Made by a program: the position numbers and the translations under genes
DNA from: Candidatus Rokuibacteriota bacterium
Lineage (GTDB): Bacteria > Methylomirabilota > Methylomirabilia > Rokubacteriales > CSP1-6
Direction of reading: 5' to 3'
Assembly: GCA_003221515.1 (NCBI GenBank)
Contig: QHSI01000109.1
Location: forward strand, 1 to 64,000
Length of the DNA: 64,000 nucleotides
The notes under the pieces: generated by a model
The model's database searches: none
Told to the model about the DNA's origin: nothing
What the model saw: only the letters and a program-made list of their open reading frames with translations
Part shown: in pieces, positions 1 to 64,000 of the stretch
Layout of the letters: each line of letters starts with the position of its first letter
Numbering within the stretch: position 1 is the first letter of the stretch

Positions 1-499
1 AGTGCTGGACGAGCGCGCGGCCGACGGTCTGGGCGATCTCCACGACCTCCTCTTCCAGGAGCGCCGTCGCGCAGAGCGAGGCGCTCCAGGGCACATCGTG
101 GGCCAGGCGGCGGAAGAACTCGATGATCGCGGCCATCTCGGGGACGGCGACGATCGCGTCATAGGCCTCGCGCGGGTAGCCGAGATCGTCGCCGATCCGC
201 CGGAACATCTCGTCGTGGTCGGGCGTCCCCCCCACCCGGCCCTCGAAGTAGCCGAGGTCCTCGACCAGCAGATGGCGCGCGCAGTCCTTGCGTACTTCGA
301 GGTCGTCGCACCGCGCGTGAATGCCGCTGAAGATCCGCGGGAACCACGCGACCAGGAGATAGTGCTGGGCGACGTGCCCCCAGACCTGCTCGCGGCTCAG
401 CGCGCCGTCGGCGAATCGTTTGAAGTAGTCGGAGCGCCGGAACGGGCTCCGGGCGAGCAGCTCGGCGGTCAGCGCCTCGAACCATTCCTCGGGTGTCAT
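1..499 (-). CDS. TenA/PqqC-like (haem-oxygenase-fold) protein, partial, runs off window start
   Basis: Minus-strand frame from ATG at 499 reads MTPEEWFEALTAELLARSPFRRSDYFKRFADGALSREQVWGHVAQHYLLVAWFPRIF...; open to the window edge. The ORF track lists only antisense/alternate ORFs here because no stop lies in the window. Confidence 0.72.
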   Translation of the reverse strand, partial: MTPEEWFEALTAELLARSPFRRSDYFKRFADGALSREQVWGHVAQHYLLVAWFPRIFSGIHARCDDLEVRKDCARHLLVEDLGYFEGRVGGTPDHDEMFRRIGDDLGYPREAYDAIVAVPEMAAIIEFFRRLAHDVPWSASLCATALLEEEVVEIAQTVGRALVQH

Positions 500-537
500 A
501 TCGCGGGATTATAGCGGAGCGCCACGAGCCCCGGCGC

Positions 538-1998
538 TCAGGCGATGTTCGGGGGCGGGCGGCGATGACCGGTTCCGCGCTCGAACGCGCGGGCCAGGCG
601 GATCAGCGTGGGCTCGCTCCACGCGCGGCCGAGATACGTCAGGCCCACGGGGGCTCCGGCGGCGGTGTAGCCCGCCGGCACGATCACGCTGGGGTAGCCC
701 GCCTTGGCGCCGATGGCGGCGCCCGACCACCCGGGAAAGATGAGGGCGTCGAGCCCGGCGCGCTCCATCACGGGATCGACGCCGTCGGTCTTCGCGAGCC
801 GGACATCTTCGGCGCGACTGTAACGGTAGGCCGCGGACCGCACGCCGCTCGCCGCCTGCGCCGCGAGCAGGTGGACCTGCCCGTAGCGCAGCATCTCGCG
901 GGGATGCGCCTCGTTGTAGCGGATCACGTCACGCAAGGACCGAATCGGTGATGTCCCGTCGAGATCAGCCAGGTAGCGGTTCAGATCCCGCTTGAACTCG
1001 TAAAGCAACACGTTGGAGCGAAACTCCGCCGCCTCACGGGCCGTGAGGATGTCGACGGGATCGACGAGAACGGCGCCGAGGCCGCGCAACGCCTGCAGTG
1101 CCGCGTGGATCACCGAAGCATCGGCGGCGCCTAGCGCGTCGAAGAACGGCGTCCTCGGCACGCCCAGTCTGGCGCCCTCGAGCCCCGGCGGATCGAGGGC
1201 CGCCGCGTGGGCGCGGCGACCATGGGCGCGGCTCGCGCGGGTCGCCCGGTCCCGCGGATCGACACCGGTCATCGCGCCCAGGAGCACCGCCGCGTCGGCC
1301 ACCGTGCGCCCGAACGAGCCCGCCGTGTCCTGGCTCGCGGCGATCGGGATGATCCCAGAGCGCGAGATCAACCCGAGGGTCGGCTTGATACCGACGATCG
1401 AGTTCTGATTGGCCGGGCTCAGGATCGAGCCCGAGGTCTCGGTGCCGACCGCGACCGTGCACAGGTTGGCCGTGACGGCCACGGCTGAGCCGCTGCTGGA
1501 GCCGCCGGGACTCAGCACCGGATCGTACGGGTTCATGACCTGACCGCCGCGCGAGCTGTAGCCGGCGGGCATGCCCGTCGTCATGAAGTTGGCCCACTCC
1601 GTCATGTTGGTCTTGCCGAGGATGACGGCGCCGGCCTCACGCAGACGCGTCACGAGGAACGCATCGCGGGCGGCGACGCAGTCGCGAAGGGCGAGCGAGC
1701 CCGCGCTGGTGTGCAGGTGATCGGCGGTGGCGATGTTGTCCTTGAGGAAGAGGGGAACGCCGTGCAGCGGCCCGCGGACCCGGCCCGAGGCGCGCTCCCG
1801 GTCGAGCGCGTCGGCGATCTCACCCGCCTGGGGGTTCACCTCGAGCACGGCGTTGAACCGCGGGCCGCTGCGGTCGTACGTCGCGACGCGCTGCAGAAAC
1901 GATTCGGTCAGACGAACGGAAGTCAGGCGCCCGTCCTGCATGGCCGCCTGGAGCTCCGCGATCGTCGCGCCGCACGGATCGTCAGGCGTCGCTGCCAC
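538..1998 (-). CDS. Amidase (amidase signature family)
   Basis: [11 protein letters not shown] and [11 protein letters not shown] motifs, 486 aa. Confidence 0.95.
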
Positions 1999-2025
1999 GC
2001 GAGCGATTCTAGCGCACGGCGCGGC

Positions 2026-2307
2026 TCAGCACTTCGGCGCTTCGCGAAGCTTCGCCTCGATCTGATCACCGGGCTTCATGTCGTGTAGCGTCTCCGGGTT
2101 CGCCTGAAACTCGTGCGTGCTGCCGTTCTTCTCACGGATCGTCACCTTGCCCGAGTCCTGGTCCACGTTCACGACCTGACCTTCGACCCGCTCCGGCGCC
2201 TGCGCGCGGCCCTTGCAGTCCGCGGCCTTCGACTGCCCGAAGGCCAGCCCGGCCGAGAGGGCGATGGTCGTCGCGAGCACTCCGGAGAGCATGAGTGAGC
2301 GATTCAT
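2026..2307 (-). CDS. Small secreted protein with signal peptide
   Basis: MNRSLMLSGVLATTIALSAGLAFGQ signal peptide; GGAGGGACTCCG upstream as RBS. Confidence 0.65.
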   Translation of the reverse strand: MNRSLMLSGVLATTIALSAGLAFGQSKAADCKGRAQAPERVEGQVVNVDQDSGKVTIREKNGSTHEFQANPETLHDMKPGDQIEAKLREAPKC

Positions 2308-2320
2308 CGGAGTCCCTCCT

Positions 2321-2551
2321 TTACTTGTTGTGCTTGGTGATGTCGTAGACCGCACCGGCCGCCACGCCGACACCCAGGCCGATCAGCGCACCCTTCCCTG
2401 CCCCGTAACCGGTCCCGGCGCCGATGGCGGCACCGCTACCCGCACCGACCGCCGCGCCCGTCGCGGTGCCGCAGCCGGCCGCCGCCAGGCCCAGCAACGA
2501 GAGACCCAGCACACCCGAGATCAGCTGTCGCGGAATCTGTCGCGGAATCAT
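2321..2551 (-). CDS. Glycine-zipper lipoprotein
   Basis: Lipobox LAAAGC then GAAVGAGSGAAIGAGTGYGAGKGALIG glycine zipper; RBS AAGGAGG before ATG. Confidence 0.7.
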   Translation of the reverse strand: MIPRQIPRQLISGVLGLSLLGLAAAGCGTATGAAVGAGSGAAIGAGTGYGAGKGALIGLGVGVAAGAVYDITKHNK

Positions 2552-2760
2552 TCGTGACCTCCTTAGATGGTCCGTCGGGACTTCTCTGTCGTTCAGATCT
2601 TCGTTGTCGTCGCGTCGATCGAGCGTGATGCACTCGACGCGTATGATTCGAGTGTAGACCCCTCTCGCACCTCTCGCATCTCCAAGCACGACCGAGTATC
2701 ATCGAGCGCATGACGACGGAGATCAGGTGTTGTACGGAGAGGGCGCCGCGGAGGAAATCC

Positions 2761-3180
2761 ATGACGAGGCTGGCGGGAAACACCCGGCGCATTGCGGCTC
2801 GCTCCACGACCACGAGTCTCGCGCTGGCGCTGGTGCTGGTGGGCATCGTCCCGTCGTCAGCGCAGATGCTGTACGCGCCCGAAAGCCTCCAGCGCGATTT
2901 CCGAGTCGAGTGGCAGCCCACGCAGAATCGACGAGGGGCGGGGATCGAGGGCTACGTCTACAACACGTCCAACCGGACGGCCCAGCGTGTCAGCCTCCGG
3001 ATCGAGCGCGTCGACGGCTCCGGGAGCGTCGTCGGGTCGTCGACGGTGTGGATTCCCGGCGAGCTCCCGATGACGGATCGCGTGTACTTCAGCGCGTCCG
3101 TCCCCACCGCGGCCAGATACCGCGTCCAGGTTCTCTCGTTCGACTGGTCGTGTCAGGGCGGTGGCGGCGGCGGGATGTAG
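2761..3180 (+). CDS. Secreted hypothetical protein, paralogous to 14946-15368
   Basis: Signal peptide; FRVEWQ...G.V.N...RV.L......G.VV......R.YF...VP.AARYRVQV pattern. Confidence 0.65.
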   Translation: MTRLAGNTRRIAARSTTTSLALALVLVGIVPSSAQMLYAPESLQRDFRVEWQPTQNRRGAGIEGYVYNTSNRTAQRVSLRIERVDGSGSVVGSSTVWIPGELPMTDRVYFSASVPTAARYRVQVLSFDWSCQGGGGGGM

Positions 3181-3223
3181 CCGAGCGCCGCCCGATCAGG
3201 TCCAACGCGACCACCTCCAGCCG

Positions 3224-3814
3224 ATGACCTACCCGCCCGGCCTGCCGCTGATCTTCGTGCTCCTGATCCTGCTCGGGCTGCTGATCTTCCTGGTCGAGAT
3301 GCGCATCTTGACCTACGCCTACCGCAAGGTCGGCGTCCATCCGCGCTACGCGTTTGCGGTCATGGTGCTCTCCCTGCTCGGCAGTTACGTGAACATCCCG
3401 CTCTACGCGGCGCCGGGGCGCACGGTCGTCGCGCTCAACGTGGGCGGCGCGCTGATCCCGATTCTGGTCTCGCTCTATCTGGTGGCGCACACGGGAATGT
3501 TGGGGCCGATGCTGATCGGCACGGCGGTGGTCGCGGCGATCGTGCACCAGATCGCGTACGTCGTGCCCGGCCTCGGGATCGCGGTGCCGATGCTGGTGCC
3601 GCCGATCGTCGCGGCCGGCGTCGCCCTGGTTCTCGCCTTTCGGCGCGCGCCGCCCGTGGCCTACGTGTCGGGATCGATGGGCACGCTGATCGGCGCCGAC
3701 CTTCTCAACCTCCGGCAGTTCTGGCGGCTCGGCGCGCCCATGGTCTCGATCGGCGGGGCCGGCACGTTCGACGGCGTGTTCCTGACGGGGATCTTGGCGG
3801 GCCTGCTCGCCTGA
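3224..3814 (+). CDS. DUF1614-like membrane protein
   Basis: Multiple TM segments; GSYVNIPLY and IGADLLNL motifs. Confidence 0.8.
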   Translation: MTYPPGLPLIFVLLILLGLLIFLVEMRILTYAYRKVGVHPRYAFAVMVLSLLGSYVNIPLYAAPGRTVVALNVGGALIPILVSLYLVAHTGMLGPMLIGTAVVAAIVHQIAYVVPGLGIAVPMLVPPIVAAGVALVLAFRRAPPVAYVSGSMGTLIGADLLNLRQFWRLGAPMVSIGGAGTFDGVFLTGILAGLLA

Positions 3815-3851
3815 GCGTGGTCGGAGCGTCCCGACCGCCGCGCGGTCGTGC

Positions 3852-4331
3852 TCAGTCAGCGGTCTCGACGGCGATCGGCGTCTCCAGAAGCGTCGGGCGA
3901 TCAGGTGGCGTTCGCCGCGTCTGGACGAGGATGAGCGCCGCGACGGCGCCGAGCGAGTCGATGACGAAGTCGCGCGCGCTTCCCGAACGCATGGGGAGCG
4001 TCGACTGATGGGCCTCGTCGGCGAACGCGCACAGGAGACACACGCTCAGCGCGACCCAGGCCGCCACGCGCGGCGTGCGCCGAGCGCTGAGGACCAGCGC
4101 CTTGAACCACAGCACCGCGAGGATCCCGTACTCGGTGACGTGCGCCACCTTCCGCGTGCCGAGGTGCATCACGTTGAGTTGCCTGATCGACGCGTGGGGC
4201 GCCAGGAGCTTCAAGACGGGCAGGATGAACATCGCGGTCTTCTGCGCCGCGAAGTACGACGTGCCCATGAGCATGACGATCGCGAGCCAGAGCGCGGCGA
4301 CCGTGAAGCGAGTTCGACTCACCTTCACCAT
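3852..4331 (-). CDS. VanZ-like family membrane protein
   Basis: HLGTRKVAHVTEYGILAVLW ... FADEAHQSTLPMRSGSARDFVIDSLGA. Confidence 0.8.
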   Translation of the reverse strand: MVKVSRTRFTVAALWLAIVMLMGTSYFAAQKTAMFILPVLKLLAPHASIRQLNVMHLGTRKVAHVTEYGILAVLWFKALVLSARRTPRVAAWVALSVCLLCAFADEAHQSTLPMRSGSARDFVIDSLGAVAALILVQTRRTPPDRPTLLETPIAVETAD

Positions 4332-4387
4332 CGTACTCTCGACGGGGCGGGGCTGCACGCGCCGTCGAGCCCGAAGCGGCGCCGCCG

Positions 4388-5608
4388 TCAGTTTCCGGGT
4401 GGCGTCGCCGTCAGCTTGTCGGCCGCCGCGGCCGCCGCCGCTTTCCGGAAATCGTTCTCCGTGAACCCGTAGAGCTGGGCGCCGCCCATGAAGATCTGCC
4501 CCGCGATCTCTCGCGGGACGTTCTTCAGGAGATTCGTGGACACGTACGGGAAGTTGGAGTCGAAGTGCGGGTAGTCCGTCGAGATGCACATCCGATCAGC
4601 GCCGATGAGGCCGGCCGTCGCCTCGATCTCCGGCTCGCTACCTTCGACCGCGGCCCAGCAGTTGCGGCGGAAGTACTCCCGCGGCATCAGGCTGAGATAG
4701 GGCGCGTGGGAGTCACGGTACTGGGGATAGTCCCACTCGATCCGCGACAGGAGCCCGGGCACCCACGAGTTCTGGGCCTCGAGGAAGCCCACGCGGAGCT
4801 TCGGATGGAACTCGAACACGCCCCCGATGATCATGGCGATCAGGGCCTGCTGCATCTCGATCCAGTGGCTGGCCACGTGGCGGTAGAACCGGTTCTCGCC
4901 GTAGAGCACGTTCATGTGCGAGTACCAGGCGCCGGTGCCCTCGTGGAACCCCCACGTCACGTTCAGCTCCTCGTGGAGGGAGTAGAGCGGATCCCAGTAG
5001 TTCGAGTGCCAGAAGTGCCCGTTCACGAGGTTCGGACGGATGAAGGAACCGACGGCGCCCATCTCGCGCACGCAGCGCACCAGCTCACGGCAGGCCAGGT
5101 GCACGTCGTGCACCGGCAGCATCGCCACGAACTTCAGGCGCTCGGGGCTGTACTGGCAGAACTCGTGGATCCAGTTGTTGTAGGCCTGGCAGAGCGCCAG
5201 CGAGAGCAGCGGATCCAGGTGATCACGCGCGATGAGGCTCAGACCGGTGGTGGGGTAGAGCACCGCGATGTCGACCCCTTCCATTTGCATCCCGATCACC
5301 TGAGCCTCGGCGTTGTACTTGCGCTCGATCGCGAAGTCGAGCCGGCCGGTGTCGGCGAGCCGCGAGCCGGAGAGCGGCTGCGAGCTGTGGGTGCCGCCGG
5401 GGCGGCTCCGTTTCCGGTATTGCTGCAGCTCGGCGTCCTGCGTCGTCGGGAGGCCGTCGATCACGATCGTGCCGCGCCGCGACGTGCCGTCGGCCCCGAT
5501 CGTCGTCGTCACGCGGTCCTTGAACCGTGGATCCAGATACCGCTCGAACAGATCCACCGGCTCCATGATGTGCATGTCGCAGTCCACGAACCGAAGCCCG
5601 TCCTTCAT
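4388..5608 (-). CDS. Amidohydrolase family protein
   Basis: FVDCDMHIMEP...; STDYPHFDSNFPY C-terminal motif. Confidence 0.92.
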   Translation of the reverse strand: MKDGLRFVDCDMHIMEPVDLFERYLDPRFKDRVTTTIGADGTSRRGTIVIDGLPTTQDAELQQYRKRSRPGGTHSSQPLSGSRLADTGRLDFAIERKYNAEAQVIGMQMEGVDIAVLYPTTGLSLIARDHLDPLLSLALCQAYNNWIHEFCQYSPERLKFVAMLPVHDVHLACRELVRCVREMGAVGSFIRPNLVNGHFWHSNYWDPLYSLHEELNVTWGFHEGTGAWYSHMNVLYGENRFYRHVASHWIEMQQALIAMIIGGVFEFHPKLRVGFLEAQNSWVPGLLSRIEWDYPQYRDSHAPYLSLMPREYFRRNCWAAVEGSEPEIEATAGLIGADRMCISTDYPHFDSNFPYVSTNLLKNVPREIAGQIFMGGAQLYGFTENDFRKAAAAAAADKLTATPPGN

Positions 5609-5761
5609 GCCATCCTCCCCGTGTGACGACCTCGTCTCCGCCCGCGCCGCCTGCCGACGCTCGCCTCACCGCCCTATGCTCGCGTCACCAACCAACGCAC
5701 GAGTCGCGTCCAGACTCGCGGGCACTATGATGCCACGACTAGAGGGAGTCAAGTTCACCAC

Positions 5762-5935
5762 GGTGATCCGGGGAGGAGGTGACACGACGTGGGCGGGGTC
5801 AGACTGGACCCGTTCCCTCCAAGGGGAATCCGAAAGTGGCGCGCCCAGATGGAGCCCAGCCGAAGCGGGGCAGCGCGCGCGTGCCGCGTGGTCCAGCGAC
5901 CCCGTCCACGTCGGGTCACCTCCTCCCCGGCCACC
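5762..5935. repeat. Long imperfect inverted repeat, MITE-like
   Basis: Arm 5762-5800 (ggtgatccggggaggaggtgacacgacgtgggcggggtc) matches the reverse complement of 5898-5935 at about 35/38 positions. Confidence 0.65.
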
Positions 5936-6000
5936 AGCGTGAAGATTGACGCGCGAGAACAGGGTTGATATAGCAGCGGAGTCCGGAAAGGAGGACTCGT

Positions 6001-6774
6001 ATGTGCGTTGACAACGATTCGCGGCCGCCGATTCGCCCGATCGCGGGAGGCTCGGCCGGCTCCCAGGACTTCAAGCTCGCGTCGGCCGACGGCACGCGCT
6101 TCATGGCCCACGCGGCCCGGGCGAGCGCGCCGACGGGCGCCGGGATGGTCGTCATCCCTGACGTGCGCGGGCTGCACCCCTATTACAAGGAGCTCGCGGA
6201 CCGCTTCGCGGAGATCGGCGTGGACTCGGTGGCCATCGACTTCTTCGCGCGGACGGCGCCCTCCGAAGACCGGAGCGACAGCTTCGACTTCATGGCGCAG
6301 GTGCCACTGACGAAGCCCGATAGTCTCCAGGCCGACATCGCGGCCGCGGTCACGTATCTGCGCAGCCCGGCCGGGGGCCAGGTCCGCTCGGTCTTCTCGG
6401 TCGGCTTCTGCTTCGGTGGGGCGCTGTCGTATCTGCAGGCGGCCAGCGGGCTGCGCTACGCCGGCGTGATCGGATTCTACGGCTGGCCGCTCGGGCTCAC
6501 GCGCTGGCCGGATCGGCCCAAGCCCATCGACGCCGTCACGCGCTACACGTGCCCCGTGCTGTCGCTTTTTGGCGGTGCGGATCCGGGGATTCCGCAGAGC
6601 GTCGTCGATCAATTCAACGCCGCGTGCACCAAGGCGGGCGTCAAGCACGACGCCACGGTCTACCCGGGCGCGCCGCACAGCTTCTTCGACCGCAAGCAGT
6701 CGGAATTCGCCGACGCGTCGGCCGACGCCTGGAAGCGCGTCCAGGGATTCGTGCGACAGAACACCGGGAAGTAG
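6001..6774 (+). CDS. Dienelactone hydrolase family protein
   Basis: VVIPDVRGLHPYYKELADRFAE, GFCFGG nucleophile, PGAPHSFFDR. Confidence 0.92.
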   Translation: MCVDNDSRPPIRPIAGGSAGSQDFKLASADGTRFMAHAARASAPTGAGMVVIPDVRGLHPYYKELADRFAEIGVDSVAIDFFARTAPSEDRSDSFDFMAQVPLTKPDSLQADIAAAVTYLRSPAGGQVRSVFSVGFCFGGALSYLQAASGLRYAGVIGFYGWPLGLTRWPDRPKPIDAVTRYTCPVLSLFGGADPGIPQSVVDQFNAACTKAGVKHDATVYPGAPHSFFDRKQSEFADASADAWKRVQGFVRQNTGK

Positions 6775-6783
6775 CGAGGAAGC

Positions 6784-6851
6784 GGCGCGCCCGGATGGAG
6801 CCCAGCCGCCCCGGGCCAGCGCACGGGTGCCGCGTGGTCCTCGATGACCCC
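6784..6851. repeat. Diverged partial copy of the core of the 5762-5935 repeat
   Basis: cggcgcgcccggatggagcccagccg...gccagcgcacgggtgccgcgtggtcc matches ggcgcgcccagatggagcccagccg...ggcagcgcgcgcgtgccgcgtggtcc at 5838-5893. Confidence 0.6.
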
Positions 6852-6977
6852 ACCCGTCAGTCCACCCGGCGCCCGTTCGCCGCAGAGCGTTTGTTGCCTG
6901 GACCCGAGGGAAGCAGGTACTCTTCGGGGGAGCCGCACGGCCCAGAGCCGCGGCGACCGAGAGGAGCGCCTCCCACC

Positions 6978-7775
6978 GTGAGCACGCCCGCCGACGGCTG
7001 GACCACCGAAACGATTCCTATCGCGGGCCTCGCGACGCCCGTGGCCCGCGCCGGTCAGGGCCCGCCGCTGCTGATTCTGCACCACGACATCGGATCGCTA
7101 CGTCCCCTGCCCTTCTACGACGCGTTGGCCCGCCGGTTCACGGTGCTCGTGCCCTCGCACCCCGGGTACGACGGCGCCGAGCGTGGAGACTGGATCCGCA
7201 ACGTGCGGGACGTCGCGGCCATCTACCAGTGGATGCTCGGCGAGCTCGCCGCCACTCGCGCCGTCGGGCCGATCTCCGTGGTCGGCCTGGGCTTCGGCGG
7301 GTGGATCGCCGCCGAGATGGCCGCGCTGGCGCCGCGCACGTTCCACCGGCTGGTGCTGGTCGGGGCCATGGGCCTCAAGCCCGAGCGTGGAGAGATCGCC
7401 GACCAGGCGCTGGTCTCGTACATCGACTACGTGCGACTCGGATTCGCCGACCAGCGAACGTTCGATCGCGTGTTCGGCGCCGAGCCCCCGACCAGGCTCC
7501 TGGAGCAGTGGGACCTCAATCGCGAGATGACCTTCCGCATCGCGTGGAAGCCCTACATGTACAACCCCACGCTGCCGCATCTGCTGGGCGGTGTCGCCGC
7601 GCCGAGCCTGGTCGTGTGGGGCCGCGACGATCGCATCGTCCCGCTGGAATGCGGCGAGCGCTTCGCCAAGATCCTGCCCAGGGCGCGCCTCGAGATCGTC
7701 GAGGGTGCCGGGCACTTCGTCGAGATGGAAAAGCCGGACGAGCTGGCGCGACTCGTCGCTGACTTCGCGAGCTAA
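6978..7775 (+). CDS. Alpha/beta hydrolase
   Basis: GTG start; GLGFGG elbow, WGRDDRIVPLECGERFAKILP, GAGHFVEMEKPDEL. Confidence 0.9.
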   Translation: MSTPADGWTTETIPIAGLATPVARAGQGPPLLILHHDIGSLRPLPFYDALARRFTVLVPSHPGYDGAERGDWIRNVRDVAAIYQWMLGELAATRAVGPISVVGLGFGGWIAAEMAALAPRTFHRLVLVGAMGLKPERGEIADQALVSYIDYVRLGFADQRTFDRVFGAEPPTRLLEQWDLNREMTFRIAWKPYMYNPTLPHLLGGVAAPSLVVWGRDDRIVPLECGERFAKILPRARLEIVEGAGHFVEMEKPDELARLVADFAS

Positions 7776-7785
7776 GGAGAGACCG

Positions 7786-9024
7786 ATGCACCTCATGTAC
7801 TTCACCGAGCAGCCGATGTCGGCCTATCCAGCGGACAAAGGGCGCGAGTTCGGCGCCACCGCGTTGATGTTCTCGAACAAGCACTTCGATCCGGTCGCCG
7901 GCAGCCGCCTCTACAACGAGTATCTCGAGCACTATCGGCTCGCCGAGGATGTCGGCTTCGACGGGATCATGCTGAACGAGCACCACAACGCACCGTTCTG
8001 CATGCAGGCCAAGTGCAACGTCTTCGCGTCGATCCTGGCGGCCACGACGAAGCGCGTGAAGATCGTTTTGCTCGGCAACCCGCTACCGCTCGCCGAGAAT
8101 CCGGTCCGGCTCGCCGAGGAGCTGGCGATGATCGACATGGTCTCGCGCGGCCGCCTCGTCTCGGGCTTCGTGCGCGGCGGCGGCCAGGAGCAGCTCGCCA
8201 CCGGCGTGAACCCGGCCTTCAACCGCGAGCGCTTCGAGGAAGCGCACGACCTCATCGTGAAGGCGTGGACCCAGCCGGGGCCGTTCCGCTGGGAAGGCAC
8301 GCACTACCAGCATCGCGTGGTGAACCCGTGGGCGGTGCCGCTCCAGAAGCCGCACCCCCGCGTCTGGATCCCGGGTGTCCTCAGCAAGGAGACGATCGTC
8401 TGGGCCGCGCGCAAGCGCTATCCGTACATCGCGCTCAGCACCGAGATCGAGGCGACCAAGAAGATCTGGGAGCAATACGACCGCGTGGCGGCCGAGACCG
8501 GCTACGCCGGCGGCCCCGAGTACCGCGGCTATCTCCAGCGCTGTCACGTCGCCGAGACCGAAGAAAAGGCGATGCAGAACGCGCAGCAGTTCATGTGGAT
8601 GCAGGGCGAGTTCACCGGTCTGGCGCATCCGGTCTGGTCCACCCCTTCGGGCTACTTCTCGCCGTCCTACCGGTCGGCGTTCGTCGAGTACGCGGTCGGG
8701 CGTCGCTCCAACCCGCGCGGCGCCGCGTTCGAGGAGCAGATCAAGAACCAGCAGATCGTCGCCGGGACGCCGAAGACGGTCATCCCGAAGCTCCGGCGCC
8801 TGCTCGAGGAGACGCGGCCGTCGATCATGGGGTTCTGGGCGGCCGACGGGTTCGTCTCCAGTGAAGACACGAAGAAGTGCATCCGGCTCCTCGGCGAGGA
8901 GGTGCTTCCCGCGCTCCGGGAGTTCGCCAAGGAGCTCGACCTGTGGAGTCCGTTCGAAGCCAACTCGCCCGTGAGCATGCAATTCCAGGCGCCCGCCCAG
9001 CCGGCCGGCGCGACGACCATTTGA
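7786..9024 (+). CDS. LLM-class (luciferase-like) flavin-dependent oxidoreductase
   Basis: RLAEDVGFDGIMLNEHHNAPF, NPVRLAEELAMIDMVSRGRL; RBS ggaga. Confidence 0.92.
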   Translation: MHLMYFTEQPMSAYPADKGREFGATALMFSNKHFDPVAGSRLYNEYLEHYRLAEDVGFDGIMLNEHHNAPFCMQAKCNVFASILAATTKRVKIVLLGNPLPLAENPVRLAEELAMIDMVSRGRLVSGFVRGGGQEQLATGVNPAFNRERFEEAHDLIVKAWTQPGPFRWEGTHYQHRVVNPWAVPLQKPHPRVWIPGVLSKETIVWAARKRYPYIALSTEIEATKKIWEQYDRVAAETGYAGGPEYRGYLQRCHVAETEEKAMQNAQQFMWMQGEFTGLAHPVWSTPSGYFSPSYRSAFVEYAVGRRSNPRGAAFEEQIKNQQIVAGTPKTVIPKLRRLLEETRPSIMGFWAADGFVSSEDTKKCIRLLGEEVLPALREFAKELDLWSPFEANSPVSMQFQAPAQPAGATTI

Positions 9025-9038
9025 GGAGAGATATCGAG

Positions 9039-10571
9039 ATGCCGGTCCGCTCCCTCGTGCTGGCCCTTGCTCTCGGCGCCGTCCTCTTCACCCCGAGCTC
9101 GCCGGCTCTCGCGACGACCGACCCCGGAACCCTGCACATCGGCGTCCACGTGACGCTCGTCTCGCGCTGGCTCGATCCCGGTGATACCGAGGCGCTCATC
9201 ACCCCGTTCATGCTGCTCTACTTCCTGCACGACGCGCTCGTGAAGCCGATGCCGAGCTCGATCAACACGCCGAGCCTGGCGGAGTCGTGGTCGACATCGA
9301 AAGATGGCCTCACGTACGACTTCGTCCTCCGCAAGAACGCCAAGTTCCACAACGGCGATCCGGTGACGGCCGACGACGTGAAGTTCACCTTCGAGCGTTA
9401 CAAGGGCGCGTCGGCCAAGCTGCTCAAGGACAGGGTGAAGGAGGTTCAGGTCGTCGCCCCGAACCGCGTGCGCTTCGTGCTCAAGGAGCCGTGGCCGGAC
9501 TTCATCGCGTTCTACGGCACCTCGGCGACCGGCGCCTCGTGGATCGTGCCCAAGAAGTACGTCGAGAAGGTCGGCGAGGAGGGCTTCAAGAAAGCCCCGG
9601 TAGGCGCCGGACCCTTCAAGTTCGTGTCCTTCAACCCCGGGATCGAGCTCGTGCTCGAGGCGTTCCCCGAGTACTGGCGAAAGGCGCCGCAGGTCAAGCG
9701 AGTCGTCATGCGTAGCATCCCCGACGAGAGCACGCGCGCGGCGGCCGTGAAGACCGGCGAGGTCGATCTCGCCTATCTCTTCGTCGGCGCGGTCGCCGAG
9801 GATCTGCGTCGCGCGCCCGGCGTCAAGCTCGTCGCCCCCCTGCTCTACGGCATCTACTGGCTGGACTTCCTCGACCAGTGGGATCCGAAGTCGCCCTGGC
9901 ACGACCGGCGCGTGCGCCAGGCCGCAAGCCTGGCCATCGACCGGTCGGCGATCAATCAGGCGGAGATGCTGGGGTACGGGAAGCCCACGGGAGGCTTCGT
10001 GCCGCCCGAGTTCGACTTCGCACTGCGCATCGAGCCGCCGGCCCTCGACCCCAAGCGCGCCAAGCAGCTACTGACCGAGGCCGGCTATCCGAACGGCTTC
10101 GATGCCGGCGACCTGACGCCGCTGCCGCCCTACACGTCGCTGGGCGAGACGGTCGGCGGCTATCTGCAAGGCATCGGGATCCGCAGCAGGGTCCGGGTCA
10201 TGGAGCGCGCGACGTACATGACCTCGTGGCACGAGAAGAAGCTGAAGGGGCTTCTCATCGGCGCGACGGGCGCCGCCGGGAACGCGGCGGCCCGCCTCGA
10301 GCCGTTCGTGACCAAGAACGGCATCTACGCGTACGGCTCGCTGCCCGAGATCGACGATCTGTTCCAGCGCCAGGCGAAGGAGCTCGACCGCAAGCAGCGC
10401 GAGGTTCTCTTGCACCAGATCCAGAAGCTGGTCGCCGACCAGGTCATCGCCGCGCCGATCTTCCAGCAGGGCTTCATCTGGGGCGTCGGCGCGCGCGTCG
10501 ACGTGTCCGGCGCCGGCCTCATCCAGGGCTATCCGTACGCGGCCCCCACCGAGGACCTGAAGCTCAAGTAG
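9039..10571 (+). CDS. ABC transporter substrate-binding protein (SBP_bac_5 type)
   Basis: Signal peptide; LAESWSTSKDGLTYDFVLRKNAKFHNGDPVTADDVKFTFERY. Confidence 0.93.
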   Translation: MPVRSLVLALALGAVLFTPSSPALATTDPGTLHIGVHVTLVSRWLDPGDTEALITPFMLLYFLHDALVKPMPSSINTPSLAESWSTSKDGLTYDFVLRKNAKFHNGDPVTADDVKFTFERYKGASAKLLKDRVKEVQVVAPNRVRFVLKEPWPDFIAFYGTSATGASWIVPKKYVEKVGEEGFKKAPVGAGPFKFVSFNPGIELVLEAFPEYWRKAPQVKRVVMRSIPDESTRAAAVKTGEVDLAYLFVGAVAEDLRRAPGVKLVAPLLYGIYWLDFLDQWDPKSPWHDRRVRQAASLAIDRSAINQAEMLGYGKPTGGFVPPEFDFALRIEPPALDPKRAKQLLTEAGYPNGFDAGDLTPLPPYTSLGETVGGYLQGIGIRSRVRVMERATYMTSWHEKKLKGLLIGATGAAGNAAARLEPFVTKNGIYAYGSLPEIDDLFQRQAKELDRKQREVLLHQIQKLVADQVIAAPIFQQGFIWGVGARVDVSGAGLIQGYPYAAPTEDLKLK

Positions 10572-10598
10572 TTTCTAAAGCTCGAGTAATCTCTGAGG

Positions 10599-11873
10599 TC
10601 ACGTCGCCCGCGCGGGTCTCCACGCGAGGCCCGCGCGGTGCGCGACCAGCACGATCACCGCCACGCCCAGCAGGCCGGCCGCGCCACCCGCGGCGCAGGC
10701 CACGCGCACGCCCAGGTGCTCGGCGATGGTCCCCACCAGCAGCGAGCCGAAGGGCGTCATGCCGGCGAAGGTGACGGTGTAGAGCCCCATCACCCGACCG
10801 CGGAGGGCGTTGGGCGCGGTGAGCTGCAGCGTGGTGTTGCAGCCCGTCGTGAAGAAGATCTGACAGCCTCCCAGCAGCGCCAGCACGAAGGCCGCGGTAG
10901 CGAAATGGTGGGCCGTCGCCAGCGCCAGAAGGCCCGTGCAGAGGACCAGCGCCGAGCCGGCGAGGAACGAGAGCGGCGGCAGGTCGCGGCGCAGCAGCGC
11001 GATCCCGAACCCCCCGGCGACGGCGCCGACGCCGAGCGCCGACATGAGCAGGCCGAATCCGTGAGCGCCGAGCTTCAGCATGTCGCGGGCGACGAGCGGG
11101 ACGACTACGTTGAAGTTGAGGACCAGCAGGCTCACCACGATCATCAACCCGAGCGTGAACGCGACGGGCGGAGTTTCCGCCGCGTAGGTCACCGCGCCGA
11201 GGAGCCCCTTCCCGATCCCGATGCGTCCGGCGGGATCGGGCTGGCCGTCCGTGCGGATCGCGAGAAGCACCGCGAGCACGACGACGAAGCTCGCGCCATT
11301 CAGGAGGAACGCCATCGCGACACCGAACCCCGAGATGAGCAGCCCAGCGACGGCGGGCCCGACGATGCGCGCGCCGTTCATGACGACGGAGTTGAGCGCG
11401 ACCGCGTTCGCCAGGTCGGGGCGCCCGACGAGATCGGTCACGTAGGCCTGGCGCGCTGGAATATCGAGCGCGCGGCCGAGCCCGTAGACGGCCGCGAGGA
11501 CCGCGACGTGCCAGAACTGGACGTGGCCGCTCCAGACGAGCCCGGCCAGCACCAGCGCCTGGAGCTTCATCGCCAGCTGGCTGATGAGCAACACGCGTTT
11601 CTTCGCGAACCGATCGCTCAGCGCGCCGCCGACCGGCGACAGGAGGAGGATCGGCGTGAACTGCAGCGCGCTGACGACGCCGAGCTGGAGCGGAGACTGC
11701 GTGATCTCGAGCACCAGCCACGCCTGCGCCACGCTCTGCATCCACGTGCCGATTTGCGAGATCAGCTGGCCGGCCCAGAAGAGCCGGAAGTCGCGGTGCC
11801 GGAGAGCGCCGAGACGTGCTCCGCGCGGCGCATGCTCGCCTGCTCCTCGGGTGCCATCCGGTCCCCCGGGCAT
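10599..11873 (-). CDS. MFS transporter (Enterobactin exporter/EntS-like group)
   Basis: FRLFWAGQLISQIGTWMQSVAQAWLVLEIT...GGALSDRFAKKRVLL. Confidence 0.9.
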   Translation of the reverse strand: MPGGPDGTRGAGEHAPRGARLGALRHRDFRLFWAGQLISQIGTWMQSVAQAWLVLEITQSPLQLGVVSALQFTPILLLSPVGGALSDRFAKKRVLLISQLAMKLQALVLAGLVWSGHVQFWHVAVLAAVYGLGRALDIPARQAYVTDLVGRPDLANAVALNSVVMNGARIVGPAVAGLLISGFGVAMAFLLNGASFVVVLAVLLAIRTDGQPDPAGRIGIGKGLLGAVTYAAETPPVAFTLGLMIVVSLLVLNFNVVVPLVARDMLKLGAHGFGLLMSALGVGAVAGGFGIALLRRDLPPLSFLAGSALVLCTGLLALATAHHFATAAFVLALLGGCQIFFTTGCNTTLQLTAPNALRGRVMGLYTVTFAGMTPFGSLLVGTIAEHLGVRVACAAGGAAGLLGVAVIVLVAHRAGLAWRPARAT

Positions 11874-11978
11874 CGCTCCTGACTCTACACGAGCCGACTT
11901 CGCGAGAAAGACACGTAATGCACACAGCCCCGCAAACGTGACATGCTCTGATCCGCCTCGAGAACAGGAGAGGACCCC

Positions 11979-14201
11979 ATGGACCGCGCACCACGCGCCG
12001 TCGCTCTCGTCACCGCCATCGTCGCCGCCATCGCCGTCGCCGCCTGCACCCACTTCGCGGCGGCCGACGAGGGCCGGATCAAAGCGTCGAACCCTCAAGT
12101 CGTCGTGATCTCCCTCGACGGCGCCAAGTCGGATCTGGTCCAGAGCTATCTGGCGACGGGCGTGCTGGACAAGAAGACCGGCCTCGGCCGCCTCAAGGCG
12201 CACGGGGTCGTCGCCGAGCAGAACGTCACGGTCACACCCTCGGTGACCGCCGTCGCTCACATCGCGATCGCCACCGGGTCCACCGCGCCGCACAACGACA
12301 TTCCCCTGAACACCTTCCATCCCGTCGCCGCCTCGATCGGCACCGGTATCAGTGGCTTCGCCGCGCCGATCGGCGGCTACCAGCTGAGCCCGCTCGGCGC
12401 GACCACGACGCCGACAGCGGAGCCCTTGTGGGTGCAGCTGCGAAAGGCCGGGAAGAAGGTCGTGACCGCCACGTGGCCGGGCAGCGACGGCGCCGACATC
12501 AGCATCGCCGGAACGCTGGTGCAGGCCGCAGTCCCGGCACGCACGACCGACTACACGCTGCCGTTCGGCGCCTTCGGCGGGTTGGGCGCGCAGGGCTTCT
12601 CGCTGAACGCCGGGAGCTTCGTCGCGGCCGACGCGACCTTGAACGGCCAGCTCGCCGCCGCCGGCCGCGTGTCGTTCAGTCCGGTCCAGGTGACGTCGGC
12701 GCCGGTCGAGACCGTGTTCTGCGCGCCGGCGACCACGGCCACCTGCGGGACCACCAACGCGTCGGGTCGCACGCTGCGCTACGACATCAAGGCCGCGGCG
12801 CTCGACACGACCGACGACGACATCGTCAACTACGACACGCTGGTGTTCTTCGAAGCCACCGCCGGCATTGCGCCCGGCCCGTTCGCGCTTCCGTCCACGG
12901 GCCCCGGCTACGTGAAGGTGGGAGGCCCGTCGGGGAAGTTCTTCTTCGAGGGCTCGGGCAACAAGGTCGGCGCCGCGTATTTCGTGAGCCGGCTGGCGGC
13001 CGACCTCTCGACCGTGCGCTTCGCGCGCTACTCGGCGAGCTTCATTCCGCGCAACGCACCCGTGCTCTCGGTGGTGGACGACATCAACAACACCGTCGGC
13101 TTCTGGGCGCCGCAGCCCGACTTCCGCATCCCCGAGCGGCTGAGCCTGGGGTTCGGCAGCTTCCCGGACCTCGAGCTCGAGATGATGTACCGCGATCAGG
13201 TCGAGACGTGGACGACTTATCAGATCCAGGTGGCGCTGCGCGCGATCGCCCAGAATCCCGATGCAGATCTCATCATGCTCTACTTCGAGCAGCCCGATGG
13301 CTCCGGGCATCAGTTCACGCTCACCGACCCTCGCCAGGCGACCAACCCGCTCGACGCCACCACGGTCGGTACACCTGGCAATCCGCCCGGCGCCGTCGGC
13401 CAGGACGCGGACAAGATCGCCCGCTACGACGGCTATCTCAAATTCGCCTACCAGCAGGCGAACAGCGCCGTGGAAGCGATCCTGAACGCGGTCGGCTCAC
13501 GCCCGAACGGTGAGCCGCTGCGCGACGTGTTCGTGGTGTCGGACCACGGGATGGCCCCCTTCCATACTGCGGTGAGCCTGCGAAATCTATTGTCGAACGC
13601 CGGCGTGAACGTGAACCTGCTCGGCTTGCGCACGACCGGCCCGGCGGCCAACGTCCACGTGAACCTCCAGGGCCGCGAAGCCGGCGGGACCGTGACACCC
13701 GCGGACTACCCAGGGCTGGTGGCGCAGGTCGCGGCAGCGCTGCAGGGGGCGATCGATCCGAACGCGTTCTACAACCCCGGCGCCGCGTGGCTCTTCAGCG
13801 ACGTCCTGACGCGGCCGAACGACTGTGGCTTCCCGGGCTTCTGCACCAACGAGAACATCGGCCAGGACACCGGTGACGTCGTGGCCCTGATGATCGAGGG
13901 CTACAACTTCGACGGCTCCCAGAGCCCCGGGGTCGCCCGCCTCGGCGACGCGCCGTTCAACGGGACCACCACCGTCTACTCCGTGCCGAACTTCTATGGC
14001 GCCCACGGCCACAACTCCGAGCTGCCCGCGATGAGCGCGATCCTCTACGCCGCCGGCCCGAGCCTGAAGCAGCTCCGGAAACTCGACGTGATCCACAACA
14101 TCGACGTCGCGCCCACGGTGATGGAAATCCTCGGCGTGGCGCCGGCGCTCACCGTCGACGGCGCGGTGATTCCGAAAATCCTGCGCAAACAGCGCGACTG
14201 A
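11979..14201 (+). CDS. Alkaline phosphatase / type I phosphodiesterase family protein
   Basis: VVVISLDGAKSDL, VTPSVTAVAHIAIATG, VVSDHGMAPFH, GAHGHN. Confidence 0.88.
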   Translation: MDRAPRAVALVTAIVAAIAVAACTHFAAADEGRIKASNPQVVVISLDGAKSDLVQSYLATGVLDKKTGLGRLKAHGVVAEQNVTVTPSVTAVAHIAIATGSTAPHNDIPLNTFHPVAASIGTGISGFAAPIGGYQLSPLGATTTPTAEPLWVQLRKAGKKVVTATWPGSDGADISIAGTLVQAAVPARTTDYTLPFGAFGGLGAQGFSLNAGSFVAADATLNGQLAAAGRVSFSPVQVTSAPVETVFCAPATTATCGTTNASGRTLRYDIKAAALDTTDDDIVNYDTLVFFEATAGIAPGPFALPSTGPGYVKVGGPSGKFFFEGSGNKVGAAYFVSRLAADLSTVRFARYSASFIPRNAPVLSVVDDINNTVGFWAPQPDFRIPERLSLGFGSFPDLELEMMYRDQVETWTTYQIQVALRAIAQNPDADLIMLYFEQPDGSGHQFTLTDPRQATNPLDATTVGTPGNPPGAVGQDADKIARYDGYLKFAYQQANSAVEAILNAVGSRPNGEPLRDVFVVSDHGMAPFHTAVSLRNLLSNAGVNVNLLGLRTTGPAANVHVNLQGREAGGTVTPADYPGLVAQVAAALQGAIDPNAFYNPGAAWLFSDVLTRPNDCGFPGFCTNENIGQDTGDVVALMIEGYNFDGSQSPGVARLGDAPFNGTTTVYSVPNFYGAHGHNSELPAMSAILYAAGPSLKQLRKLDVIHNIDVAPTVMEILGVAPALTVDGAVIPKILRKQRD

Positions 14202-14353
14202 CGCATCGTCGATCGACGAACCGGAAACTGCAGCGAGCTCGATCTGACACAGAACTGGCCACAGTGACCAGAGTCCAACCGGTTCGTCCTGCCGCCCGGA
14301 AATCGACGGGTCGCAAGTGGGCGCGAAGGCTCCGGTGTCGCTCGGCTGACGCG

Positions 14354-14369
14354 TGGCACCAAAGCTGCT
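14354..14369 (+). promoter_or_regulatory. Sigma-54 (RpoN) -24/-12 type promoter
   Basis: TGGCACcaaagcTGCT: GG-N10-GC spacing, 68 nt upstream of the pilin ATG. Confidence 0.55.
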
Positions 14370-14436
14370 CTCCTAAGCACCAACGATCAAACTTTCACTC
14401 CAGAGCAGCCGAGACTGAGTCAGGGGGCTCTAACTA

Positions 14437-14844
14437 ATGTTTCAGTGGTGGACGAAGAAGCGCCTCACGCTCGCGAACCAGCGAGGCTTCACCCTCATCG
14501 AGCTGATGATCGTCGTCGCGATCATCGGCATCCTGGCGGCCATCGCCATCCCGCTCTACGCCAACGTTCAGGCGCGCGCGCGGATCGCCAAGGCCCAGGC
14601 CGACGCCCGGGCCCTCGCCTCGGCGGTGTCGATCTACGCGGCCCACATGGGCAACCTCCCGCCTGCGCTGGCGGATCTGTCGGTGGCCACGGTCAACGCT
14701 CAGGGGCAGAATGCCGGTCCGTTCATGGCCGGTACCGTTGCGCCTCCGACCGGTTGGTCCAATTACGCGTATGCGCTAAGCCTCGCGGCCGGTACCTTCA
14801 ACATCTCCGCGACCGGCGACACCACGACCGTCTCGCTCCCGTAA
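14437..14844 (+). CDS. Type IV pilin / pseudopilin-like prepilin
   Basis: [28 protein letters not shown] prepilin N-methylation motif. Confidence 0.95.
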
Positions 14845-14945
14845 CGATCGGCTCGGAAGCACACCGCGCACGGGAGGGGTCTCGGACCTTCCCGTGCGCG
14901 TGTCTACGTCAAGCCGTGCTGAGGCGTTCGTTCGAGCTCGTCGTT

Positions 14946-15368
14946 CTAGATCCAGCCCGAGCCGGGACTCTGATGGAAGGTGTAGTCCCACACGGTGACC
15001 CGGTACTGCGCCGCGACCGGAAGGTTGGGAATCTCGAAGTAAGCGCGCTGGAACCCGTTGACGCCGCCGACCACCCATCCGATCCGCTGCGCCACGAGGG
15101 CGCCGGTCGAATCGAACGCCTGCGCCAGGACGCGAACCGGCTCCGCGCACTCTCCTTGCAGTCCCGTCAGGTGGCCGACGATCCGGCGCGCGCCGCCTCG
15201 CTCCGGCTCGGCCGTCCAATCGACGGCGAAGTGGTGCTCCCAACCGGCCATCAGAGTGGTCGCCGACGTTGAAGGCGTCAGGTAGCCCGAGCTCGCGCAG
15301 GCCGTCGCAGCGACGGCGACCAGCGCGAGTCGTGCAGCCGTGAAGAGCGGCGCAAAGCGCGGCGTCAT
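14946..15368 (-). CDS. Putative lipoprotein, paralogous to 2761-3180
   Basis: Lipobox-like AATAC; HHFAVDWTAE...YFEIPNLPVAAQYRVTVWDYTF. Confidence 0.65.
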   Translation of the reverse strand: MTPRFAPLFTAARLALVAVAATACASSGYLTPSTSATTLMAGWEHHFAVDWTAEPERGGARRIVGHLTGLQGECAEPVRVLAQAFDSTGALVAQRIGWVVGGVNGFQRAYFEIPNLPVAAQYRVTVWDYTFHQSPGSGWI

Positions 15369-15611
15369 GCGCGGTCCTCCCGGCTCAGCCTAGCACTACT
15401 CCACGGAATCTTGACGCGCCCCGCTGGTGGGAATCAGGGATGTTCGATACCGCCTCGATCGGCATGTTCAGTTCATGGCTCCGATCAACTGCTAGATCGT
15501 CCGGATCGTCATCGATGCGCTCGACGAATCTTCGGCCATCGCTGTCGGCTTTCGCTGCCTGGCTCACGGTGGCGTCCATCAGTCTCCACGGCGGTCTGCC
15601 GATGCGAATAC

Positions 15612-15803
15612 AAGACCGCCAACATCGAGGTGGACATCGGACTCTTCACGGACGGCCGACTGGCGCATGTCATGGGGCGGGAGTCGTCAGGGATCGCCGT
15701 CTACGACGCCGGGGCCGTGAAGGCGATCAAGGCGGCTTCGCCGTTCCCGCCCGTGCCGCGCGCGTTGATGGCCAAGGCGAAGCCGGGAAGCGCCCGCGTC
15801 CGA
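15612..15803 (+). pseudogene. TonB C-terminal domain remnant
   Basis: IEVDIGLFTDGRLAHVMGRESSGIAVYDAGAVKAIKAASPFPPVPRAL resembles the TonB C-terminal core; no upstream TM/proline-rich segment, no intact start. Confidence 0.5.
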
Positions 15804-15959
15804 CGCCCTACTGGCGATCGGCTGCCATATCGAGCGCCTGGAGGCCGTGTACGTCGAGGGACATCGGCCGTGGCAGATGACCCACGTCCTCGGAATCCTG
15901 AGTAGCCGTATAATCCGGGCGACCGCCGAGACACTATGCGCGGCGCGGAGGAGGCGGAC

Positions 15960-17042
15960 ATGCACGTCGGCCTGGTGATGGAATGCGACTACCGCGAGGG
16001 GAGAACCCAGGAGCAGGCGTTTGCCGAAGCGATGTCCATCGCCGAGATCGCGGAGACGCAGGGGCTCGACGGCGTCTGGCTGGCCGAGCGACACTTCGCG
16101 ATCCACCGGCGACCGACTGATCCGATGGGCGCGGGCATTCCGTCGATCGCCTCGGTGCCCCTCGTGCTCGCCGCGGCGATCGCCGCGCGCACGACCCGCA
16201 TCCGGATCGGAACCGGCGTCAGCGTGCTTCCGCTCTGCCATCCCATCCGCACGGCCGAGGAGGCCGCCACCGTCGACCAGATCAGCCAGGGGCGTCTCGA
16301 TTTCGGCGTCGGGCGCAGCGGCTTCCCCCGCGCCTACTCGGGCTACGGCATTCGGTACGACGAGAGCCGCGAGCGCTTCCAGGAATCGCTCGACGTCATT
16401 CTCAAGGCGTGGACGCAGGATGGCTTCTCGCACACGGGCAAATACTTCACCTTCGACAATCTGACCGTGGTGCCGCGGCCCTATCAGAAACCGCACCCGC
16501 CGGTGTGGGTCGCGGCCACGACCCACGACACGTTTCCGATCGTCGGGCGCATGGGCTTCTCGCTGGTCACGGGCTTGCGCGGCTTCGACGTCCCCGAGGC
16601 CATCGGGCACCTGAAGGCGTATCGTGCCGCCTTGCGGGAGGCCGGGCATCCCGGTGACGGCAACGTTTATCTGCGCATGCCCGTCTACGTCGCGGCCACT
16701 GCCGATCAGGCTCGCGCCGAGCCGGAGGAGAGCACGATGCGCGCCTATCGCCGGCTGGCCGAGAACATGGCCTCGACGGTCGGCGCGGCGGGGACGACCG
16801 CCTCCGAGGAGCGAGCGGAGCGCGCGGAGCGCCTGTCTCAGGTGACCTACGACGATCTGTTGCGCGATCGGGTCGCGTACGGCACGCCCGACATGGTCGT
16901 CGACCGGCTGCGCGACCTGCGGGACCAGCTGGGGCTGTCGGGCGTCATCATGGAGTCCAACGTCGGTGGGCGCATCCCGCTCGAGCGCGTGCTCACCTCG
17001 ATCCGCCTCTACGCGCAAGAGGTCGCTCCGCGTCTGCGCTGA
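15960..17042 (+). CDS. LLM-class flavin-dependent oxidoreductase
   Basis: SIAEIAETQGLDGVWLAERHF, HPIRTAEEAATVDQISQGRLDFGVGRS. Confidence 0.93.
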   Translation: MHVGLVMECDYREGRTQEQAFAEAMSIAEIAETQGLDGVWLAERHFAIHRRPTDPMGAGIPSIASVPLVLAAAIAARTTRIRIGTGVSVLPLCHPIRTAEEAATVDQISQGRLDFGVGRSGFPRAYSGYGIRYDESRERFQESLDVILKAWTQDGFSHTGKYFTFDNLTVVPRPYQKPHPPVWVAATTHDTFPIVGRMGFSLVTGLRGFDVPEAIGHLKAYRAALREAGHPGDGNVYLRMPVYVAATADQARAEPEESTMRAYRRLAENMASTVGAAGTTASEERAERAERLSQVTYDDLLRDRVAYGTPDMVVDRLRDLRDQLGLSGVIMESNVGGRIPLERVLTSIRLYAQEVAPRLR

Positions 17043-19039
17043 ACAAGGACCTCGGGCTGCGTCGCGCCATTGCGCGGCGCGACTTCCTCAACGGCGTCGC
17101 GCTCACCGTTGGCGGCGCCTTGGTATCGCCGCGCGAGCTGCTCGAGCTTGGACGCGCCGACGCGGCGAGCGAGTCGGCGCCCTATCCGCCCGCGCTCACG
17201 GGCCTGCGCGGCAGCCACGATGGCTCGTTCGATGCCGCCCACGCGCTGCGCGACGGAACGTTCTGGGAGACCGCGGGCTCCCCTGCCGACAACGGCGAGC
17301 GCTACGATCTCGTGGTCGTGGGCGCCGGAATCAGCGGACTGGCCGCGGCGTGGTACTTCCGCAAGGCCGCCGGGCGTTCCGCGCGGATCCTCATCCTCGA
17401 CAACCACGACGACTTCGGTGGTCATGCACGGCGCAACGAGTTCCAGGTCGGCGGGCGCACGCTGATCGGCTACGGCGGTACGTTCGCCATCGACAGCCCG
17501 GCGCCATACAGCGCGACCGCACGGGCGATGCTCGCGGAGCTCGGCGTGGACGTTTCGCGCTGGGCACGCATGTTCGAGCGGAGTCTCTACGCGAGCCTCG
17601 GCATGGGCGCGGCGATCTTCTTCGACCGCGAGACGTTCGGCGCCGACCGGCTGGTGCGCGAGCCGGCCGTGGGCGATCCGTGGTCGGCATTCCTGGCCCA
17701 GGCGCCGCTATCGGAGGCAGCCCGGCGCGACATCGGACGCCTCGTCAAGGAACGCCCCGACTACCTCCCCGGGCTCGACGACGACGCGAAGAAGAGGCGG
17801 CTGGCGCGGATGAGCTACGCCGACTTTCTGGTGAAGAGCGCCGCATGCCACCCCGACGTCCTGCCGTTCTTCCAGGCGCGTCCCCATTCGCTCTACGGTG
17901 TGGGGATCGACGCCGTCTCGGCGCTCGACGCATGGGGCCTCGGGTTGCCAGGCTTCACGGGCATGAAGCTGGATCCGACGCCGGGACCGGGCATGGGGCT
18001 CGACGCGCGCCCCGGCCCGCGCTCCCCGTTCCTGCACTTCCCTGACGGGAACGCGACGCTGGCCCGGCTGCTGGTCCAGCGGCTGATCCCACGTGCTGTG
18101 CCCGGCCGCAACGTCGACGACGTGGTGGTGGCGCGCACCGACTACGCGCGGCTCGACGAGCCGGGACCGGCGCGCCTGCGTCTCAACAGCACCGTCGTGC
18201 GCGCGCGCCACACCGGCGATGCGGCGCGGTCTACGCAGGTCGAGGTCATGTACGCGCGAGATGGTCGCCTGGAGCGTGTCCGCGCCCGGAACTGCGTGTT
18301 GGCTTGCTGGAGCAGCGTGATCCCGTATCTGTGCCCCGAGCTACCCAAGACGCAGCGCGACGCGCTCGCGTATGAGACCAAGGTCCCGATCGTCTACACC
18401 AGCGTGCTTCTCCGAGCCTGGACGAGCTTCCACTCGCTGCGCGCCAGCCGCGTGCACTGCCCCGGGAGCTTCCACACGTCGGTCGATCTGGACTTGCCGG
18501 TGCGCGTGGGAACCTACCGTCCCTCGCGCCGGCCCACCGAGCCCATCGTGGTCCACATGATGCGGACGCCGTGCCTGCCCGGACAGTCGGCGCGCGAGCA
18601 GCACCGCGCCGGCCGCCTCGAGCTGTTCAAGACGACCTTCGAAACATTCGAGCGCAACGTTCGCGCGCAGCTGACGAGAATCCTGGGGGTCGGCGGCTTC
18701 GAACCGGCGCGCGACGTGCTAGCCCTGACCGTGAACCGCTGGCCGCACGGCTACGCGTATCAGTACAACTCGCTCTGGGATCCGTTCTGGATCGACGGCG
18801 GCCCCCTGCCGTGCGTGGCCGCGCGACAACGCTTCGGTCGCATCGCCATCGCCAACGCCGACGCGGCGGCCTACGCCTACACCGACGCGGCCATCGACCA
18901 GGCGCACCGCGCGGTCGGCGAGCTGTTGGGGCTCCCGAGCGCGTCCGGCGCAGGAGCGCCGCTTCGTGTTCGCACCAGAACGTTCAGATCCTCTGTTGAA
19001 TCTTGTGACGAGACACCGGGACAGTGGTCGCCGGCTTGA
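17039..19039 (+). CDS. FAD/NAD(P)-binding oxidoreductase with Tat-like N-terminus (start uncertain)
   Basis: Open frame upstream of the listed TTG start reads LNKDLGLRRAIARRDFLNGVALTVGGAL (Tat-like); then YDLVVVGAGISGLAAAWYFRKAAG Rossmann motif. Confidence 0.8.
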   Translation: MNKDLGLRRAIARRDFLNGVALTVGGALVSPRELLELGRADAASESAPYPPALTGLRGSHDGSFDAAHALRDGTFWETAGSPADNGERYDLVVVGAGISGLAAAWYFRKAAGRSARILILDNHDDFGGHARRNEFQVGGRTLIGYGGTFAIDSPAPYSATARAMLAELGVDVSRWARMFERSLYASLGMGAAIFFDRETFGADRLVREPAVGDPWSAFLAQAPLSEAARRDIGRLVKERPDYLPGLDDDAKKRRLARMSYADFLVKSAACHPDVLPFFQARPHSLYGVGIDAVSALDAWGLGLPGFTGMKLDPTPGPGMGLDARPGPRSPFLHFPDGNATLARLLVQRLIPRAVPGRNVDDVVVARTDYARLDEPGPARLRLNSTVVRARHTGDAARSTQVEVMYARDGRLERVRARNCVLACWSSVIPYLCPELPKTQRDALAYETKVPIVYTSVLLRAWTSFHSLRASRVHCPGSFHTSVDLDLPVRVGTYRPSRRPTEPIVVHMMRTPCLPGQSAREQHRAGRLELFKTTFETFERNVRAQLTRILGVGGFEPARDVLALTVNRWPHGYAYQYNSLWDPFWIDGGPLPCVAARQRFGRIAIANADAAAYAYTDAAIDQAHRAVGELLGLPSASGAGAPLRVRTRTFRSSVESCDETPGQWSPA

Positions 19040-19122
19040 GACGTGCCGATGCGCGCTGGGTTGGGGCATCCAAATGGGCACACAATGGTAGTATTCGGCG
19101 CGAGTGCCTCGTAGGTGGTTAC

Positions 19123-19199
19123 GCCCCCGTAGCTCAGGTGGATAGAGCAGCAGTTTCCTAAACTGCGTGCCGGGTGTTCGAGTCACCCCGGGGGCACCA
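19123..19199 (+). tRNA. tRNA-Arg (anticodon CCT)
   Basis: GCCCCCG acceptor pairs with CGGGGGC; anticodon arm GCAGT-TTCCTAA-ACTGC; CCA encoded. Confidence 0.95.
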
Positions 19200-19504
19200 A
19201 CTCCTTCGCGAACTTACGGCGCGGTGTGCTTCTTGCCGGTGGAATCTGGTTGCGGCTGGGTTGCGGCCAGTTGCCTTCCGGCCTCCTCGATCGCCTCGGC
19301 GAGCCCTTCGACGTGGTGCCACCGGCCTTGGCTCATTTTGGGCGGAGTGTAGACCGTCGCGGGCACGTTTTCGGGCACGTTTGGCGGGTCCGGTTCCAGT
19401 CCTACGGAGAGCATATTAGAAACTCTCGCAAGCGAGAAGCGGCCGCCAAGTCCCAACACCCGCAACTGTTCCGACGTGGCGGGCCTGAGCCGGGCCAAGG
19501 CCCT

Positions 19505-21214
19505 GTGAAGGCGCGTCCTCCAGAGGATGGTTCAACGGTCCCCGCTTCCGCCCCGCGCTGGATCCAATGGCTTGTGCCCTTGCTCGTCGCCGTTGTCACT
19601 CTTGCGGCCTTCTTGCCGACCCTGCAGAACCAGTTCGTGAACTGGGACGATGACAAGAATTTCTTAGACAACCCCCACTATCGGGGGCTCGCCGGAACCC
19701 ACCTCCGCTGGATGTGGACCACGTTCCACATAGGCCACTACGCTCCCCTGACCTGGATGACCCTCGGCTTGGACTACCTGCTCTGGGGCATGAATCCCCT
19801 CGGGTATCATCTGACCAGCCTTCTCCTGCACGCCGCGAACGCGGTGGTCTTCTACGTCCTCGCTCGTCGCATCCTGACTCTCGCTCGGCCCGGTCTTGCT
19901 GACCGCGGTCACGCGCTCGCGGCTTCTGCAGGGTTTGCCGCCCTCGTGTTCGCCATCCATCCCTTGCGCGTCGAATCCGTGGCGTGGGTCACCGAGCGGC
20001 GCGATGTGCTCTCGGGGCTCTTCTACCTGCCGACGATCCTGGTGTACCTCCGGGCGTGCGCGCGGGAGGCGCCCGGCCGCCGATCGTACTGGCTCTCCGT
20101 GACCCTGTTCGGCTGTGCGCTTCTCTCGAAATCGATGGCGGTCAGTCTCCCGGTCGTGCTCTTGATCCTAGACGTCTATCCCCTCCAACGCCTCGGCGGG
20201 CCCATCGGGTGGTGGGGCCAGCGCGCACGCCGCGTCTACGCGGACAAGATCCCCTTCGTGCTGCTGGCCGCTGCGGCCTCGGCCCTCGCATTCAGAGCCC
20301 AGACCCTCCTCCATAGCCTGGTCTCCCTGGATCAACTCAGCGTGCCGGGCCGCTTGGAGGTCTCCGTCTATGGCTTGAGCTTCTACCTCTGGAAAATGAT
20401 CTTGCCGTTGCGCCTCTCGAACCTCTACCCGCGGCCGCCTACGCTCGATCCCTGGGCGATGCCGTTCCTCCTGAGCTGCGGCGTGGTCCTCGCTATCACC
20501 GCGCTCGCCCTGGCTTGCCGCCGTCGATTGCCGGGCCTGCTGGCGGCCTGGGCGGCGTACGTGGTGGTCCTCATGCCGGTGCTCGGCATCGTTCAGATCG
20601 GCCCGCAGATCGCCGCGGATCGATACACCTACCTCGCCGGCCTCGGCGGGGCGCTCCTGGCCGGTGCCGGTCTCGGGGCCTGCTGGCGAACCGTGGCGAG
20701 CTCGACCACAGGCACACCAACAGCTGTGGGGCTTGCAGGCACTGCCACGGCTATCGTCCTCGCGTTGGGAGTCCTCACCTGGGACCAGGCCCAGGTCTGG
20801 CACGACTCGGAAAGGCTCTGGACCCACGCCCTGGCGATCGACCCCAGCTCTGCGGTCGTCCAGAACAACCTGGGATACGCGCTCGATCTTCAAGGCAAGC
20901 TAGCTGAGGCTACCGAGCACTACCGCCAGGCCCTGCACATCGACCATAACTTCGCCCACGCGCACACGAGCTTAGGCCAGGCGCTCCTTGCCCAGGGTAA
21001 GCCGACCGAGGCGATCGAACACTTCCAGCAGGCCCTGCGCATCCAGCCCGAGAATGCCGAAGCCCACAACAACTGGGGCGTGGTGCTCGGTCAGCAGGGC
21101 AAGCCGGCCGAGGCGGCCGAACACTTCCAGCAGGCCCTGCGCATCAAGCCCGACTATGCCGACGCGCGCGCCAACTTGGCCCGAGTAGTCACTCTGCAAG
21201 GCAAGGGCAGATAG
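19505..21214 (+). CDS. Membrane protein with C-terminal TPR repeats (TMTC/PMT-like glycosyltransferase architecture)
   Basis: NQFVNWDDDKNFLDNPHYRGL N-terminal motif, many TM segments, then TPRs ending EHFQQALRIQPENAEAHNNWGVVL...EHFQQALRIKPDYADARANLA. Confidence 0.82.
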   Translation: MKARPPEDGSTVPASAPRWIQWLVPLLVAVVTLAAFLPTLQNQFVNWDDDKNFLDNPHYRGLAGTHLRWMWTTFHIGHYAPLTWMTLGLDYLLWGMNPLGYHLTSLLLHAANAVVFYVLARRILTLARPGLADRGHALAASAGFAALVFAIHPLRVESVAWVTERRDVLSGLFYLPTILVYLRACAREAPGRRSYWLSVTLFGCALLSKSMAVSLPVVLLILDVYPLQRLGGPIGWWGQRARRVYADKIPFVLLAAAASALAFRAQTLLHSLVSLDQLSVPGRLEVSVYGLSFYLWKMILPLRLSNLYPRPPTLDPWAMPFLLSCGVVLAITALALACRRRLPGLLAAWAAYVVVLMPVLGIVQIGPQIAADRYTYLAGLGGALLAGAGLGACWRTVASSTTGTPTAVGLAGTATAIVLALGVLTWDQAQVWHDSERLWTHALAIDPSSAVVQNNLGYALDLQGKLAEATEHYRQALHIDHNFAHAHTSLGQALLAQGKPTEAIEHFQQALRIQPENAEAHNNWGVVLGQQGKPAEAAEHFQQALRIKPDYADARANLARVVTLQGKGR

Positions 21215-21319
21215 ATGTCGCATCGGGGGCAGGCTGTTCCGATACGGACACTAAATTAGTTGGCCCCAGACGGCACTGGAGTGCTCCCTGGAACCGTTGC
21301 GCGTCCCCATGCGATGGGT

Positions 21320-21377
21320 GCCCCCGGAGCGTTTCCTCAACTGCGTGCCGGGTGTTCGAGTCACCCCGGGGGCACCA
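21320..21377 (+). pseudogene. tRNA-Arg(CCT) 3'-end duplication (att-like site; D-arm-less tRNA relic)
   Basis: 21331-21377 identical to 19153-19199 at 46/47 nt; preceded by GCCCCCG-GAGC, which matches the tRNA 5' acceptor strand. Confidence 0.85.
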
Positions 21378-21783
21378 TCTTAGATTAGCCATTTGCAGCC
21401 CGCTCGCGGCGCTTGCTCTTCCCGCCCTGTTCCTCAGTCGAAAGGAACGAGGCTCGCGGCCATCGAGACGAATGTTATTTACGGAGTCGCTACGAGCCGC
21501 TAACGTGGACTACCGGAAGCCGCGCCCATTTTCCACAGCAAGCGGGACGCGACCATCGAAACCCACTCGGAGGCCTGTGAAGAATACTCGCCGGCAACGG
21601 GGCGGGGACCTTCAGCGTGAGGGACTACCGACGTCGCAGAATATCTTCGAGCGCAAGCGCGCCATGAGCCGCGTCAGGGGTACGCAGGTCGTAGCGACCT
21701 CTGCGCGGCCAGCGAAGTGAGTGTGCCCCACACCGGCGAGCCGCCGAACGAGGAGTGAGCGGGGCTACCGCTCGTAATCCCCC

Positions 21784-23331
21784 ATGAAACGAAATCGGCA
21801 CCTTCGACTGTCCCTCTTCACAGTTCCTGAACTCTCGATCGGCCGCGCTCCGCTAACACCACAAAACAGCCAGTTCGATCCGAGACGCTTGAAGTACTTA
21901 GAGGGGATGGTCACTTATCTCAATGACCTCTTCGAGGAGCTCCAAAAGGGTTACTCCCAATCCGAAGCACTTTCCCGCCTTGAACATTTGCTCGCACAAT
22001 TGCCCTACTCGGAACTGGTTAAGATCGACACCGCTGGAGAACCACGTGTTACGGAAATCCCAAACGCTCGTGACCGAATCGTATTCAACAAGGACCGCCT
22101 GAGGATCAACTTCCTGGACGGTCTCCACCGTGGTGCCAAGAGCCCGGGTATCCCTGCCGGCCGCTACTCGCCGCAGGTTTCCCATATCATTTCAAAGCTT
22201 TCACAAGGAGTCTCGGAGAAGGCGCTCTCGCGAATTCTTGGGCAGTGCGACGTGAATCTTTCACCAGTGGTTGAGGCTCTCCGTAACCTTGAATTGATCG
22301 AAGAGGTCGACCCATCGACGCAGATCGTCTCTCAGAATCTGTTGGAGGGGAATGAGGACCGTCTCACTTGGTTGGGACACGCCTGCATCCTCTTTCAAAC
22401 CTCGCGATCATCAGTTTGTGTTGATCCATTTCTTCGACCGCATATTAAGTGGACAGAAAGGGACTTACAGTCGTCGTTTTCAGACACCTTCGGGGATCGC
22501 TTTTTCTTTGAACCATACGGCCCGCAACTCACTCAGCTGTCACCAGCACAGCTGCCACCGTTGGATGCTGTCTTTGTCACCCATCAGGACATCGATCATT
22601 GCAACCTGGGAGTTCTGATGATGTTGCCCGAGGACATCCCCATTATTGTGCCGGACTGTCACCCGGATCACCCGTGGGAGGTTGATCTTTTGGCGGTCAT
22701 CCACAACGTTCTAGGGCGAAGGCGGAAAGTGATCCGCCTGAAGCACGGGGAGACGATAACGATCGGTGACATCCGTGCGACAGCGTTCCCCTTTATCGCA
22801 GAGATGCCGTCCTCTCTCACGACATTCTGGAACTGCTATCTTTTCGAAACGCATGATTCAGCCGTTGCCTGCACAGCGGATTCCGCTGTCACGGATGAGT
22901 CCGTCGACCTTCTGAGCCAACGGCTACGAGCAAAACGAATCCCTCTTGTGCTCTGTGCTCGATTCATTCACTCAGGTAAGAAATCCCCCGGCTTTCGCGA
23001 TGAACCGGAACATCTCTTTAACTTCACGCGGCTCTGGGCCTGGTACATGCCCATGTGGGACCTCTTTCAACCCGTAGAGGAATCGGGGATAAGCGAAAGC
23101 CGTCTTCGTCGTCTTTCCCAGGAAACGAATTTGCGGTTTTATCTTCCCTATGCGATGGGCACGGCGCCATGGTTTCGCATTGTGGATGTCAACGATCCCT
23201 TGAGTGTCCCCATGGCCAATCTGTCGGCCCACGATCTGCGCGCGTTATCCGAAACACTGAAGGCCATCCCGAGAGGTCCGTCTCTGTTCGCGGGTAAGTT
23301 TGGCAGACCTTTCCCGCTCACCGGAGACTGA
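21784..23331 (+). CDS. UlaG-like metallo-beta-lactamase-fold protein with ~180-aa N-terminal extension
   Basis: LTWLGHACILFQTSRSSVCVDPFL ... LDAVFVTHQDIDHCN ... ACTADSA. Confidence 0.82.
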   Translation: MKRNRHLRLSLFTVPELSIGRAPLTPQNSQFDPRRLKYLEGMVTYLNDLFEELQKGYSQSEALSRLEHLLAQLPYSELVKIDTAGEPRVTEIPNARDRIVFNKDRLRINFLDGLHRGAKSPGIPAGRYSPQVSHIISKLSQGVSEKALSRILGQCDVNLSPVVEALRNLELIEEVDPSTQIVSQNLLEGNEDRLTWLGHACILFQTSRSSVCVDPFLRPHIKWTERDLQSSFSDTFGDRFFFEPYGPQLTQLSPAQLPPLDAVFVTHQDIDHCNLGVLMMLPEDIPIIVPDCHPDHPWEVDLLAVIHNVLGRRRKVIRLKHGETITIGDIRATAFPFIAEMPSSLTTFWNCYLFETHDSAVACTADSAVTDESVDLLSQRLRAKRIPLVLCARFIHSGKKSPGFRDEPEHLFNFTRLWAWYMPMWDLFQPVEESGISESRLRRLSQETNLRFYLPYAMGTAPWFRIVDVNDPLSVPMANLSAHDLRALSETLKAIPRGPSLFAGKFGRPFPLTGD

Positions 23332-23407
23332 CCGTAGAAGTGTCCTCTTCGCTGTTCGACTGCTGTTGAGCGGGGGGGTCTTCCGGTGCTGCTGAGAGCC
23401 GTCTCGT

Positions 23408-23426
23408 ATGGTGGCGTTACCACCAT
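23408..23426. terminator. Small hairpin between convergent genes
   Basis: ATGGTGG-CGTTA-CCACCAT, perfect 7-bp stem, at the 3' end of the M50 gene. Confidence 0.4.
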
Positions 23427-25873
23427 GACCAGAACTCAACCCGCAGGTAGCGGGCGAGCCTTCTGGTGAGGACATCGAACAGGCGGCGCTCGCCGCAATA
23501 GATCTTGGCGGTTCCGGTCATTTCGGACCGGAGGACGAGGTCGGGATTCTCGAGGGTGGTCGTCACCCTGAATACCTTGCCCCGCCAGCCCTCCTCCTCC
23601 TTGATGGCAGCCGGCGCGATCGCGGTCACCCGGCCTGGAAAGGCGCGCTCAGGATAGGCCCGGGCCTTGACGACGACCGCCTGCCCGACCTTCACGTCAC
23701 CGATCTCTCTCTCCGGGATGGCGATCTCCGCTCTGACGGTCTGGAACTCGTGCACCTCCAGGATGAGATCGCCCTTCTTCACGTACTGTCCGATCTTTTC
23801 GCGGGGCTTCGGAGTCGTGACAACGCCGGGAACCGCGCTCCGCACCATGACGAGCCGGAGCTGGTCCTCGAGGTGGTTCCGCTGGCTCGCCAGTCGCGCC
23901 AGCACCGCCTGGGCGCCCTCGATCTCCTCGGGCCGGCTCCCCGCCGCGAGCAGCCGGAGCCGGCCCCCGGCTTCCTCCGCTTCCTTCTGGGCCACGGCCA
24001 TCTCCTTGCGAAATCCCGCCAGATCGCCGGTCGACGCCAGATCGCCAACCGACACGGTGTCTACTTCGGCCCTGGCCGCCGCCAGCTCCTTCTCACGGAC
24101 TCCCGCCAGCTCCTGACTCTCGTCGAGCGTTCGGCGAGCGATCAGCTGGGCCGCGAAGAGTGCGTGGAACCGCTCGAGATCGTTGCGGGCGTACCGCAGC
24201 CGCTCTTGGGCCGTCGCAACGTCGGCCATCGCCTTGGCGAGCCGGGCGGCCTGCATCTGCTCCCCCTCCTCGTACCGTCGGCGGGCGTACTCGTGCCGGG
24301 TCTCGGCGGTCTCGATGTTCTGCCGGGCCAGGCGAAGCTCCTCGGCTCGAGGTCCCGCCCGCAGCATGTTGAGCCGGGCCAACGTCTCGTCGATCTGTGC
24401 GCCGACAGCCCGGAGCTCGGCCCGATAATCCCGATCGACGAGCCTGACGATCAGCTCGCCCGCGGCGACCCGCTGCCCTTCGTCGACGTAGACCTGGGCG
24501 ATGATCCCGTCAACCTCCGCACGCACGTCGGCGTTGTGGCGGGGGGCGACCGAGAAGTCACCCGAGACCGTGAGCTGCCACGGGACGAGGAAGAGCACGG
24601 CCAGGGAGAGGCCGAGCAGCAGAAGGGCCCGCATCGGACCGTTCAAAGATTTCCAGCGCGCGTTCACGCGCTCGCGCCAGGCTCGGAGCCGGGGTGTCGC
24701 CGTCGCGCGCAGCAACGGGTTCTGGAACGCAAGCCCGAGCAGGCCGGCGTAGACGAACGCCCCGGCGCCCTGGTAGCGCTGGGTGAGCCAGTCGCCCACC
24801 ATCAACGCTACCAAGCTGAGGAGCCACGCGGAGTAGCCGCCGGCCAGGAGGCCGTACGCCAGGTAGACCCGTTGCTCCCGGGTGGTGGGCTCCTCCCGCG
24901 CCGGCCCCGGCGACGCCACGAGAGCCGAAAGTCGGCGCTTGACGTAGCCGAACGCGCGGGCGCGGAGATTGTGGATCCCCAGCGCGTCGCTGAGCAGGTA
25001 ATAGCCGTCGAGCTTGATCAGGGGATTGAGGTTGATGAAGAGCCTGAAGGCAGAGGCGGCGACCACCACCAGCGCGACAGCGCTGGGCCAGGTGCCCGGC
25101 TCCGTGACCCGCCAAATGATGACGGCCAGGGCCCAGAGGAAAATCTCCAAGTAAGGCCCGGAGATGGTCACCCAGAGGCGCTTGGACTTCTCGGCGAAGA
25201 GCCAGGCATCGCTCACGTTGCAATAGAAGGCAGGCTGAAAGTAAATGAGCATGAACCCTATCTCATGAACGTGGCCCCCGAACCGCTTGCAGGTGAAGCC
25301 GTGCGCGAACTCGTGCGCCGCAGAGACCATGAAAGTGATAAGCCACGCCACCAGGAGCATCTCGACACCCCAGAGGCGCTTCAGGTCTCTCGTGATGTGA
25401 CTCCATTCCGCCACAGAGATACCGAACCCGAGCACGATGACCGAGGCGGAGAACACGAGGAAGGCCGGCGTGAAGCAGAAAGCGACCTTGTCGACCAGCC
25501 GGTCCAGGAGGCGGTCGGGATCGAAGGCGCTGAACCTCATGTACAGTGGGCCGCCACGATTGTGTCGGCGCGGGGCGGCCGGACGCTCAAGCGCAGCGTC
25601 GTCGGCCTCGAGCAGCCCGAGACGCCTGAGCGACCCGACGAACCCTTCGACCATCCCCGGCTCGGGTAGCGACCCGAATTCCTCGCCGGCCCTCTGGCGG
25701 ACGACTGCGATCGGAGTGGTGCCGTCGAGCTGGCTCGTGATGAAGTGCTCAGCTTCGCCGAAACGGAAGAAGCGTCCAGTCGTCGGATCCTTCAGAACGA
25801 CCGCGCCGGCCTGCCGGCTGATCACGAGATCGCTCCGGAGCTTGGGCAGCTCTCGTGTCACCGCAGTAGACAT
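23417..25873 (-). CDS. PqqD-like domain / M50 site-2 protease / HlyD-type periplasmic adaptor fusion
   Basis: N-term PKLRSDLVISRQAGAVVLKDPTTGRFFRFGEAEHFITSQLDGTTPIAVV (PqqD-like); HEFAH zinc motif and NLNPLIKLDGYYLL (M50); VRAEVDGIIAQVYVDEGQRVAAGELIVRL...coiled coil...AVPGVVTTPKPREKIGQYVKKGD (HlyD). ORF can extend to TTG at 25969. Confidence 0.88.
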   Translation of the reverse strand: MSTAVTRELPKLRSDLVISRQAGAVVLKDPTTGRFFRFGEAEHFITSQLDGTTPIAVVRQRAGEEFGSLPEPGMVEGFVGSLRRLGLLEADDAALERPAAPRRHNRGGPLYMRFSAFDPDRLLDRLVDKVAFCFTPAFLVFSASVIVLGFGISVAEWSHITRDLKRLWGVEMLLVAWLITFMVSAAHEFAHGFTCKRFGGHVHEIGFMLIYFQPAFYCNVSDAWLFAEKSKRLWVTISGPYLEIFLWALAVIIWRVTEPGTWPSAVALVVVAASAFRLFINLNPLIKLDGYYLLSDALGIHNLRARAFGYVKRRLSALVASPGPAREEPTTREQRVYLAYGLLAGGYSAWLLSLVALMVGDWLTQRYQGAGAFVYAGLLGLAFQNPLLRATATPRLRAWRERVNARWKSLNGPMRALLLLGLSLAVLFLVPWQLTVSGDFSVAPRHNADVRAEVDGIIAQVYVDEGQRVAAGELIVRLVDRDYRAELRAVGAQIDETLARLNMLRAGPRAEELRLARQNIETAETRHEYARRRYEEGEQMQAARLAKAMADVATAQERLRYARNDLERFHALFAAQLIARRTLDESQELAGVREKELAAARAEVDTVSVGDLASTGDLAGFRKEMAVAQKEAEEAGGRLRLLAAGSRPEEIEGAQAVLARLASQRNHLEDQLRLVMVRSAVPGVVTTPKPREKIGQYVKKGDLILEVHEFQTVRAEIAIPEREIGDVKVGQAVVVKARAYPERAFPGRVTAIAPAAIKEEEGWRGKVFRVTTTLENPDLVLRSEMTGTAKIYCGERRLFDVLTRRLARYLRVEFWSWW

Positions 25874-25972
25874 GGACCTGTCACCAAGGGAGCGAGGCTC
25901 CTGGGCGGATGCCACGAGTGCGGGGCTCAGTAGTGCCTCCTCGCCTTTGCATTGAGGGGTACGCGCCAAGCG

Positions 25973-25991
25973 CCAGGGCTAGAACCCCTGG
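25973..25991 (-). other. Second hairpin in the peptide/M50 intergenic region
   Basis: CCAGGG-ctagaac-CCCTGG. Confidence 0.45.
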
Positions 25992-26004
25992 CCCCTCGGC
26001 CTCG

Positions 26005-26036
26005 AGCGGGCGGGCGGGTTGCCCCGCCCGCCCGCT
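26005..26036 (-). terminator. Strong hairpin 9 nt downstream of the small peptide ORF (terminator/attenuator candidate)
   Basis: AGCGGGCGGGCGGG-TTGC-CCCGCCCGCCCGCT, perfect 14-bp stem; no U-tract. Confidence 0.6.
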
Positions 26037-26045
26037 GGCCCAGAT

Positions 26046-26264
26046 CTAACGCGCTGTGGAGTTCGGCGTGCCGCTGTTCGGACCGTCGAGTGTCGTTGCG
26101 TGCTCAGAAATCTTTGAATCTGCCGTGAGACCGTTGTCGCTGCCGGGGGTCGTACCCTCCGCGCCGTTGCCCCACCCATTTTTGCCTTTGGTGGTTATGA
26201 CACCGGGCGCGATGCGCTCTTCGAGCTCCTCGATCACGAGCTTGAGCGTGTCTCTCTTTTCCAT
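26046..26264 (-). CDS. Candidate precursor/substrate peptide, 72 aa, LEERIAP leader-like
   Basis: MEKRDTLKLVIEELEERIAPGVITTKGKNGWGNGAEGTTPGSDNGLTADSKISEHATTLDGPNSGTPNSTAR; RBS AGGGGA 9 nt upstream of ATG. Confidence 0.7.
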   Translation of the reverse strand: MEKRDTLKLVIEELEERIAPGVITTKGKNGWGNGAEGTTPGSDNGLTADSKISEHATTLDGPNSGTPNSTAR

Positions 26265-26324
26265 AGTCTGATTTCCCCTATCCTTGGGTTGGAAGTGACC
26301 AGCTTGACCTCAACACAACCGCGG

Positions 26325-26456
26325 CTATGCTTCACCTCCTCTCGACGAAGAGACGGAGAGCGCTTTGCCGTAGGCGTCCTTTACGTCTTCAAGCTGCTTC
26401 ACGGTGTGAATCGGTTCCGAGACGACCCCTGCGTGCTCGGGCAATACCTGTGCCAA
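26325..26456 (-). CDS. Possible small ORF (43 aa) or gene 3' relic
   Basis: TTG-initiated frame LAQVLPEHAGVVSEPIHTVKQLEDVKDAYGKALSVSSSRGGEA*; not in the supplied ORF track. Confidence 0.3.
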   Translation of the reverse strand: MAQVLPEHAGVVSEPIHTVKQLEDVKDAYGKALSVSSSRGGEA

Positions 26457-26880
26457 GTGTCGAGATTCGCATATTTAGGGATTTAGAAAGACCTCGTTAC
26501 CCACCCACTACAGAATCTGTTATGCAGATTGCACAGGATAGTAACCAGAGTTGCTTTGGCGAAGTCTCGTCCGAGCATAGGAAACTTCAAGCGCCGTACA
26601 GGACACTCCCCTAAAGGCGTTCGCGAGCGCTCGACGGACTTTGCTGCGGTCGCCGGCGCCGGCCTCTACCCGGCACGTATTGCTCCTCGCGCTGCCCCGC
26701 AGTGGAACCCTGTGAAAATCATTTCACGGATTGACGTGACCGCTGGGCGTGCTACTACGACCCTTACCTATTGGGGGTTGACCGCCCTCGACGCCTTCTA
26801 CCTCGAGCACCGCTGGACGCGGGCGTCGACAAACGATTCGCGTGTGGATGATGTGCACGTGCGGGGCGAGAGGGACTGCG

Positions 26881-26985
26881 ATGAGCGAGAAGGCAGTGAC
26901 GTTCGGGATGCCCGGAAGTGTTGTCTTCGACATGGACATGCGGGGCGGCCCTCTACCTCCCGGCGTGCACCCGTGGCGAACATGA
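26881..26985 (+). CDS. Small ORF (34 aa), stop overlaps start of downstream membrane protein
   Basis: MSEKAVTFGMPGSVVFDMDMRGGPLPPGVHPWRT*; AGAGGGA RBS; ATGA overlap with ORF at 26982. Confidence 0.45.
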   Translation: MSEKAVTFGMPGSVVFDMDMRGGPLPPGVHPWRT

Positions 26986-27341
26986 GCACGCTCAAGCCGG
27001 TCGCAGCTATCTGCCTTCTGGTCTTCGTGGAGCCATTACTCGACGGCCTGGCCGGTTACCTCCTCATCCACGACGGCCATGAAATATTCGGGACCATATT
27101 GTTTTCGATCAACGCCCTGATTGTCGCTGGCGCCCTGTTCGCGTTTGTACCAGGGCGGCTTCGTCTCCCTGGCGGCGATACCCTGGCAGCGGCGATGGTC
27201 CGCAATGAAATCAACGTGTGGGTGGGCCTCGCTGCGCTCGTCTATTCGGTAGTCGTACGTGACTGGCTGCCCGCACTCATCTTGGTCGTCGGTGTCGCAC
27301 TCCTCGCAATTGGAAGGCGTCGTCTCGGTGGCGCGCTGTGA
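26982..27341 (+). CDS. Small integral membrane protein (119 aa)
   Basis: MSTLKPVAAICLLVFVEPLLDGLAGYLLIHDG... with four or so hydrophobic segments. Confidence 0.6.
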   Translation: MSTLKPVAAICLLVFVEPLLDGLAGYLLIHDGHEIFGTILFSINALIVAGALFAFVPGRLRLPGGDTLAAAMVRNEINVWVGLAALVYSVVVRDWLPALILVVGVALLAIGRRRLGGAL

Positions 27342-27357
27342 TGCGGGAAAGGCGCCC

Positions 27358-27693
27358 GTGACCGAACGGGGAGAGAGTGTCACGAAACTCTTGATCTCCG
27401 TTGCGGTGGCTCTGCTGGTGGCGGGACCCGCCTCCGGCAAGCACGCCTTCCTCTGGACGGCCGACACTGGGATGATCGATCTCGGCACCCTCGGGGGGAG
27501 CACAAGCGTTACCGCCATCAACGACCGTGGCGACGCCGTGGGCACCAGTGCCACTGCCTCGGGCGATTTGCACGCCTTCGTCTGGACGGCCGAGACCGGG
27601 ATGATCGATCTCGGCACCCTCGGCGCCGACGGCAGCAGCCACGCCGGGGGCAGCAACGAGCTCGGCCAAGTCGTGGGCGCCAGCAGCTTTTAG
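27358..27693 (+). pseudogene. HAF-repeat extracellular protein, truncated
   Basis: Signal peptide then HAFLWTADTGMIDLGTLGGSTSVTAINDRGDAVGTS and HAFVWTAETGMIDLGTLGADGSS (HAF repeats), then early stop. Confidence 0.65.
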
Positions 27694-27779
27694 AATTGAC
27701 GGTACGCTGGCGACTCGCGGACCACTCGGACGAGGACGTTTACGTTACGGGCCTTCTGTGCACAAATCTGTGCAAACGT

Positions 27780-27922
27780 TTACATACGCCCCAATGTCTT
27801 GAGCGAGGGCCAGCCGCCGAGCTCCTGGATCGTCCGCGGATCCACGCCGGCCATCGCCAGCCTAGACGCGAACGTGTGGGGTAGGTCGTGGGGCGAGACA
27901 TTGAGGCGGCCGCGGCAGTCGG
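27780..27922 (-). pseudogene. Tyrosine recombinase / phage integrase C-terminal fragment
   Basis: RLNVSPHDLPHTFASRLAMAGVDPRTIQELGGWPSLKTLGRM*: HxLRHTFAS box with catalytic Arg replaced by Pro; ends before the usual Tyr. Confidence 0.75.
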
Positions 27923-28324
27923 TCATGGGGGACGAGCCCGGGCGCTCACCGCGGGCGTGCAGCCACTCGACCCACGCGAATTTACGGCGCTGACCGCCAC
28001 GTAGTAGAGCTGGCCCAGGGTCAGCCCCGTCAGTCTCACGCTGACCCTTTGGTCGGGAGCAGGGCGTGCTGTCCAGGAGCGGACCGTAACAAAGGGACCG
28101 TCGGGACAAGGGGGATTCGTGGTGCTGTAGTAGACGCGATAGGACTTCAGGTCCGTCAAGGGACTCCCATCGGCATTCGTGGTCGGAGCCGTCCATGATG
28201 TATCGAGGACGCCGTCCACCGCCGGGCGGCGCATCCAAAAGAGTCCGCCGAGAGTCGCGATGCAGGCGAGAAACACGAAGCCAATCGCAAGCCACGTGAA
28301 GCGCGCTCCTGCTGAGGTCCTCAA
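27923..28324 (-). CDS. Membrane-anchored fibronectin type III-like domain protein
   Basis: TM segment; DLKSYRVYYSTT...VRLTGLTLGQLYYVAVSAVNSRG. Confidence 0.7.
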   Translation of the reverse strand: MRTSAGARFTWLAIGFVFLACIATLGGLFWMRRPAVDGVLDTSWTAPTTNADGSPLTDLKSYRVYYSTTNPPCPDGPFVTVRSWTARPAPDQRVSVRLTGLTLGQLYYVAVSAVNSRGSSGCTPAVSARARPP

Positions 28325-28416
28325 GCCTCCGCCTGTCTATCGGCCCGCGTGATCCGAATGCCGGGACACGCGCGCGCGACCCTCAGGGCTCTCGCCTCGA
28401 CCCCCGGGCCGGCCCC

Positions 28417-29577
28417 TCACCTCGCGCCGTTGAGCTTGTAGAGCCGCGCGCAGTTGTCCCAGAGGATCTTGGCCTTCGTCTTGTCGGCGACCCCTTCGAG
28501 CGAGACGAACTCCTCGATCGCGTGCGGGAAGAGCCCGTCGGAGTGCGGGTAGTCGGTCGACACCACGATGTTGTCGTCGCCGACCGCCTCGACCACCTGC
28601 TTGAGCACCTTCTCGTCGGAATCGGTCGCCACGTAGCACTGGCGGAAGAAGTACTGGCTCGGGAGCTGCGAGATCTGGACGTCCGAGCCGGGGCCGAACT
28701 TCTCCCACGCCTCGTCGAGCCGCCAGAGCCACCACGGGAGCCAGCCGCAGGTGCCCTCGAGGAACGCGCAGCGAAGCCCGGGATGCCGCTCGAGCACGCC
28801 GCCGGCGGCCATACTCGCGAACGCGAGCATCAGCTCCATCGGGTTGCGGCCGGCCACGCCGATGACGCGCCCGTTCGGATGATCCAGATAGCGCCGGGCG
28901 ATGTCGTCGCGCAGCGAGGCCTGACCGGTGGGGTGGAAACCGACCGGGACCTCGAGCTCCTCGATCGCGCTCCAGAGCGGCTCGAACTCCGGGTCGTGGA
29001 TGTGGCGGCCGTTCACCGGGTTGGGGTTGCCGATCACGGCGACGGCGCCCAGCTCACCCACCGCGCGCCGGGCCTCGCGGATGGCCAGCTCGGCGTTGTG
29101 GAACGAGATCTGCGCGGCGAACTTCAGGCGGTGGGGGCTGTACGCGCAGAAGTCGCGGGTCCAGTTGTTGTGGGCGCGGGCCAGCGCGGCGGCCACCTCG
29201 GGCTCGAGATCGTCGTGCATCTGCACCTGGCGCCCGCGTGTGCCGTAGATCACCGCCACGTCGATGCCCTCGATGTCCATCGCGGCCACGTGCGACTCGG
29301 AGTCGTAGCCGCGTGCGTGGGCGATCTCGTAGTGCGGGTGGCGGGCGAACGCGCGCTGCTGGAGATCCTTGCCGACGAGCGCCGTCTGCACGCGCCGCGA
29401 CATCTCGCCGATCTCGACCTGGCCGATGCGGATGATCGGCTGGTTCGTCGCGTTCTCCGTGCGGCGGACGAACTGCGGCGCGAACTTCTTGAACGGCTCC
29501 TCGAGATATCGCTCCCAGAGGCCGTCCGGCTCCATCGTGTGTAGATCGCTGTCCAGGACCTTGAACCCGTTCTTCAT
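28417..29577 (-). CDS. Amidohydrolase family protein
   Basis: VLDSDLHTMEPDGLWERYLEEPFKKF, STDYPHSDGLFPHAI; paralogous to 4388-5608. Confidence 0.93.
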   Translation of the reverse strand: MKNGFKVLDSDLHTMEPDGLWERYLEEPFKKFAPQFVRRTENATNQPIIRIGQVEIGEMSRRVQTALVGKDLQQRAFARHPHYEIAHARGYDSESHVAAMDIEGIDVAVIYGTRGRQVQMHDDLEPEVAAALARAHNNWTRDFCAYSPHRLKFAAQISFHNAELAIREARRAVGELGAVAVIGNPNPVNGRHIHDPEFEPLWSAIEELEVPVGFHPTGQASLRDDIARRYLDHPNGRVIGVAGRNPMELMLAFASMAAGGVLERHPGLRCAFLEGTCGWLPWWLWRLDEAWEKFGPGSDVQISQLPSQYFFRQCYVATDSDEKVLKQVVEAVGDDNIVVSTDYPHSDGLFPHAIEEFVSLEGVADKTKAKILWDNCARLYKLNGAR

Positions 29578-29632
29578 GGCGTCTCCCCTATCGGTCGCCG
29601 CTATCAGCCGAAGCGGCGGCAGCGTACCACGC

Positions 29633-30559
29633 TCACGCGCCGAGCCGATCGGGTGGGTCGAGCCCGCGCGCCGCCAGCAGCGCGCGGAGCTTCCGGAGCC
29701 CCGCGGCTTCGATCTGCCGGATGCGCTCGCGGGTGAGCCCGAGCCGCTGGCCGATGGTCTCGAGCTTCTCCGGCGGATCGCCCTCGAGCCCGAAGCGTCG
29801 CCGCAGCACGGTGCGCTCGTTCGCCGCGAGATCGTCGAGTGCCGAGACCAGGTCCGCGCGCTCGCGGAACAGCGACGCGAGCACCTCGCTCGGGTCGGCC
29901 GACCGGTCGACGACCAGATCGCCCACGCGACGCTGTCCCTCGCCGGCCGGCGCATCGAGCGACAGCGGCTGCTGCCGGATTTCTTCGAGTTCCTCGACCT
30001 GGTCCACGGTGGTGCCGAGGGCCGCCGCCAGCTCCTCCATCGTCGGCGCGCGTTCGAGCTTCTGCGTGAGCCGCTGCTGCTCCTTCACGTAGCGCCCGAG
30101 CAACAGCTCGACGTGCACCGGCAAGCGGATCATCCGCGCCTGGTTGGCCAGCGCGCGCACCACCGCCTGGCGGATCCACCACGTCCCGTACGTCGAGAAC
30201 CGCGTACCACGGTCGGGGTCGAATTTCTCCACCGCGCGCAGCAGGCCGATGTTCCCCTCTTCGATCAGGTCGGGCAGCGGCAGGCCTCGGTTGAGATAGC
30301 GACGGGCGATCTGGACGACGAGTCTCAAGTTGGCTTCGGTGAGCGCCGCCTTGGCCGCCGCGTCGCCCGCGCGCACGCGCCGCGCCAGCGCCGCCTCCTC
30401 TTCACGCGACAGGAGCGGGATCCGCGCGATCTCCCCCAGGTAGACCCGGAGGTTCTCGCGGCTGGTCGTCCGCGTTTCCTCGCGCACGTCCTCGTCGACG
30501 GCGTCGACGAGCGTGTCGAGCGGCTCGTCGGGCACGATCTCCTCGGCCTCGTCACTCAT
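29633..30559 (-). CDS. rpoS: RNA polymerase sigma factor (RpoD/RpoS family)
   Basis: [61 protein letters not shown]; synteny with nlpD/pcm/surE suggests RpoS-like. Confidence 0.85.
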
Positions 30560-31370
30560 GGGGCGGGCCCTGGTCCAGCTCTTCTTCGACCTGCGCGATC
30601 CGCGGCGGCAGCGGGAGCAGATAGAGCGGGTTGTACGCATGTCCGTCGCGTCGGATCTCGAAGTGCAGGTGGTCGGTCGTCGCCCGCCCGGTGCGCCCCA
30701 CGAGCGCGATGATCTCACCGGCCTCGACGCGATCGCCGGGCTCGACCAGGTTCACGTCGTTGTGGGCGTAGACGGTCACGAATCCGTCCCGGTGCTCGAT
30801 CTTGACGACCAGGCCGTAGCGCGGTTCCACGCCGCTCACCACGACGCGGCCGGCGGCCGCCGCCTGCACGAGCGCACCGGGTGGCGCCTTGATGTCGATC
30901 CCGCCGTGCCAGCCGCTCCTGCGGTGGCCGAAGGTCGAGACCACCGGGCCCTCGGCCGGCCACCCGAAGGGCGGCATGGCCTGGTCGAAGTCCGGCACCG
31001 CGAGGACGAGCCGCGCGGGCGCGCGCGCGGTGGCGGAGACCGCCACTGGACGAACACCGCCGCTGGGCGCCGGCGCGGTGCCTCGCCCGGCCACCAGGGA
31101 ATCCGGACCAGGAATCACGAGCCGCCGTCCGACCTTCAGGAGGGCGTTGCTGCTGGGCAGGCGGTTGGCCTTGACGAGCGCGCCGACGGTGACACCGTAC
31201 TTCTTGGCGAGCGCGGTCAGGGTGTCGCCTGCTTTCACCTCGTGCGTGCGCTGCGGCGTGCGCGGTCCCGCGACGGGCTCGGCGTAGGCGGTCGCTGGAC
31301 CGAGGGCGACGATCATCCCGAGGGCGACGAGCCCGAGCCGCGTGCCGTCGCGGATCGCGCACGCTCTCAC
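30552..31370 (-). CDS. nlpD: LysM / M23 peptidase (NlpD-like)
   Basis: [52 protein letters not shown]...[13 protein letters not shown]. Confidence 0.88.
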
Positions 31371-31663
31371 GATTCGAACTCTGCGTACCGGATGCCGAAG
31401 GCGCCGAACCGGCCGCTCGGCGGGAGCCAGCGGACGGTGACGTGTTCCACGAGGCTGAGCGGCGGGCCCTTCCCGAGGTCGCGGATGAACTCTTCGATGA
31501 CCGGGCGCGGCCCCTCGCAGCGCGCGCGCACGCGCCCGTCCTTCAGGTTCATCACGAAGCCGTCGAGGCCGAGGCTCGCGGCGCGGCGCTGCGCGTAGTT
31601 ACGATAGCCGACGCCCTGGACGCGTCCCTCGACGATGATCTCGGCCGCTGATCTCGCGCTCAC
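31367..31663 (-). CDS. acyP: Acylphosphatase
   Basis: VEGRVQGVGYRNYAQRRAASLGLDGFVMNLKDGRV. Confidence 0.93.
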   Translation of the reverse strand: MSARSAAEIIVEGRVQGVGYRNYAQRRAASLGLDGFVMNLKDGRVRARCEGPRPVIEEFIRDLGKGPPLSLVEHVTVRWLPPSGRFGAFGIRYAEFES

Positions 31664-31732
31664 CGGTCCGTGGCTCGGATTTCAGTCGCCGCTCGACGGC
31701 CGGTCAGGCCGGCCGCCGAGCGGGCGGAGAGA

Positions 31733-31809
<77 letters not shown>

Positions 31810-31836
31810 ACACGACGGGCCCATTGTACAGAATCG

Positions 31837-32493
31837 TCAGGCCTCCCAGGCGTACTTTCCCACGAGCTTGACGAACTTGCACTCGCCGCAGAGGCGCGTC
31901 TTCATTGCGCCGCCGATCTTCTCGACGACGGTCAGCGTCTGGTTCACGGCGTCGCCGATCGGCACGACCATGCGCCCGCCCTCGCCGAGCTGCTGGAAGA
32001 GCGGCGGTGGCACCGACGGACCGCCGGCCGTCACGAGGATCCTATCGAACGGCGCCTCGTCGGGCCAGCCGAGCGTTCCGCTGCCGACGCGCACCCACAC
32101 GTTGTCGTAGCCGAGCCGCTCGAGCAGTGCGCGCGCCCGCTCGGCCAGGCGCGGCAGCCGCTCGATCGAGCAGACGCGCCGCGCCAGCTCCGCCAGCACC
32201 GAGGTCTGATAGCCGGAGCCGGTGCCGACCTCGAGGACCTTTTCTTGACCGTGCAGCTCGAGGAGCTGCGTCATGAGCCCGACGATGTAGGGCTGGGAGA
32301 TGGTCTGCTCTTCGCCGATCGGCAGCGGATGGTCGCCGTGCGCGCGGTTCTGCAGCGCCTCCTCGACGAAGAGATGGCGCGGGACCCGGCGCATCGCGGC
32401 GAGCACGCGCTCGTCGGTGACACCGCGGCGCGCGAGCTGCTCCTCGACCATGCGCGCCCGAGCCGCCTCGTACGCGTCGCGGGGCCGCTCCAC
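31837..32493 (-). CDS. pcm: Protein-L-isoaspartate O-methyltransferase
   Basis: QTISQPYIVGLMTQLLELHGQEKVLEVGTGSGYQ. Confidence 0.95.
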   Translation of the reverse strand: MERPRDAYEAARARMVEEQLARRGVTDERVLAAMRRVPRHLFVEEALQNRAHGDHPLPIGEEQTISQPYIVGLMTQLLELHGQEKVLEVGTGSGYQTSVLAELARRVCSIERLPRLAERARALLERLGYDNVWVRVGSGTLGWPDEAPFDRILVTAGGPSVPPPLFQQLGEGGRMVVPIGDAVNQTLTVVEKIGGAMKTRLCGECKFVKLVGKYAWEA

Positions 32494-33308
32494 TACCCGC
32501 TCCGCGGCTTCCTCGGTCTGTCGCCGCGCTTAGGGGCCACCGGCGCGCGCCCCGTCTCGCCGCGGAGCTGGGCGGTGAGGCTCGTGGACCAGTCGTTCAG
32601 CTCCATCACCGCGCGGTGGTGGGTGAGGTCGAGGTGCAGCGGCGTGACCGAGACGTAGCCCTCGTGCACCGCCGTCATGTCGGTGCCCTCGAGGTCCTCC
32701 CACTTGGGATCGCCGCCGCCGATCCAGTAGTGGCTGCGCCCGCGCGGATCGACCTGCTCGACGATCTTGCCCGAGTACACGCGGTGACCGAGCCGCGTGA
32801 TCCGAATGCCGCGCGGCGCGGTGGCCGGCACGTTCACGTTGAGCAGGGTCTTGCGCGGAAGCCCGACGACCAGCACCCGCAGCGCCAGCAGGCGCGCGAT
32901 GCGCGCGGCCTGATCGAAATCGCCGCCGTCCACCAGCGACACCGCGATCGAGGGGACACCGAGGAGCGTGCCTTCCATCGCGGCCGACACGGTGCCGGAA
33001 TACGTGACATCGTCACCGAGGTTGGTCCCGTGGTTGACGCCGGAGACGACCAGGACCGGCGGCGCGGGCAGGAAGCCGAGTACCGCCAGGTTCACGCAAT
33101 CGGAGGGGGTGCCGTTGACCGCGAAGCGACGCTCGCCGAGCTGCACCGGCCGAATGGGCCGGTGCAGCGTCAGCGCGTGTCCGCAGGCGCTCTGCTCGCG
33201 CTCGGGGGCCACGATGTAGGCATCGCCGAGCTCGGCGAACGCCCTTCCGAGCGCTGCCAGGCCCTCTGCGTGGACGCCGTCATCGTTGGTGAGCAGTACG
33301 ACGGACAT
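32493..33308 (-). CDS. surE: 5'/3'-nucleotidase SurE
   Basis: MSVVLLTNDDGVHAEGL...VVSGVNHGTNLGDDVTYSGTVSAAMEG. Confidence 0.96.
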   Translation of the reverse strand: MSVVLLTNDDGVHAEGLAALGRAFAELGDAYIVAPEREQSACGHALTLHRPIRPVQLGERRFAVNGTPSDCVNLAVLGFLPAPPVLVVSGVNHGTNLGDDVTYSGTVSAAMEGTLLGVPSIAVSLVDGGDFDQAARIARLLALRVLVVGLPRKTLLNVNVPATAPRGIRITRLGHRVYSGKIVEQVDPRGRSHYWIGGGDPKWEDLEGTDMTAVHEGYVSVTPLHLDLTHHRAVMELNDWSTSLTAQLRGETGRAPVAPKRGDRPRKPRSG

Positions 33309-33383
33309 AGTGTTGCGCGCCGCAGGCCGTCGCGGGGCTGGGGCCCCGCCGGCCGAGGCGCGACCATACTCGGAGGAGAAAAA

Positions 33384-33460
<77 letters not shown>

Positions 33461-33499
33461 ACCTTCAGACGTGGATTGTGGCAGATATCCGCGGGGCCT

Positions 33500-33859
33500 T
33501 CAAGGACCGAGGCGCGAGCGCAGCACCCCGAGCCGGTCGCGGATGCGTCGGAGCGTCTCCGCGTAGGCCGCCTCTTTCACGCCGAGCTCGAGCTGCTCCG
33601 AGCGGCGCGACTCGGCGATGAGCCGCTTCTTGGCCCCCTCCAGCGTCAGGCGCTCCTCGTAGAGCAGCGTCTTGATCCGCTGGACGAGCTCGAGGTCGCG
33701 GGGGCGATACAGACGCTGGCCGGCCGGGTTCTTCTTCGGACGGAGCAGCTTGAACTCCGACTCCCAGTAGCGTAGCACGTACGCGGGGACGGTCGTGATC
33801 GACTCGACCTCCCCGATGCGGTAGTAGAGCTTTTCGGCGACTTCTATTGTCGTTGTCAC
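33500..33859 (-). CDS. MerR family transcriptional regulator
   Basis: LYYRIGEVESITTVPAYVLRYWESEFKLLRPKKNPAGQRLYRPRDLELVQRIKTLLYEERLT; GTG start overlaps ihfA stop. Confidence 0.9.
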   Translation of the reverse strand: MTTTIEVAEKLYYRIGEVESITTVPAYVLRYWESEFKLLRPKKNPAGQRLYRPRDLELVQRIKTLLYEERLTLEGAKKRLIAESRRSEQLELGVKEAAYAETLRRIRDRLGVLRSRLGP

Positions 33860-34134
33860 GCCGGAGCGTTGATCCGTTGTTTCAGCCCTTTGCTCGGCTT
33901 GAATGTGAGCACCTTGCGCGCGGTGATTTCGATGGACTCGCCCGTCTGCGGATTCCGGCCGCGCCGTGAGGCCTTGCGGCGGATCCGGAAGTGGCCGAAG
34001 CCGACGATCTTCACGTCTTCGCCCTTCTCGAAACACCGGAAGATGATGTCGAAGACCGATTCGACGACCGACGCCGACTGCCGTTTGGAGAGGCCGTGAT
34101 TCGCGACCGCGTTGACCAAATCGTTCTTCGTCAC
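33856..34134 (-). CDS. ihfA: Integration host factor subunit alpha / HU-family protein
   Basis: MTKNDLVNAVANHGLSKRQ...VKIVGFGHFRIRRKASRRGRNPQTGESIEI. Confidence 0.93.
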   Translation of the reverse strand: MTKNDLVNAVANHGLSKRQSASVVESVFDIIFRCFEKGEDVKIVGFGHFRIRRKASRRGRNPQTGESIEITARKVLTFKPSKGLKQRINAPA

Positions 34135-34192
34135 GGTGAGACGTCACCTCCCCAGGCAGACGCAGCGTCACGTACGCAGACGGTCTCGGCGG

Positions 34193-35182
34193 TCACTGTC
34201 CGGCTCGCGCGAGGAACGGTTTGTAGCCGCGCTTCTCGAGGTCGTGCATCGCCGACGTCGCGTCGGCGCGCGCGTCGTACGGGCCGACGCGCACGCGATA
34301 GAACGTGTCGCCACTCGGGGCCGGCGCGCTCGGTGCTGACGGGCTCGGGGCCGCCGGCGCCGGAGACCCACCGCCCGACCGCCGCACCTGCACCTTGAGC
34401 CCCTCGACCGCGAGGTCCTTCGAGAGCGCGACCGCGTCGCGCAGTGGAAGGCTCGGCTTCACGACGAGGCCGGCGCTCGATTGTTCGGCGGAGAGCCCCT
34501 TGGCGGCGAGCTTCGCGTTGATCTCGGCCGGCACGCCGCCCGACACGTACACGTCGTACTTGTCGCCACCGGTGGTCGGGGCGCTGGGGCTCGGCGCAGC
34601 GGGCGCTTTGGCGGTCGGCGCTCCGCGCAGCATCGATTCGTCGACGTCGAACTTCAGCTCGCGCAGACGCGCCGCGAGCCGTCGCGCGGCGTCCGGATCC
34701 TTGAACGCCCCGACCTGGACGAAATAGGCGCCGCCCGGGCTGGCCTTCGCCGGACGCGGCGCGGTCGGCTCCTTCGCGGCCGCGGTCCGGCTCGAGTCCG
34801 GCTTCTTCGCGGGCGCCGCCGGCTTCTCTCTCGTCGGCGCCGCGGGCTTCTCCTGCGCGACGGCGGGCGGCGGCGGAGCGGGCTCGGGCTTCTCGGCCGC
34901 GGGCGGCGACGTTACGCTCGGCGCCGATGGCATGCTCGCCGGTGGCACAGGCGGCGCCGCGGACGGCGACGCCATGTCGCCCGGCCTCGAGGACGCCGTT
35001 GGCTGCGGAGGCTGCGGGTTGGCCCACTCGAGCAGGTATGGGACGGCGACGGCCGCGACGACTCCGAGCACGACGACAACGAGAATCGCGCGGAACCACA
35101 GTGCGGAGAAGATCGACCGCCGGCCTTCGTCCTCGAAGCGGTCCTCTTCGTCCAGGTCGCCGTGACGGTCAGAATCGGCCAT
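34193..35182 (-). CDS. SPOR-domain membrane protein
   Basis: One TM helix, Pro/Ala-rich linker, AYFVQVGAFKDPDAARRLAARLRE and TFYRVRVGPYDARADA SPOR motifs. Confidence 0.85.
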   Translation of the reverse strand: MADSDRHGDLDEEDRFEDEGRRSIFSALWFRAILVVVVLGVVAAVAVPYLLEWANPQPPQPTASSRPGDMASPSAAPPVPPASMPSAPSVTSPPAAEKPEPAPPPPAVAQEKPAAPTREKPAAPAKKPDSSRTAAAKEPTAPRPAKASPGGAYFVQVGAFKDPDAARRLAARLRELKFDVDESMLRGAPTAKAPAAPSPSAPTTGGDKYDVYVSGGVPAEINAKLAAKGLSAEQSSAGLVVKPSLPLRDAVALSKDLAVEGLKVQVRRSGGGSPAPAAPSPSAPSAPAPSGDTFYRVRVGPYDARADATSAMHDLEKRGYKPFLARAGQ

Positions 35183-35188
35183 CGGGCG

Positions 35189-36103
35189 TCATCTTAGCAT
35201 AGACGTTGGGATTTCAACGTTTTCGACAGGGCTTCGGGCGAAGACGAGGCCGCCGATGAGGGCCTCGGCAGCACTTTTGGTGTCGTCGGTATCGATCATG
35301 AGGGCCACCTGGCCCACTCGGGGGGCCGGACGGCCGAACAGCGCCTGGTAGTCCTTGGCCACGTGGCGCTCCTGGACTCGCCAGGCCTCGCGCGGGCTCA
35401 TCCCCGACTCCACGACGATGATCTTCACGTTCCCGGCCTTGGTGCTGGTGATCCGCGTCCCGACGGGAGCGCGGCTGTCCCAGACGTACCCGATGACGTC
35501 GCTGTTGGTCAGCGGAGCGGGCCAGCGGGGGAAGATCACGTAGACCTGCGCGGCCTGGTCGTCTGCCCCGCGCTCGCGCACGTCGCCTCGGGGCGGCAGG
35601 TGGACGGCCTTCCAGGACCACGAGAGGTACGGGAACTCGTTGGGATCGACGACGACGTCGCGGTAGAGCGCGAACGACGAGTGGTCGCTGCGGAGCCTCA
35701 TGGCCAGACGCGCTCCGTCGCGAACGAGCTCGACCGACGCCCGTCCGACGAACTCCTTCGAGGTCCAGCCCAGCGGAATGCCCTCGGCCGGAAGCCGGAA
35801 CGGGACCCGGTCGGCCACCGGCAGCCAGATGCGACCCTCGCCGTCGGGCAACGGCACACGTCGGGCCGGGGTCATCGCCGCCCTCGATGGTTGCGCCGAC
35901 GCGCCCCCACCTCGGGCGGCCGTCTTCACGGTCGGCGTCGAGAGGACCGCTCCGGCCTGCTCGTCCAACGGCGCGGGCGCGCGGTTGAAGAAGAAGGCGC
36001 GGTGACGTGGGCTCGAGAGGAGCGCGGCCGCGCCGATCAGCACGACGAGAGCAACGACGAGAAGGCGCGCGGTCGGCCGTGACCCTCGGTCGCCGAGCGT
36101 CAC
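35189..36103 (-). CDS. DUF3047 domain protein
   Basis: FPYLSWSWKAVHLPPRGDVRERGADDQAAQVYVIFP...NVKIIVVESG. Confidence 0.8.
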   Translation of the reverse strand: MTLGDRGSRPTARLLVVALVVLIGAAALLSSPRHRAFFFNRAPAPLDEQAGAVLSTPTVKTAARGGGASAQPSRAAMTPARRVPLPDGEGRIWLPVADRVPFRLPAEGIPLGWTSKEFVGRASVELVRDGARLAMRLRSDHSSFALYRDVVVDPNEFPYLSWSWKAVHLPPRGDVRERGADDQAAQVYVIFPRWPAPLTNSDVIGYVWDSRAPVGTRITSTKAGNVKIIVVESGMSPREAWRVQERHVAKDYQALFGRPAPRVGQVALMIDTDDTKSAAEALIGGLVFARSPVENVEIPTSMLR

Positions 36104-37452
36104 CGGCGCAGACCCCTCGCCCGAGCCCTCGGCGTCGTCGCCTTCCGCAGCGACAGGCGGATCGGAGAGCCCGAGAGCCCGAAGGCGTGCCGGAGCGATT
36201 TCACCAGGTAGCGCTCGTAGGAGAAGTGGACGTCGCCGGGCCGGTTGACGTGCAGGGCGAACGTCGGCGGCCCCACGGCCACCTGCGACGCGGCCTGGAT
36301 CGTCAGGGAGGCGCCGCGCACGGACGCGGGGCGTCGGGCGATCGCCGTGCGCATCGCTTCCAGGACCGCGTGGCTGGGGATACGCCGCCGGGCCTCCACC
36401 GCCACCTGGTCGATCGTGTCGAAGAGCTCCGGAATCCCCTGGGACTCCGTGGCCGACGTGAAGCACACGGGTGCGTAGTCGAGGAACGGCAGCCGCTCGC
36501 GGATCTGATCGACGACCTCGGCCTTTCTGATGAGCCCGCGGGGTACCAGATCCCACTTGTTGACGACGATCACGGCGGCGCGGCCGGCCTCGTTGGCGTA
36601 GCCGGCGATGTGCGCGTCCTGGGCCGCGATGCCTTCGGAGGAGTCGACCACGACGAGCGCCACCTGACACCGCTCGAGGCTCTTGAGCGCCATGACGACC
36701 GCGAGCTTCTCGAGGGGCTCGTGCACGCGCCCCTTGCGACGGATCCCCGCCGTGTCGACGAGCACGTACGTGCGTCCCTCGTAGACCAGCGTGGTGTCGA
36801 CGGAGTCGCGCGTGGTTCCGGGCGCCTCGTGGACCAGCACGCGCTCGGCGCCGACCATCGCGTTGACCAGCGAAGACTTGCCCACGTTCGGGCGCCCGAC
36901 CACGGCGATGTGGACCGGCGTGGCCGGCCGCTCCGTCGGTGTCGGGGGCGCGGGGCAGCGCTCTCGCAGGAGCTCGATCATCTCCGCGACGCCTCGCCCG
37001 TGCTCGGCCGAGACGGGCACGGGGGCGCCGAATCCGAGCCGGTAGAGATCGCCCAGCGTGTCCTCTTGCGCCGCGGAGTCCACCTTGTTCGCCGCGAGCA
37101 CCACGGGGCGGCCCGACTTTCGAAGGATGGCCGCGATCTCGAGGTCGAGCGCGGTGACGCCCTCGCGGACATCGATCACGAACAGCACGAGGTCCGCCTC
37201 CTCGACGGCGGTGAGCACCTGACGGCGCACCCCCTCGATCAGGGGCTCCTCCGACGACGGATCGAAGCCGCCGGTGTCGATGGCCGTCGCCTGCCAGCGC
37301 TCGAAGGCGACGCGGCCGTAGAGCCGGTCGCGAGTAACGCCGGGCGTGTCGCGGACGAGCGCCTGGCGCCGGCCGACGAGGCGATTGAACAGCGTCGACT
37401 TGCCAACGTTCGGCCGGCCTACCACGGCGATGATCGGGCGGATCAGCGTCAC
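36100..37452 (-). CDS. der: Ribosome biogenesis GTPase Der (EngA)
   Basis: Two GTPase domains: VGRPNVGKSTLFNRL and VGRPNVGKSSLVNAMVG. Confidence 0.97.
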   Translation of the reverse strand: MTLIRPIIAVVGRPNVGKSTLFNRLVGRRQALVRDTPGVTRDRLYGRVAFERWQATAIDTGGFDPSSEEPLIEGVRRQVLTAVEEADLVLFVIDVREGVTALDLEIAAILRKSGRPVVLAANKVDSAAQEDTLGDLYRLGFGAPVPVSAEHGRGVAEMIELLRERCPAPPTPTERPATPVHIAVVGRPNVGKSSLVNAMVGAERVLVHEAPGTTRDSVDTTLVYEGRTYVLVDTAGIRRKGRVHEPLEKLAVVMALKSLERCQVALVVVDSSEGIAAQDAHIAGYANEAGRAAVIVVNKWDLVPRGLIRKAEVVDQIRERLPFLDYAPVCFTSATESQGIPELFDTIDQVAVEARRRIPSHAVLEAMRTAIARRPASVRGASLTIQAASQVAVGPPTFALHVNRPGDVHFSYERYLVKSLRHAFGLSGSPIRLSLRKATTPRARARGLRR

Positions 37453-37464
37453 GAACTCGCCTCG

Positions 37465-38787
37465 TCAGGCGTCGCGGATCGCCTTCAGGAGGGCGCCCGG
37501 CGTCGGCTCCACGATCCTCACGGGAACACCGAGGTCGCGGGCCAGATCGGCCGGAGTCGCGTCGTCGAGGAAGACGCCGTCACCGTCGCGGAGCGCGACG
37601 GCCGGCACCAGCACCGCCCGGCCGAGGTCCGGCCGCGCGGAGAGATCGCGCTGGATGTCGCGGCCGGTCAGGAGCCCGGCCACGCCGATCATGGGACCGA
37701 AGAAGTCGTTGCGAACGGCCGCGACGCGCACGGCTGCTCGATCGAGCCCGGCGCCGGAGAGCAGCGACGCCAGCCGCGGAGCGAAGAGCTCGCCGCTGAC
37801 GACGGTGACCGCCGCGCGCCCATCGCGGTGGGCACGAGACCGGCCGGCCGCGCGGACGAATCCGTCCTCGAATCGGCGGACCAGGCCGATACCGTCCTCG
37901 GCGATTGGAAACCCCTCGTACGCCGCGGCCGGCGGCATCGCGAGGCCGGCCAGGAGATAGATCTCGTCGGCGAGGAACACGAAGCGACTGCCGAGATCGG
38001 TGAGCCATCGCCGCTGCCACCGCTCGGCGGTCGCCACCAGCGCGCGCGCCTCCTGGGCGGTCAGGCTGCGGAGCGCGGGGAGGCGCTCTCGATGTCGCGT
38101 GAGGCCGACCGGCACGATCGCGGTCGTCGCCACGTGAGGATGCAGCGGCGCCAGCTCGAAGACGGTCCGCTCGAGGTGAGCACCGTCGTTGAGGTCGGGG
38201 CAGAGCACGATCTGCGCGTGCATCCGGATGCCGGCCTTCGCGAGCCGCTCGAGCCGCGGCAGGATCTCGGCCGAGTGACGCGGCCGGCCCAGGAGCGTCC
38301 ACCGGAGCTCGGGGTCGGTGGCGTGTACCGAGATGTAGAGCGGCGAGAGGCGTTGCTCGACGATGCGCTCGAACGAGCCCTCGTCGAGGTCACTGAGCGT
38401 GATGTAGTTGCCGTGCAGGAACGACAGCCGATAGTCGTCGTCCTTCACGTAGAGGCTACGCCGCATGCCCTTGGGCAGCTGGTGGATGAAGCAGAACACG
38501 CACTTGTTCGCGCACGTCGCGATGTCGCCGGGCCGCGGCGCGGTCAGCTCGAGCCCGAGATCGGCGCCGCGGCGCACGAGGCGCCGCACGCCGGTCACGC
38601 CGTCGCGCTCGATCGACAGCTCGAGGCGCTCGTCGCCGGCGTGGAACTGGAAGTCGATGGCGTCGCGGAGCGGGTGGCCGTTGACCGTCAAGATCCGGTC
38701 CCCTGCCGCCAGACCCGCCACCGCCGCCGGCGTCCTGGGCCGCACCACGGCAATCGTCACGCCGCTAGGAGTACAGGGCACGTTCAC
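37465..38787 (-). CDS. DUF512 protein (PDZ + radical-SAM-like)
   Basis: CANKCVFCFIHQLPKGMRRSLYVKDDDYRLSFLHGNYITLSDL. Confidence 0.9.
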   Translation of the reverse strand: MNVPCTPSGVTIAVVRPRTPAAVAGLAAGDRILTVNGHPLRDAIDFQFHAGDERLELSIERDGVTGVRRLVRRGADLGLELTAPRPGDIATCANKCVFCFIHQLPKGMRRSLYVKDDDYRLSFLHGNYITLSDLDEGSFERIVEQRLSPLYISVHATDPELRWTLLGRPRHSAEILPRLERLAKAGIRMHAQIVLCPDLNDGAHLERTVFELAPLHPHVATTAIVPVGLTRHRERLPALRSLTAQEARALVATAERWQRRWLTDLGSRFVFLADEIYLLAGLAMPPAAAYEGFPIAEDGIGLVRRFEDGFVRAAGRSRAHRDGRAAVTVVSGELFAPRLASLLSGAGLDRAAVRVAAVRNDFFGPMIGVAGLLTGRDIQRDLSARPDLGRAVLVPAVALRDGDGVFLDDATPADLARDLGVPVRIVEPTPGALLKAIRDA

Positions 38788-39337
38788 GAGACTCCTCCCG
38801 CTTCTCGTCGGGAGGCGCGTTCAGGAACCGCATGCCGTGCACGATGTACTGGAGGCCCGAGATCACCGTGAACGCGGCCGCGAGCCAGAGCACGGGCGTC
38901 GGCGCCAGCCGCAGGTCGAAGAAGCGCGCCAGCAAGCCCGTGAGGACCGTGAGCACCTGGAAGAACGTCGCGAGCTTCCCCGCCCACGTCGGGCGCGGAC
39001 GGATGCGACCGCCCAGCATGTGGACGAGCAGCGCCCCCACCACCAGGAAGACGTCGCGACTGATCACGACGGCGGCGATCCAGAACGGCAGCGCCTTGAG
39101 GTAGGTCAGCGTCACGAACGACGCGGTTAACAAGAGTTTGTCCGCCATGGGATCGAGGAACGCGCCGAGCGTGCTCTGATCGTTCCAGCGACGCGCCACC
39201 CAGCCGTCGAGCAAGTCGGTCAGCGCGGCCAGGCCGAAAACGACGAGGGCGAAGCCGGGCCGGCGGTAGACGAGCAACGACACGAAGACCGGGATCAACA
39301 AGATTCTGATCAGCGTCAGCCAATTGGCGAGTCCCAT
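38765..39337 (-). CDS. pgsA: CDP-diacylglycerol-glycerol-3-phosphate 3-phosphatidyltransferase
   Basis: DLLDGWVARRWNDQSTLGAFLDPMADK. Confidence 0.94.
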   Translation of the reverse strand: MGLANWLTLIRILLIPVFVSLLVYRRPGFALVVFGLAALTDLLDGWVARRWNDQSTLGAFLDPMADKLLLTASFVTLTYLKALPFWIAAVVISRDVFLVVGALLVHMLGGRIRPRPTWAGKLATFFQVLTVLTGLLARFFDLRLAPTPVLWLAAAFTVISGLQYIVHGMRFLNAPPDEKREESRERALYS

Positions 39338-39347
39338 AGAAGAGCGC

Positions 39348-40643
39348 TCAGTCTACCATCCCGAGCATGGAAGACGACTCGGCGACCCGGTAACGCGCCA
39401 GCGCGCCCAGGAGCCGCAGCGGAAGCTCGACGTCCAGCTCGACGTGCCCGGCGCCGTCGCGGCGGGCGAGCACGCGGCCCCGCTCGTAGCAGAGCGCCAG
39501 CGCGGCGCCGTCGGCGTGCGGGATCCGAAGCGTCGCGCAGCCGCCCGGCGGCAATGCGCGCTGGATGGCGGCGACGAGCGCGTCGATGCCCTCGCCGGTC
39601 GCCGCGGAGATGCCTACGCCGCCGCGTCGAGCCGCCACCAGCGCCGCGTCGACCTCGAGGCGGTCGATCTTGTTCATGGCGAGCACGGCCGGGCGGTCGT
39701 CGACGTGGAGCTCGCGCAGGAGCTCCTCGACGGCCCGCACGTGCTCCTCGAGCGCCGGATGGCTGGCGTCGACCACGTGCAGCAGCACGTCGGCGTCGGC
39801 GAGCTCCTCGAGGGTCGCGCGGAAGGCGGCGACCAGCTCGTGCGGGAGCTTGCGGATGAAGCCGACGGTGTCGGTCAGGATGAACGGCGGTCCGCCGTCT
39901 GGATGAACCGCGCGCGCCGCGGGATCGAGCGTGACGAAGAGCTGGTCGGCGGCCGTGAACCGCGAGCCGGCGAAGCGGTTGAGCAGCGTGGTCTTGCCAG
40001 CGTTGGTGTAGCCGACGAGCGCGACGACCGGAAAACCCGTCCGGCGACGTCCCTGACGCCGCAGACGCCGGTGAACCTGCACACCCTCGAGCTCCCGCCG
40101 GATCGCCATGAGCCGCCGGCGGATCACGCGCCGGTCGGATTCGAGCTGGGTCTCGCCCGGTCCCCGGGTGCCGATGCCGCCGCCCAGGCGCTCGAGGTGG
40201 GTCCACTGCCCGACCAGGCGTGGCATGAGGTAGGTCAACTGCGCCAGCTCGACCTGGAGCTTGCCCTCGCTGGTGCGCGCGCGCTGGGCGAAGATGTCGA
40301 GGATCAGCGCCGTGCGGTCGATGACCTTGATGCCGAGGGCCTGCGAGATGTTGCGCTCCTGGATCGGCAGGAGCGAGTCGTCGCAGACGAACAGGTCGGC
40401 GCCCGCCGCGCGGGCCGCTTCGCCGAGCTCGTCGATCTTGCCGCGCCCGAAATAGAGCCCGGGCGTGGGCGCGCTCCGCTCCTGCGTGACGCGTCCGACG
40501 ACGGCGCCGCCGGCCGCCGTCACGAGCCCGGTCAGCTCGTCCAGCGATTCCTCGATCTGCCAGCGACGCTGCGTAGGGCGCCGCAGCGCGCCGATGACGG
40601 CGCGTTCTTGCCCGTTCCGATTCCCGTTGTGCGAGCGCCTCAC
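39348..40643 (-). CDS. hflX: GTPase HflX
   Basis: IGTRGPGETQLESDRR; VALVGYTNAGKTTLLNRF. Confidence 0.95.
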   Translation of the reverse strand: MRRSHNGNRNGQERAVIGALRRPTQRRWQIEESLDELTGLVTAAGGAVVGRVTQERSAPTPGLYFGRGKIDELGEAARAAGADLFVCDDSLLPIQERNISQALGIKVIDRTALILDIFAQRARTSEGKLQVELAQLTYLMPRLVGQWTHLERLGGGIGTRGPGETQLESDRRVIRRRLMAIRRELEGVQVHRRLRRQGRRRTGFPVVALVGYTNAGKTTLLNRFAGSRFTAADQLFVTLDPAARAVHPDGGPPFILTDTVGFIRKLPHELVAAFRATLEELADADVLLHVVDASHPALEEHVRAVEELLRELHVDDRPAVLAMNKIDRLEVDAALVAARRGGVGISAATGEGIDALVAAIQRALPPGGCATLRIPHADGAALALCYERGRVLARRDGAGHVELDVELPLRLLGALARYRVAESSSMLGMVD

Positions 40644-41596
40644 CCGGTCAGGCCCTCCCCTTCCAGCGACGTCGCGATCCGCTGGGCTGTCCCGTCGGCG
40701 CCTCCGGATTCGTCGACGTCGATCCACTCGACGCCCGGCTCGCGCGCGAACCAGGTCCGCTGCCGCTTCGCGTAGCGCACGGTGTCGCGCTGCATGAGGC
40801 GCACGGCCTCGTCCGCCGCCAGCGTGCCGCGTACCACCTGCACGAACTCACGATAGCCGATCGACTGGAGCGCCGGCAGCTCCGGATGGTAGCCCCAGGC
40901 CAGCAGGCGCTGTACCTCGTCAAGGAGGCCCGCGGCCACGAACGCCGCGGCTCGCGCCTCGAGCCGCCTGGCGAGCGCCCGACGGTCCATCGAGAGCCCG
41001 AAGTAGGATACCTCGTAGGGGCCGTCGAGGTTCCGCCAGCGCTCCTGCTCCAGCACGGCGCCGCCCACGCGCGCCCTCTCGAGAGCGCGCATCACGCGAA
41101 CGTGGTCGTTGGGATGGAGCCGTTGGGCCACGGCCGGCGCCTGCGCCGCCAGCCGCGCGTGGAGCGCCGCGCGCCCCTCGCGCGCCGCGATGGACGCGAG
41201 CTCGTGGCGGAACGCCGGATCGGCCGGCGGGGCGGAGTCGAGCCCGCGCAGCAGCGCGCGGATGTAAAGCCCGGTGCCGCCGACGACGACCGGCAGACGG
41301 CCGCGGCTCTGGATCGCGCCGATCGCGAGCGCGGCGTCGTTGCGGAAGCGCGCGGCCTGATACCAATCGTCGGGGTTCACGACGTCGATCAGATGATGGG
41401 CGACAGCCCGCCGCTCCTCGAACGTCGGCTTGCCGGTGGCGACGTCCATGCCGCGGTAGACCTGGCGGGAGTCCGCGCTGATGACCTCGATCCCCATGCG
41501 CCGGGCCAGCGCCACGGCGACCGCCGTCTTGCCGACCCCGGTGGGCCCGGCGATCACGATCACTCTCGGTCTGGAGCCGTCCATCACCATATCCAC
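40640..41596 (-). CDS. miaA: tRNA dimethylallyltransferase
   Basis: IAGPTGVGKTAVAVALARRMGIEVISADSRQVYRGMDVATGKP. Confidence 0.96.
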   Translation of the reverse strand: MDMVMDGSRPRVIVIAGPTGVGKTAVAVALARRMGIEVISADSRQVYRGMDVATGKPTFEERRAVAHHLIDVVNPDDWYQAARFRNDAALAIGAIQSRGRLPVVVGGTGLYIRALLRGLDSAPPADPAFRHELASIAAREGRAALHARLAAQAPAVAQRLHPNDHVRVMRALERARVGGAVLEQERWRNLDGPYEVSYFGLSMDRRALARRLEARAAAFVAAGLLDEVQRLLAWGYHPELPALQSIGYREFVQVVRGTLAADEAVRLMQRDTVRYAKRQRTWFAREPGVEWIDVDESGGADGTAQRIATSLEGEGLTG

Positions 41597-41639
41597 TCTA
41601 TCAGCCTTGATTCAAAGAGCTTCCGGCCAGAGACCCGGG

Positions 41640-43316
41640 CTACCAATTGCGCTTGAGCTCCCGGCGGATGTCGTGGAGGGAGACGCGGCTGACGATCGGC
41701 CGTCCGTGAGGGCAGAAGTACGGTGTCTCGGTCACCGAGAGCTCGGCGACCAGCCGCTCCATCTCCTCGCGGGCGAGCGGCGTGTTGGCCTTCACCGCGG
41801 CCCGGCACGCCACGAACGCCAGGGCGCGGTCGAGTGTCGGCTTGTCTGCGCCCGGCCCCGCGAGCTCGTCCACGGCGGCTTCGATCAGCCGCTTGGGCTC
41901 GTCGCCCTTGAGCAGCGCGGGCACCGCGCGCAGGACGATCGCCGGGCCGCCGAATCCCTCGAACGCGAAGCCCAGACGCTCCAGGGGCTCGCGCCAGCGC
42001 TCGAGCAGCGTGGACGCCGCCGGCGGCAGCTCGAGTGGCTCGGCAAAAAGCAACGCCTGGGCCGCGGGCACGCCCTCGCGGAGCTCGTGCTGCAGGCGCT
42101 CGAACAGCACCCGCTCGTGCGCGACGTGCTGGTCGAGGAAGAACACCTCGTCCTCCGAGGTGGACACGACGAACGTGTCCTGCACCTGGCCGAGCACGCG
42201 TCCGAAGAGGCCCCGGGCCTGGCCGGGACCAGTCGCGTCCCCGAACAGGGCGACCTGCTCCGCGACTCCGCTGAACGTCGTCGCGCTCGGTCGGTCGTCA
42301 CCCTCGGCGCGCACCTCCACGCCCGGCATGACGCCCGGGCGCCTGAGCGCCGCCTGGGTGGCCGCGGCGACCATCTCGTAGATGAGGCGCGGATGGCGGA
42401 AGCGCACCCACGCCTTCGTCGGGTGGACGTTCACGTCCACGTCGGCCTCGGGCAGCGTGATCCCGAGTACGACGAGCGGGAAACGATCGCGGGCCAGCAG
42501 GGGCCGATAGGCGTCGAGCGTCGCCTGGAGCAGCGCGGGATCGCGCACGGGACGTCCGTTCACGATGAGGACGATCTCGTCACGGTTGCCGCGGACGAGG
42601 TCGGGCGGGCTCGCCAGCCCGCGCACGGAGACGCCGTGCTCCGTCCGCTCGACAGCCAGCAGCCGCTCGGCGACATCGTGGCTCCACACCGCTCCGACGC
42701 GCTGGCGCAAGTCGGCCGCGAGCGGCGCCGTCAACGCGACGCGCGCGTTGTTCGCGACGCGGAGGTGCACGTGAGGATGCGCCAGCGCGAGCTGGGTGAC
42801 GACGCGGAGGCTCGCCGACAGCTCGGTGGCTGGCGACTTGAGGAACTTGAGCCGCGCGGGCGTGTTGTAGAACAGGTCGCGCACCTCGACGCTCGTGCCC
42901 GGATCGCCCGGCACCGCGAGGCGCTGCACGACCGTGCCGCCCTCTCCCGCCAGACGCAGCCCCTCCGCCGCCGCGCGCGCCCGGCTCGTGAGCGTGAAGC
43001 GCGAGACGGCGCAGATGGCCGCCAGGGCCTCACCCCGGAATCCGAGCGTCGCGATCGCATCGAGGTCCTCGTCGGATGCGAGCTTCGAGGTGGCGTGCCG
43101 CTCGAGCGCCAGCGGCAGCTCGTCCGCGGCCATCCCGATGCCGTCGTCGGTCACGCGGATCAGCGCCGCACCGCCGTCGCGCAAATCGACGGTCACCGCC
43201 CGCGCACCCGCGTCCAGCGCGTTCTCGACCAGCTCCTTCACCGCGGAGGCCGGACGTTCGACGACTTCACCCGCGGCGATCTTGTTCACGAGGTGGTCGG
43301 GCAGTCTTCGGATCAT
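41640..43316 (-). CDS. mutL: DNA mismatch repair protein MutL
   Basis: MIRRLPDHLVNKIAAGEVVERPASAVKELVENALDAGA...TLGFRGEAL. Confidence 0.96.
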   Translation of the reverse strand: MIRRLPDHLVNKIAAGEVVERPASAVKELVENALDAGARAVTVDLRDGGAALIRVTDDGIGMAADELPLALERHATSKLASDEDLDAIATLGFRGEALAAICAVSRFTLTSRARAAAEGLRLAGEGGTVVQRLAVPGDPGTSVEVRDLFYNTPARLKFLKSPATELSASLRVVTQLALAHPHVHLRVANNARVALTAPLAADLRQRVGAVWSHDVAERLLAVERTEHGVSVRGLASPPDLVRGNRDEIVLIVNGRPVRDPALLQATLDAYRPLLARDRFPLVVLGITLPEADVDVNVHPTKAWVRFRHPRLIYEMVAAATQAALRRPGVMPGVEVRAEGDDRPSATTFSGVAEQVALFGDATGPGQARGLFGRVLGQVQDTFVVSTSEDEVFFLDQHVAHERVLFERLQHELREGVPAAQALLFAEPLELPPAASTLLERWREPLERLGFAFEGFGGPAIVLRAVPALLKGDEPKRLIEAAVDELAGPGADKPTLDRALAFVACRAAVKANTPLAREEMERLVAELSVTETPYFCPHGRPIVSRVSLHDIRRELKRNW

Positions 43317-46126
43317 TGTAGCGGGGGCCTCGAGGTCGGATCGGGCCGAGGGTGGCCTGAGGTAGGTGCTTGCTGGCTCCGGTCCTGCTGGGCCTCCGCT
43401 TGGTGGTGCCGATCCTGCCGGGACTCCGCTGGGTTTTGCGGGTCCTCTTGAGACTTCGTTTCGCGGGGCCAATCCTGGTGAGATGGGGGCTGGCGGTGCT
43501 GCTCCGGATGGGACGTGGCTTGGTGGTGCCGGTCCTGTTGTTCCGACGCTTGGCGTTCTTGTTGGCGTCCGTGCTGCCATTTCGCGAGGAGGTTGAGGGC
43601 TTCGATCGGGGTGAGATGGGCCAGGTCGAGGCTCGCCAGCTCGGTCAGCATCGGGTCCGGATGCGTCGCCGGAGCGAAGAGGCCGAGCTGCACGGCGTCG
43701 GTCGCGTCGGTCTGCAGCTGTCCGGCCTCCTCGAGCTCGGCGAGGAGCGCCTTGGACCGCGCGATGACGGCGGCGGGCAAACCCGCGAGCCGCGCGACCT
43801 GGATGCCATAGGACCGATCAGTGCCGCCCGGCTGCACCTTGTGCAGGAAGACGATCTCGTCGTTCCACTCGCGGACGGCCACGTGGAAGTTCCTCACGGC
43901 GCCCAGCCGGCCCGCGAGCCGCGTCAGCTCGTGGAAGTGCGTCGCGAACAGAACCCGTGCGCCGTGTCCCCCCTCGTGCAGCGCCTCCACGACCGCCCAG
44001 GCGATCGCGAGGCCGTCGAAGGTCGACGTGCCCCGCCCGACCTCGTCGAGCAGCACCAGGCTGCGCGACGTGACGTTGTTCAGGATCGTCGCGGTCTCCA
44101 CCATCTCGACCAGGAACGTGCTCTGGCCCCGCGCGAGGTTGTCCTGCGCGCCGACGCGCGTGAACACGCGGTCGAGGACGCCGATCCGGGCTTCGCGCGC
44201 AGGGACGAAGGCGCCCATCTGCGCCATGATCACGATGTGGGCCGTCTGGCGCAGATAGACCGACTTCCCCGACATGTTCGGCCCGGTGAGGATGACGATC
44301 CGCGCATCACGGTCGAGGGCCAGGTCATTCGGTGTCACCGGGGTGCCGGCGCGCGCCTCGAGCACGGGATGCCGGCCCTCGACGATCGCGAGCGTGTCGC
44401 CGCGATCGACCAGCGGCCGCACGTGGCCGCGCGCGTGCGCTACCTCGGCCAGCGACGCGAACACGTCGAGCCGGGCCAGCGCGCGGGCCGTCGCCAGGAG
44501 CTCGTCCGCGCGCGCCGCCACGCGCCGGCGCACGTCCTCGAACAGCTCGTACTCGAGCTTCCGACGCCGCTCGTCGGCGCCGAGCGCCTTCGCTTCGTAT
44601 TCTTTCAGCTCGGGCGTCACGTAGCGCTCGGCGCCGGTGAGCGTCTGCCGCCGCACGTACTCGGCGGGCACGCGCGCGGCCTGCGCGTGGGTCACCTCGA
44701 TGCCGTAGCCGAACACGCGATTGAATCGGACCCGGAGACTCGAGAGCCCCGTCCGGGCGCGCTCCCGTTCCTCCAGCCCGGCGATCCACGCCCGCGCCTC
44801 ACGGGCATCGCGCACGAGGGCCGAGAGCCCCTCGTGCCAGCTCTCGCGGATCACACCGCCGTCGTGGAGGGTCAGCGGCGGCTCGTCCTCGAGCGCCGCC
44901 GCCAGGAACTCGCGCAGCTCGTCCAGGGGCGCCAGTGCGGCGCGCGCTTCGCCGATCGACTCCGCGTCGAACGCTTCGGCGGCACGGCGGATCTGGGCGA
45001 GCGGCGACAGGCACGCGCGCAGACCGACGAGGTCGCGCGCGTGGGCGACCCCGAGGGTCGCGCGGCTGGCCAGCCGTTCGAGGTCGCCGACGCCGCGCAG
45101 GAGCGTGCGCAGGCGCGTCCGCTCGGCGGGCGCCTCGACCAGCGCGCCGATCGCCGCCTGGCGCGGCGCGATCGCCGCGGGGTCGAACAGCGGCCGCAGG
45201 AGCCACTGGCGCAGGAGGCGAGCCCCCATCGGCGTCACCGTCTCGTCGAGCACGCCGAAGAGCGAGTCCCGGACGCTGCCCCCGCTCGACTCGAGCAGCT
45301 CGAGCGTCGCGACCGCCGTCTCGTCGAGCGCCAGCGAGTCCGACGCGGTCAGGCGCTGCAGGCGCGTGAGATGGCCGAGAGCGTCGCCCTGGGTCGCGCG
45401 CAGGTACGCGAGCGCGGCCGACGCCGCCCCGAGGCCGGCGCCGAGGTCGCCGACGCCGAAGGGATCCAGCGACTCGACGCGGAAGTGGGCGCAGAGGTCG
45501 GCCGCCGCCCGTCGAGGCGCGAAGGTCGCGGGATCGCAGAAGGTCAGGGCCGCGCCGGTCGCCTGCAGGCGCGCCATGGCTGCCGGGTTCGCGCGCAGCG
45601 AGTCCGGCACGAGGATCTCGCTGGGGCGCCGCAGGAGCGCAGCCGAGAGAATCTCCGTCTCGGACGGGCCATCTTCGCCGACCCAGAACTCGCCCGTCGA
45701 GACGTCGACCAGCGCGACGCCCGTGGCGTCCCGCGCGGGGCCCAGCGCCAGCAGAAAGTTGTTTGCGGCGCCCTCGAGGTACGCGGTGTCGGTAAGGGTG
45801 CCCGGCGTGATGACCCGCACGACGCCGCGCCGCAGGAGCTTCTTCTGCCGTCCGGGCGCCTCGAGCTGCTCGCACACCGCAATCTTCTGTCCCACGCGGA
45901 CCAGGCGCGCGATGTAGGCGTCCGCCGCGTGGTGGGGAATCCCGGCCATCGGCGCCCCCTGGCGCGCCGTCAACGTGATCTGCAGAAGCCGGGCCGCCAG
46001 CTCGGCGTCCTCGAAGAAGGTCTCGTAGAAATCGCCAAGACGGAAGAAGAGCAAGTGATCGGGATAGCGCCGCTTCAGCTCCTGGTACTGCTGCATCATC
46101 GGCGAGAGCGCGTCGCGATCAGCCAA
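43313..46126 (-). CDS. mutS: DNA mismatch repair protein MutS
   Basis: MMQQYQELKRRYPDHLLFFRLGDFYE...TGPNMSGKSVYLRQ; unusual Q/H/R-rich C-terminal tail. Confidence 0.97.
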   Translation of the reverse strand: MADRDALSPMMQQYQELKRRYPDHLLFFRLGDFYETFFEDAELAARLLQITLTARQGAPMAGIPHHAADAYIARLVRVGQKIAVCEQLEAPGRQKKLLRRGVVRVITPGTLTDTAYLEGAANNFLLALGPARDATGVALVDVSTGEFWVGEDGPSETEILSAALLRRPSEILVPDSLRANPAAMARLQATGAALTFCDPATFAPRRAAADLCAHFRVESLDPFGVGDLGAGLGAASAALAYLRATQGDALGHLTRLQRLTASDSLALDETAVATLELLESSGGSVRDSLFGVLDETVTPMGARLLRQWLLRPLFDPAAIAPRQAAIGALVEAPAERTRLRTLLRGVGDLERLASRATLGVAHARDLVGLRACLSPLAQIRRAAEAFDAESIGEARAALAPLDELREFLAAALEDEPPLTLHDGGVIRESWHEGLSALVRDAREARAWIAGLEERERARTGLSSLRVRFNRVFGYGIEVTHAQAARVPAEYVRRQTLTGAERYVTPELKEYEAKALGADERRRKLEYELFEDVRRRVAARADELLATARALARLDVFASLAEVAHARGHVRPLVDRGDTLAIVEGRHPVLEARAGTPVTPNDLALDRDARIVILTGPNMSGKSVYLRQTAHIVIMAQMGAFVPAREARIGVLDRVFTRVGAQDNLARGQSTFLVEMVETATILNNVTSRSLVLLDEVGRGTSTFDGLAIAWAVVEALHEGGHGARVLFATHFHELTRLAGRLGAVRNFHVAVREWNDEIVFLHKVQPGGTDRSYGIQVARLAGLPAAVIARSKALLAELEEAGQLQTDATDAVQLGLFAPATHPDPMLTELASLDLAHLTPIEALNLLAKWQHGRQQERQASEQQDRHHQATSHPEQHRQPPSHQDWPRETKSQEDPQNPAESRQDRHHQAEAQQDRSQQAPTSGHPRPDPTSRPPLQ

Positions 46127-46601
46127 CGAGACGGCCCTTCAGCCGGTCGAACGTGGTTTCCGGCGACTCCGGGATCACGCGCGCGTCGCCCACGACGGAC
46201 ATGAAATTGTTGTCGCCGTTCCACCGGGGCACGACGTGGACGTGCAGGTGGTCGAGAATGCCCGCGCCCGCGACCCGGCCCTGATTGATCCCGACGTTGA
46301 AGCCCTCCGCCCGGTACTCGGCGGTGATCGCCGTGATCGCGATGGTGACGAGTTGCATCAGATCTGACATCTCGCCCGGCGTCACGTCGGTGAGCGCGCC
46401 GACGTGCCGGTTGAGCACGGCCATGACGTGGCCGGCCGCGTAGGGATAGAGGTTGAGGATCAGGAACGCCTGGGCGCGTCGGAGGAGCACAAGGTGCCGG
46501 CGGTCGTCGGTTCCGGTGACGGCGTCGCAGAAGACACACCCGACAGGCGACTTGGCGGCGCCGATGTAGCTCATGCGCCACGGCGCCCACAGGTGTTTCA
46601 C
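46119..46601 (-). CDS. HIT domain protein
   Basis: GINQGRVAGAGILDHLHVHVVPRW. Confidence 0.93.
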   Translation of the reverse strand: MKHLWAPWRMSYIGAAKSPVGCVFCDAVTGTDDRRHLVLLRRAQAFLILNLYPYAAGHVMAVLNRHVGALTDVTPGEMSDLMQLVTIAITAITAEYRAEGFNVGINQGRVAGAGILDHLHVHVVPRWNGDNNFMSVVGDARVIPESPETTFDRLKGRLVG

Positions 46602-46617
46602 GCCGGCTGAAGGGACC

Positions 46618-46893
46618 TCAGCCGTTGACCAGCTCGCGCAGTCGCTTTCCTACCTTGAAGAACGGCACACGCTTCTGCGGGACGTCCACGCTCGACCCGG
46701 TCTTGGGGTTGCGGCCCTTTCGTGAATTGCGGTGACGGATCCGGAAGCTCCCGAAGCCGCGCAGCTCGACCTTGTCGCCCTTCGACAGCGCGTCGGTGAT
46801 GTTGTCGAAGACAGTATTGACGATCGTCTCGGTCTCCTTCTTGGTCAGACTGGAGACCTTGGACACCTCGTCGATCAGGTCGGCTTTGGTCAT
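46618..46893 (-). CDS. HU/IHF family DNA-binding protein (IHF-beta-like)
   Basis: MTKADLIDEVSKVSSLTKKE...VELRGFGSFRIRHRNSRKGRNPKTG. Confidence 0.92.
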   Translation of the reverse strand: MTKADLIDEVSKVSSLTKKETETIVNTVFDNITDALSKGDKVELRGFGSFRIRHRNSRKGRNPKTGSSVDVPQKRVPFFKVGKRLRELVNG

Positions 46894-47038
46894 CGTCTGC
46901 TCCCGTCGCAATTCGAACATCGGCCGGCGTCGATCCCAAAGCAAACCTAGCACGCTGATTTCGAGAATGTCAACCATCGTAAGGAGTTAGACATCACCCC
47001 GCGCCCCTCCCCGCCGAGCCCGCCAGCCGAGGCGGAAA

Positions 47039-47162
47039 CGTCGACACGACGCTGTGTTGCCCATCGATGGCCGCGGGGAGTCACACACAAACGCTCCCTC
47101 TTTCCACTCGTGTCGACGGGATGTTACAGCAATATCAGTTGTACTGAGCTTGAGCGTTTGTG
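47039..47162. repeat. Two interleaved perfect 11-bp inverted repeats (A-B-A'-B')
   Basis: CGTCGACACGA 47039-47049 / TCGTGTCGACG 47108-47118; CACAAACGCTC 47086-47096 / GAGCGTTTGTG 47152-47162. Confidence 0.75.
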
Positions 47163-47176
47163 GCCAATTCGCGCCG

Positions 47177-48070
47177 TCAGTCCATCAGATAGAGCGGGGT
47201 CTTGAAGACCGGCAACGAGGGCGCGAGACCCGTCCATCCGCGAAGATCGAGCTGGTTCCGCAGCAGATCGAAGAGCGACAGCTTGCGCTTGGGGCCGATG
47301 ACGGCCGGAGACTTCGGGAGGCCGGCCAGCGCCGCGGCGCCGTCGACGGCGTCGTCGAGCCCGCCGAGCGCGTCGATCATCTTGAGCTTCTGCGCCTGCA
47401 CGCCCGAGACGACCCGTCCGTCCGCGAACCCGAGGACCTGCGCGCGGTCGAGCTTCCGGCCGGCGGCCACCGCGGCGATGAACTGCCCGTGGACGTCGTC
47501 GAGCATCGCCTGCAGCACCTGGCGCTCCTCGGGCGTCATCGCGCGCGCGATGCTGCCGATGTCTTTCAATCGCCCGGCCTTCACGACCACGTAATCCACG
47601 CCAACCTTCTTCATGAGGGCATCGACGTTCGCCAGCCGCATGATCACCCCGATCGATCCGGTGAGCGTGCCGGGGTTGGCGTAGATCCGGTCGGCCGCGA
47701 CCGCCACGTAGTAGCCGCCCGAGGCGGCGACGGCGCCGAGCGACGCGACGACCGGCTTGCCCGACTCGCGCAGGCGCGTCAGCGCGGCGTGGACTTCCTG
47801 GGTGGGCGCGACCACCCCGCCCGGGCTGTTGATCCGGATCACGACCGCCTTGACGAGCGGGTTCTCGCGATGGGACTTCAGCTCGCGGAGCAGATCGTCG
47901 ACGTCGACGATGACGCCCTCGAGCTCGACGACGGCGACGCGGCCGCCGAAGAGCGGCCCGCCCCCGCTCGCCGGAGCCAGCGACGCCGCGAGCGTGGCGA
48001 CAAAGATCGCGGCCACCCCGAGGTAGATCGCCAGGGCGGCGGCGACGATGGCGCTTCGACGGACCGGCTT
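47177..48070 (-). CDS. sppA: Signal peptide peptidase SppA (start uncertain)
   Basis: INSPGGVVAPTQEVHAALTRLRESGKPVVASLGAVAASGGYYVAVAADRIYANPGTLTGSIGVI. Confidence 0.9.
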   Translation of the reverse strand, partial: KPVRRSAIVAAALAIYLGVAAIFVATLAASLAPASGGGPLFGGRVAVVELEGVIVDVDDLLRELKSHRENPLVKAVVIRINSPGGVVAPTQEVHAALTRLRESGKPVVASLGAVAASGGYYVAVAADRIYANPGTLTGSIGVIMRLANVDALMKKVGVDYVVVKAGRLKDIGSIARAMTPEERQVLQAMLDDVHGQFIAAVAAGRKLDRAQVLGFADGRVVSGVQAQKLKMIDALGGLDDAVDGAAALAGLPKSPAVIGPKRKLSLFDLLRNQLDLRGWTGLAPSLPVFKTPLYLMD

Positions 48071-49781
48071 ATTCCTCGTCGTCGTCGTAGTCGTCGCGCT
48101 GCTTGCCGCCGCGTCGCCCGCGGCGCCCGCCGCCCCGTTCCTCTTCCTTGGGCACCTCGACGATCGCGTGCGCCAGCTCCTTGAGCGAGAGGCCGATGCG
48201 GCGCTCGTTCTGGTCGACACGGATGACCAGCAGCGTCAGCTCGTCGCCGACCGTGACCAGCTCGTCGGGGCGGCCGATCGGACGGTTCGACATCTGCGAG
48301 ATGTGAAGGAGCCCGTCCACGCCAGGCTCCAGCTCCACGAAGGCGCCGAAGTCGGTGAGGCGGACCACCTTGCCGGTAACCCGCGAGCCCATCGGGTACC
48401 GCTGGGCGACAGTGGTCCACGGATCGGGCTGGATCTGCTTGAGCCCGAGCGAGATACGCTTGTTCTCGCGATCGAGGTTCAGAATCTGCGTCTCGAGCTC
48501 CTGCCCCTTCTTGAGGATCTCCGAGGGATGCCCCACGTTGCGGGTCCAGGACATGTCCGAGATGTGCAGCAGCCCGTCCACGCCCGGCTCGAGCTCGATG
48601 AACGCCCCGAAGTCGGTGAGGTTGCGGACGCGCCCGAGCGTCCGCGCACCGGGCTTGTAGCGCTGCTCGATCGTCGCCCACGGATCAGGCTCGACCTGCT
48701 TCATGCCCAGCGAGATCCGCTTGGCGCCGCGGTTGACGTCGAGCACGATCACCTCGACCTCGTCGCCGACATTGACGAGCTTCGAGGGATGGCGGACCCG
48801 GCGGGTCCAGGACATCTCCGAGACGTGAACGAGCCCTTCGACACCGGGCTCGAGCTCGATGAACGCGCCGTAGTTGGTGAGGCTCACGACCTTGCCGTGC
48901 GTCTTGGTGCCGGCGGCGTACGTCTTCTCGACACGCTCCCACGGGTCCGACGACTTCTGCTTGTAGCCGAGCGAGACGCGGCCCGTCTCGCGGTCGAAGT
49001 GGAGGACGACCACCTCGACCTGGTCACCGACCTGGAAGATCTCCGAGGGATGGCCGACTCGGCCCCAGCTCATGTCGGTCACGTGCAGCAGCCCGTCGAT
49101 CCCACCGAGATCGATGAAGGCGCCGTAGTCCGTGATGTTCTTCACGGTGCCGGTGAGCACCATGCCCTCGGACAGCACCTCGAGCGTGTGCTTCTTCTTC
49201 TCCTCGCGCTCCTCCTCGAGGACCGAGCGGCGGGAGAGCACCACGTTGCCGCGGCGGCGATTGAGCTTGATGACCTTCGCCCGGATCGTCTGGCCCACCA
49301 TGGAGGCCAGGTTCTTCACCGGCCGGAGGTCCACCTGCGAGCCCGGCAGGAACGCCTTGACCCCGACGTCGACGGCGAGGCCGCCCTTGACGACCTCGAC
49401 CACCCGCCCCTCGACCGGCGCGGATTTCTCGTACGCCTGGGTGATCGCGTCCCAGACCTTGATCTTGTCGGCCTTGTCCTTCGAGAGGACGATGAGGCCT
49501 TCGGAGTCCTCCTTGGCCTCGAGGTAGACCTCGATCTCCTCGCCCACCTTCGGCAGCACGCCGTGCCGGTGGAACTCCTCGATCGGGATCGCTCCCTCGC
49601 TCTTGTAACCCACGTCCACGAGCACCTCGCTCGCGCCGACGTGGACGACACGGCCGCGGACGACCTCACCCTCTTCGAACTCGGTGACGCCGGTGCCGTA
49701 CCAGTCCTCCATCCGTTCCTCGGCCGCGTCTCCGCCCTCCCCGCGCGGTCCGCCGAGGGTCTGCTTTGGTTCGTTCATCAT
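48069..49781 (-). CDS. rpsA: 30S ribosomal protein S1
   Basis: Repeated S1 domains (e.g. GKVVSLTNYGAFIELEPGVEGLVHVSEMSW). Confidence 0.96.
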   Translation of the reverse strand: MMNEPKQTLGGPRGEGGDAAEERMEDWYGTGVTEFEEGEVVRGRVVHVGASEVLVDVGYKSEGAIPIEEFHRHGVLPKVGEEIEVYLEAKEDSEGLIVLSKDKADKIKVWDAITQAYEKSAPVEGRVVEVVKGGLAVDVGVKAFLPGSQVDLRPVKNLASMVGQTIRAKVIKLNRRRGNVVLSRRSVLEEEREEKKKHTLEVLSEGMVLTGTVKNITDYGAFIDLGGIDGLLHVTDMSWGRVGHPSEIFQVGDQVEVVVLHFDRETGRVSLGYKQKSSDPWERVEKTYAAGTKTHGKVVSLTNYGAFIELEPGVEGLVHVSEMSWTRRVRHPSKLVNVGDEVEVIVLDVNRGAKRISLGMKQVEPDPWATIEQRYKPGARTLGRVRNLTDFGAFIELEPGVDGLLHISDMSWTRNVGHPSEILKKGQELETQILNLDRENKRISLGLKQIQPDPWTTVAQRYPMGSRVTGKVVRLTDFGAFVELEPGVDGLLHISQMSNRPIGRPDELVTVGDELTLLVIRVDQNERRIGLSLKELAHAIVEVPKEEERGGGRRGRRGGKQRDDYDDDEE

Positions 49782-49803
49782 GCCGCCAGTTCCTCCCGTC
49801 CTT

Positions 49804-51168
49804 TTATTTGCTTCGACCCGCGTACGACTCGGGCTGAGGTCTGCAGGCACCGCCCGTGGTGCCGTCGCGCAGCCGCGCGATCGCCTTCATCATCTCGCGG
49901 CTGGCAATCTCGTATCGTTGCTTGCGATCTCCACCGCGCTCGCCGTCGAACCGCAGCGGCTCGCCGAACGTGACCGTCACTTTCCTCGGGCGCGGGACGC
50001 GCCGGCCCCGCGGCCACGCGTGACCCGAGCCCTTCACGTACACCGGGACCACCGGGGCCCCGCTCAGTACCGCCAGCATTCCCGCGCCCGCCTTGGCGGG
50101 CCGGAGAACGCCCTCGTCCCCGCGCGTGCCCTCCGGGAAGATCAGCACCGCCTGGCCGTCGGCGAGCGCCCGCATCGCCGTGCGCAGCGCACCGGGGTCG
50201 ACCCCCTCGCGCCGGATCGGTCGCGCGTTCAGTCGTCGGATCAACCCGCCGAATCCCGGGATCTCGAACAATTCCGCCTTTGCCAGGAACGTCAGCTGCC
50301 GGCCGGCGGCTCCCCCGATCACGGGGGGATCGAGCAGGCTCGAGTGGTTGGCCACCAGCAGCACCGGTCCCGTGGCCGGGATGTTCTCACGTCCGGTCGA
50401 CTCCAGGCGGAACAACGTGCGCATGGTCCCAACGGCCAAAATCTTCAGGACCGTGTACAGCCGGTTCGAGGCCGGCGGCACGTCGGGCCGCGAGCCGGCG
50501 TCGCCCCGGTACCGCTCGACCACCGCAGCCATTTGCTGCACGACCTGGTCGGCCGTGAGGTCGGACGTGTCGAGCTCGATTGCGCCGGGCGCCTTCCGGA
50601 GTGGCGCCAGCTCGCGCGTCTCGTCCTGGGTGTCCCGGGCCCGCAACTCGGTCGTGATCGCGTCGAGCGGCGCCATCGCCCCGACCGCGCTCAGCTCGGC
50701 ACGGCGACGGCGGGCGCGCGCTTCCAGCGTGGCGGTCAGGTAGAACTTCACCTCGGCGTCCGGGCACACGACCGTGCCGGTGTCCCGCCCCTCGAGCACC
50801 ACACCGCCCTCGGCCGCCAGCTGCCGCTGCAGCGGCGTGACTTTCGCGCGCACCGAGCCGAGCGTCGTGATCTCCGAAGTGACCCTGGCGACCTCCTGGC
50901 TGCGGACCACGTCGGTGACGTCCTCGCCGTCGAGATGGACGCGCCCGGCCTTCACCGAGACCGACAGCGGCGCCAGGTGCGCCTGGAGCTCCGGCCCCTC
51001 GCGCGCGGCGGTCCCCGACCGCATGACGCTCAGCGCCAGGGCGCGATACATCGCGCCGGTCGGCACCAGCGTGTAGCCGAGGCGCTCGGCCAGGAGGCGC
51101 GCCACCGTGCTCTTGCCAGCGCCCGCGGGCCCATCGATGGTGATCACCGGCTCCTTTCGCCGCGTCAC
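49804..51168 (-). CDS. cmk: Fused cytidylate kinase / 1-acylglycerol-3-phosphate acyltransferase
   Basis: ITIDGPAGAGKSTVARLLAERLGY (Cmk) continuing in one frame into LLVANHSSLLDPPVIGG and FPEGTRGDEGVL (PlsC). Confidence 0.92.
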   Translation of the reverse strand: MTRRKEPVITIDGPAGAGKSTVARLLAERLGYTLVPTGAMYRALALSVMRSGTAAREGPELQAHLAPLSVSVKAGRVHLDGEDVTDVVRSQEVARVTSEITTLGSVRAKVTPLQRQLAAEGGVVLEGRDTGTVVCPDAEVKFYLTATLEARARRRRAELSAVGAMAPLDAITTELRARDTQDETRELAPLRKAPGAIELDTSDLTADQVVQQMAAVVERYRGDAGSRPDVPPASNRLYTVLKILAVGTMRTLFRLESTGRENIPATGPVLLVANHSSLLDPPVIGGAAGRQLTFLAKAELFEIPGFGGLIRRLNARPIRREGVDPGALRTAMRALADGQAVLIFPEGTRGDEGVLRPAKAGAGMLAVLSGAPVVPVYVKGSGHAWPRGRRVPRPRKVTVTFGEPLRFDGERGGDRKQRYEIASREMMKAIARLRDGTTGGACRPQPESYAGRSK

Positions 51169-51189
51169 TCTTCTACGACCACCCGGCCT

Positions 51190-52038
51190 TCACCGCAAGC
51201 CCTCGCGCAGGGCCTTGATTCGCGCGAGCACCGCCCGGAGGGTGGCGGCGTCGCCGACGGCGATGGCGCGCTGCAGATCGGCGAGTGCCTTGCCGAACGC
51301 GTCGACGCTCGCCGACAGCGCCGTCCGGTTCGCCAGGAAGATCTCCGTCCACATGTCCGGATCGCCGGCGGCGATGCGCGTGGTGTCCTTGAAGCCCCGC
51401 GCCGCCAGCTCGAGGGCGGCCGGGTCGACGCGCGCGGCGCCGTCGACCAGCGCGCACGCGATCAGGTGCGGCAGGTGGCTGATCGCGGCGACCGACCGGT
51501 CGTGCGTCTCCGGGTCGAGCGTGCTCACCCGCGCGCCCAGGGCCTCCCAGAACTCGGTGGCCGCCTTGACGGCGCGGAGCTCGGTCCGATCCGTCGGGGT
51601 CACGACGACCGTGGCGCCGCGGAAGAGATCGACGCGCGCGACCCGATAGCCGCTCTGCTCGGAGCCGGCCAGCGGATGGCTGCCGACGAACGCGAGGGGG
51701 CGGCTGGCCGCCAGGCGCTCGGCCGCCCGCACGACGTTGCCCTTCGTCGAGCCCACATCGGTGATGACCGCGCCGTCGGCCGCCGCGCGCCACACGCGCT
51801 CGAGCAACCCCTCGATCGCCAGGACCGGGGCCGAGAGCAGGACGAAGTCGGCCTGCCGCACGCCCGCGTCGAGATCGGTCGTGGCCGCGTCGAGTGTGCC
51901 GTCGTCCACCGCCGGCTGGAGCCGAGCCGCGTCGCGTCCGATCCCGACGATCCGACGCGCGAGCGCACCGGCCCGCGCCGCCTTCGCCACCGACCCGCCG
52001 AGCAGGCCGACGCCGACGACCGCGAGCTCTCGGATCAC
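51190..52038 (-). CDS. tyrA: Prephenate dehydrogenase
   Basis: ELAVVGVGLLGGSVAKAAR; ITDVGSTKGNVVRAAERL; FVGSHPLAGSEQSG. Confidence 0.93.
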   Translation of the reverse strand: MIRELAVVGVGLLGGSVAKAARAGALARRIVGIGRDAARLQPAVDDGTLDAATTDLDAGVRQADFVLLSAPVLAIEGLLERVWRAAADGAVITDVGSTKGNVVRAAERLAASRPLAFVGSHPLAGSEQSGYRVARVDLFRGATVVVTPTDRTELRAVKAATEFWEALGARVSTLDPETHDRSVAAISHLPHLIACALVDGAARVDPAALELAARGFKDTTRIAAGDPDMWTEIFLANRTALSASVDAFGKALADLQRAIAVGDAATLRAVLARIKALREGLR

Positions 52039-53147
52039 CCGGCGGTCTTCCCCAGAGCCACGCGGAGCGCCTTCACGAGCTTCCGGTTCTCTTCGGGCGT
52101 CCCCACGGTGATCCGCAACGCGGTCTCCAGCCCGAACGGCGTCATCGGGCGCACGATCACGCCGTGATGCAGGAGCTTCTGGTAGATGTCGGCCGCGCTG
52201 CGGCCGGCGTCGACCAGGATGAAGTTGGCGCGCGAGGGCACGTAGGAGAGCCCGAGGCGCTTGAATTCGTCGTAGAGGAAGTGGCGCCCCGCCTCGATCA
52301 TCCGCACGCATTCGAGCACGTGCGCGTCGTCGTCGAGGGCGGCCAGGGCCGCCACCTGGGCGAGGGAGTTCACGTTGAACGGCTGGCGGATCCGGTTCAT
52401 CAGCGCGATCGCGTCGGCGTCGGCGACACCGTAGCCGACGCGGAGCCCGGCCAGGCTCGTGGCTTTCGAGAACGTGCGCAGGACGACGACCTTCCGCCCC
52501 TGCTTGACCTGAGCCAGCGTGTCCGGGAAGTCGGGGCCCATCGCGAACTCGATGTACGCCTCGTCGAACACGACGATCGTGCGCTCGGGCACGCGGGCCA
52601 TGAAGTGCTCGACCTCGTCTCGCGTGACGATCGTGGCCGACGGGTTGTTGGGGTTCGCGATGAACACGACTTTCGTCATCGGCGTGATCGCCCGGGCCAT
52701 CGCCTCGAGGTCCAGCCGGAAATCCTTCAGCATCACCATGACCCGGACGCCGCCGGCGGCCTGGACGATCATCGGGTACACCACGAACGACGGGTGCGGC
52801 ACCACCGCCTCGTCGCCCGGCCGCAAGAACGAGCGCACGAGCAGCTCGATGAGCTCGTTGGAGCCGTTGCCCAGCACGACCTGATCGGGCATCACGCCGT
52901 GCTTCTTGGCCAGCGCCTGCCGCAGGTAGAAGCCGCTGCCGTCCGGATAGCGGTTCAGCGTGTGCAGGGCCGACATGATCGCCTTCTGCACGCGGTCCGA
53001 CGGCGGCAGCGGGTTCTCGTTCGATGCGAGCTTGATGGCGTCGTGGACGGTGAGCTCGCGCTCGACCTCCTCGATCGGCTTGCCGGGCTCGTAGGGCGCG
53101 ATGCCCAGGATGTGCTCGTTCGCGAGCGACTCCCACTGCGTTGACAA
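52035..53147 (-). CDS. hisC: Histidinol-phosphate aminotransferase
   Basis: KLASNENPLPPSDRV; LRTFSKATSLAGLRVGYG. Confidence 0.94.
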   Translation of the reverse strand: MSTQWESLANEHILGIAPYEPGKPIEEVERELTVHDAIKLASNENPLPPSDRVQKAIMSALHTLNRYPDGSGFYLRQALAKKHGVMPDQVVLGNGSNELIELLVRSFLRPGDEAVVPHPSFVVYPMIVQAAGGVRVMVMLKDFRLDLEAMARAITPMTKVVFIANPNNPSATIVTRDEVEHFMARVPERTIVVFDEAYIEFAMGPDFPDTLAQVKQGRKVVVLRTFSKATSLAGLRVGYGVADADAIALMNRIRQPFNVNSLAQVAALAALDDDAHVLECVRMIEAGRHFLYDEFKRLGLSYVPSRANFILVDAGRSAADIYQKLLHHGVIVRPMTPFGLETALRITVGTPEENRKLVKALRVALGKTAG

Positions 53148-53159
53148 TGCTCTCTCCTT

Positions 53160-54221
53160 TTACCCGGCCGGGTAGGAGCCGAGGACCTTCAGGAACAGGG
53201 TCCGCTCCCCGATCTCGCTCAGCGCCGAGGCGACCTGAGGCGTATCGCGATGCCCCTCGACGTCCACGAAGATGACGTACTCCCAGGGGCGCTGCTTGGC
53301 CGGGCGCGACTCGATCTTCGTGAGGTTGATCCCGAGCCGGGCCAGCGGCTCGAGGATCCGATAGAGCGTGCCGGGCTCGTTGCGCATCGCGAACAGGATC
53401 GACGTCTTGTCGCGCGCCGTCGGACCACTCGGATGGCGACCCACGACCAGGAAGCGGGTCGAGTTGTTCGGGTTGTCCTCGATGTTGGCCCGGAGAATCG
53501 GTACCCGGTACAGCTCCCCCGCCAGGTCGGAGGCGATCGCGGCCACCGTCGGGTCGGCGCTGGCCAGCTCGGCGGCGGCGGCGGTGGAGAGCGCCTGTTC
53601 GGTGGCGACGTTGGGCAAGTGCTCGGCCAGCCATCGCCGGCACTGCGCGAGCCCTTGCGGGTGCGACAGCACGCGCTTGATCTCCGCGAGCTCGCCCGCC
53701 CGCGAGAGGAGCTGCTGGGAGATGTTCAGGCGGAGCTCGCCGCAGATGACCACGTTGGCGTCGATCAGCAGATCGAGCGTCACGTTGACGGCGCCCTCGG
53801 TGCTGTTCTCCACCGGCACCACGCCGAAGTCGGCGCGTTCCCGCACGACGTCGTCGAACACCTCGTCGATCGTCCGCGTCGGCCGGTAGTCGACCGCGGC
53901 GCCGAACCGCCGGAGGGCCGCCTGATGCGTGAAGGTGGCCTGCGGCCCGAAGTACGCGATCGTCATCGGCGACTCGAGGGCGCGGGACGCCGAGAGCACT
54001 TCCCGCCAGATCGCGCCGATCGCCTCGGCGGTGAGCGGCCCGCTGTTCGTCGTGGTCAGGCGCCGGAAGATCTCCGCCTCACGCTCCGGGGCATAGATCG
54101 GCGCACCCTGCCTTCGTTTGAGGTCTCCGACTTGAAGGACGGCCTCGGCGCGTTGGTTGAGGAGGCGGAGGATCTGGTTGTCGAGGTCGTTAATCCTGGA
54201 ACGCCAATCGTCCAGGTTCAT
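53160..54221 (-). CDS. pheA: Chorismate mutase / prephenate dehydratase
   Basis: N-terminal chorismate mutase helix; IAYFGPQATFTHQAALRRFG; ESRPAKQRPWEYVIFVDVEGH. Confidence 0.95.
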   Translation of the reverse strand: MNLDDWRSRINDLDNQILRLLNQRAEAVLQVGDLKRRQGAPIYAPEREAEIFRRLTTTNSGPLTAEAIGAIWREVLSASRALESPMTIAYFGPQATFTHQAALRRFGAAVDYRPTRTIDEVFDDVVRERADFGVVPVENSTEGAVNVTLDLLIDANVVICGELRLNISQQLLSRAGELAEIKRVLSHPQGLAQCRRWLAEHLPNVATEQALSTAAAAELASADPTVAAIASDLAGELYRVPILRANIEDNPNNSTRFLVVGRHPSGPTARDKTSILFAMRNEPGTLYRILEPLARLGINLTKIESRPAKQRPWEYVIFVDVEGHRDTPQVASALSEIGERTLFLKVLGSYPAG

Positions 54222-54290
54222 AGGGACTCCCACTACTCCGGGCTCTCGGGATACCGCGCATTATAGGCCCACGGTTTCGGCAAGGGCAAG

Positions 54291-55037
54291 TTAACTGCCC
54301 CCGCGGCGCGGTGGGCCGTCGGCGACGGCGGCCCGAAGCGCCCGCACCTCGCTGGCGGTGAGCGGCCGCGAGGCGCCGGGCGAGAGCGCGCCGAGCGCGA
54401 CGGCGCCGAACTCTAGTCGACGTAACCGCACGACCCGATGTCCGAGCGCCTCGCAGTAGCGCTTGACCTCGTGCTTGCGCCCCTCGGCGAACGTCAGGCG
54501 CAGGCGGCTCTCGCGCGCTCCGGCGGCGAGCAGCTCCACCGCCAGCGGGCGCGCCGGCCCGTCGTCCAGCGCGACGCCGCGCCGCCATCGGGCCAGCGCC
54601 CCGCGCGTCACGGTGCCCTCGACGCTCGCCTCGTAGACGCGCGGCAGCGCGTAGCGCGGGTGGAGGAGCCGATGGGTCAGCGGCCCGTCGTTGGTGAGCA
54701 GCAGCGCCCCCTCGACGTCCCAGTCGAGCCGGCCCACCGGGTAGAGGCGCACGTCGCTGGTCACGAGGTCCGCCACCACCGGGCGCCCCTGCGGGTCGCT
54801 GAGCGTGGTCACGTAGCCGCGAGGCTTGTGGAGCAGCACGTAGCGCTTCGCCTCGGCCGGCGGCAGCGGATGGCCGTCGACCATGATCGCGTCGAGCTCG
54901 GGATCGGCGAGGGTGGCGGGACTGCGCGTGACGACGCCGTTGACGGCAACGTGGCCGTCGACGATCAGGCGGTCACCCCCCCGTCGTGACGTCAGCCCCG
55001 CCTGCGCCAGGATCTTGTTGAGTCTCAGCTTGGCCAT
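54291..55037 (-). CDS. rluB: 23S rRNA pseudouridine synthase RluB-type
   Basis: LRLNKILAQAGLTSRRGGDRLI; YPVGRLDWDVEGALLLTNDG. Confidence 0.93.
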   Translation of the reverse strand: MAKLRLNKILAQAGLTSRRGGDRLIVDGHVAVNGVVTRSPATLADPELDAIMVDGHPLPPAEAKRYVLLHKPRGYVTTLSDPQGRPVVADLVTSDVRLYPVGRLDWDVEGALLLTNDGPLTHRLLHPRYALPRVYEASVEGTVTRGALARWRRGVALDDGPARPLAVELLAAGARESRLRLTFAEGRKHEVKRYCEALGHRVVRLRRLEFGAVALGALSPGASRPLTASEVRALRAAVADGPPRRGGS

Positions 55038-55593
55038 GCTCGGCGACGGCCGCCAGCTCCGGGACGATCAGCTCGCCCTCGACCTTGGGCAGATCGGCGA
55101 CATCGCGCAGCCCGAACGCGACCAGGAACTCGCGCGTCGTCTCGAAGAGGTAGGGACGACCGGGCGCCTCCTTGCGGCCGGTGATGCGCACGAGCCGCCG
55201 CTCGAGCAGGTTCTCGATCACGGCGTCCGAGTTCACGCCGCGGACGGCGTCGATCTCGGGGCGCGACACCGGCTGCTTGTAGGCGACGATCGCCAGGGCC
55301 TCGAGCGCCGGCCGCGACAGACGGGCGCGGGTCCGCGCCCGCGCGAGCCGCACGAGCCACGGGGCCACGTCCGGACGCGTCACCATCCGGTAGCCGCCGC
55401 CGACCTCGACGATCTGCAACCCCTGGCTCGAGGCGTCGTAGCGCGCGCGCAGCTCGTCGACGAGCGCGCGGGCCTCGCCGACGTCGCCCAGGTCCAGCAC
55501 CTCACGGATGCGCTCGGCCTCCAGCGGCACGTCGGAGGCGAACAAGAGCGCTTCGACGACGTCAGTTGGCGTCGGCACGGGCAGTCTCCCCAT
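54973..55593 (-). CDS. scpB: Segregation and condensation protein B
   Basis: LSRPALEALAIVAYKQPVSRPEIDAVRGVNSDAVIENLLERRLVRITGRKEAPGRPYLFETT. Confidence 0.95.
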   Translation of the reverse strand: MGRLPVPTPTDVVEALLFASDVPLEAERIREVLDLGDVGEARALVDELRARYDASSQGLQIVEVGGGYRMVTRPDVAPWLVRLARARTRARLSRPALEALAIVAYKQPVSRPEIDAVRGVNSDAVIENLLERRLVRITGRKEAPGRPYLFETTREFLVAFGLRDVADLPKVEGELIVPELAAVAEHGQAETQQDPGAGGADVTTGG

Positions 55594-56350
55594 TCGGTAT
55601 CGTGGTCTGGCGTTCGATGACGATCTCCCCGAAGAGCTCCGTCTGCTGGGTCTTGATGCGGCCGAGCCGCACCAGCTCGAGCACCGCCAACAGCGACACG
55701 ACGATCTCGGAGCGACGGCGATCGCCGGAGGTCAGCGACGAGAAGAGCAGCGACCAGGTATCGCGGAGCACCGACAGGATCATGGTCATCCGCTCGACCA
55801 CCGAGGGCGGGTTGGGCTCCACCTCGCGCGGCCGCTGGCGGGTCTGCTCCTCGATCAGGCGCTTCAGCATCCGCTCGAGCAGGTGCACGCTCAGGTCCTC
55901 GAGCGGCACTTCCTCGGGCGGGGGCAGCGTGCTGCCGGGACGGCCCCACACCAGGCTCTGCTCGGCCTCCCGCTGCGTCAGCCACTCGCCGAGGGCCTTG
56001 ACCCGCGCGTACTCGCGCAGGCGCGCCTCAAGCTCTAGGCGCAGCGTCAGCCCGTCCTCCTCCAGCTCTTCCTCCTGCGTCTCGTCCGGAGGAACCAGGA
56101 GCTTGGACTTCAGATAGATCAGCGTCGCGGCCATGACGAGATAGGCGCCTGCGGCCTCGAGGTCGCGGAACTCCATCGCCTCCAGGTGGGCGAGGTACTG
56201 GTCGGTGATCGTGCGCACCGGGAGGCGAGTCAGGTCGATCTCGTTGGTGCGGCAGAGGTGCAGCAGGAGATCGAAGGGTCCTTCGAAGCCCCCGACGCGA
56301 AGGGTCAGATCGCGCGAGGTGTCGAGGGTGTTCGGTGACTCGTCGCTCAT
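55562..56350 (-). CDS. scpA: Segregation and condensation protein A
   Basis: GFEGPFDLLLHLCRTNEIDLTRLPVRTITDQYLAHLEAM. Confidence 0.95.
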   Translation of the reverse strand: MSDESPNTLDTSRDLTLRVGGFEGPFDLLLHLCRTNEIDLTRLPVRTITDQYLAHLEAMEFRDLEAAGAYLVMAATLIYLKSKLLVPPDETQEEELEEDGLTLRLELEARLREYARVKALGEWLTQREAEQSLVWGRPGSTLPPPEEVPLEDLSVHLLERMLKRLIEEQTRQRPREVEPNPPSVVERMTMILSVLRDTWSLLFSSLTSGDRRRSEIVVSLLAVLELVRLGRIKTQQTELFGEIVIERQTTIPNGETARADAN

Positions 56351-57339
56351 GGCGTCAGGTGCACCGCGGCCCGAACGTCCTTCATCGTGGCCTGGGCGAC
56401 CGTGCGCGCGCGGCGCGACCCCTCGTGCAGGAGCTCGACGATCGTGGCGGTCTTCTCCACGTAGACCTGCCGGCGCTCGCGAATCACCGCCAGCGGCGGC
56501 AGCATGTGCTTGAGCAGGACGTCCTTGCAGTCGAGGCAGCCGATCCCCGCCGTGCGGCATCCGATGGCGCACGCCTCCCGATCGGCCGAGGGCGTGAAGA
56601 TCTTGTGCAGGTCGAACACCGGGCAGATGTCCGGGTTGCCGGGGTCCGAGCGCCGCTTCCGCGCCGGATCCGTCACCATCGGACGGATCTTGCGCGTGAT
56701 GGCCTCCGAGGTGTCGGAGAGCTCGATCGTGTTGTTGTACGACTTCGACATCTTCCGTCCGTCGGTGCCCGGCACCTTGGGAATCTCGGTCAGCTTCACG
56801 TCGGGCTCCGGGAACACCGGGCCGAAGGTGTGGTTGAAGCGCCGCGCCACTTCGCGCGTCAGCTCGACGTGAGGCGTCTGGTCGACGCCGACCGGCACCC
56901 ACTTCGGCTTGTACATCAAGATGTCGGCCGCCTGCAGGAGTGGATAGCCGAGCAGGCCGTACGACGGCGACTCCAGGTGCTGCTGCTCGATGCGCTCCCG
57001 ATAGGTCGGAACGCGCTCGAGCCAGGTCGCCGGCGTGGTCATCGAGAAGATGAGATGGAGCTCGGCGTGCTCCGGCACGAGCGACTGGATGAAGAGCGTC
57101 GAGCGTTCCGGATCGAGCCCCGCCCCGAGCCAGTCGGCGACCATCTCCACCGCGTTGGCGGGAACGTCCGACGTGTCGAGATCGTCGGTCAGCGCGTGCC
57201 AGTCGGCGACGAAGTAGTAGCAGTCCAGCTCGACCTGCAGCGTTACCCAGTTCGCCAGGGCACCCAGGTAATTGCCCAGGTGGACCTTGCCGCTCGGTCG
57301 CATCCCCGACAGCACGCGCTCCTTACCCGCTCCGGCCAT
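56347..57339 (-). CDS. trpS: Tryptophanyl-tRNA synthetase
   Basis: LSGMRPSGKVHLGNYLGALANWV; KMSKSYNNTI. Confidence 0.97.
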   Translation of the reverse strand: MAGAGKERVLSGMRPSGKVHLGNYLGALANWVTLQVELDCYYFVADWHALTDDLDTSDVPANAVEMVADWLGAGLDPERSTLFIQSLVPEHAELHLIFSMTTPATWLERVPTYRERIEQQHLESPSYGLLGYPLLQAADILMYKPKWVPVGVDQTPHVELTREVARRFNHTFGPVFPEPDVKLTEIPKVPGTDGRKMSKSYNNTIELSDTSEAITRKIRPMVTDPARKRRSDPGNPDICPVFDLHKIFTPSADREACAIGCRTAGIGCLDCKDVLLKHMLPPLAVIRERRQVYVEKTATIVELLHEGSRRARTVAQATMKDVRAAVHLTP

Positions 57340-58103
57340 CAGCCCCGGTTGCTCGCTTTCTGGCGCTCCCACGCCTTCACCGATCGGATGAGCACATAGT
57401 ACGCGTAGAGGCTAGCCAGAAGAAAGCCTCGCGCCCCGTCGAGGACGCCGAGCTGCAGCACGTACATCGAGACGAAGCGACCGAGGGGGCGCAGGACCAT
57501 GTCGCTCGTCCGCGCGGGCCGGCCGCTGCGCCGCCACTCCTCGGCGGCGAGCGTCGAATAGCGGTCGGCGCGCGCGAGGAAGTCGGCGACATCGCGATAG
57601 CTCCGATGGATCAGCGGGCCCTCCAGCCGGCCGACGCTGCCCGCCACCTCCACCGACTCGTGCACGGCGCGCTCGACGAATCGGCCGCGCCCGCGCCGGA
57701 AGAGCCGGAGCTGCCAGTCGGGCCAGAGCCCGCCGTGGCGGACCCACTTGCCCCAGAAGATGTTGCGGCGGGGAGTGCGATAACCGTCGTGCGGCCCGCC
57801 CTCGGCCAGCAGGCGCGCGATCTCACCGCGAAGCTCCGGCGAGACCATCTCGTCGGCGTCGAGCGAGAGGATCCAGTCGCCACTCGCCTCACCGATCGCG
57901 AAGTTCTTCTGCGCGGCGAAGCCGGGCCACGGACGCACGATCACGCGATCCGTGAACTCGCGGGCGATCTGCGCGGTCTTGTCGGGCGAGAGCGCGTCGA
58001 CGACGATCAGCTCGTCCGCCCACGCCGCGCTCTCCAGGCACGCGCGCAGCCGCTCCTCTTCGTTCAACGTGACGACCACGACGGAAAGCCTGGGCCTGGT
58101 CAT
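57339..58103 (-). CDS. Glycosyltransferase family 2 (WaaE/KdtX-like)
   Basis: LSVVVVTLNEEERLRACLESAAWADELIVVDALSPDKT...SLDADE. Confidence 0.92.
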   Translation of the reverse strand: MTRPRLSVVVVTLNEEERLRACLESAAWADELIVVDALSPDKTAQIAREFTDRVIVRPWPGFAAQKNFAIGEASGDWILSLDADEMVSPELRGEIARLLAEGGPHDGYRTPRRNIFWGKWVRHGGLWPDWQLRLFRRGRGRFVERAVHESVEVAGSVGRLEGPLIHRSYRDVADFLARADRYSTLAAEEWRRSGRPARTSDMVLRPLGRFVSMYVLQLGVLDGARGFLLASLYAYYVLIRSVKAWERQKASNRG

Positions 58104-59131
58104 CGAGCTCGCGCCGCGCTCCTTTCGTGCTCGAGCACATCCACGACCGCGCGAAAGACGGCGTCGACGGTGAGCGCGGCCATGGTGCCGTTCGGGCTCG
58201 TGAGGGTCCGCGGGACCTGGCCGTATGGCCCATTGCGCACGGCCGACGTCGGACCGTAGAGGCCGACGCACGGCGTGCCCAGCGCCGCCGCCATGTGCAG
58301 CGGCCCGGTGTCGCCCGCGACCACGACGCTGGCGCGTCGCAGCACCGCCAGCAGCTCCTCGAGACTCGTCGGGGGGGCGAGGACCGCGCGCCCCGCGGTC
58401 TCGTCACCGACGATCGTGCGCGCGTCGCCGAGCTCGTGCGGCCCCCAGGTGACCAGCACCGAGACCTTCGCGTCGTCCACGAGTCGGCGCGCGAGCCCGC
58501 GGAAGTGGACGGCGGGCCAGCGCTTGTCGGGCCGACCCGCGCCGGGATTCAGGACGACGAGCCGATCGCGCGACCTGAGACCCTTCCGGCCGAGGACGCC
58601 GTCCACGCGCTCCTCGGCCGCCTCGCTGGTCGGCAACGAGAACTCGACCGCGGCGGCGCGCACGCCCAGCGGCTCCACCAGCGAGAGATACCGGTCGACG
58701 ACGTGGTGGGCCGTCGGCGGCGGCGTCACGCGGCGGTTCGTGAAGAGCGTGTTCAAGGACTCGCGGCACTGCGATGCCGCGAAGCCGATCCGTAGCGGAG
58801 CCCGCGTCGCGGCGGTGATCACCCCGCTCTTGACCAGACCTTGCAGATCGATCGCCACGTCGAACCGCGACGCGCGCAGGTGGCGTCCGAGCGCGACCAG
58901 CGCGCCCGTCGTCTCCGCGACGCCCAGTGGCGAGCGGGGCCGACGCCAGCCGCGGGTGTCGACGGGCACCACCTCGCTCAGCGCCGCGTTCCCGCGCAGT
59001 ACGGCCGCTTCGCGGCGCTCGACGATCCAGGCGATCCGCGCCTGGGGCAGCGCCGCGCGGAGGGCGGCGGCCACCGGCAGCGCGTGGACGACGTCGCCGA
59101 TCGAGGAGAGCTTGACGAGCGCGATGTTCAT
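58100..59131 (-). CDS. Glycosyltransferase family 9 (heptosyltransferase)
   Basis: [64 protein letters not shown]. Confidence 0.94.
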
Positions 59132-59592
59132 CGGAACTGCTCGACGATGCGGGCGATGAGATCGCGCGACGAATGGTCCTTGGGATCGCCGACGATCTCG
59201 ACGCGGCCGCCGACCTTCTGCACCGTCGCCGCTTCGGGCACCGAGCCGGCGCCATAGTCCGTCCCCTTGGCGTGGACGTGGGGCCGGAGCGACGCGACCA
59301 GTTGGTCGGCGGTGTCCTCCTCGAACACGACGACGTGATCGACCTCGCGGAGCGCCATCAAGATCTCGGCGCGCTCGGTCGCCGGCACCAGCGGGCGTCC
59401 CCGTCCCTTCAGGCGCGCCACCGCGGCGTCCGAGTTGATCCCGACGAACAGGACGTCGCCGAGATTTCGGGCCGCGCGCAGGTAGCGGACGTGACCGACG
59501 TGGAGCAGATCGAAGCAGCCGTTGGCCAGCACGATGCGCTTGCGCTCGGCCCGGAGGCGGTCGGCCAGCGCAACCGCCTCGTCAAGCGTCAA
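59128..59592 (-). CDS. rfaE2: D-glycero-beta-D-manno-heptose 1-phosphate adenylyltransferase (RfaE2)
   Basis: [39 protein letters not shown]. Confidence 0.94.
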
Positions 59593-60586
59593 GGCCGAGC
59601 GCCTGCCGAAGCTCCGCGCGTGAAACCGTTCCGGTGCCGCGCTTCATCACGACCACGCCGCCCGCGACGTTCGCCAGCGACGCGGCTTCGATGGGCGTGG
59701 CACCGGCCGCCAGCGCCAGCGTGAACGTGCTGATCACCGTGTCGCCGGCGCCGGTGACGTCGGCGATCTCGTCGGTGCCGTGGATGGGGATGAACGTGGT
59801 GGCGCCGTCGCGCTCGAGCAGTGCCATGCCGCGGCTGCCCCGCGTGATCAGGAGGATGCGCGCATCCAGCCGCTCGAGCAGGTGCCGCCCGGCCTTCTCG
59901 ACCGCGCGCTCGTCGTCCACCGGCACGCCGGTGAGCTGCTCGAGCTCGGCCTCGTTGGGCGTGGCCACCGTCACGCCGCCGAATCGCGGGAGGTGGTAGC
60001 GGCTGTCGACACTGACGATCGCGTTGGCGCTGCGGGCGATCTTCTTGACGCACTCGAACAGGCGCGGCGTGACGGTGCCGTAGCCGTAGTCCGAGATCAC
60101 GATCGCGGCGGCGCCGACCGCCAGCGCGTTGAGCCGATCGACCAGCGCGTCCTCGGTGGTGGGCTGCGGCTCGCCGGCCGGCTCGCGATCGAGGCGGACC
60201 ACCTGCTGGCGGGTGGCCTGGTAGCCGCCGGCCATGATGCGCGTCTTCACGGGCGTCCGCCGACCGCGCTCGACCACGACGCCGTCGGTGGAGATCCCGT
60301 CGCTCTGGAACAGCGCGTGGAGCTCCTCGCCGGCGCCGTCCGCGCCGATCACGCCGATCGGCACCACCCGGGCGCCGAACGCGTGCACGTTGTGGGCCGC
60401 GTTCGCCGCGCCGCCGAGCAGCACCTCGCGCTCGGAGAATCGCAGGATGAGCACCGGCGCCTCGCGCGAGATGCGGGCCGGCTTGCCGAAGAGATACTCG
60501 TCGGCGATCAGATCGCCGAGCACGACGACGACCGGCCGGTCGAGCCGATCGATGACCGCCCGCATTCCCGGAGTCGCCACGGTCAC
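59582..60586 (-). CDS. rfaE1: D-glycero-beta-D-manno-heptose-7-phosphate kinase (RfaE1)
   Basis: [63 protein letters not shown] start overlaps gmhB stop. Confidence 0.93.
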
Positions 60587-61164
60587 GACCACTGGCCCTC
60601 GATCGCCCACTCGACCGCGCCGAGCAGGTCCTCGGCCACGTGGTCGGGCGTCACCGGCAGCGCGTCGCGCCGGTATTCCCACTCGCCCAGTCCGTAGCCC
60701 GTGAGGACGAGAACGGCCCGCGCGCCCACGGCGCGGGCGGCCTCGAGGTCCGAGCCCTTGTCGCCGACCAGCGTCGCGCGGGAAAGATCGAGCCCGAGCT
60801 CCGCGGCCGCACGCAGGAGCAGCCCGGGCTTCGGCTTGCGGCAGTCACACGCCATCCGGTACGGCGGCGCGCCTTCCGTCGGATGATGCGTGCACACGTA
60901 GACGCCGTCCAGATGGGCGCCGTCGTCCTTGAGCTGGGAAACGAGCGCGGCGTTGACCGCGGCCAGGATCTCCTCGGAGAAGTATCCGCGAGCGAGGCCC
61001 GCCTGGTTCGTGACGACGACCGCGGCGACGCCCGCGCCGTTCAGCCGGCGAATTGCCTCGGCCGATCGCGGCAGGAGTCGAAGGCGTCGTGGGTGATTGA
61101 CGTACCCGACTTCCTCGGTGAGCGTCCCGTCACGATCCATGAAGACCACGGGCCGACAGACCAC
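60583..61164 (-). CDS. gmhB: D-glycero-beta-D-manno-heptose-1,7-bisphosphate 7-phosphatase
   Basis: VFMDRDGTLTEEVGYVNHPRRLRLLP; CDCRKPKPGLLLRAAAELGLDLSRATLVGDKGSD. Confidence 0.94.
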   Translation of the reverse strand: MVCRPVVFMDRDGTLTEEVGYVNHPRRLRLLPRSAEAIRRLNGAGVAAVVVTNQAGLARGYFSEEILAAVNAALVSQLKDDGAHLDGVYVCTHHPTEGAPPYRMACDCRKPKPGLLLRAAAELGLDLSRATLVGDKGSDLEAARAVGARAVLVLTGYGLGEWEYRRDALPVTPDHVAEDLLGAVEWAIEGQWS

Positions 61165-61195
61165 AGACGAAGTGTATGCTCGGAGCGCTGATTTC

Positions 61196-62305
61196 TCAAG
61201 GAAAATCGCATCTTGCGGGGCTCAGGCGCTCGTAGACACGCTGGAACGCGCCGACCTGAGCTCCGTACGTGAAGGGCTCCGCCGACCGGCGAGCCGCCTC
61301 GCCGACGTCACGCGTCGCGCCCTCGCGGAAGCGCGCGAGCCCCGCGGCGACGGCCGAAGCGTCGGTCGGATCGACGACCGCGCCGTTGAGGCCGTCGGCG
61401 ATCACCTCCGCTCCCCCGGCCCTGGCGCTGGCAACCACGGGGAGACCCGACGCGAGCGCTTCGAGGTGCACGTTGCCGAACGGCTCGTAGCGGCTCGGCA
61501 GCACGACCAGGTCGGCCGCCGCGTACCAGCGCTCCGGGTCGGGCCGGGCGCCGAGCCACGCGATACGCGGGCCGACGCCCACGCGCGCCGCCATCGCGCG
61601 ATAGGGCCGGGCATCGCCTTTGCCGACGACCAGGAGGCGGCTCTCGCGATCGGACAGCGCCGCGAACGCTTCGATCGCCGTCGCGAGTCCCTTGCGCTCG
61701 AACCCGCTTCCAACGAAGAGCACGGTCCAGGCGCCGGGCGGCACGCCCGCTTCGGCGCGCGCGGCGGCGCGATGCGTGACGCGGTTGCGGGGGTGAAACC
61801 GCTCGAGGTCGACACCGTTGTACACGACCGTCAGGCGCTCGGTCGCCACACCGTAGAGCAACTCGATCTCGCGCCGCCCCGCGTCGGCGATCGCGACGAT
61901 CTGCGGCGTCCGCACGAAGACGCGACGCTCGAGGGCCAAGACGATGCGGTGATAGAGCCCACGGGCGCGCGGGCGATTCTCGCTGGCCAGATACGCGCGG
62001 TGGCAGCCTTCACCCGCGCGGTAGACGTCCTGTCGCAGCGTGCGCTCATGGCTCTGGATGACGTCCCAACTTCCGCGCGCCGTCGCGATACGCGCGTTCA
62101 TGGCTATCGCCAGCACACGCGCCGCCGCGGGCAGCGGCGGCAACGGCAGCGTGTGGAGCGTCACACCCTTCATCGGCGCCTGGCCGCGCGGGGTCAACAG
62201 GTGCACGTCGTGGCCGTGCTCGACGAGCGCGGCGACGAGGCCCGCCGTCGCGCGCTCGACGCCGCCGTGGAACGCGAACGGGCGGGCGATGATCAGAAGC
62301 TTCAT
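61196..62305 (-). CDS. Glycosyltransferase family 4
   Basis: FHGGVERATAGLVAALVEHGHDVHLL; VLPSRYEPFGNVHLEALASGLPVVASARAGGAEVI. Confidence 0.93.
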   Translation of the reverse strand: MKLLIIARPFAFHGGVERATAGLVAALVEHGHDVHLLTPRGQAPMKGVTLHTLPLPPLPAAARVLAIAMNARIATARGSWDVIQSHERTLRQDVYRAGEGCHRAYLASENRPRARGLYHRIVLALERRVFVRTPQIVAIADAGRREIELLYGVATERLTVVYNGVDLERFHPRNRVTHRAAARAEAGVPPGAWTVLFVGSGFERKGLATAIEAFAALSDRESRLLVVGKGDARPYRAMAARVGVGPRIAWLGARPDPERWYAAADLVVLPSRYEPFGNVHLEALASGLPVVASARAGGAEVIADGLNGAVVDPTDASAVAAGLARFREGATRDVGEAARRSAEPFTYGAQVGAFQRVYERLSPARCDFP

Positions 62306-62320
62306 TGGAGCATGCGCGTT

Positions 62321-63466
62321 TCAGCGCTCGCGGTGTGTGTGACCGGCACGCGGCGCCAGGCTGTCGATCAGCGGGAACAGGGTCGCGCGCGCCGCGCGGA
62401 AGCTGTAGCGGGCGTCGCAGCGCTCGCGCGCGCGCCGGCCGAGCGCGGCGGCCTCGTCGGCGTTCTCCAGGAGCCGACGGATCGCGCCGGCCAGCGCGAG
62501 GACGTTCCCGGGCGGCACCAGACACCCGCAGCCGTCGAGGATCTCCGGGATCATCGAGACCGTCGTCGAGACGATGGGACGCGCGAGGGCCATCGCGTCG
62601 AAGAGCTTGGCGGGCACCTGGCCGAGCGTGTCCGTCGTCGCGCGCTGCGGGATCGCGACGACGTCGGCGGCGACGAGGTAGCGGGGCACGTCGTCGAACG
62701 GGATCTCCCCGATCATTTTCACGTGCCCGAGCCCGGACCAGGGCCGCGCCCGCGCGCTGGCGGGATCGACGCCGACCAGCACGAGGACCACGCCCGATCC
62801 CGCGAGCCCGACCGCCTCGACCAGATCGTCGAGGCCCTTGTGCTGCCGCGGCGTTCCCAGGAACATGACGACCTTGCGTGTGTCCACCTCCAGTCGGGCC
62901 CGCGACGCGGCGCGGTCGTAGCGGGCCGGGTCCCAGGCTTCGGTGTCGCGCACGTGGGGCAGCAGCGTGCCGCCGAAGCGTTGCTCGAGGAAGCGCGAGG
63001 CCACGGTGACGGCGTCGGCGCGGTCCACGAACTTCTCGGCCAGCCACGTCCACGAGAGCCCGTTGGGATCGCTGAGGTTGAGCGCGCGCCCCACACGGCC
63101 CCACGCGCCGGAGTGATAGAAGAAGCCGAGCTCCCAGTCGTCGATGTCCAGCACCAGTGGCCGCCGACGATGGCGTCGCGCGAGCAGTGCGAGCCCGAAG
63201 CTCGTCGGCCGTGGCTTGGACGCGACGAGGACGTCGCCGTCGACGAGGTCGAGGACGTCCCGCACGCGCCGGGCGAACCCTGGATAGCGCCCGGCGCTCA
63301 CCCCACGATACTTGACGGCGCCGTCGCGCACCGGCGCCCAGACGCCGTCGCCGAACTCGGGCCCGACGACGTCGACTTCGTAGCGCGGCGCCAGCAAGCG
63401 AGCGAGCAAATCGGCGCGGCCCGTCGCGTTGTCGGACAGGTCGAACGCGAGGACGGAGATCTTCAC
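62321..63466 (-). CDS. Glycosyltransferase (GT4-like)
   Basis: LGTPRQHKGLDDLVEAVGLAG; PAKLFDAMALARPIVSTTVSMIPEIL. Confidence 0.88.
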   Translation of the reverse strand: MKISVLAFDLSDNATGRADLLARLLAPRYEVDVVGPEFGDGVWAPVRDGAVKYRGVSAGRYPGFARRVRDVLDLVDGDVLVASKPRPTSFGLALLARRHRRRPLVLDIDDWELGFFYHSGAWGRVGRALNLSDPNGLSWTWLAEKFVDRADAVTVASRFLEQRFGGTLLPHVRDTEAWDPARYDRAASRARLEVDTRKVVMFLGTPRQHKGLDDLVEAVGLAGSGVVLVLVGVDPASARARPWSGLGHVKMIGEIPFDDVPRYLVAADVVAIPQRATTDTLGQVPAKLFDAMALARPIVSTTVSMIPEILDGCGCLVPPGNVLALAGAIRRLLENADEAAALGRRARERCDARYSFRAARATLFPLIDSLAPRAGHTHRER

Positions 63467-64000
63467 GCGGCCCCGAGGGCCAGCAGGCTCACGTAGCGCG
63501 CCTCGAGGGCGGCGGCGACGTGCGCGCCCGAGTACCGCGACTCGACGAGTCGCCGTCCGCTCCGGCCCAGCCGCACGCGCGCTTCCGGATCACGCGCGAG
63601 ACGCGCGAGGGCGTCGGCGAGCGCCGTGGCGTCGCCGGCCGCCACGAGCGCGGCGTGCTCGCCGTCGGCCAGGACCTCGGGCACGACGCCGACCCGCGAC
63701 GCGACCAGCGGCCGCCCCGCGGCCAGGCACTCGAAGACGACTCGCGACATGCCGTCGGACTCGAGCGGGACGTAGAGCGCCACGTCGAGCGCCGCCATCG
63801 CCGCGGGCAGGTCGTCGACGAAGCCGCCGATACTGATCTGCGGCTCGAGTCCGGCCCGGCTGATCCGGGCGCGCAGCGCTTGCTCGCGACCTCCGCGACC
63901 GAGGAAGACGAAGCGAAGGCGAACGCCGAGCGCGTTGAGCCGGGCGGCGGCCTCGATCACGACCTCGTGCCCTTTCATGACGCGAAGGCCCGCGATCATC
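63463..64000 (-). CDS. Glycosyltransferase family 4, C-terminal part, runs off window end
   Basis: MIAGLRVMKGHEVVIEAAARLNALG; YVPLESDGMSRVVFECLAAGRPLVASRVGVVPEVL. Confidence 0.88.
   Translation of the reverse strand, partial: MIAGLRVMKGHEVVIEAAARLNALGVRLRFVFLGRGGREQALRARISRAGLEPQISIGGFVDDLPAAMAALDVALYVPLESDGMSRVVFECLAAGRPLVASRVGVVPEVLADGEHAALVAAGDATALADALARLARDPEARVRLGRSGRRLVESRYSGAHVAAALEARYVSLLALGAA

Follow-up and report, generated by a model that had tools for sequence, protein, structure and literature searches.

The closest described relatives of the locus reported here are the daptides, in which an RRE domain is fused N-terminally to the site-2 protease (S2P) MpaP, several short precursors (MpaA) are encoded per locus, and the leader, with its motif ELExMEAP numbered so as to end at P(-1), is removed by MpaP (PMC10036551); a later daptide paper places cleavage after ELExxxxx (PMC12338566). 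Daptides end in an invariant C-terminal Thr, and their clusters, reported from Actinomycetota and Bacillota, contain oxidative decarboxylase, aminotransferase, methyltransferase and ABC genes. Other systems share single parts with the locus. The lasso-peptide RREs TbiB1 and TfuB1 and the protein PqqD are stand-alone leader binders serving other enzymes, the epipeptide maturation protease YydH/LiaK has a homologous M50 core, and the tripartite exporters of the HlyD, EmrA and MacA type pair their adaptor with a separate inner-membrane pump. HlyD adaptors normally require an ABC, RND or MFS pump.

Here we describe a module in which a small peptide gene precedes a gene for an RRE-M50-HlyD fusion protein, located in a 64,000-nt stretch of Candidatus Rokuibacteriota DNA (the window). 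The module is a variant of the daptide-type RRE-S2P/leader pair, set apart by the HlyD fusion, by its cores, by recurrent neighbours among which no daptide enzyme was seen and, in planctomycetes, by the size of its cargo. It occurs in more than ten bacterial phyla and is apparently undescribed: a search of the open-access literature turned up no account of ELExRIAP/LEERIAP, nor of an RRE-S2P-HlyD fusion.

Architecture of the fusion protein and the peptide gene

The features of the window locus, with the evidence for each, are:

21784..23331, plus strand: MBL-fold protein, convergent neighbour (PF12706)
23417..25873, minus strand: RRE(PqqD)-M50-HlyD fusion protein, 818 aa (profile searches, fold matches, invariant residues)
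23429..24586, minus strand: HlyD/EmrA-type periplasmic adaptor, residues ~430-815 (PF13437, PF16576, fold match)
24704..25546, minus strand: M50 site-2 protease domain, residues ~110-390 (NF041824, invariant residues)
25007-25009, minus strand: Asp289 of the LDG motif of the M50 domain (invariant in the family)
25301-25315, minus strand: HExxH of the M50 domain, residues 187-191 (invariant in the family)
25604..25846, minus strand: RRE/PqqD-like domain, residues ~10-90 (profile against solved structures, PF05402, model)
26005..26036, minus strand: strong GC hairpin between the peptide and fusion genes, no T-run (folding)
26046-26264, minus strand: precursor peptide ORF, 72 aa (sequence, identical to that quoted earlier)
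26046..26204, minus strand: core GVITTKGKNGWGNGAEGTTPGSDNGLTADSKISEHATTLDGPNSGTPNSTAR of the precursor, with stop codon (sequence; core type shared with L040)
26205..26264, minus strand: leader MEKRDTLKLVIEELEERIAP of the precursor, predicted cut after P20 (consensus of 82 relatives; cut site by analogy with daptides)
26274..26285, minus strand: RBS-like AAGGATAGGGGA 5' of the peptide ATG (sequence; RBS-like motif in 73 of 82 relatives)

The open frame of the fusion gene begins at TTG 25969; the likely start is ATG 25873, because the orthologue at the sister locus L040 starts at the same residue. A first-pass annotation had placed PqqD-like, M50 and HlyD regions in this one gene, and profile and fold searches agree. 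Its assignment of the N-terminus to PqqD/RRE fails for the window protein taken singly in Pfam and holds at the level of the family, where PF05402 (PqqD) matches 17 of 42 members and a profile of the domain scores best, among solved structures, with the RRE TbiB1 (5.7e-5), PqqD (0.007) and the RRE TfuB1 (0.023). The domain model has three strands followed by three helices. Unlike its stand-alone structural relatives, this RRE is part of a fusion.

M50 is matched in 41 and HlyD in all of the 42 members, and H187, E188, H191, D289 and G290 are invariant among them, leaving HExxH and LDG intact. The daptide protease model NF041824 scores 209.5 bits against the window protein, which marks it as homologous but below the equivalog cutoff of 300, and this homology extends to 42/42 members. 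All 42 also match the YydH/LiaK model (NF058609), weakly and far below its curated cutoff; the module differs from that epipeptide system in its HlyD arm and its other precursors. The adaptor half, which is the type of adaptor by which type I secretion is recognised, is like the HlyD/EmrA/MacA exporters in sequence and fold, with fold matches to EmrA (4tko, 2.8e-18) and MacA. In contrast to those exporters, the adaptor is fused to the RRE and protease, and an ABC, MFS or RND partner was not seen to recur. The protein ends in FWSWW, a C-terminus kept across phyla in most members (A2 and A4).

Variants of the fusion protein were also observed. Those at L035:8335-10053 and L037:9128-10762 (544-572 aa) lack the HlyD coiled-coil and lipoyl part, and the peptide cores at L035, L036 and L037 are Cys-rich (GSGCGCECHCGG, GSGCECEEDCE and GGDGGCDCEEEDSCD). 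A distant PqqD-M50 protein without the HlyD arm (G000:C27, L003:1378-2604) adjoins a cyclic-nucleotide-binding-like ORF.

The peptide gene is exactly as the annotation had quoted it, a 72-aa minus-strand ORF 5' of the co-oriented fusion gene with a good RBS (AAGGATAGGGGA) ahead of its ATG. Its leader (MEKRDTLKLVIEELEERIAPG) is charged and has no h-region, and judged from sequence alone it does not resemble a Sec/Tat signal peptide; the final residue of the peptide is R. The L040 peptide has a core of the same type (GNGAEGTNPGSDNGL). Between the two loci the leader is constrained (dN/dS ~0.12), whereas the core, with few changes, has dN >= dS and shows no constraint, a point against the export mechanism proposed below. 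The 76-nt stretch holding the hairpin folds at -55.2 kcal/mol (z -4.7). A simple terminator scan called no intrinsic terminator in the window despite this strong hairpin, which is possibly an attenuator or mRNA stabiliser; many relatives also have a strong hairpin 3' of the peptide gene.

Co-occurrence of leader and fusion gene

The same genome carries, on another contig, a paralogous fusion gene (84% identical to that of the window), and directly 5' of it lie four small ORFs, each with (I/V)EELEQRIAP[SD] ahead of a tail rich in Gly, Asn and Pro. The DNA pattern LExRIAP has five matches in this 5.1 Mb genome, namely the window peptide and the paralogue's four, and the reversed-pattern control has 0. 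Across 95 genomes of the phylum, the pattern ExLExRIAP occurs in 11/14 with the fusion gene versus 8/81 without it (Fisher p=2.7e-7, relatedness ignored). Two of these eight, G036 and G054, hold real leader ORFs; the G036 locus ends at the contig end, and in G054 the fusion gene was not found. Among 199 Acidobacteriota genomes the leader pattern is present in 7/14 with the fusion gene versus 9/185 without (p=1.3e-5, relatedness ignored), and in all seven co-occurrences the motif is on the contig of the fusion gene and close by.

A scan of a genome collection for conserved stretches of the fusion protein yielded 80 loci, from Rokubacteria, Acidobacteria, Verrucomicrobia, Nitrospirae, Nitrospinae, Eisenbacteria, Gemmatimonadetes, Bacteroidetes, Ignavibacteria, Zixibacteria, Aminicenantes, Planctomycetes, Latescibacteria and proteobacterial bins. 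At these loci 65 leader matches fall on the same strand in the 133 kb directly upstream and 0 on the opposite strand there, with 9 just downstream of the fusion gene and, in 506 kb of distant DNA, a single one, so that the leader family is ~250-fold enriched directly 5' of fusion genes. The scanned and own-phylum loci together gave 82 leader ORFs in 55 loci, and the co-occurrence in other genomes on which the annotation had staked its proposal is thereby found.

Within a clade of 36 fusion proteins from about nine phyla the peptide is present in 32; three of the other four have little upstream contig DNA, and the fourth is L044. In the divergent branches of Acidobacteria, Zixibacteria and Ignavibacteria the fusion gene is mostly without an LExRIAP ORF, which counts against the mechanism proposed below.

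At L044:3740-3790 a core remnant (GLKGCEGQPGNQGG, GQPGNQGG) with no leader lies 5' of the intact fusion gene and resembles a decayed precursor. The loci L086, L088 and L103, of the divergent acidobacterial branch, have a tiny downstream ORF beginning MQTEIE[IV]LE[ST]RE[TA]P.., perhaps another leader type.

Anatomy of leaders and cores

The leader consensus of the 82 relatives is L-x-[IV]-E-x-L-E-[EQA]-R-I-A-P-[GSDT], in which the search pattern itself dictated L, R, I and P of LExRIAP but left E at -2, [IV] at -3 and L/F at -5 free. Leaders run to ~18 residues up to the P and have no hydrophobic stretch. The cores range in length from 8 to 230 residues, with a median of 37, and are hydrophilic, repeat-rich and variable, with much Gly, Ser, Asn and Pro, no fixed last residue and no invariant modifiable residue. 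Several core types recur between phyla (NPGNNNPPLNNTNNPGNEGTGG, GYEGQPGNQG, NNGNPGNEVSNG and TANPEG, as well as His/Lys/Ser repeats), and no Pfam or NCBIfam model matched the peptide families. Purifying selection on the leaders indicates that the small ORF is conserved as protein, as the annotation had supposed. Whole peptides of L043 and L073, leader and core together, are likewise under purifying selection (dN/dS 0.02-0.08), and therefore the core sequences there matter. A precursor of leader plus core, its conservation and an RRE in the partner protein, with binding predicted, together make this a RiPP precursor by anatomy, as far as the sequence can tell.

The shortest cores, of only ~8 residues (TRAAIAMG, GSASNGSS, GSASNGAM), were seen at L071, L072 (3-4 copies), L101 and L138, in Aminicenantes- and Zixibacteria-type genomes, where some short precursors are opposite in strand to the fusion gene.

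Proposed mechanism

The fusion resembles the daptide pair in having an RRE N-terminal to an intramembrane S2P and several short precursors per locus, and its leader motif ELExRIAP has the same eight-residue layout as ELExMEAP, with R in place of M(-4) and I in place of E(-3). It differs in the HlyD adaptor at its C-terminus, which MpaP lacks, in its leader, which is not ELExMEAP, and in its hydrophilic cores, only 1/82 peptides ending in T. The fusion members examined come mostly from Gram-negative phyla. Neighbour clustering, with an HMM scan of part of the neighbours, found no recurrent family corresponding to the daptide MpaB/C/D/M enzymes or an ABC gene. A daptide in the strict sense was rejected, the C-terminal Thr being absent and no daptide enzyme having been seen among recurrent neighbours. 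The annotation had found no RiPP class that it could name; the MpaP/MpaA pair is nonetheless a known relative (PMC10036551).

We consider it probable that the locus is a leader-guided module for peptide maturation and export. From the layout that ELExRIAP shares with the daptide leader we infer RRE binding, a cut after ...RIAP and hand-over to HlyD/TolC, and with them the direction of transport. The leader, ...L-x-I-E-E-L-E-x-R-I-A-P, would bind the RRE domain of the fusion on the cytoplasmic side, and the M50 site-2 protease would then cut just after the AP of RIAP, as reported for MpaP. The freed hydrophilic core would exit through the HlyD arm, itself docked to an outer-membrane channel of the TolC type. 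A single polypeptide unites recognition, cleavage and adaptor, and an ABC transporter is not recurrent nearby; the gate could therefore be the S2P membrane domain itself or a borrowed housekeeping pump. Cassettes of several peptides with recurring cores would release peptide mixtures outside, and at certain loci the peptide may be modified by the products of an extra operon (ParB/Srx-fold protein, FemAB-like transferase, TolC). The annotation had likewise proposed the acidic/basic N-terminus as a leader for the PqqD-like (RRE) domain and the Gly/Asn/Thr/Ser-rich tail as what is processed and exported; both roles, as inferred ones, are well supported by co-occurrence, the N-terminal RRE and conservation.

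Transport genes fit this mechanism less evenly. TolC-family (PF02321) genes lie near 9 loci, but none was seen next to the window locus, and no ABC, RND or MFS pump recurs near fusion genes; both points count against leader-guided export. A motif test (Walker A plus signature) confined to the neighbourhoods found no ABC transporter in 565 neighbour ORFs from 55 loci.

Were the mechanism correct, RRE-guided leader recognition, so far a matter of natural-product biosynthesis, would extend to an export route widespread among planctomycetes and Gram-negative soil bacteria, with recognition, cleavage and periplasmic hand-over joined in one polypeptide. The ELExRIAP motif offers a handle for mining peptide families that have no Pfam/NCBIfam match.

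Large planctomycete proteins with the same N-terminus

Large secreted planctomycete proteins without a classical signal peptide carry a short LExR motif near the N-terminus, annotated at NCBI as LEPR-XLL. The tag described here resembles it in this short motif, the proteins examined being of the LE[DE]RIAP type. One Gemmataceae genome has the motif 14 times: once in a peptide of GSHK repeats encoded near the fusion gene, and a dozen or so times at the start (LE[DES]RIAP) of large proteins with subtilase, dockerin-like, CARDB or CBM96 domains. The N-terminal sequence ...EELEERIAP likewise opens proteins of 700-1500 aa in other planctomycetes. A profile search found the fusion gene in 6/6 planctomycete genomes picked for such N-termini versus 4/19 others, the genomes having been chosen by N-termini before the gene search and HlyD-only matches not being counted. 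The corresponding probability, C(10,6)/C(25,6) ~0.001, is without tree correction and omits G101, G095 and G096, which were chosen for having the fusion gene. One planctomycete locus (L112) comes from the cultured Adhaeretor mobilis (complete genome NZ_CP036263).

The 6/6 versus 4/19 contrast and the LExRIAP-type N-termini of large proteins suggest a general sorting signal. The leader would then be an N-terminal sorting tag and the fusion protein a receptor and peptidase for many cargoes, the small peptides being the simplest, and this is in keeping with the Gemmataceae genome, where tagged large proteins occur alongside the small peptide encoded close to the fusion gene, and with the ...EELEERIAP proteins of the other planctomycetes. 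Yet in most cases the large proteins are not encoded next to the fusion gene, a more distant fusion protein can be present in planctomycete genomes that lack the motif, and passage of a 1000-aa cargo through HlyD/TolC without an ATPase is hard to imagine. We regard this as nearly an even call, leaning slightly against it. A broader form, that LExRIAP is a general non-Sec/Tat N-terminal signal served in more than ten phyla by a one-protein RRE/S2P/HlyD device without its own ABC ATPase, acting on peptide cassettes or on dockerin-, subtilase- and repeat-bearing surface proteins of planctomycetes, is more tentative still. Very probably, the ELExRIAP tag directs peptides to cleavage and export, and in some planctomycetes it would do the same for large surface proteins; the fusion protein is a candidate for the receptor of an N-terminal planctomycete motif for which no assigned machinery was found.

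Neighbouring genes and the question of modification

Neighbour clustering revealed no recurrent modifying enzyme at the window locus or at the multi-peptide cassette loci, and a motif search of neighbour ORFs found no radical-SAM motif adjoining a fusion gene. A defence system and plasmid carriage were considered and rejected, with no PADLOC match and no plasmid match, respectively. At four loci the operon is extended beside the fusion gene:

L046:3999-9213: operon extension
L119:10861-13746: operon extension
L062 and L077: operon extension, likewise

These operons add a conserved 324-345-aa protein, a FemAB-family transferase and TolC, and some also carry a 219-224-aa protein of unknown family. 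The 324-345-aa protein has no Pfam/NCBIfam match, and its model resembles only ParB/sulfiredoxin/serine-kinase folds, with weak E-values. The ParB/Srx-fold protein, FemAB-like transferase and TolC are candidates for modification or export in this branch only. In planctomycetes (L105, L107, L110, L111 and L112) a 142-169-aa protein with ..HVLIDGHHRAARCL.. is encoded just 5' of the fusion gene; HVLIDGHHRAARCL resembles the ParB/Srx motif of the 335-aa partner at other loci.

These operons bear on whether the module is, strictly speaking, a RiPP class not yet described, its core modified by enzymes nearby or elsewhere and the fusion protein only removing the leader and exporting the product. RRE domains and S2P relatives are RiPP parts, the four operons bring a ParB/Srx-like protein, a FemAB-family transferase and in some cases the 219-224-aa protein, and the MBL protein of the window could be an enzyme. 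We nevertheless think this doubtful: the window and multi-peptide cassette loci lack a recurrent modifying enzyme, radical-SAM motifs do not adjoin the fusion gene, and the hydrophilic, variable, repeat-rich cores offer no invariant modifiable residue.

The convergent MBL-fold gene

The annotation had described a convergent UlaG-like MBL-fold gene as a part of the module. The gene is present, and its product has the MBL fold by PF12706 (Lactamase_B_2, 44.9 bits) and is weakly UlaG-like. Curated UlaG-like and PqqB models do not bear out a closer assignment, PRK00685 (metal-dependent hydrolase) scoring 18.5 bits against a cutoff of 144 and PqqB giving no match. Membership in the module did not survive the comparison of loci. 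The gene adjoins the module only in the window and at L040 (89% identical MBL) and is 6.3 kb off on the same contig in L056; it is absent near the paralogue and near 78/80 scanned loci, and as a regular component it was rejected. A role as a genuine third component, such as a hydrolase with the peptide as its substrate, accordingly seems improbable despite the shared arrangement in L040 and the shared contig in L056, the more so as the gene stands on the opposite strand and, in G036, G046 and G054, on a different contig from the peptide ORF. The gene occurs in 4/95 genomes of the phylum, and since all four match the leader pattern (p=0.0012, no relatedness correction), which also speaks for a third component, we keep it as a possible accessory, unlinked to the module.

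That the small ORF is chance or noise and its association coincidental, as the shortness of the frame, its low-complexity tail and the GC-rich genome might suggest, is ruled out for practical purposes by the positional enrichment and codon evidence, the paralogue's four leader ORFs, the genome-wide pattern counts and the genome-level co-occurrence in two phyla. Beyond the peptide gene in the window, the ORF at 27259-27693 contains repeats of the form HAFVWTAETGMIDLGTLGG (HAF-type extracellular repeats).
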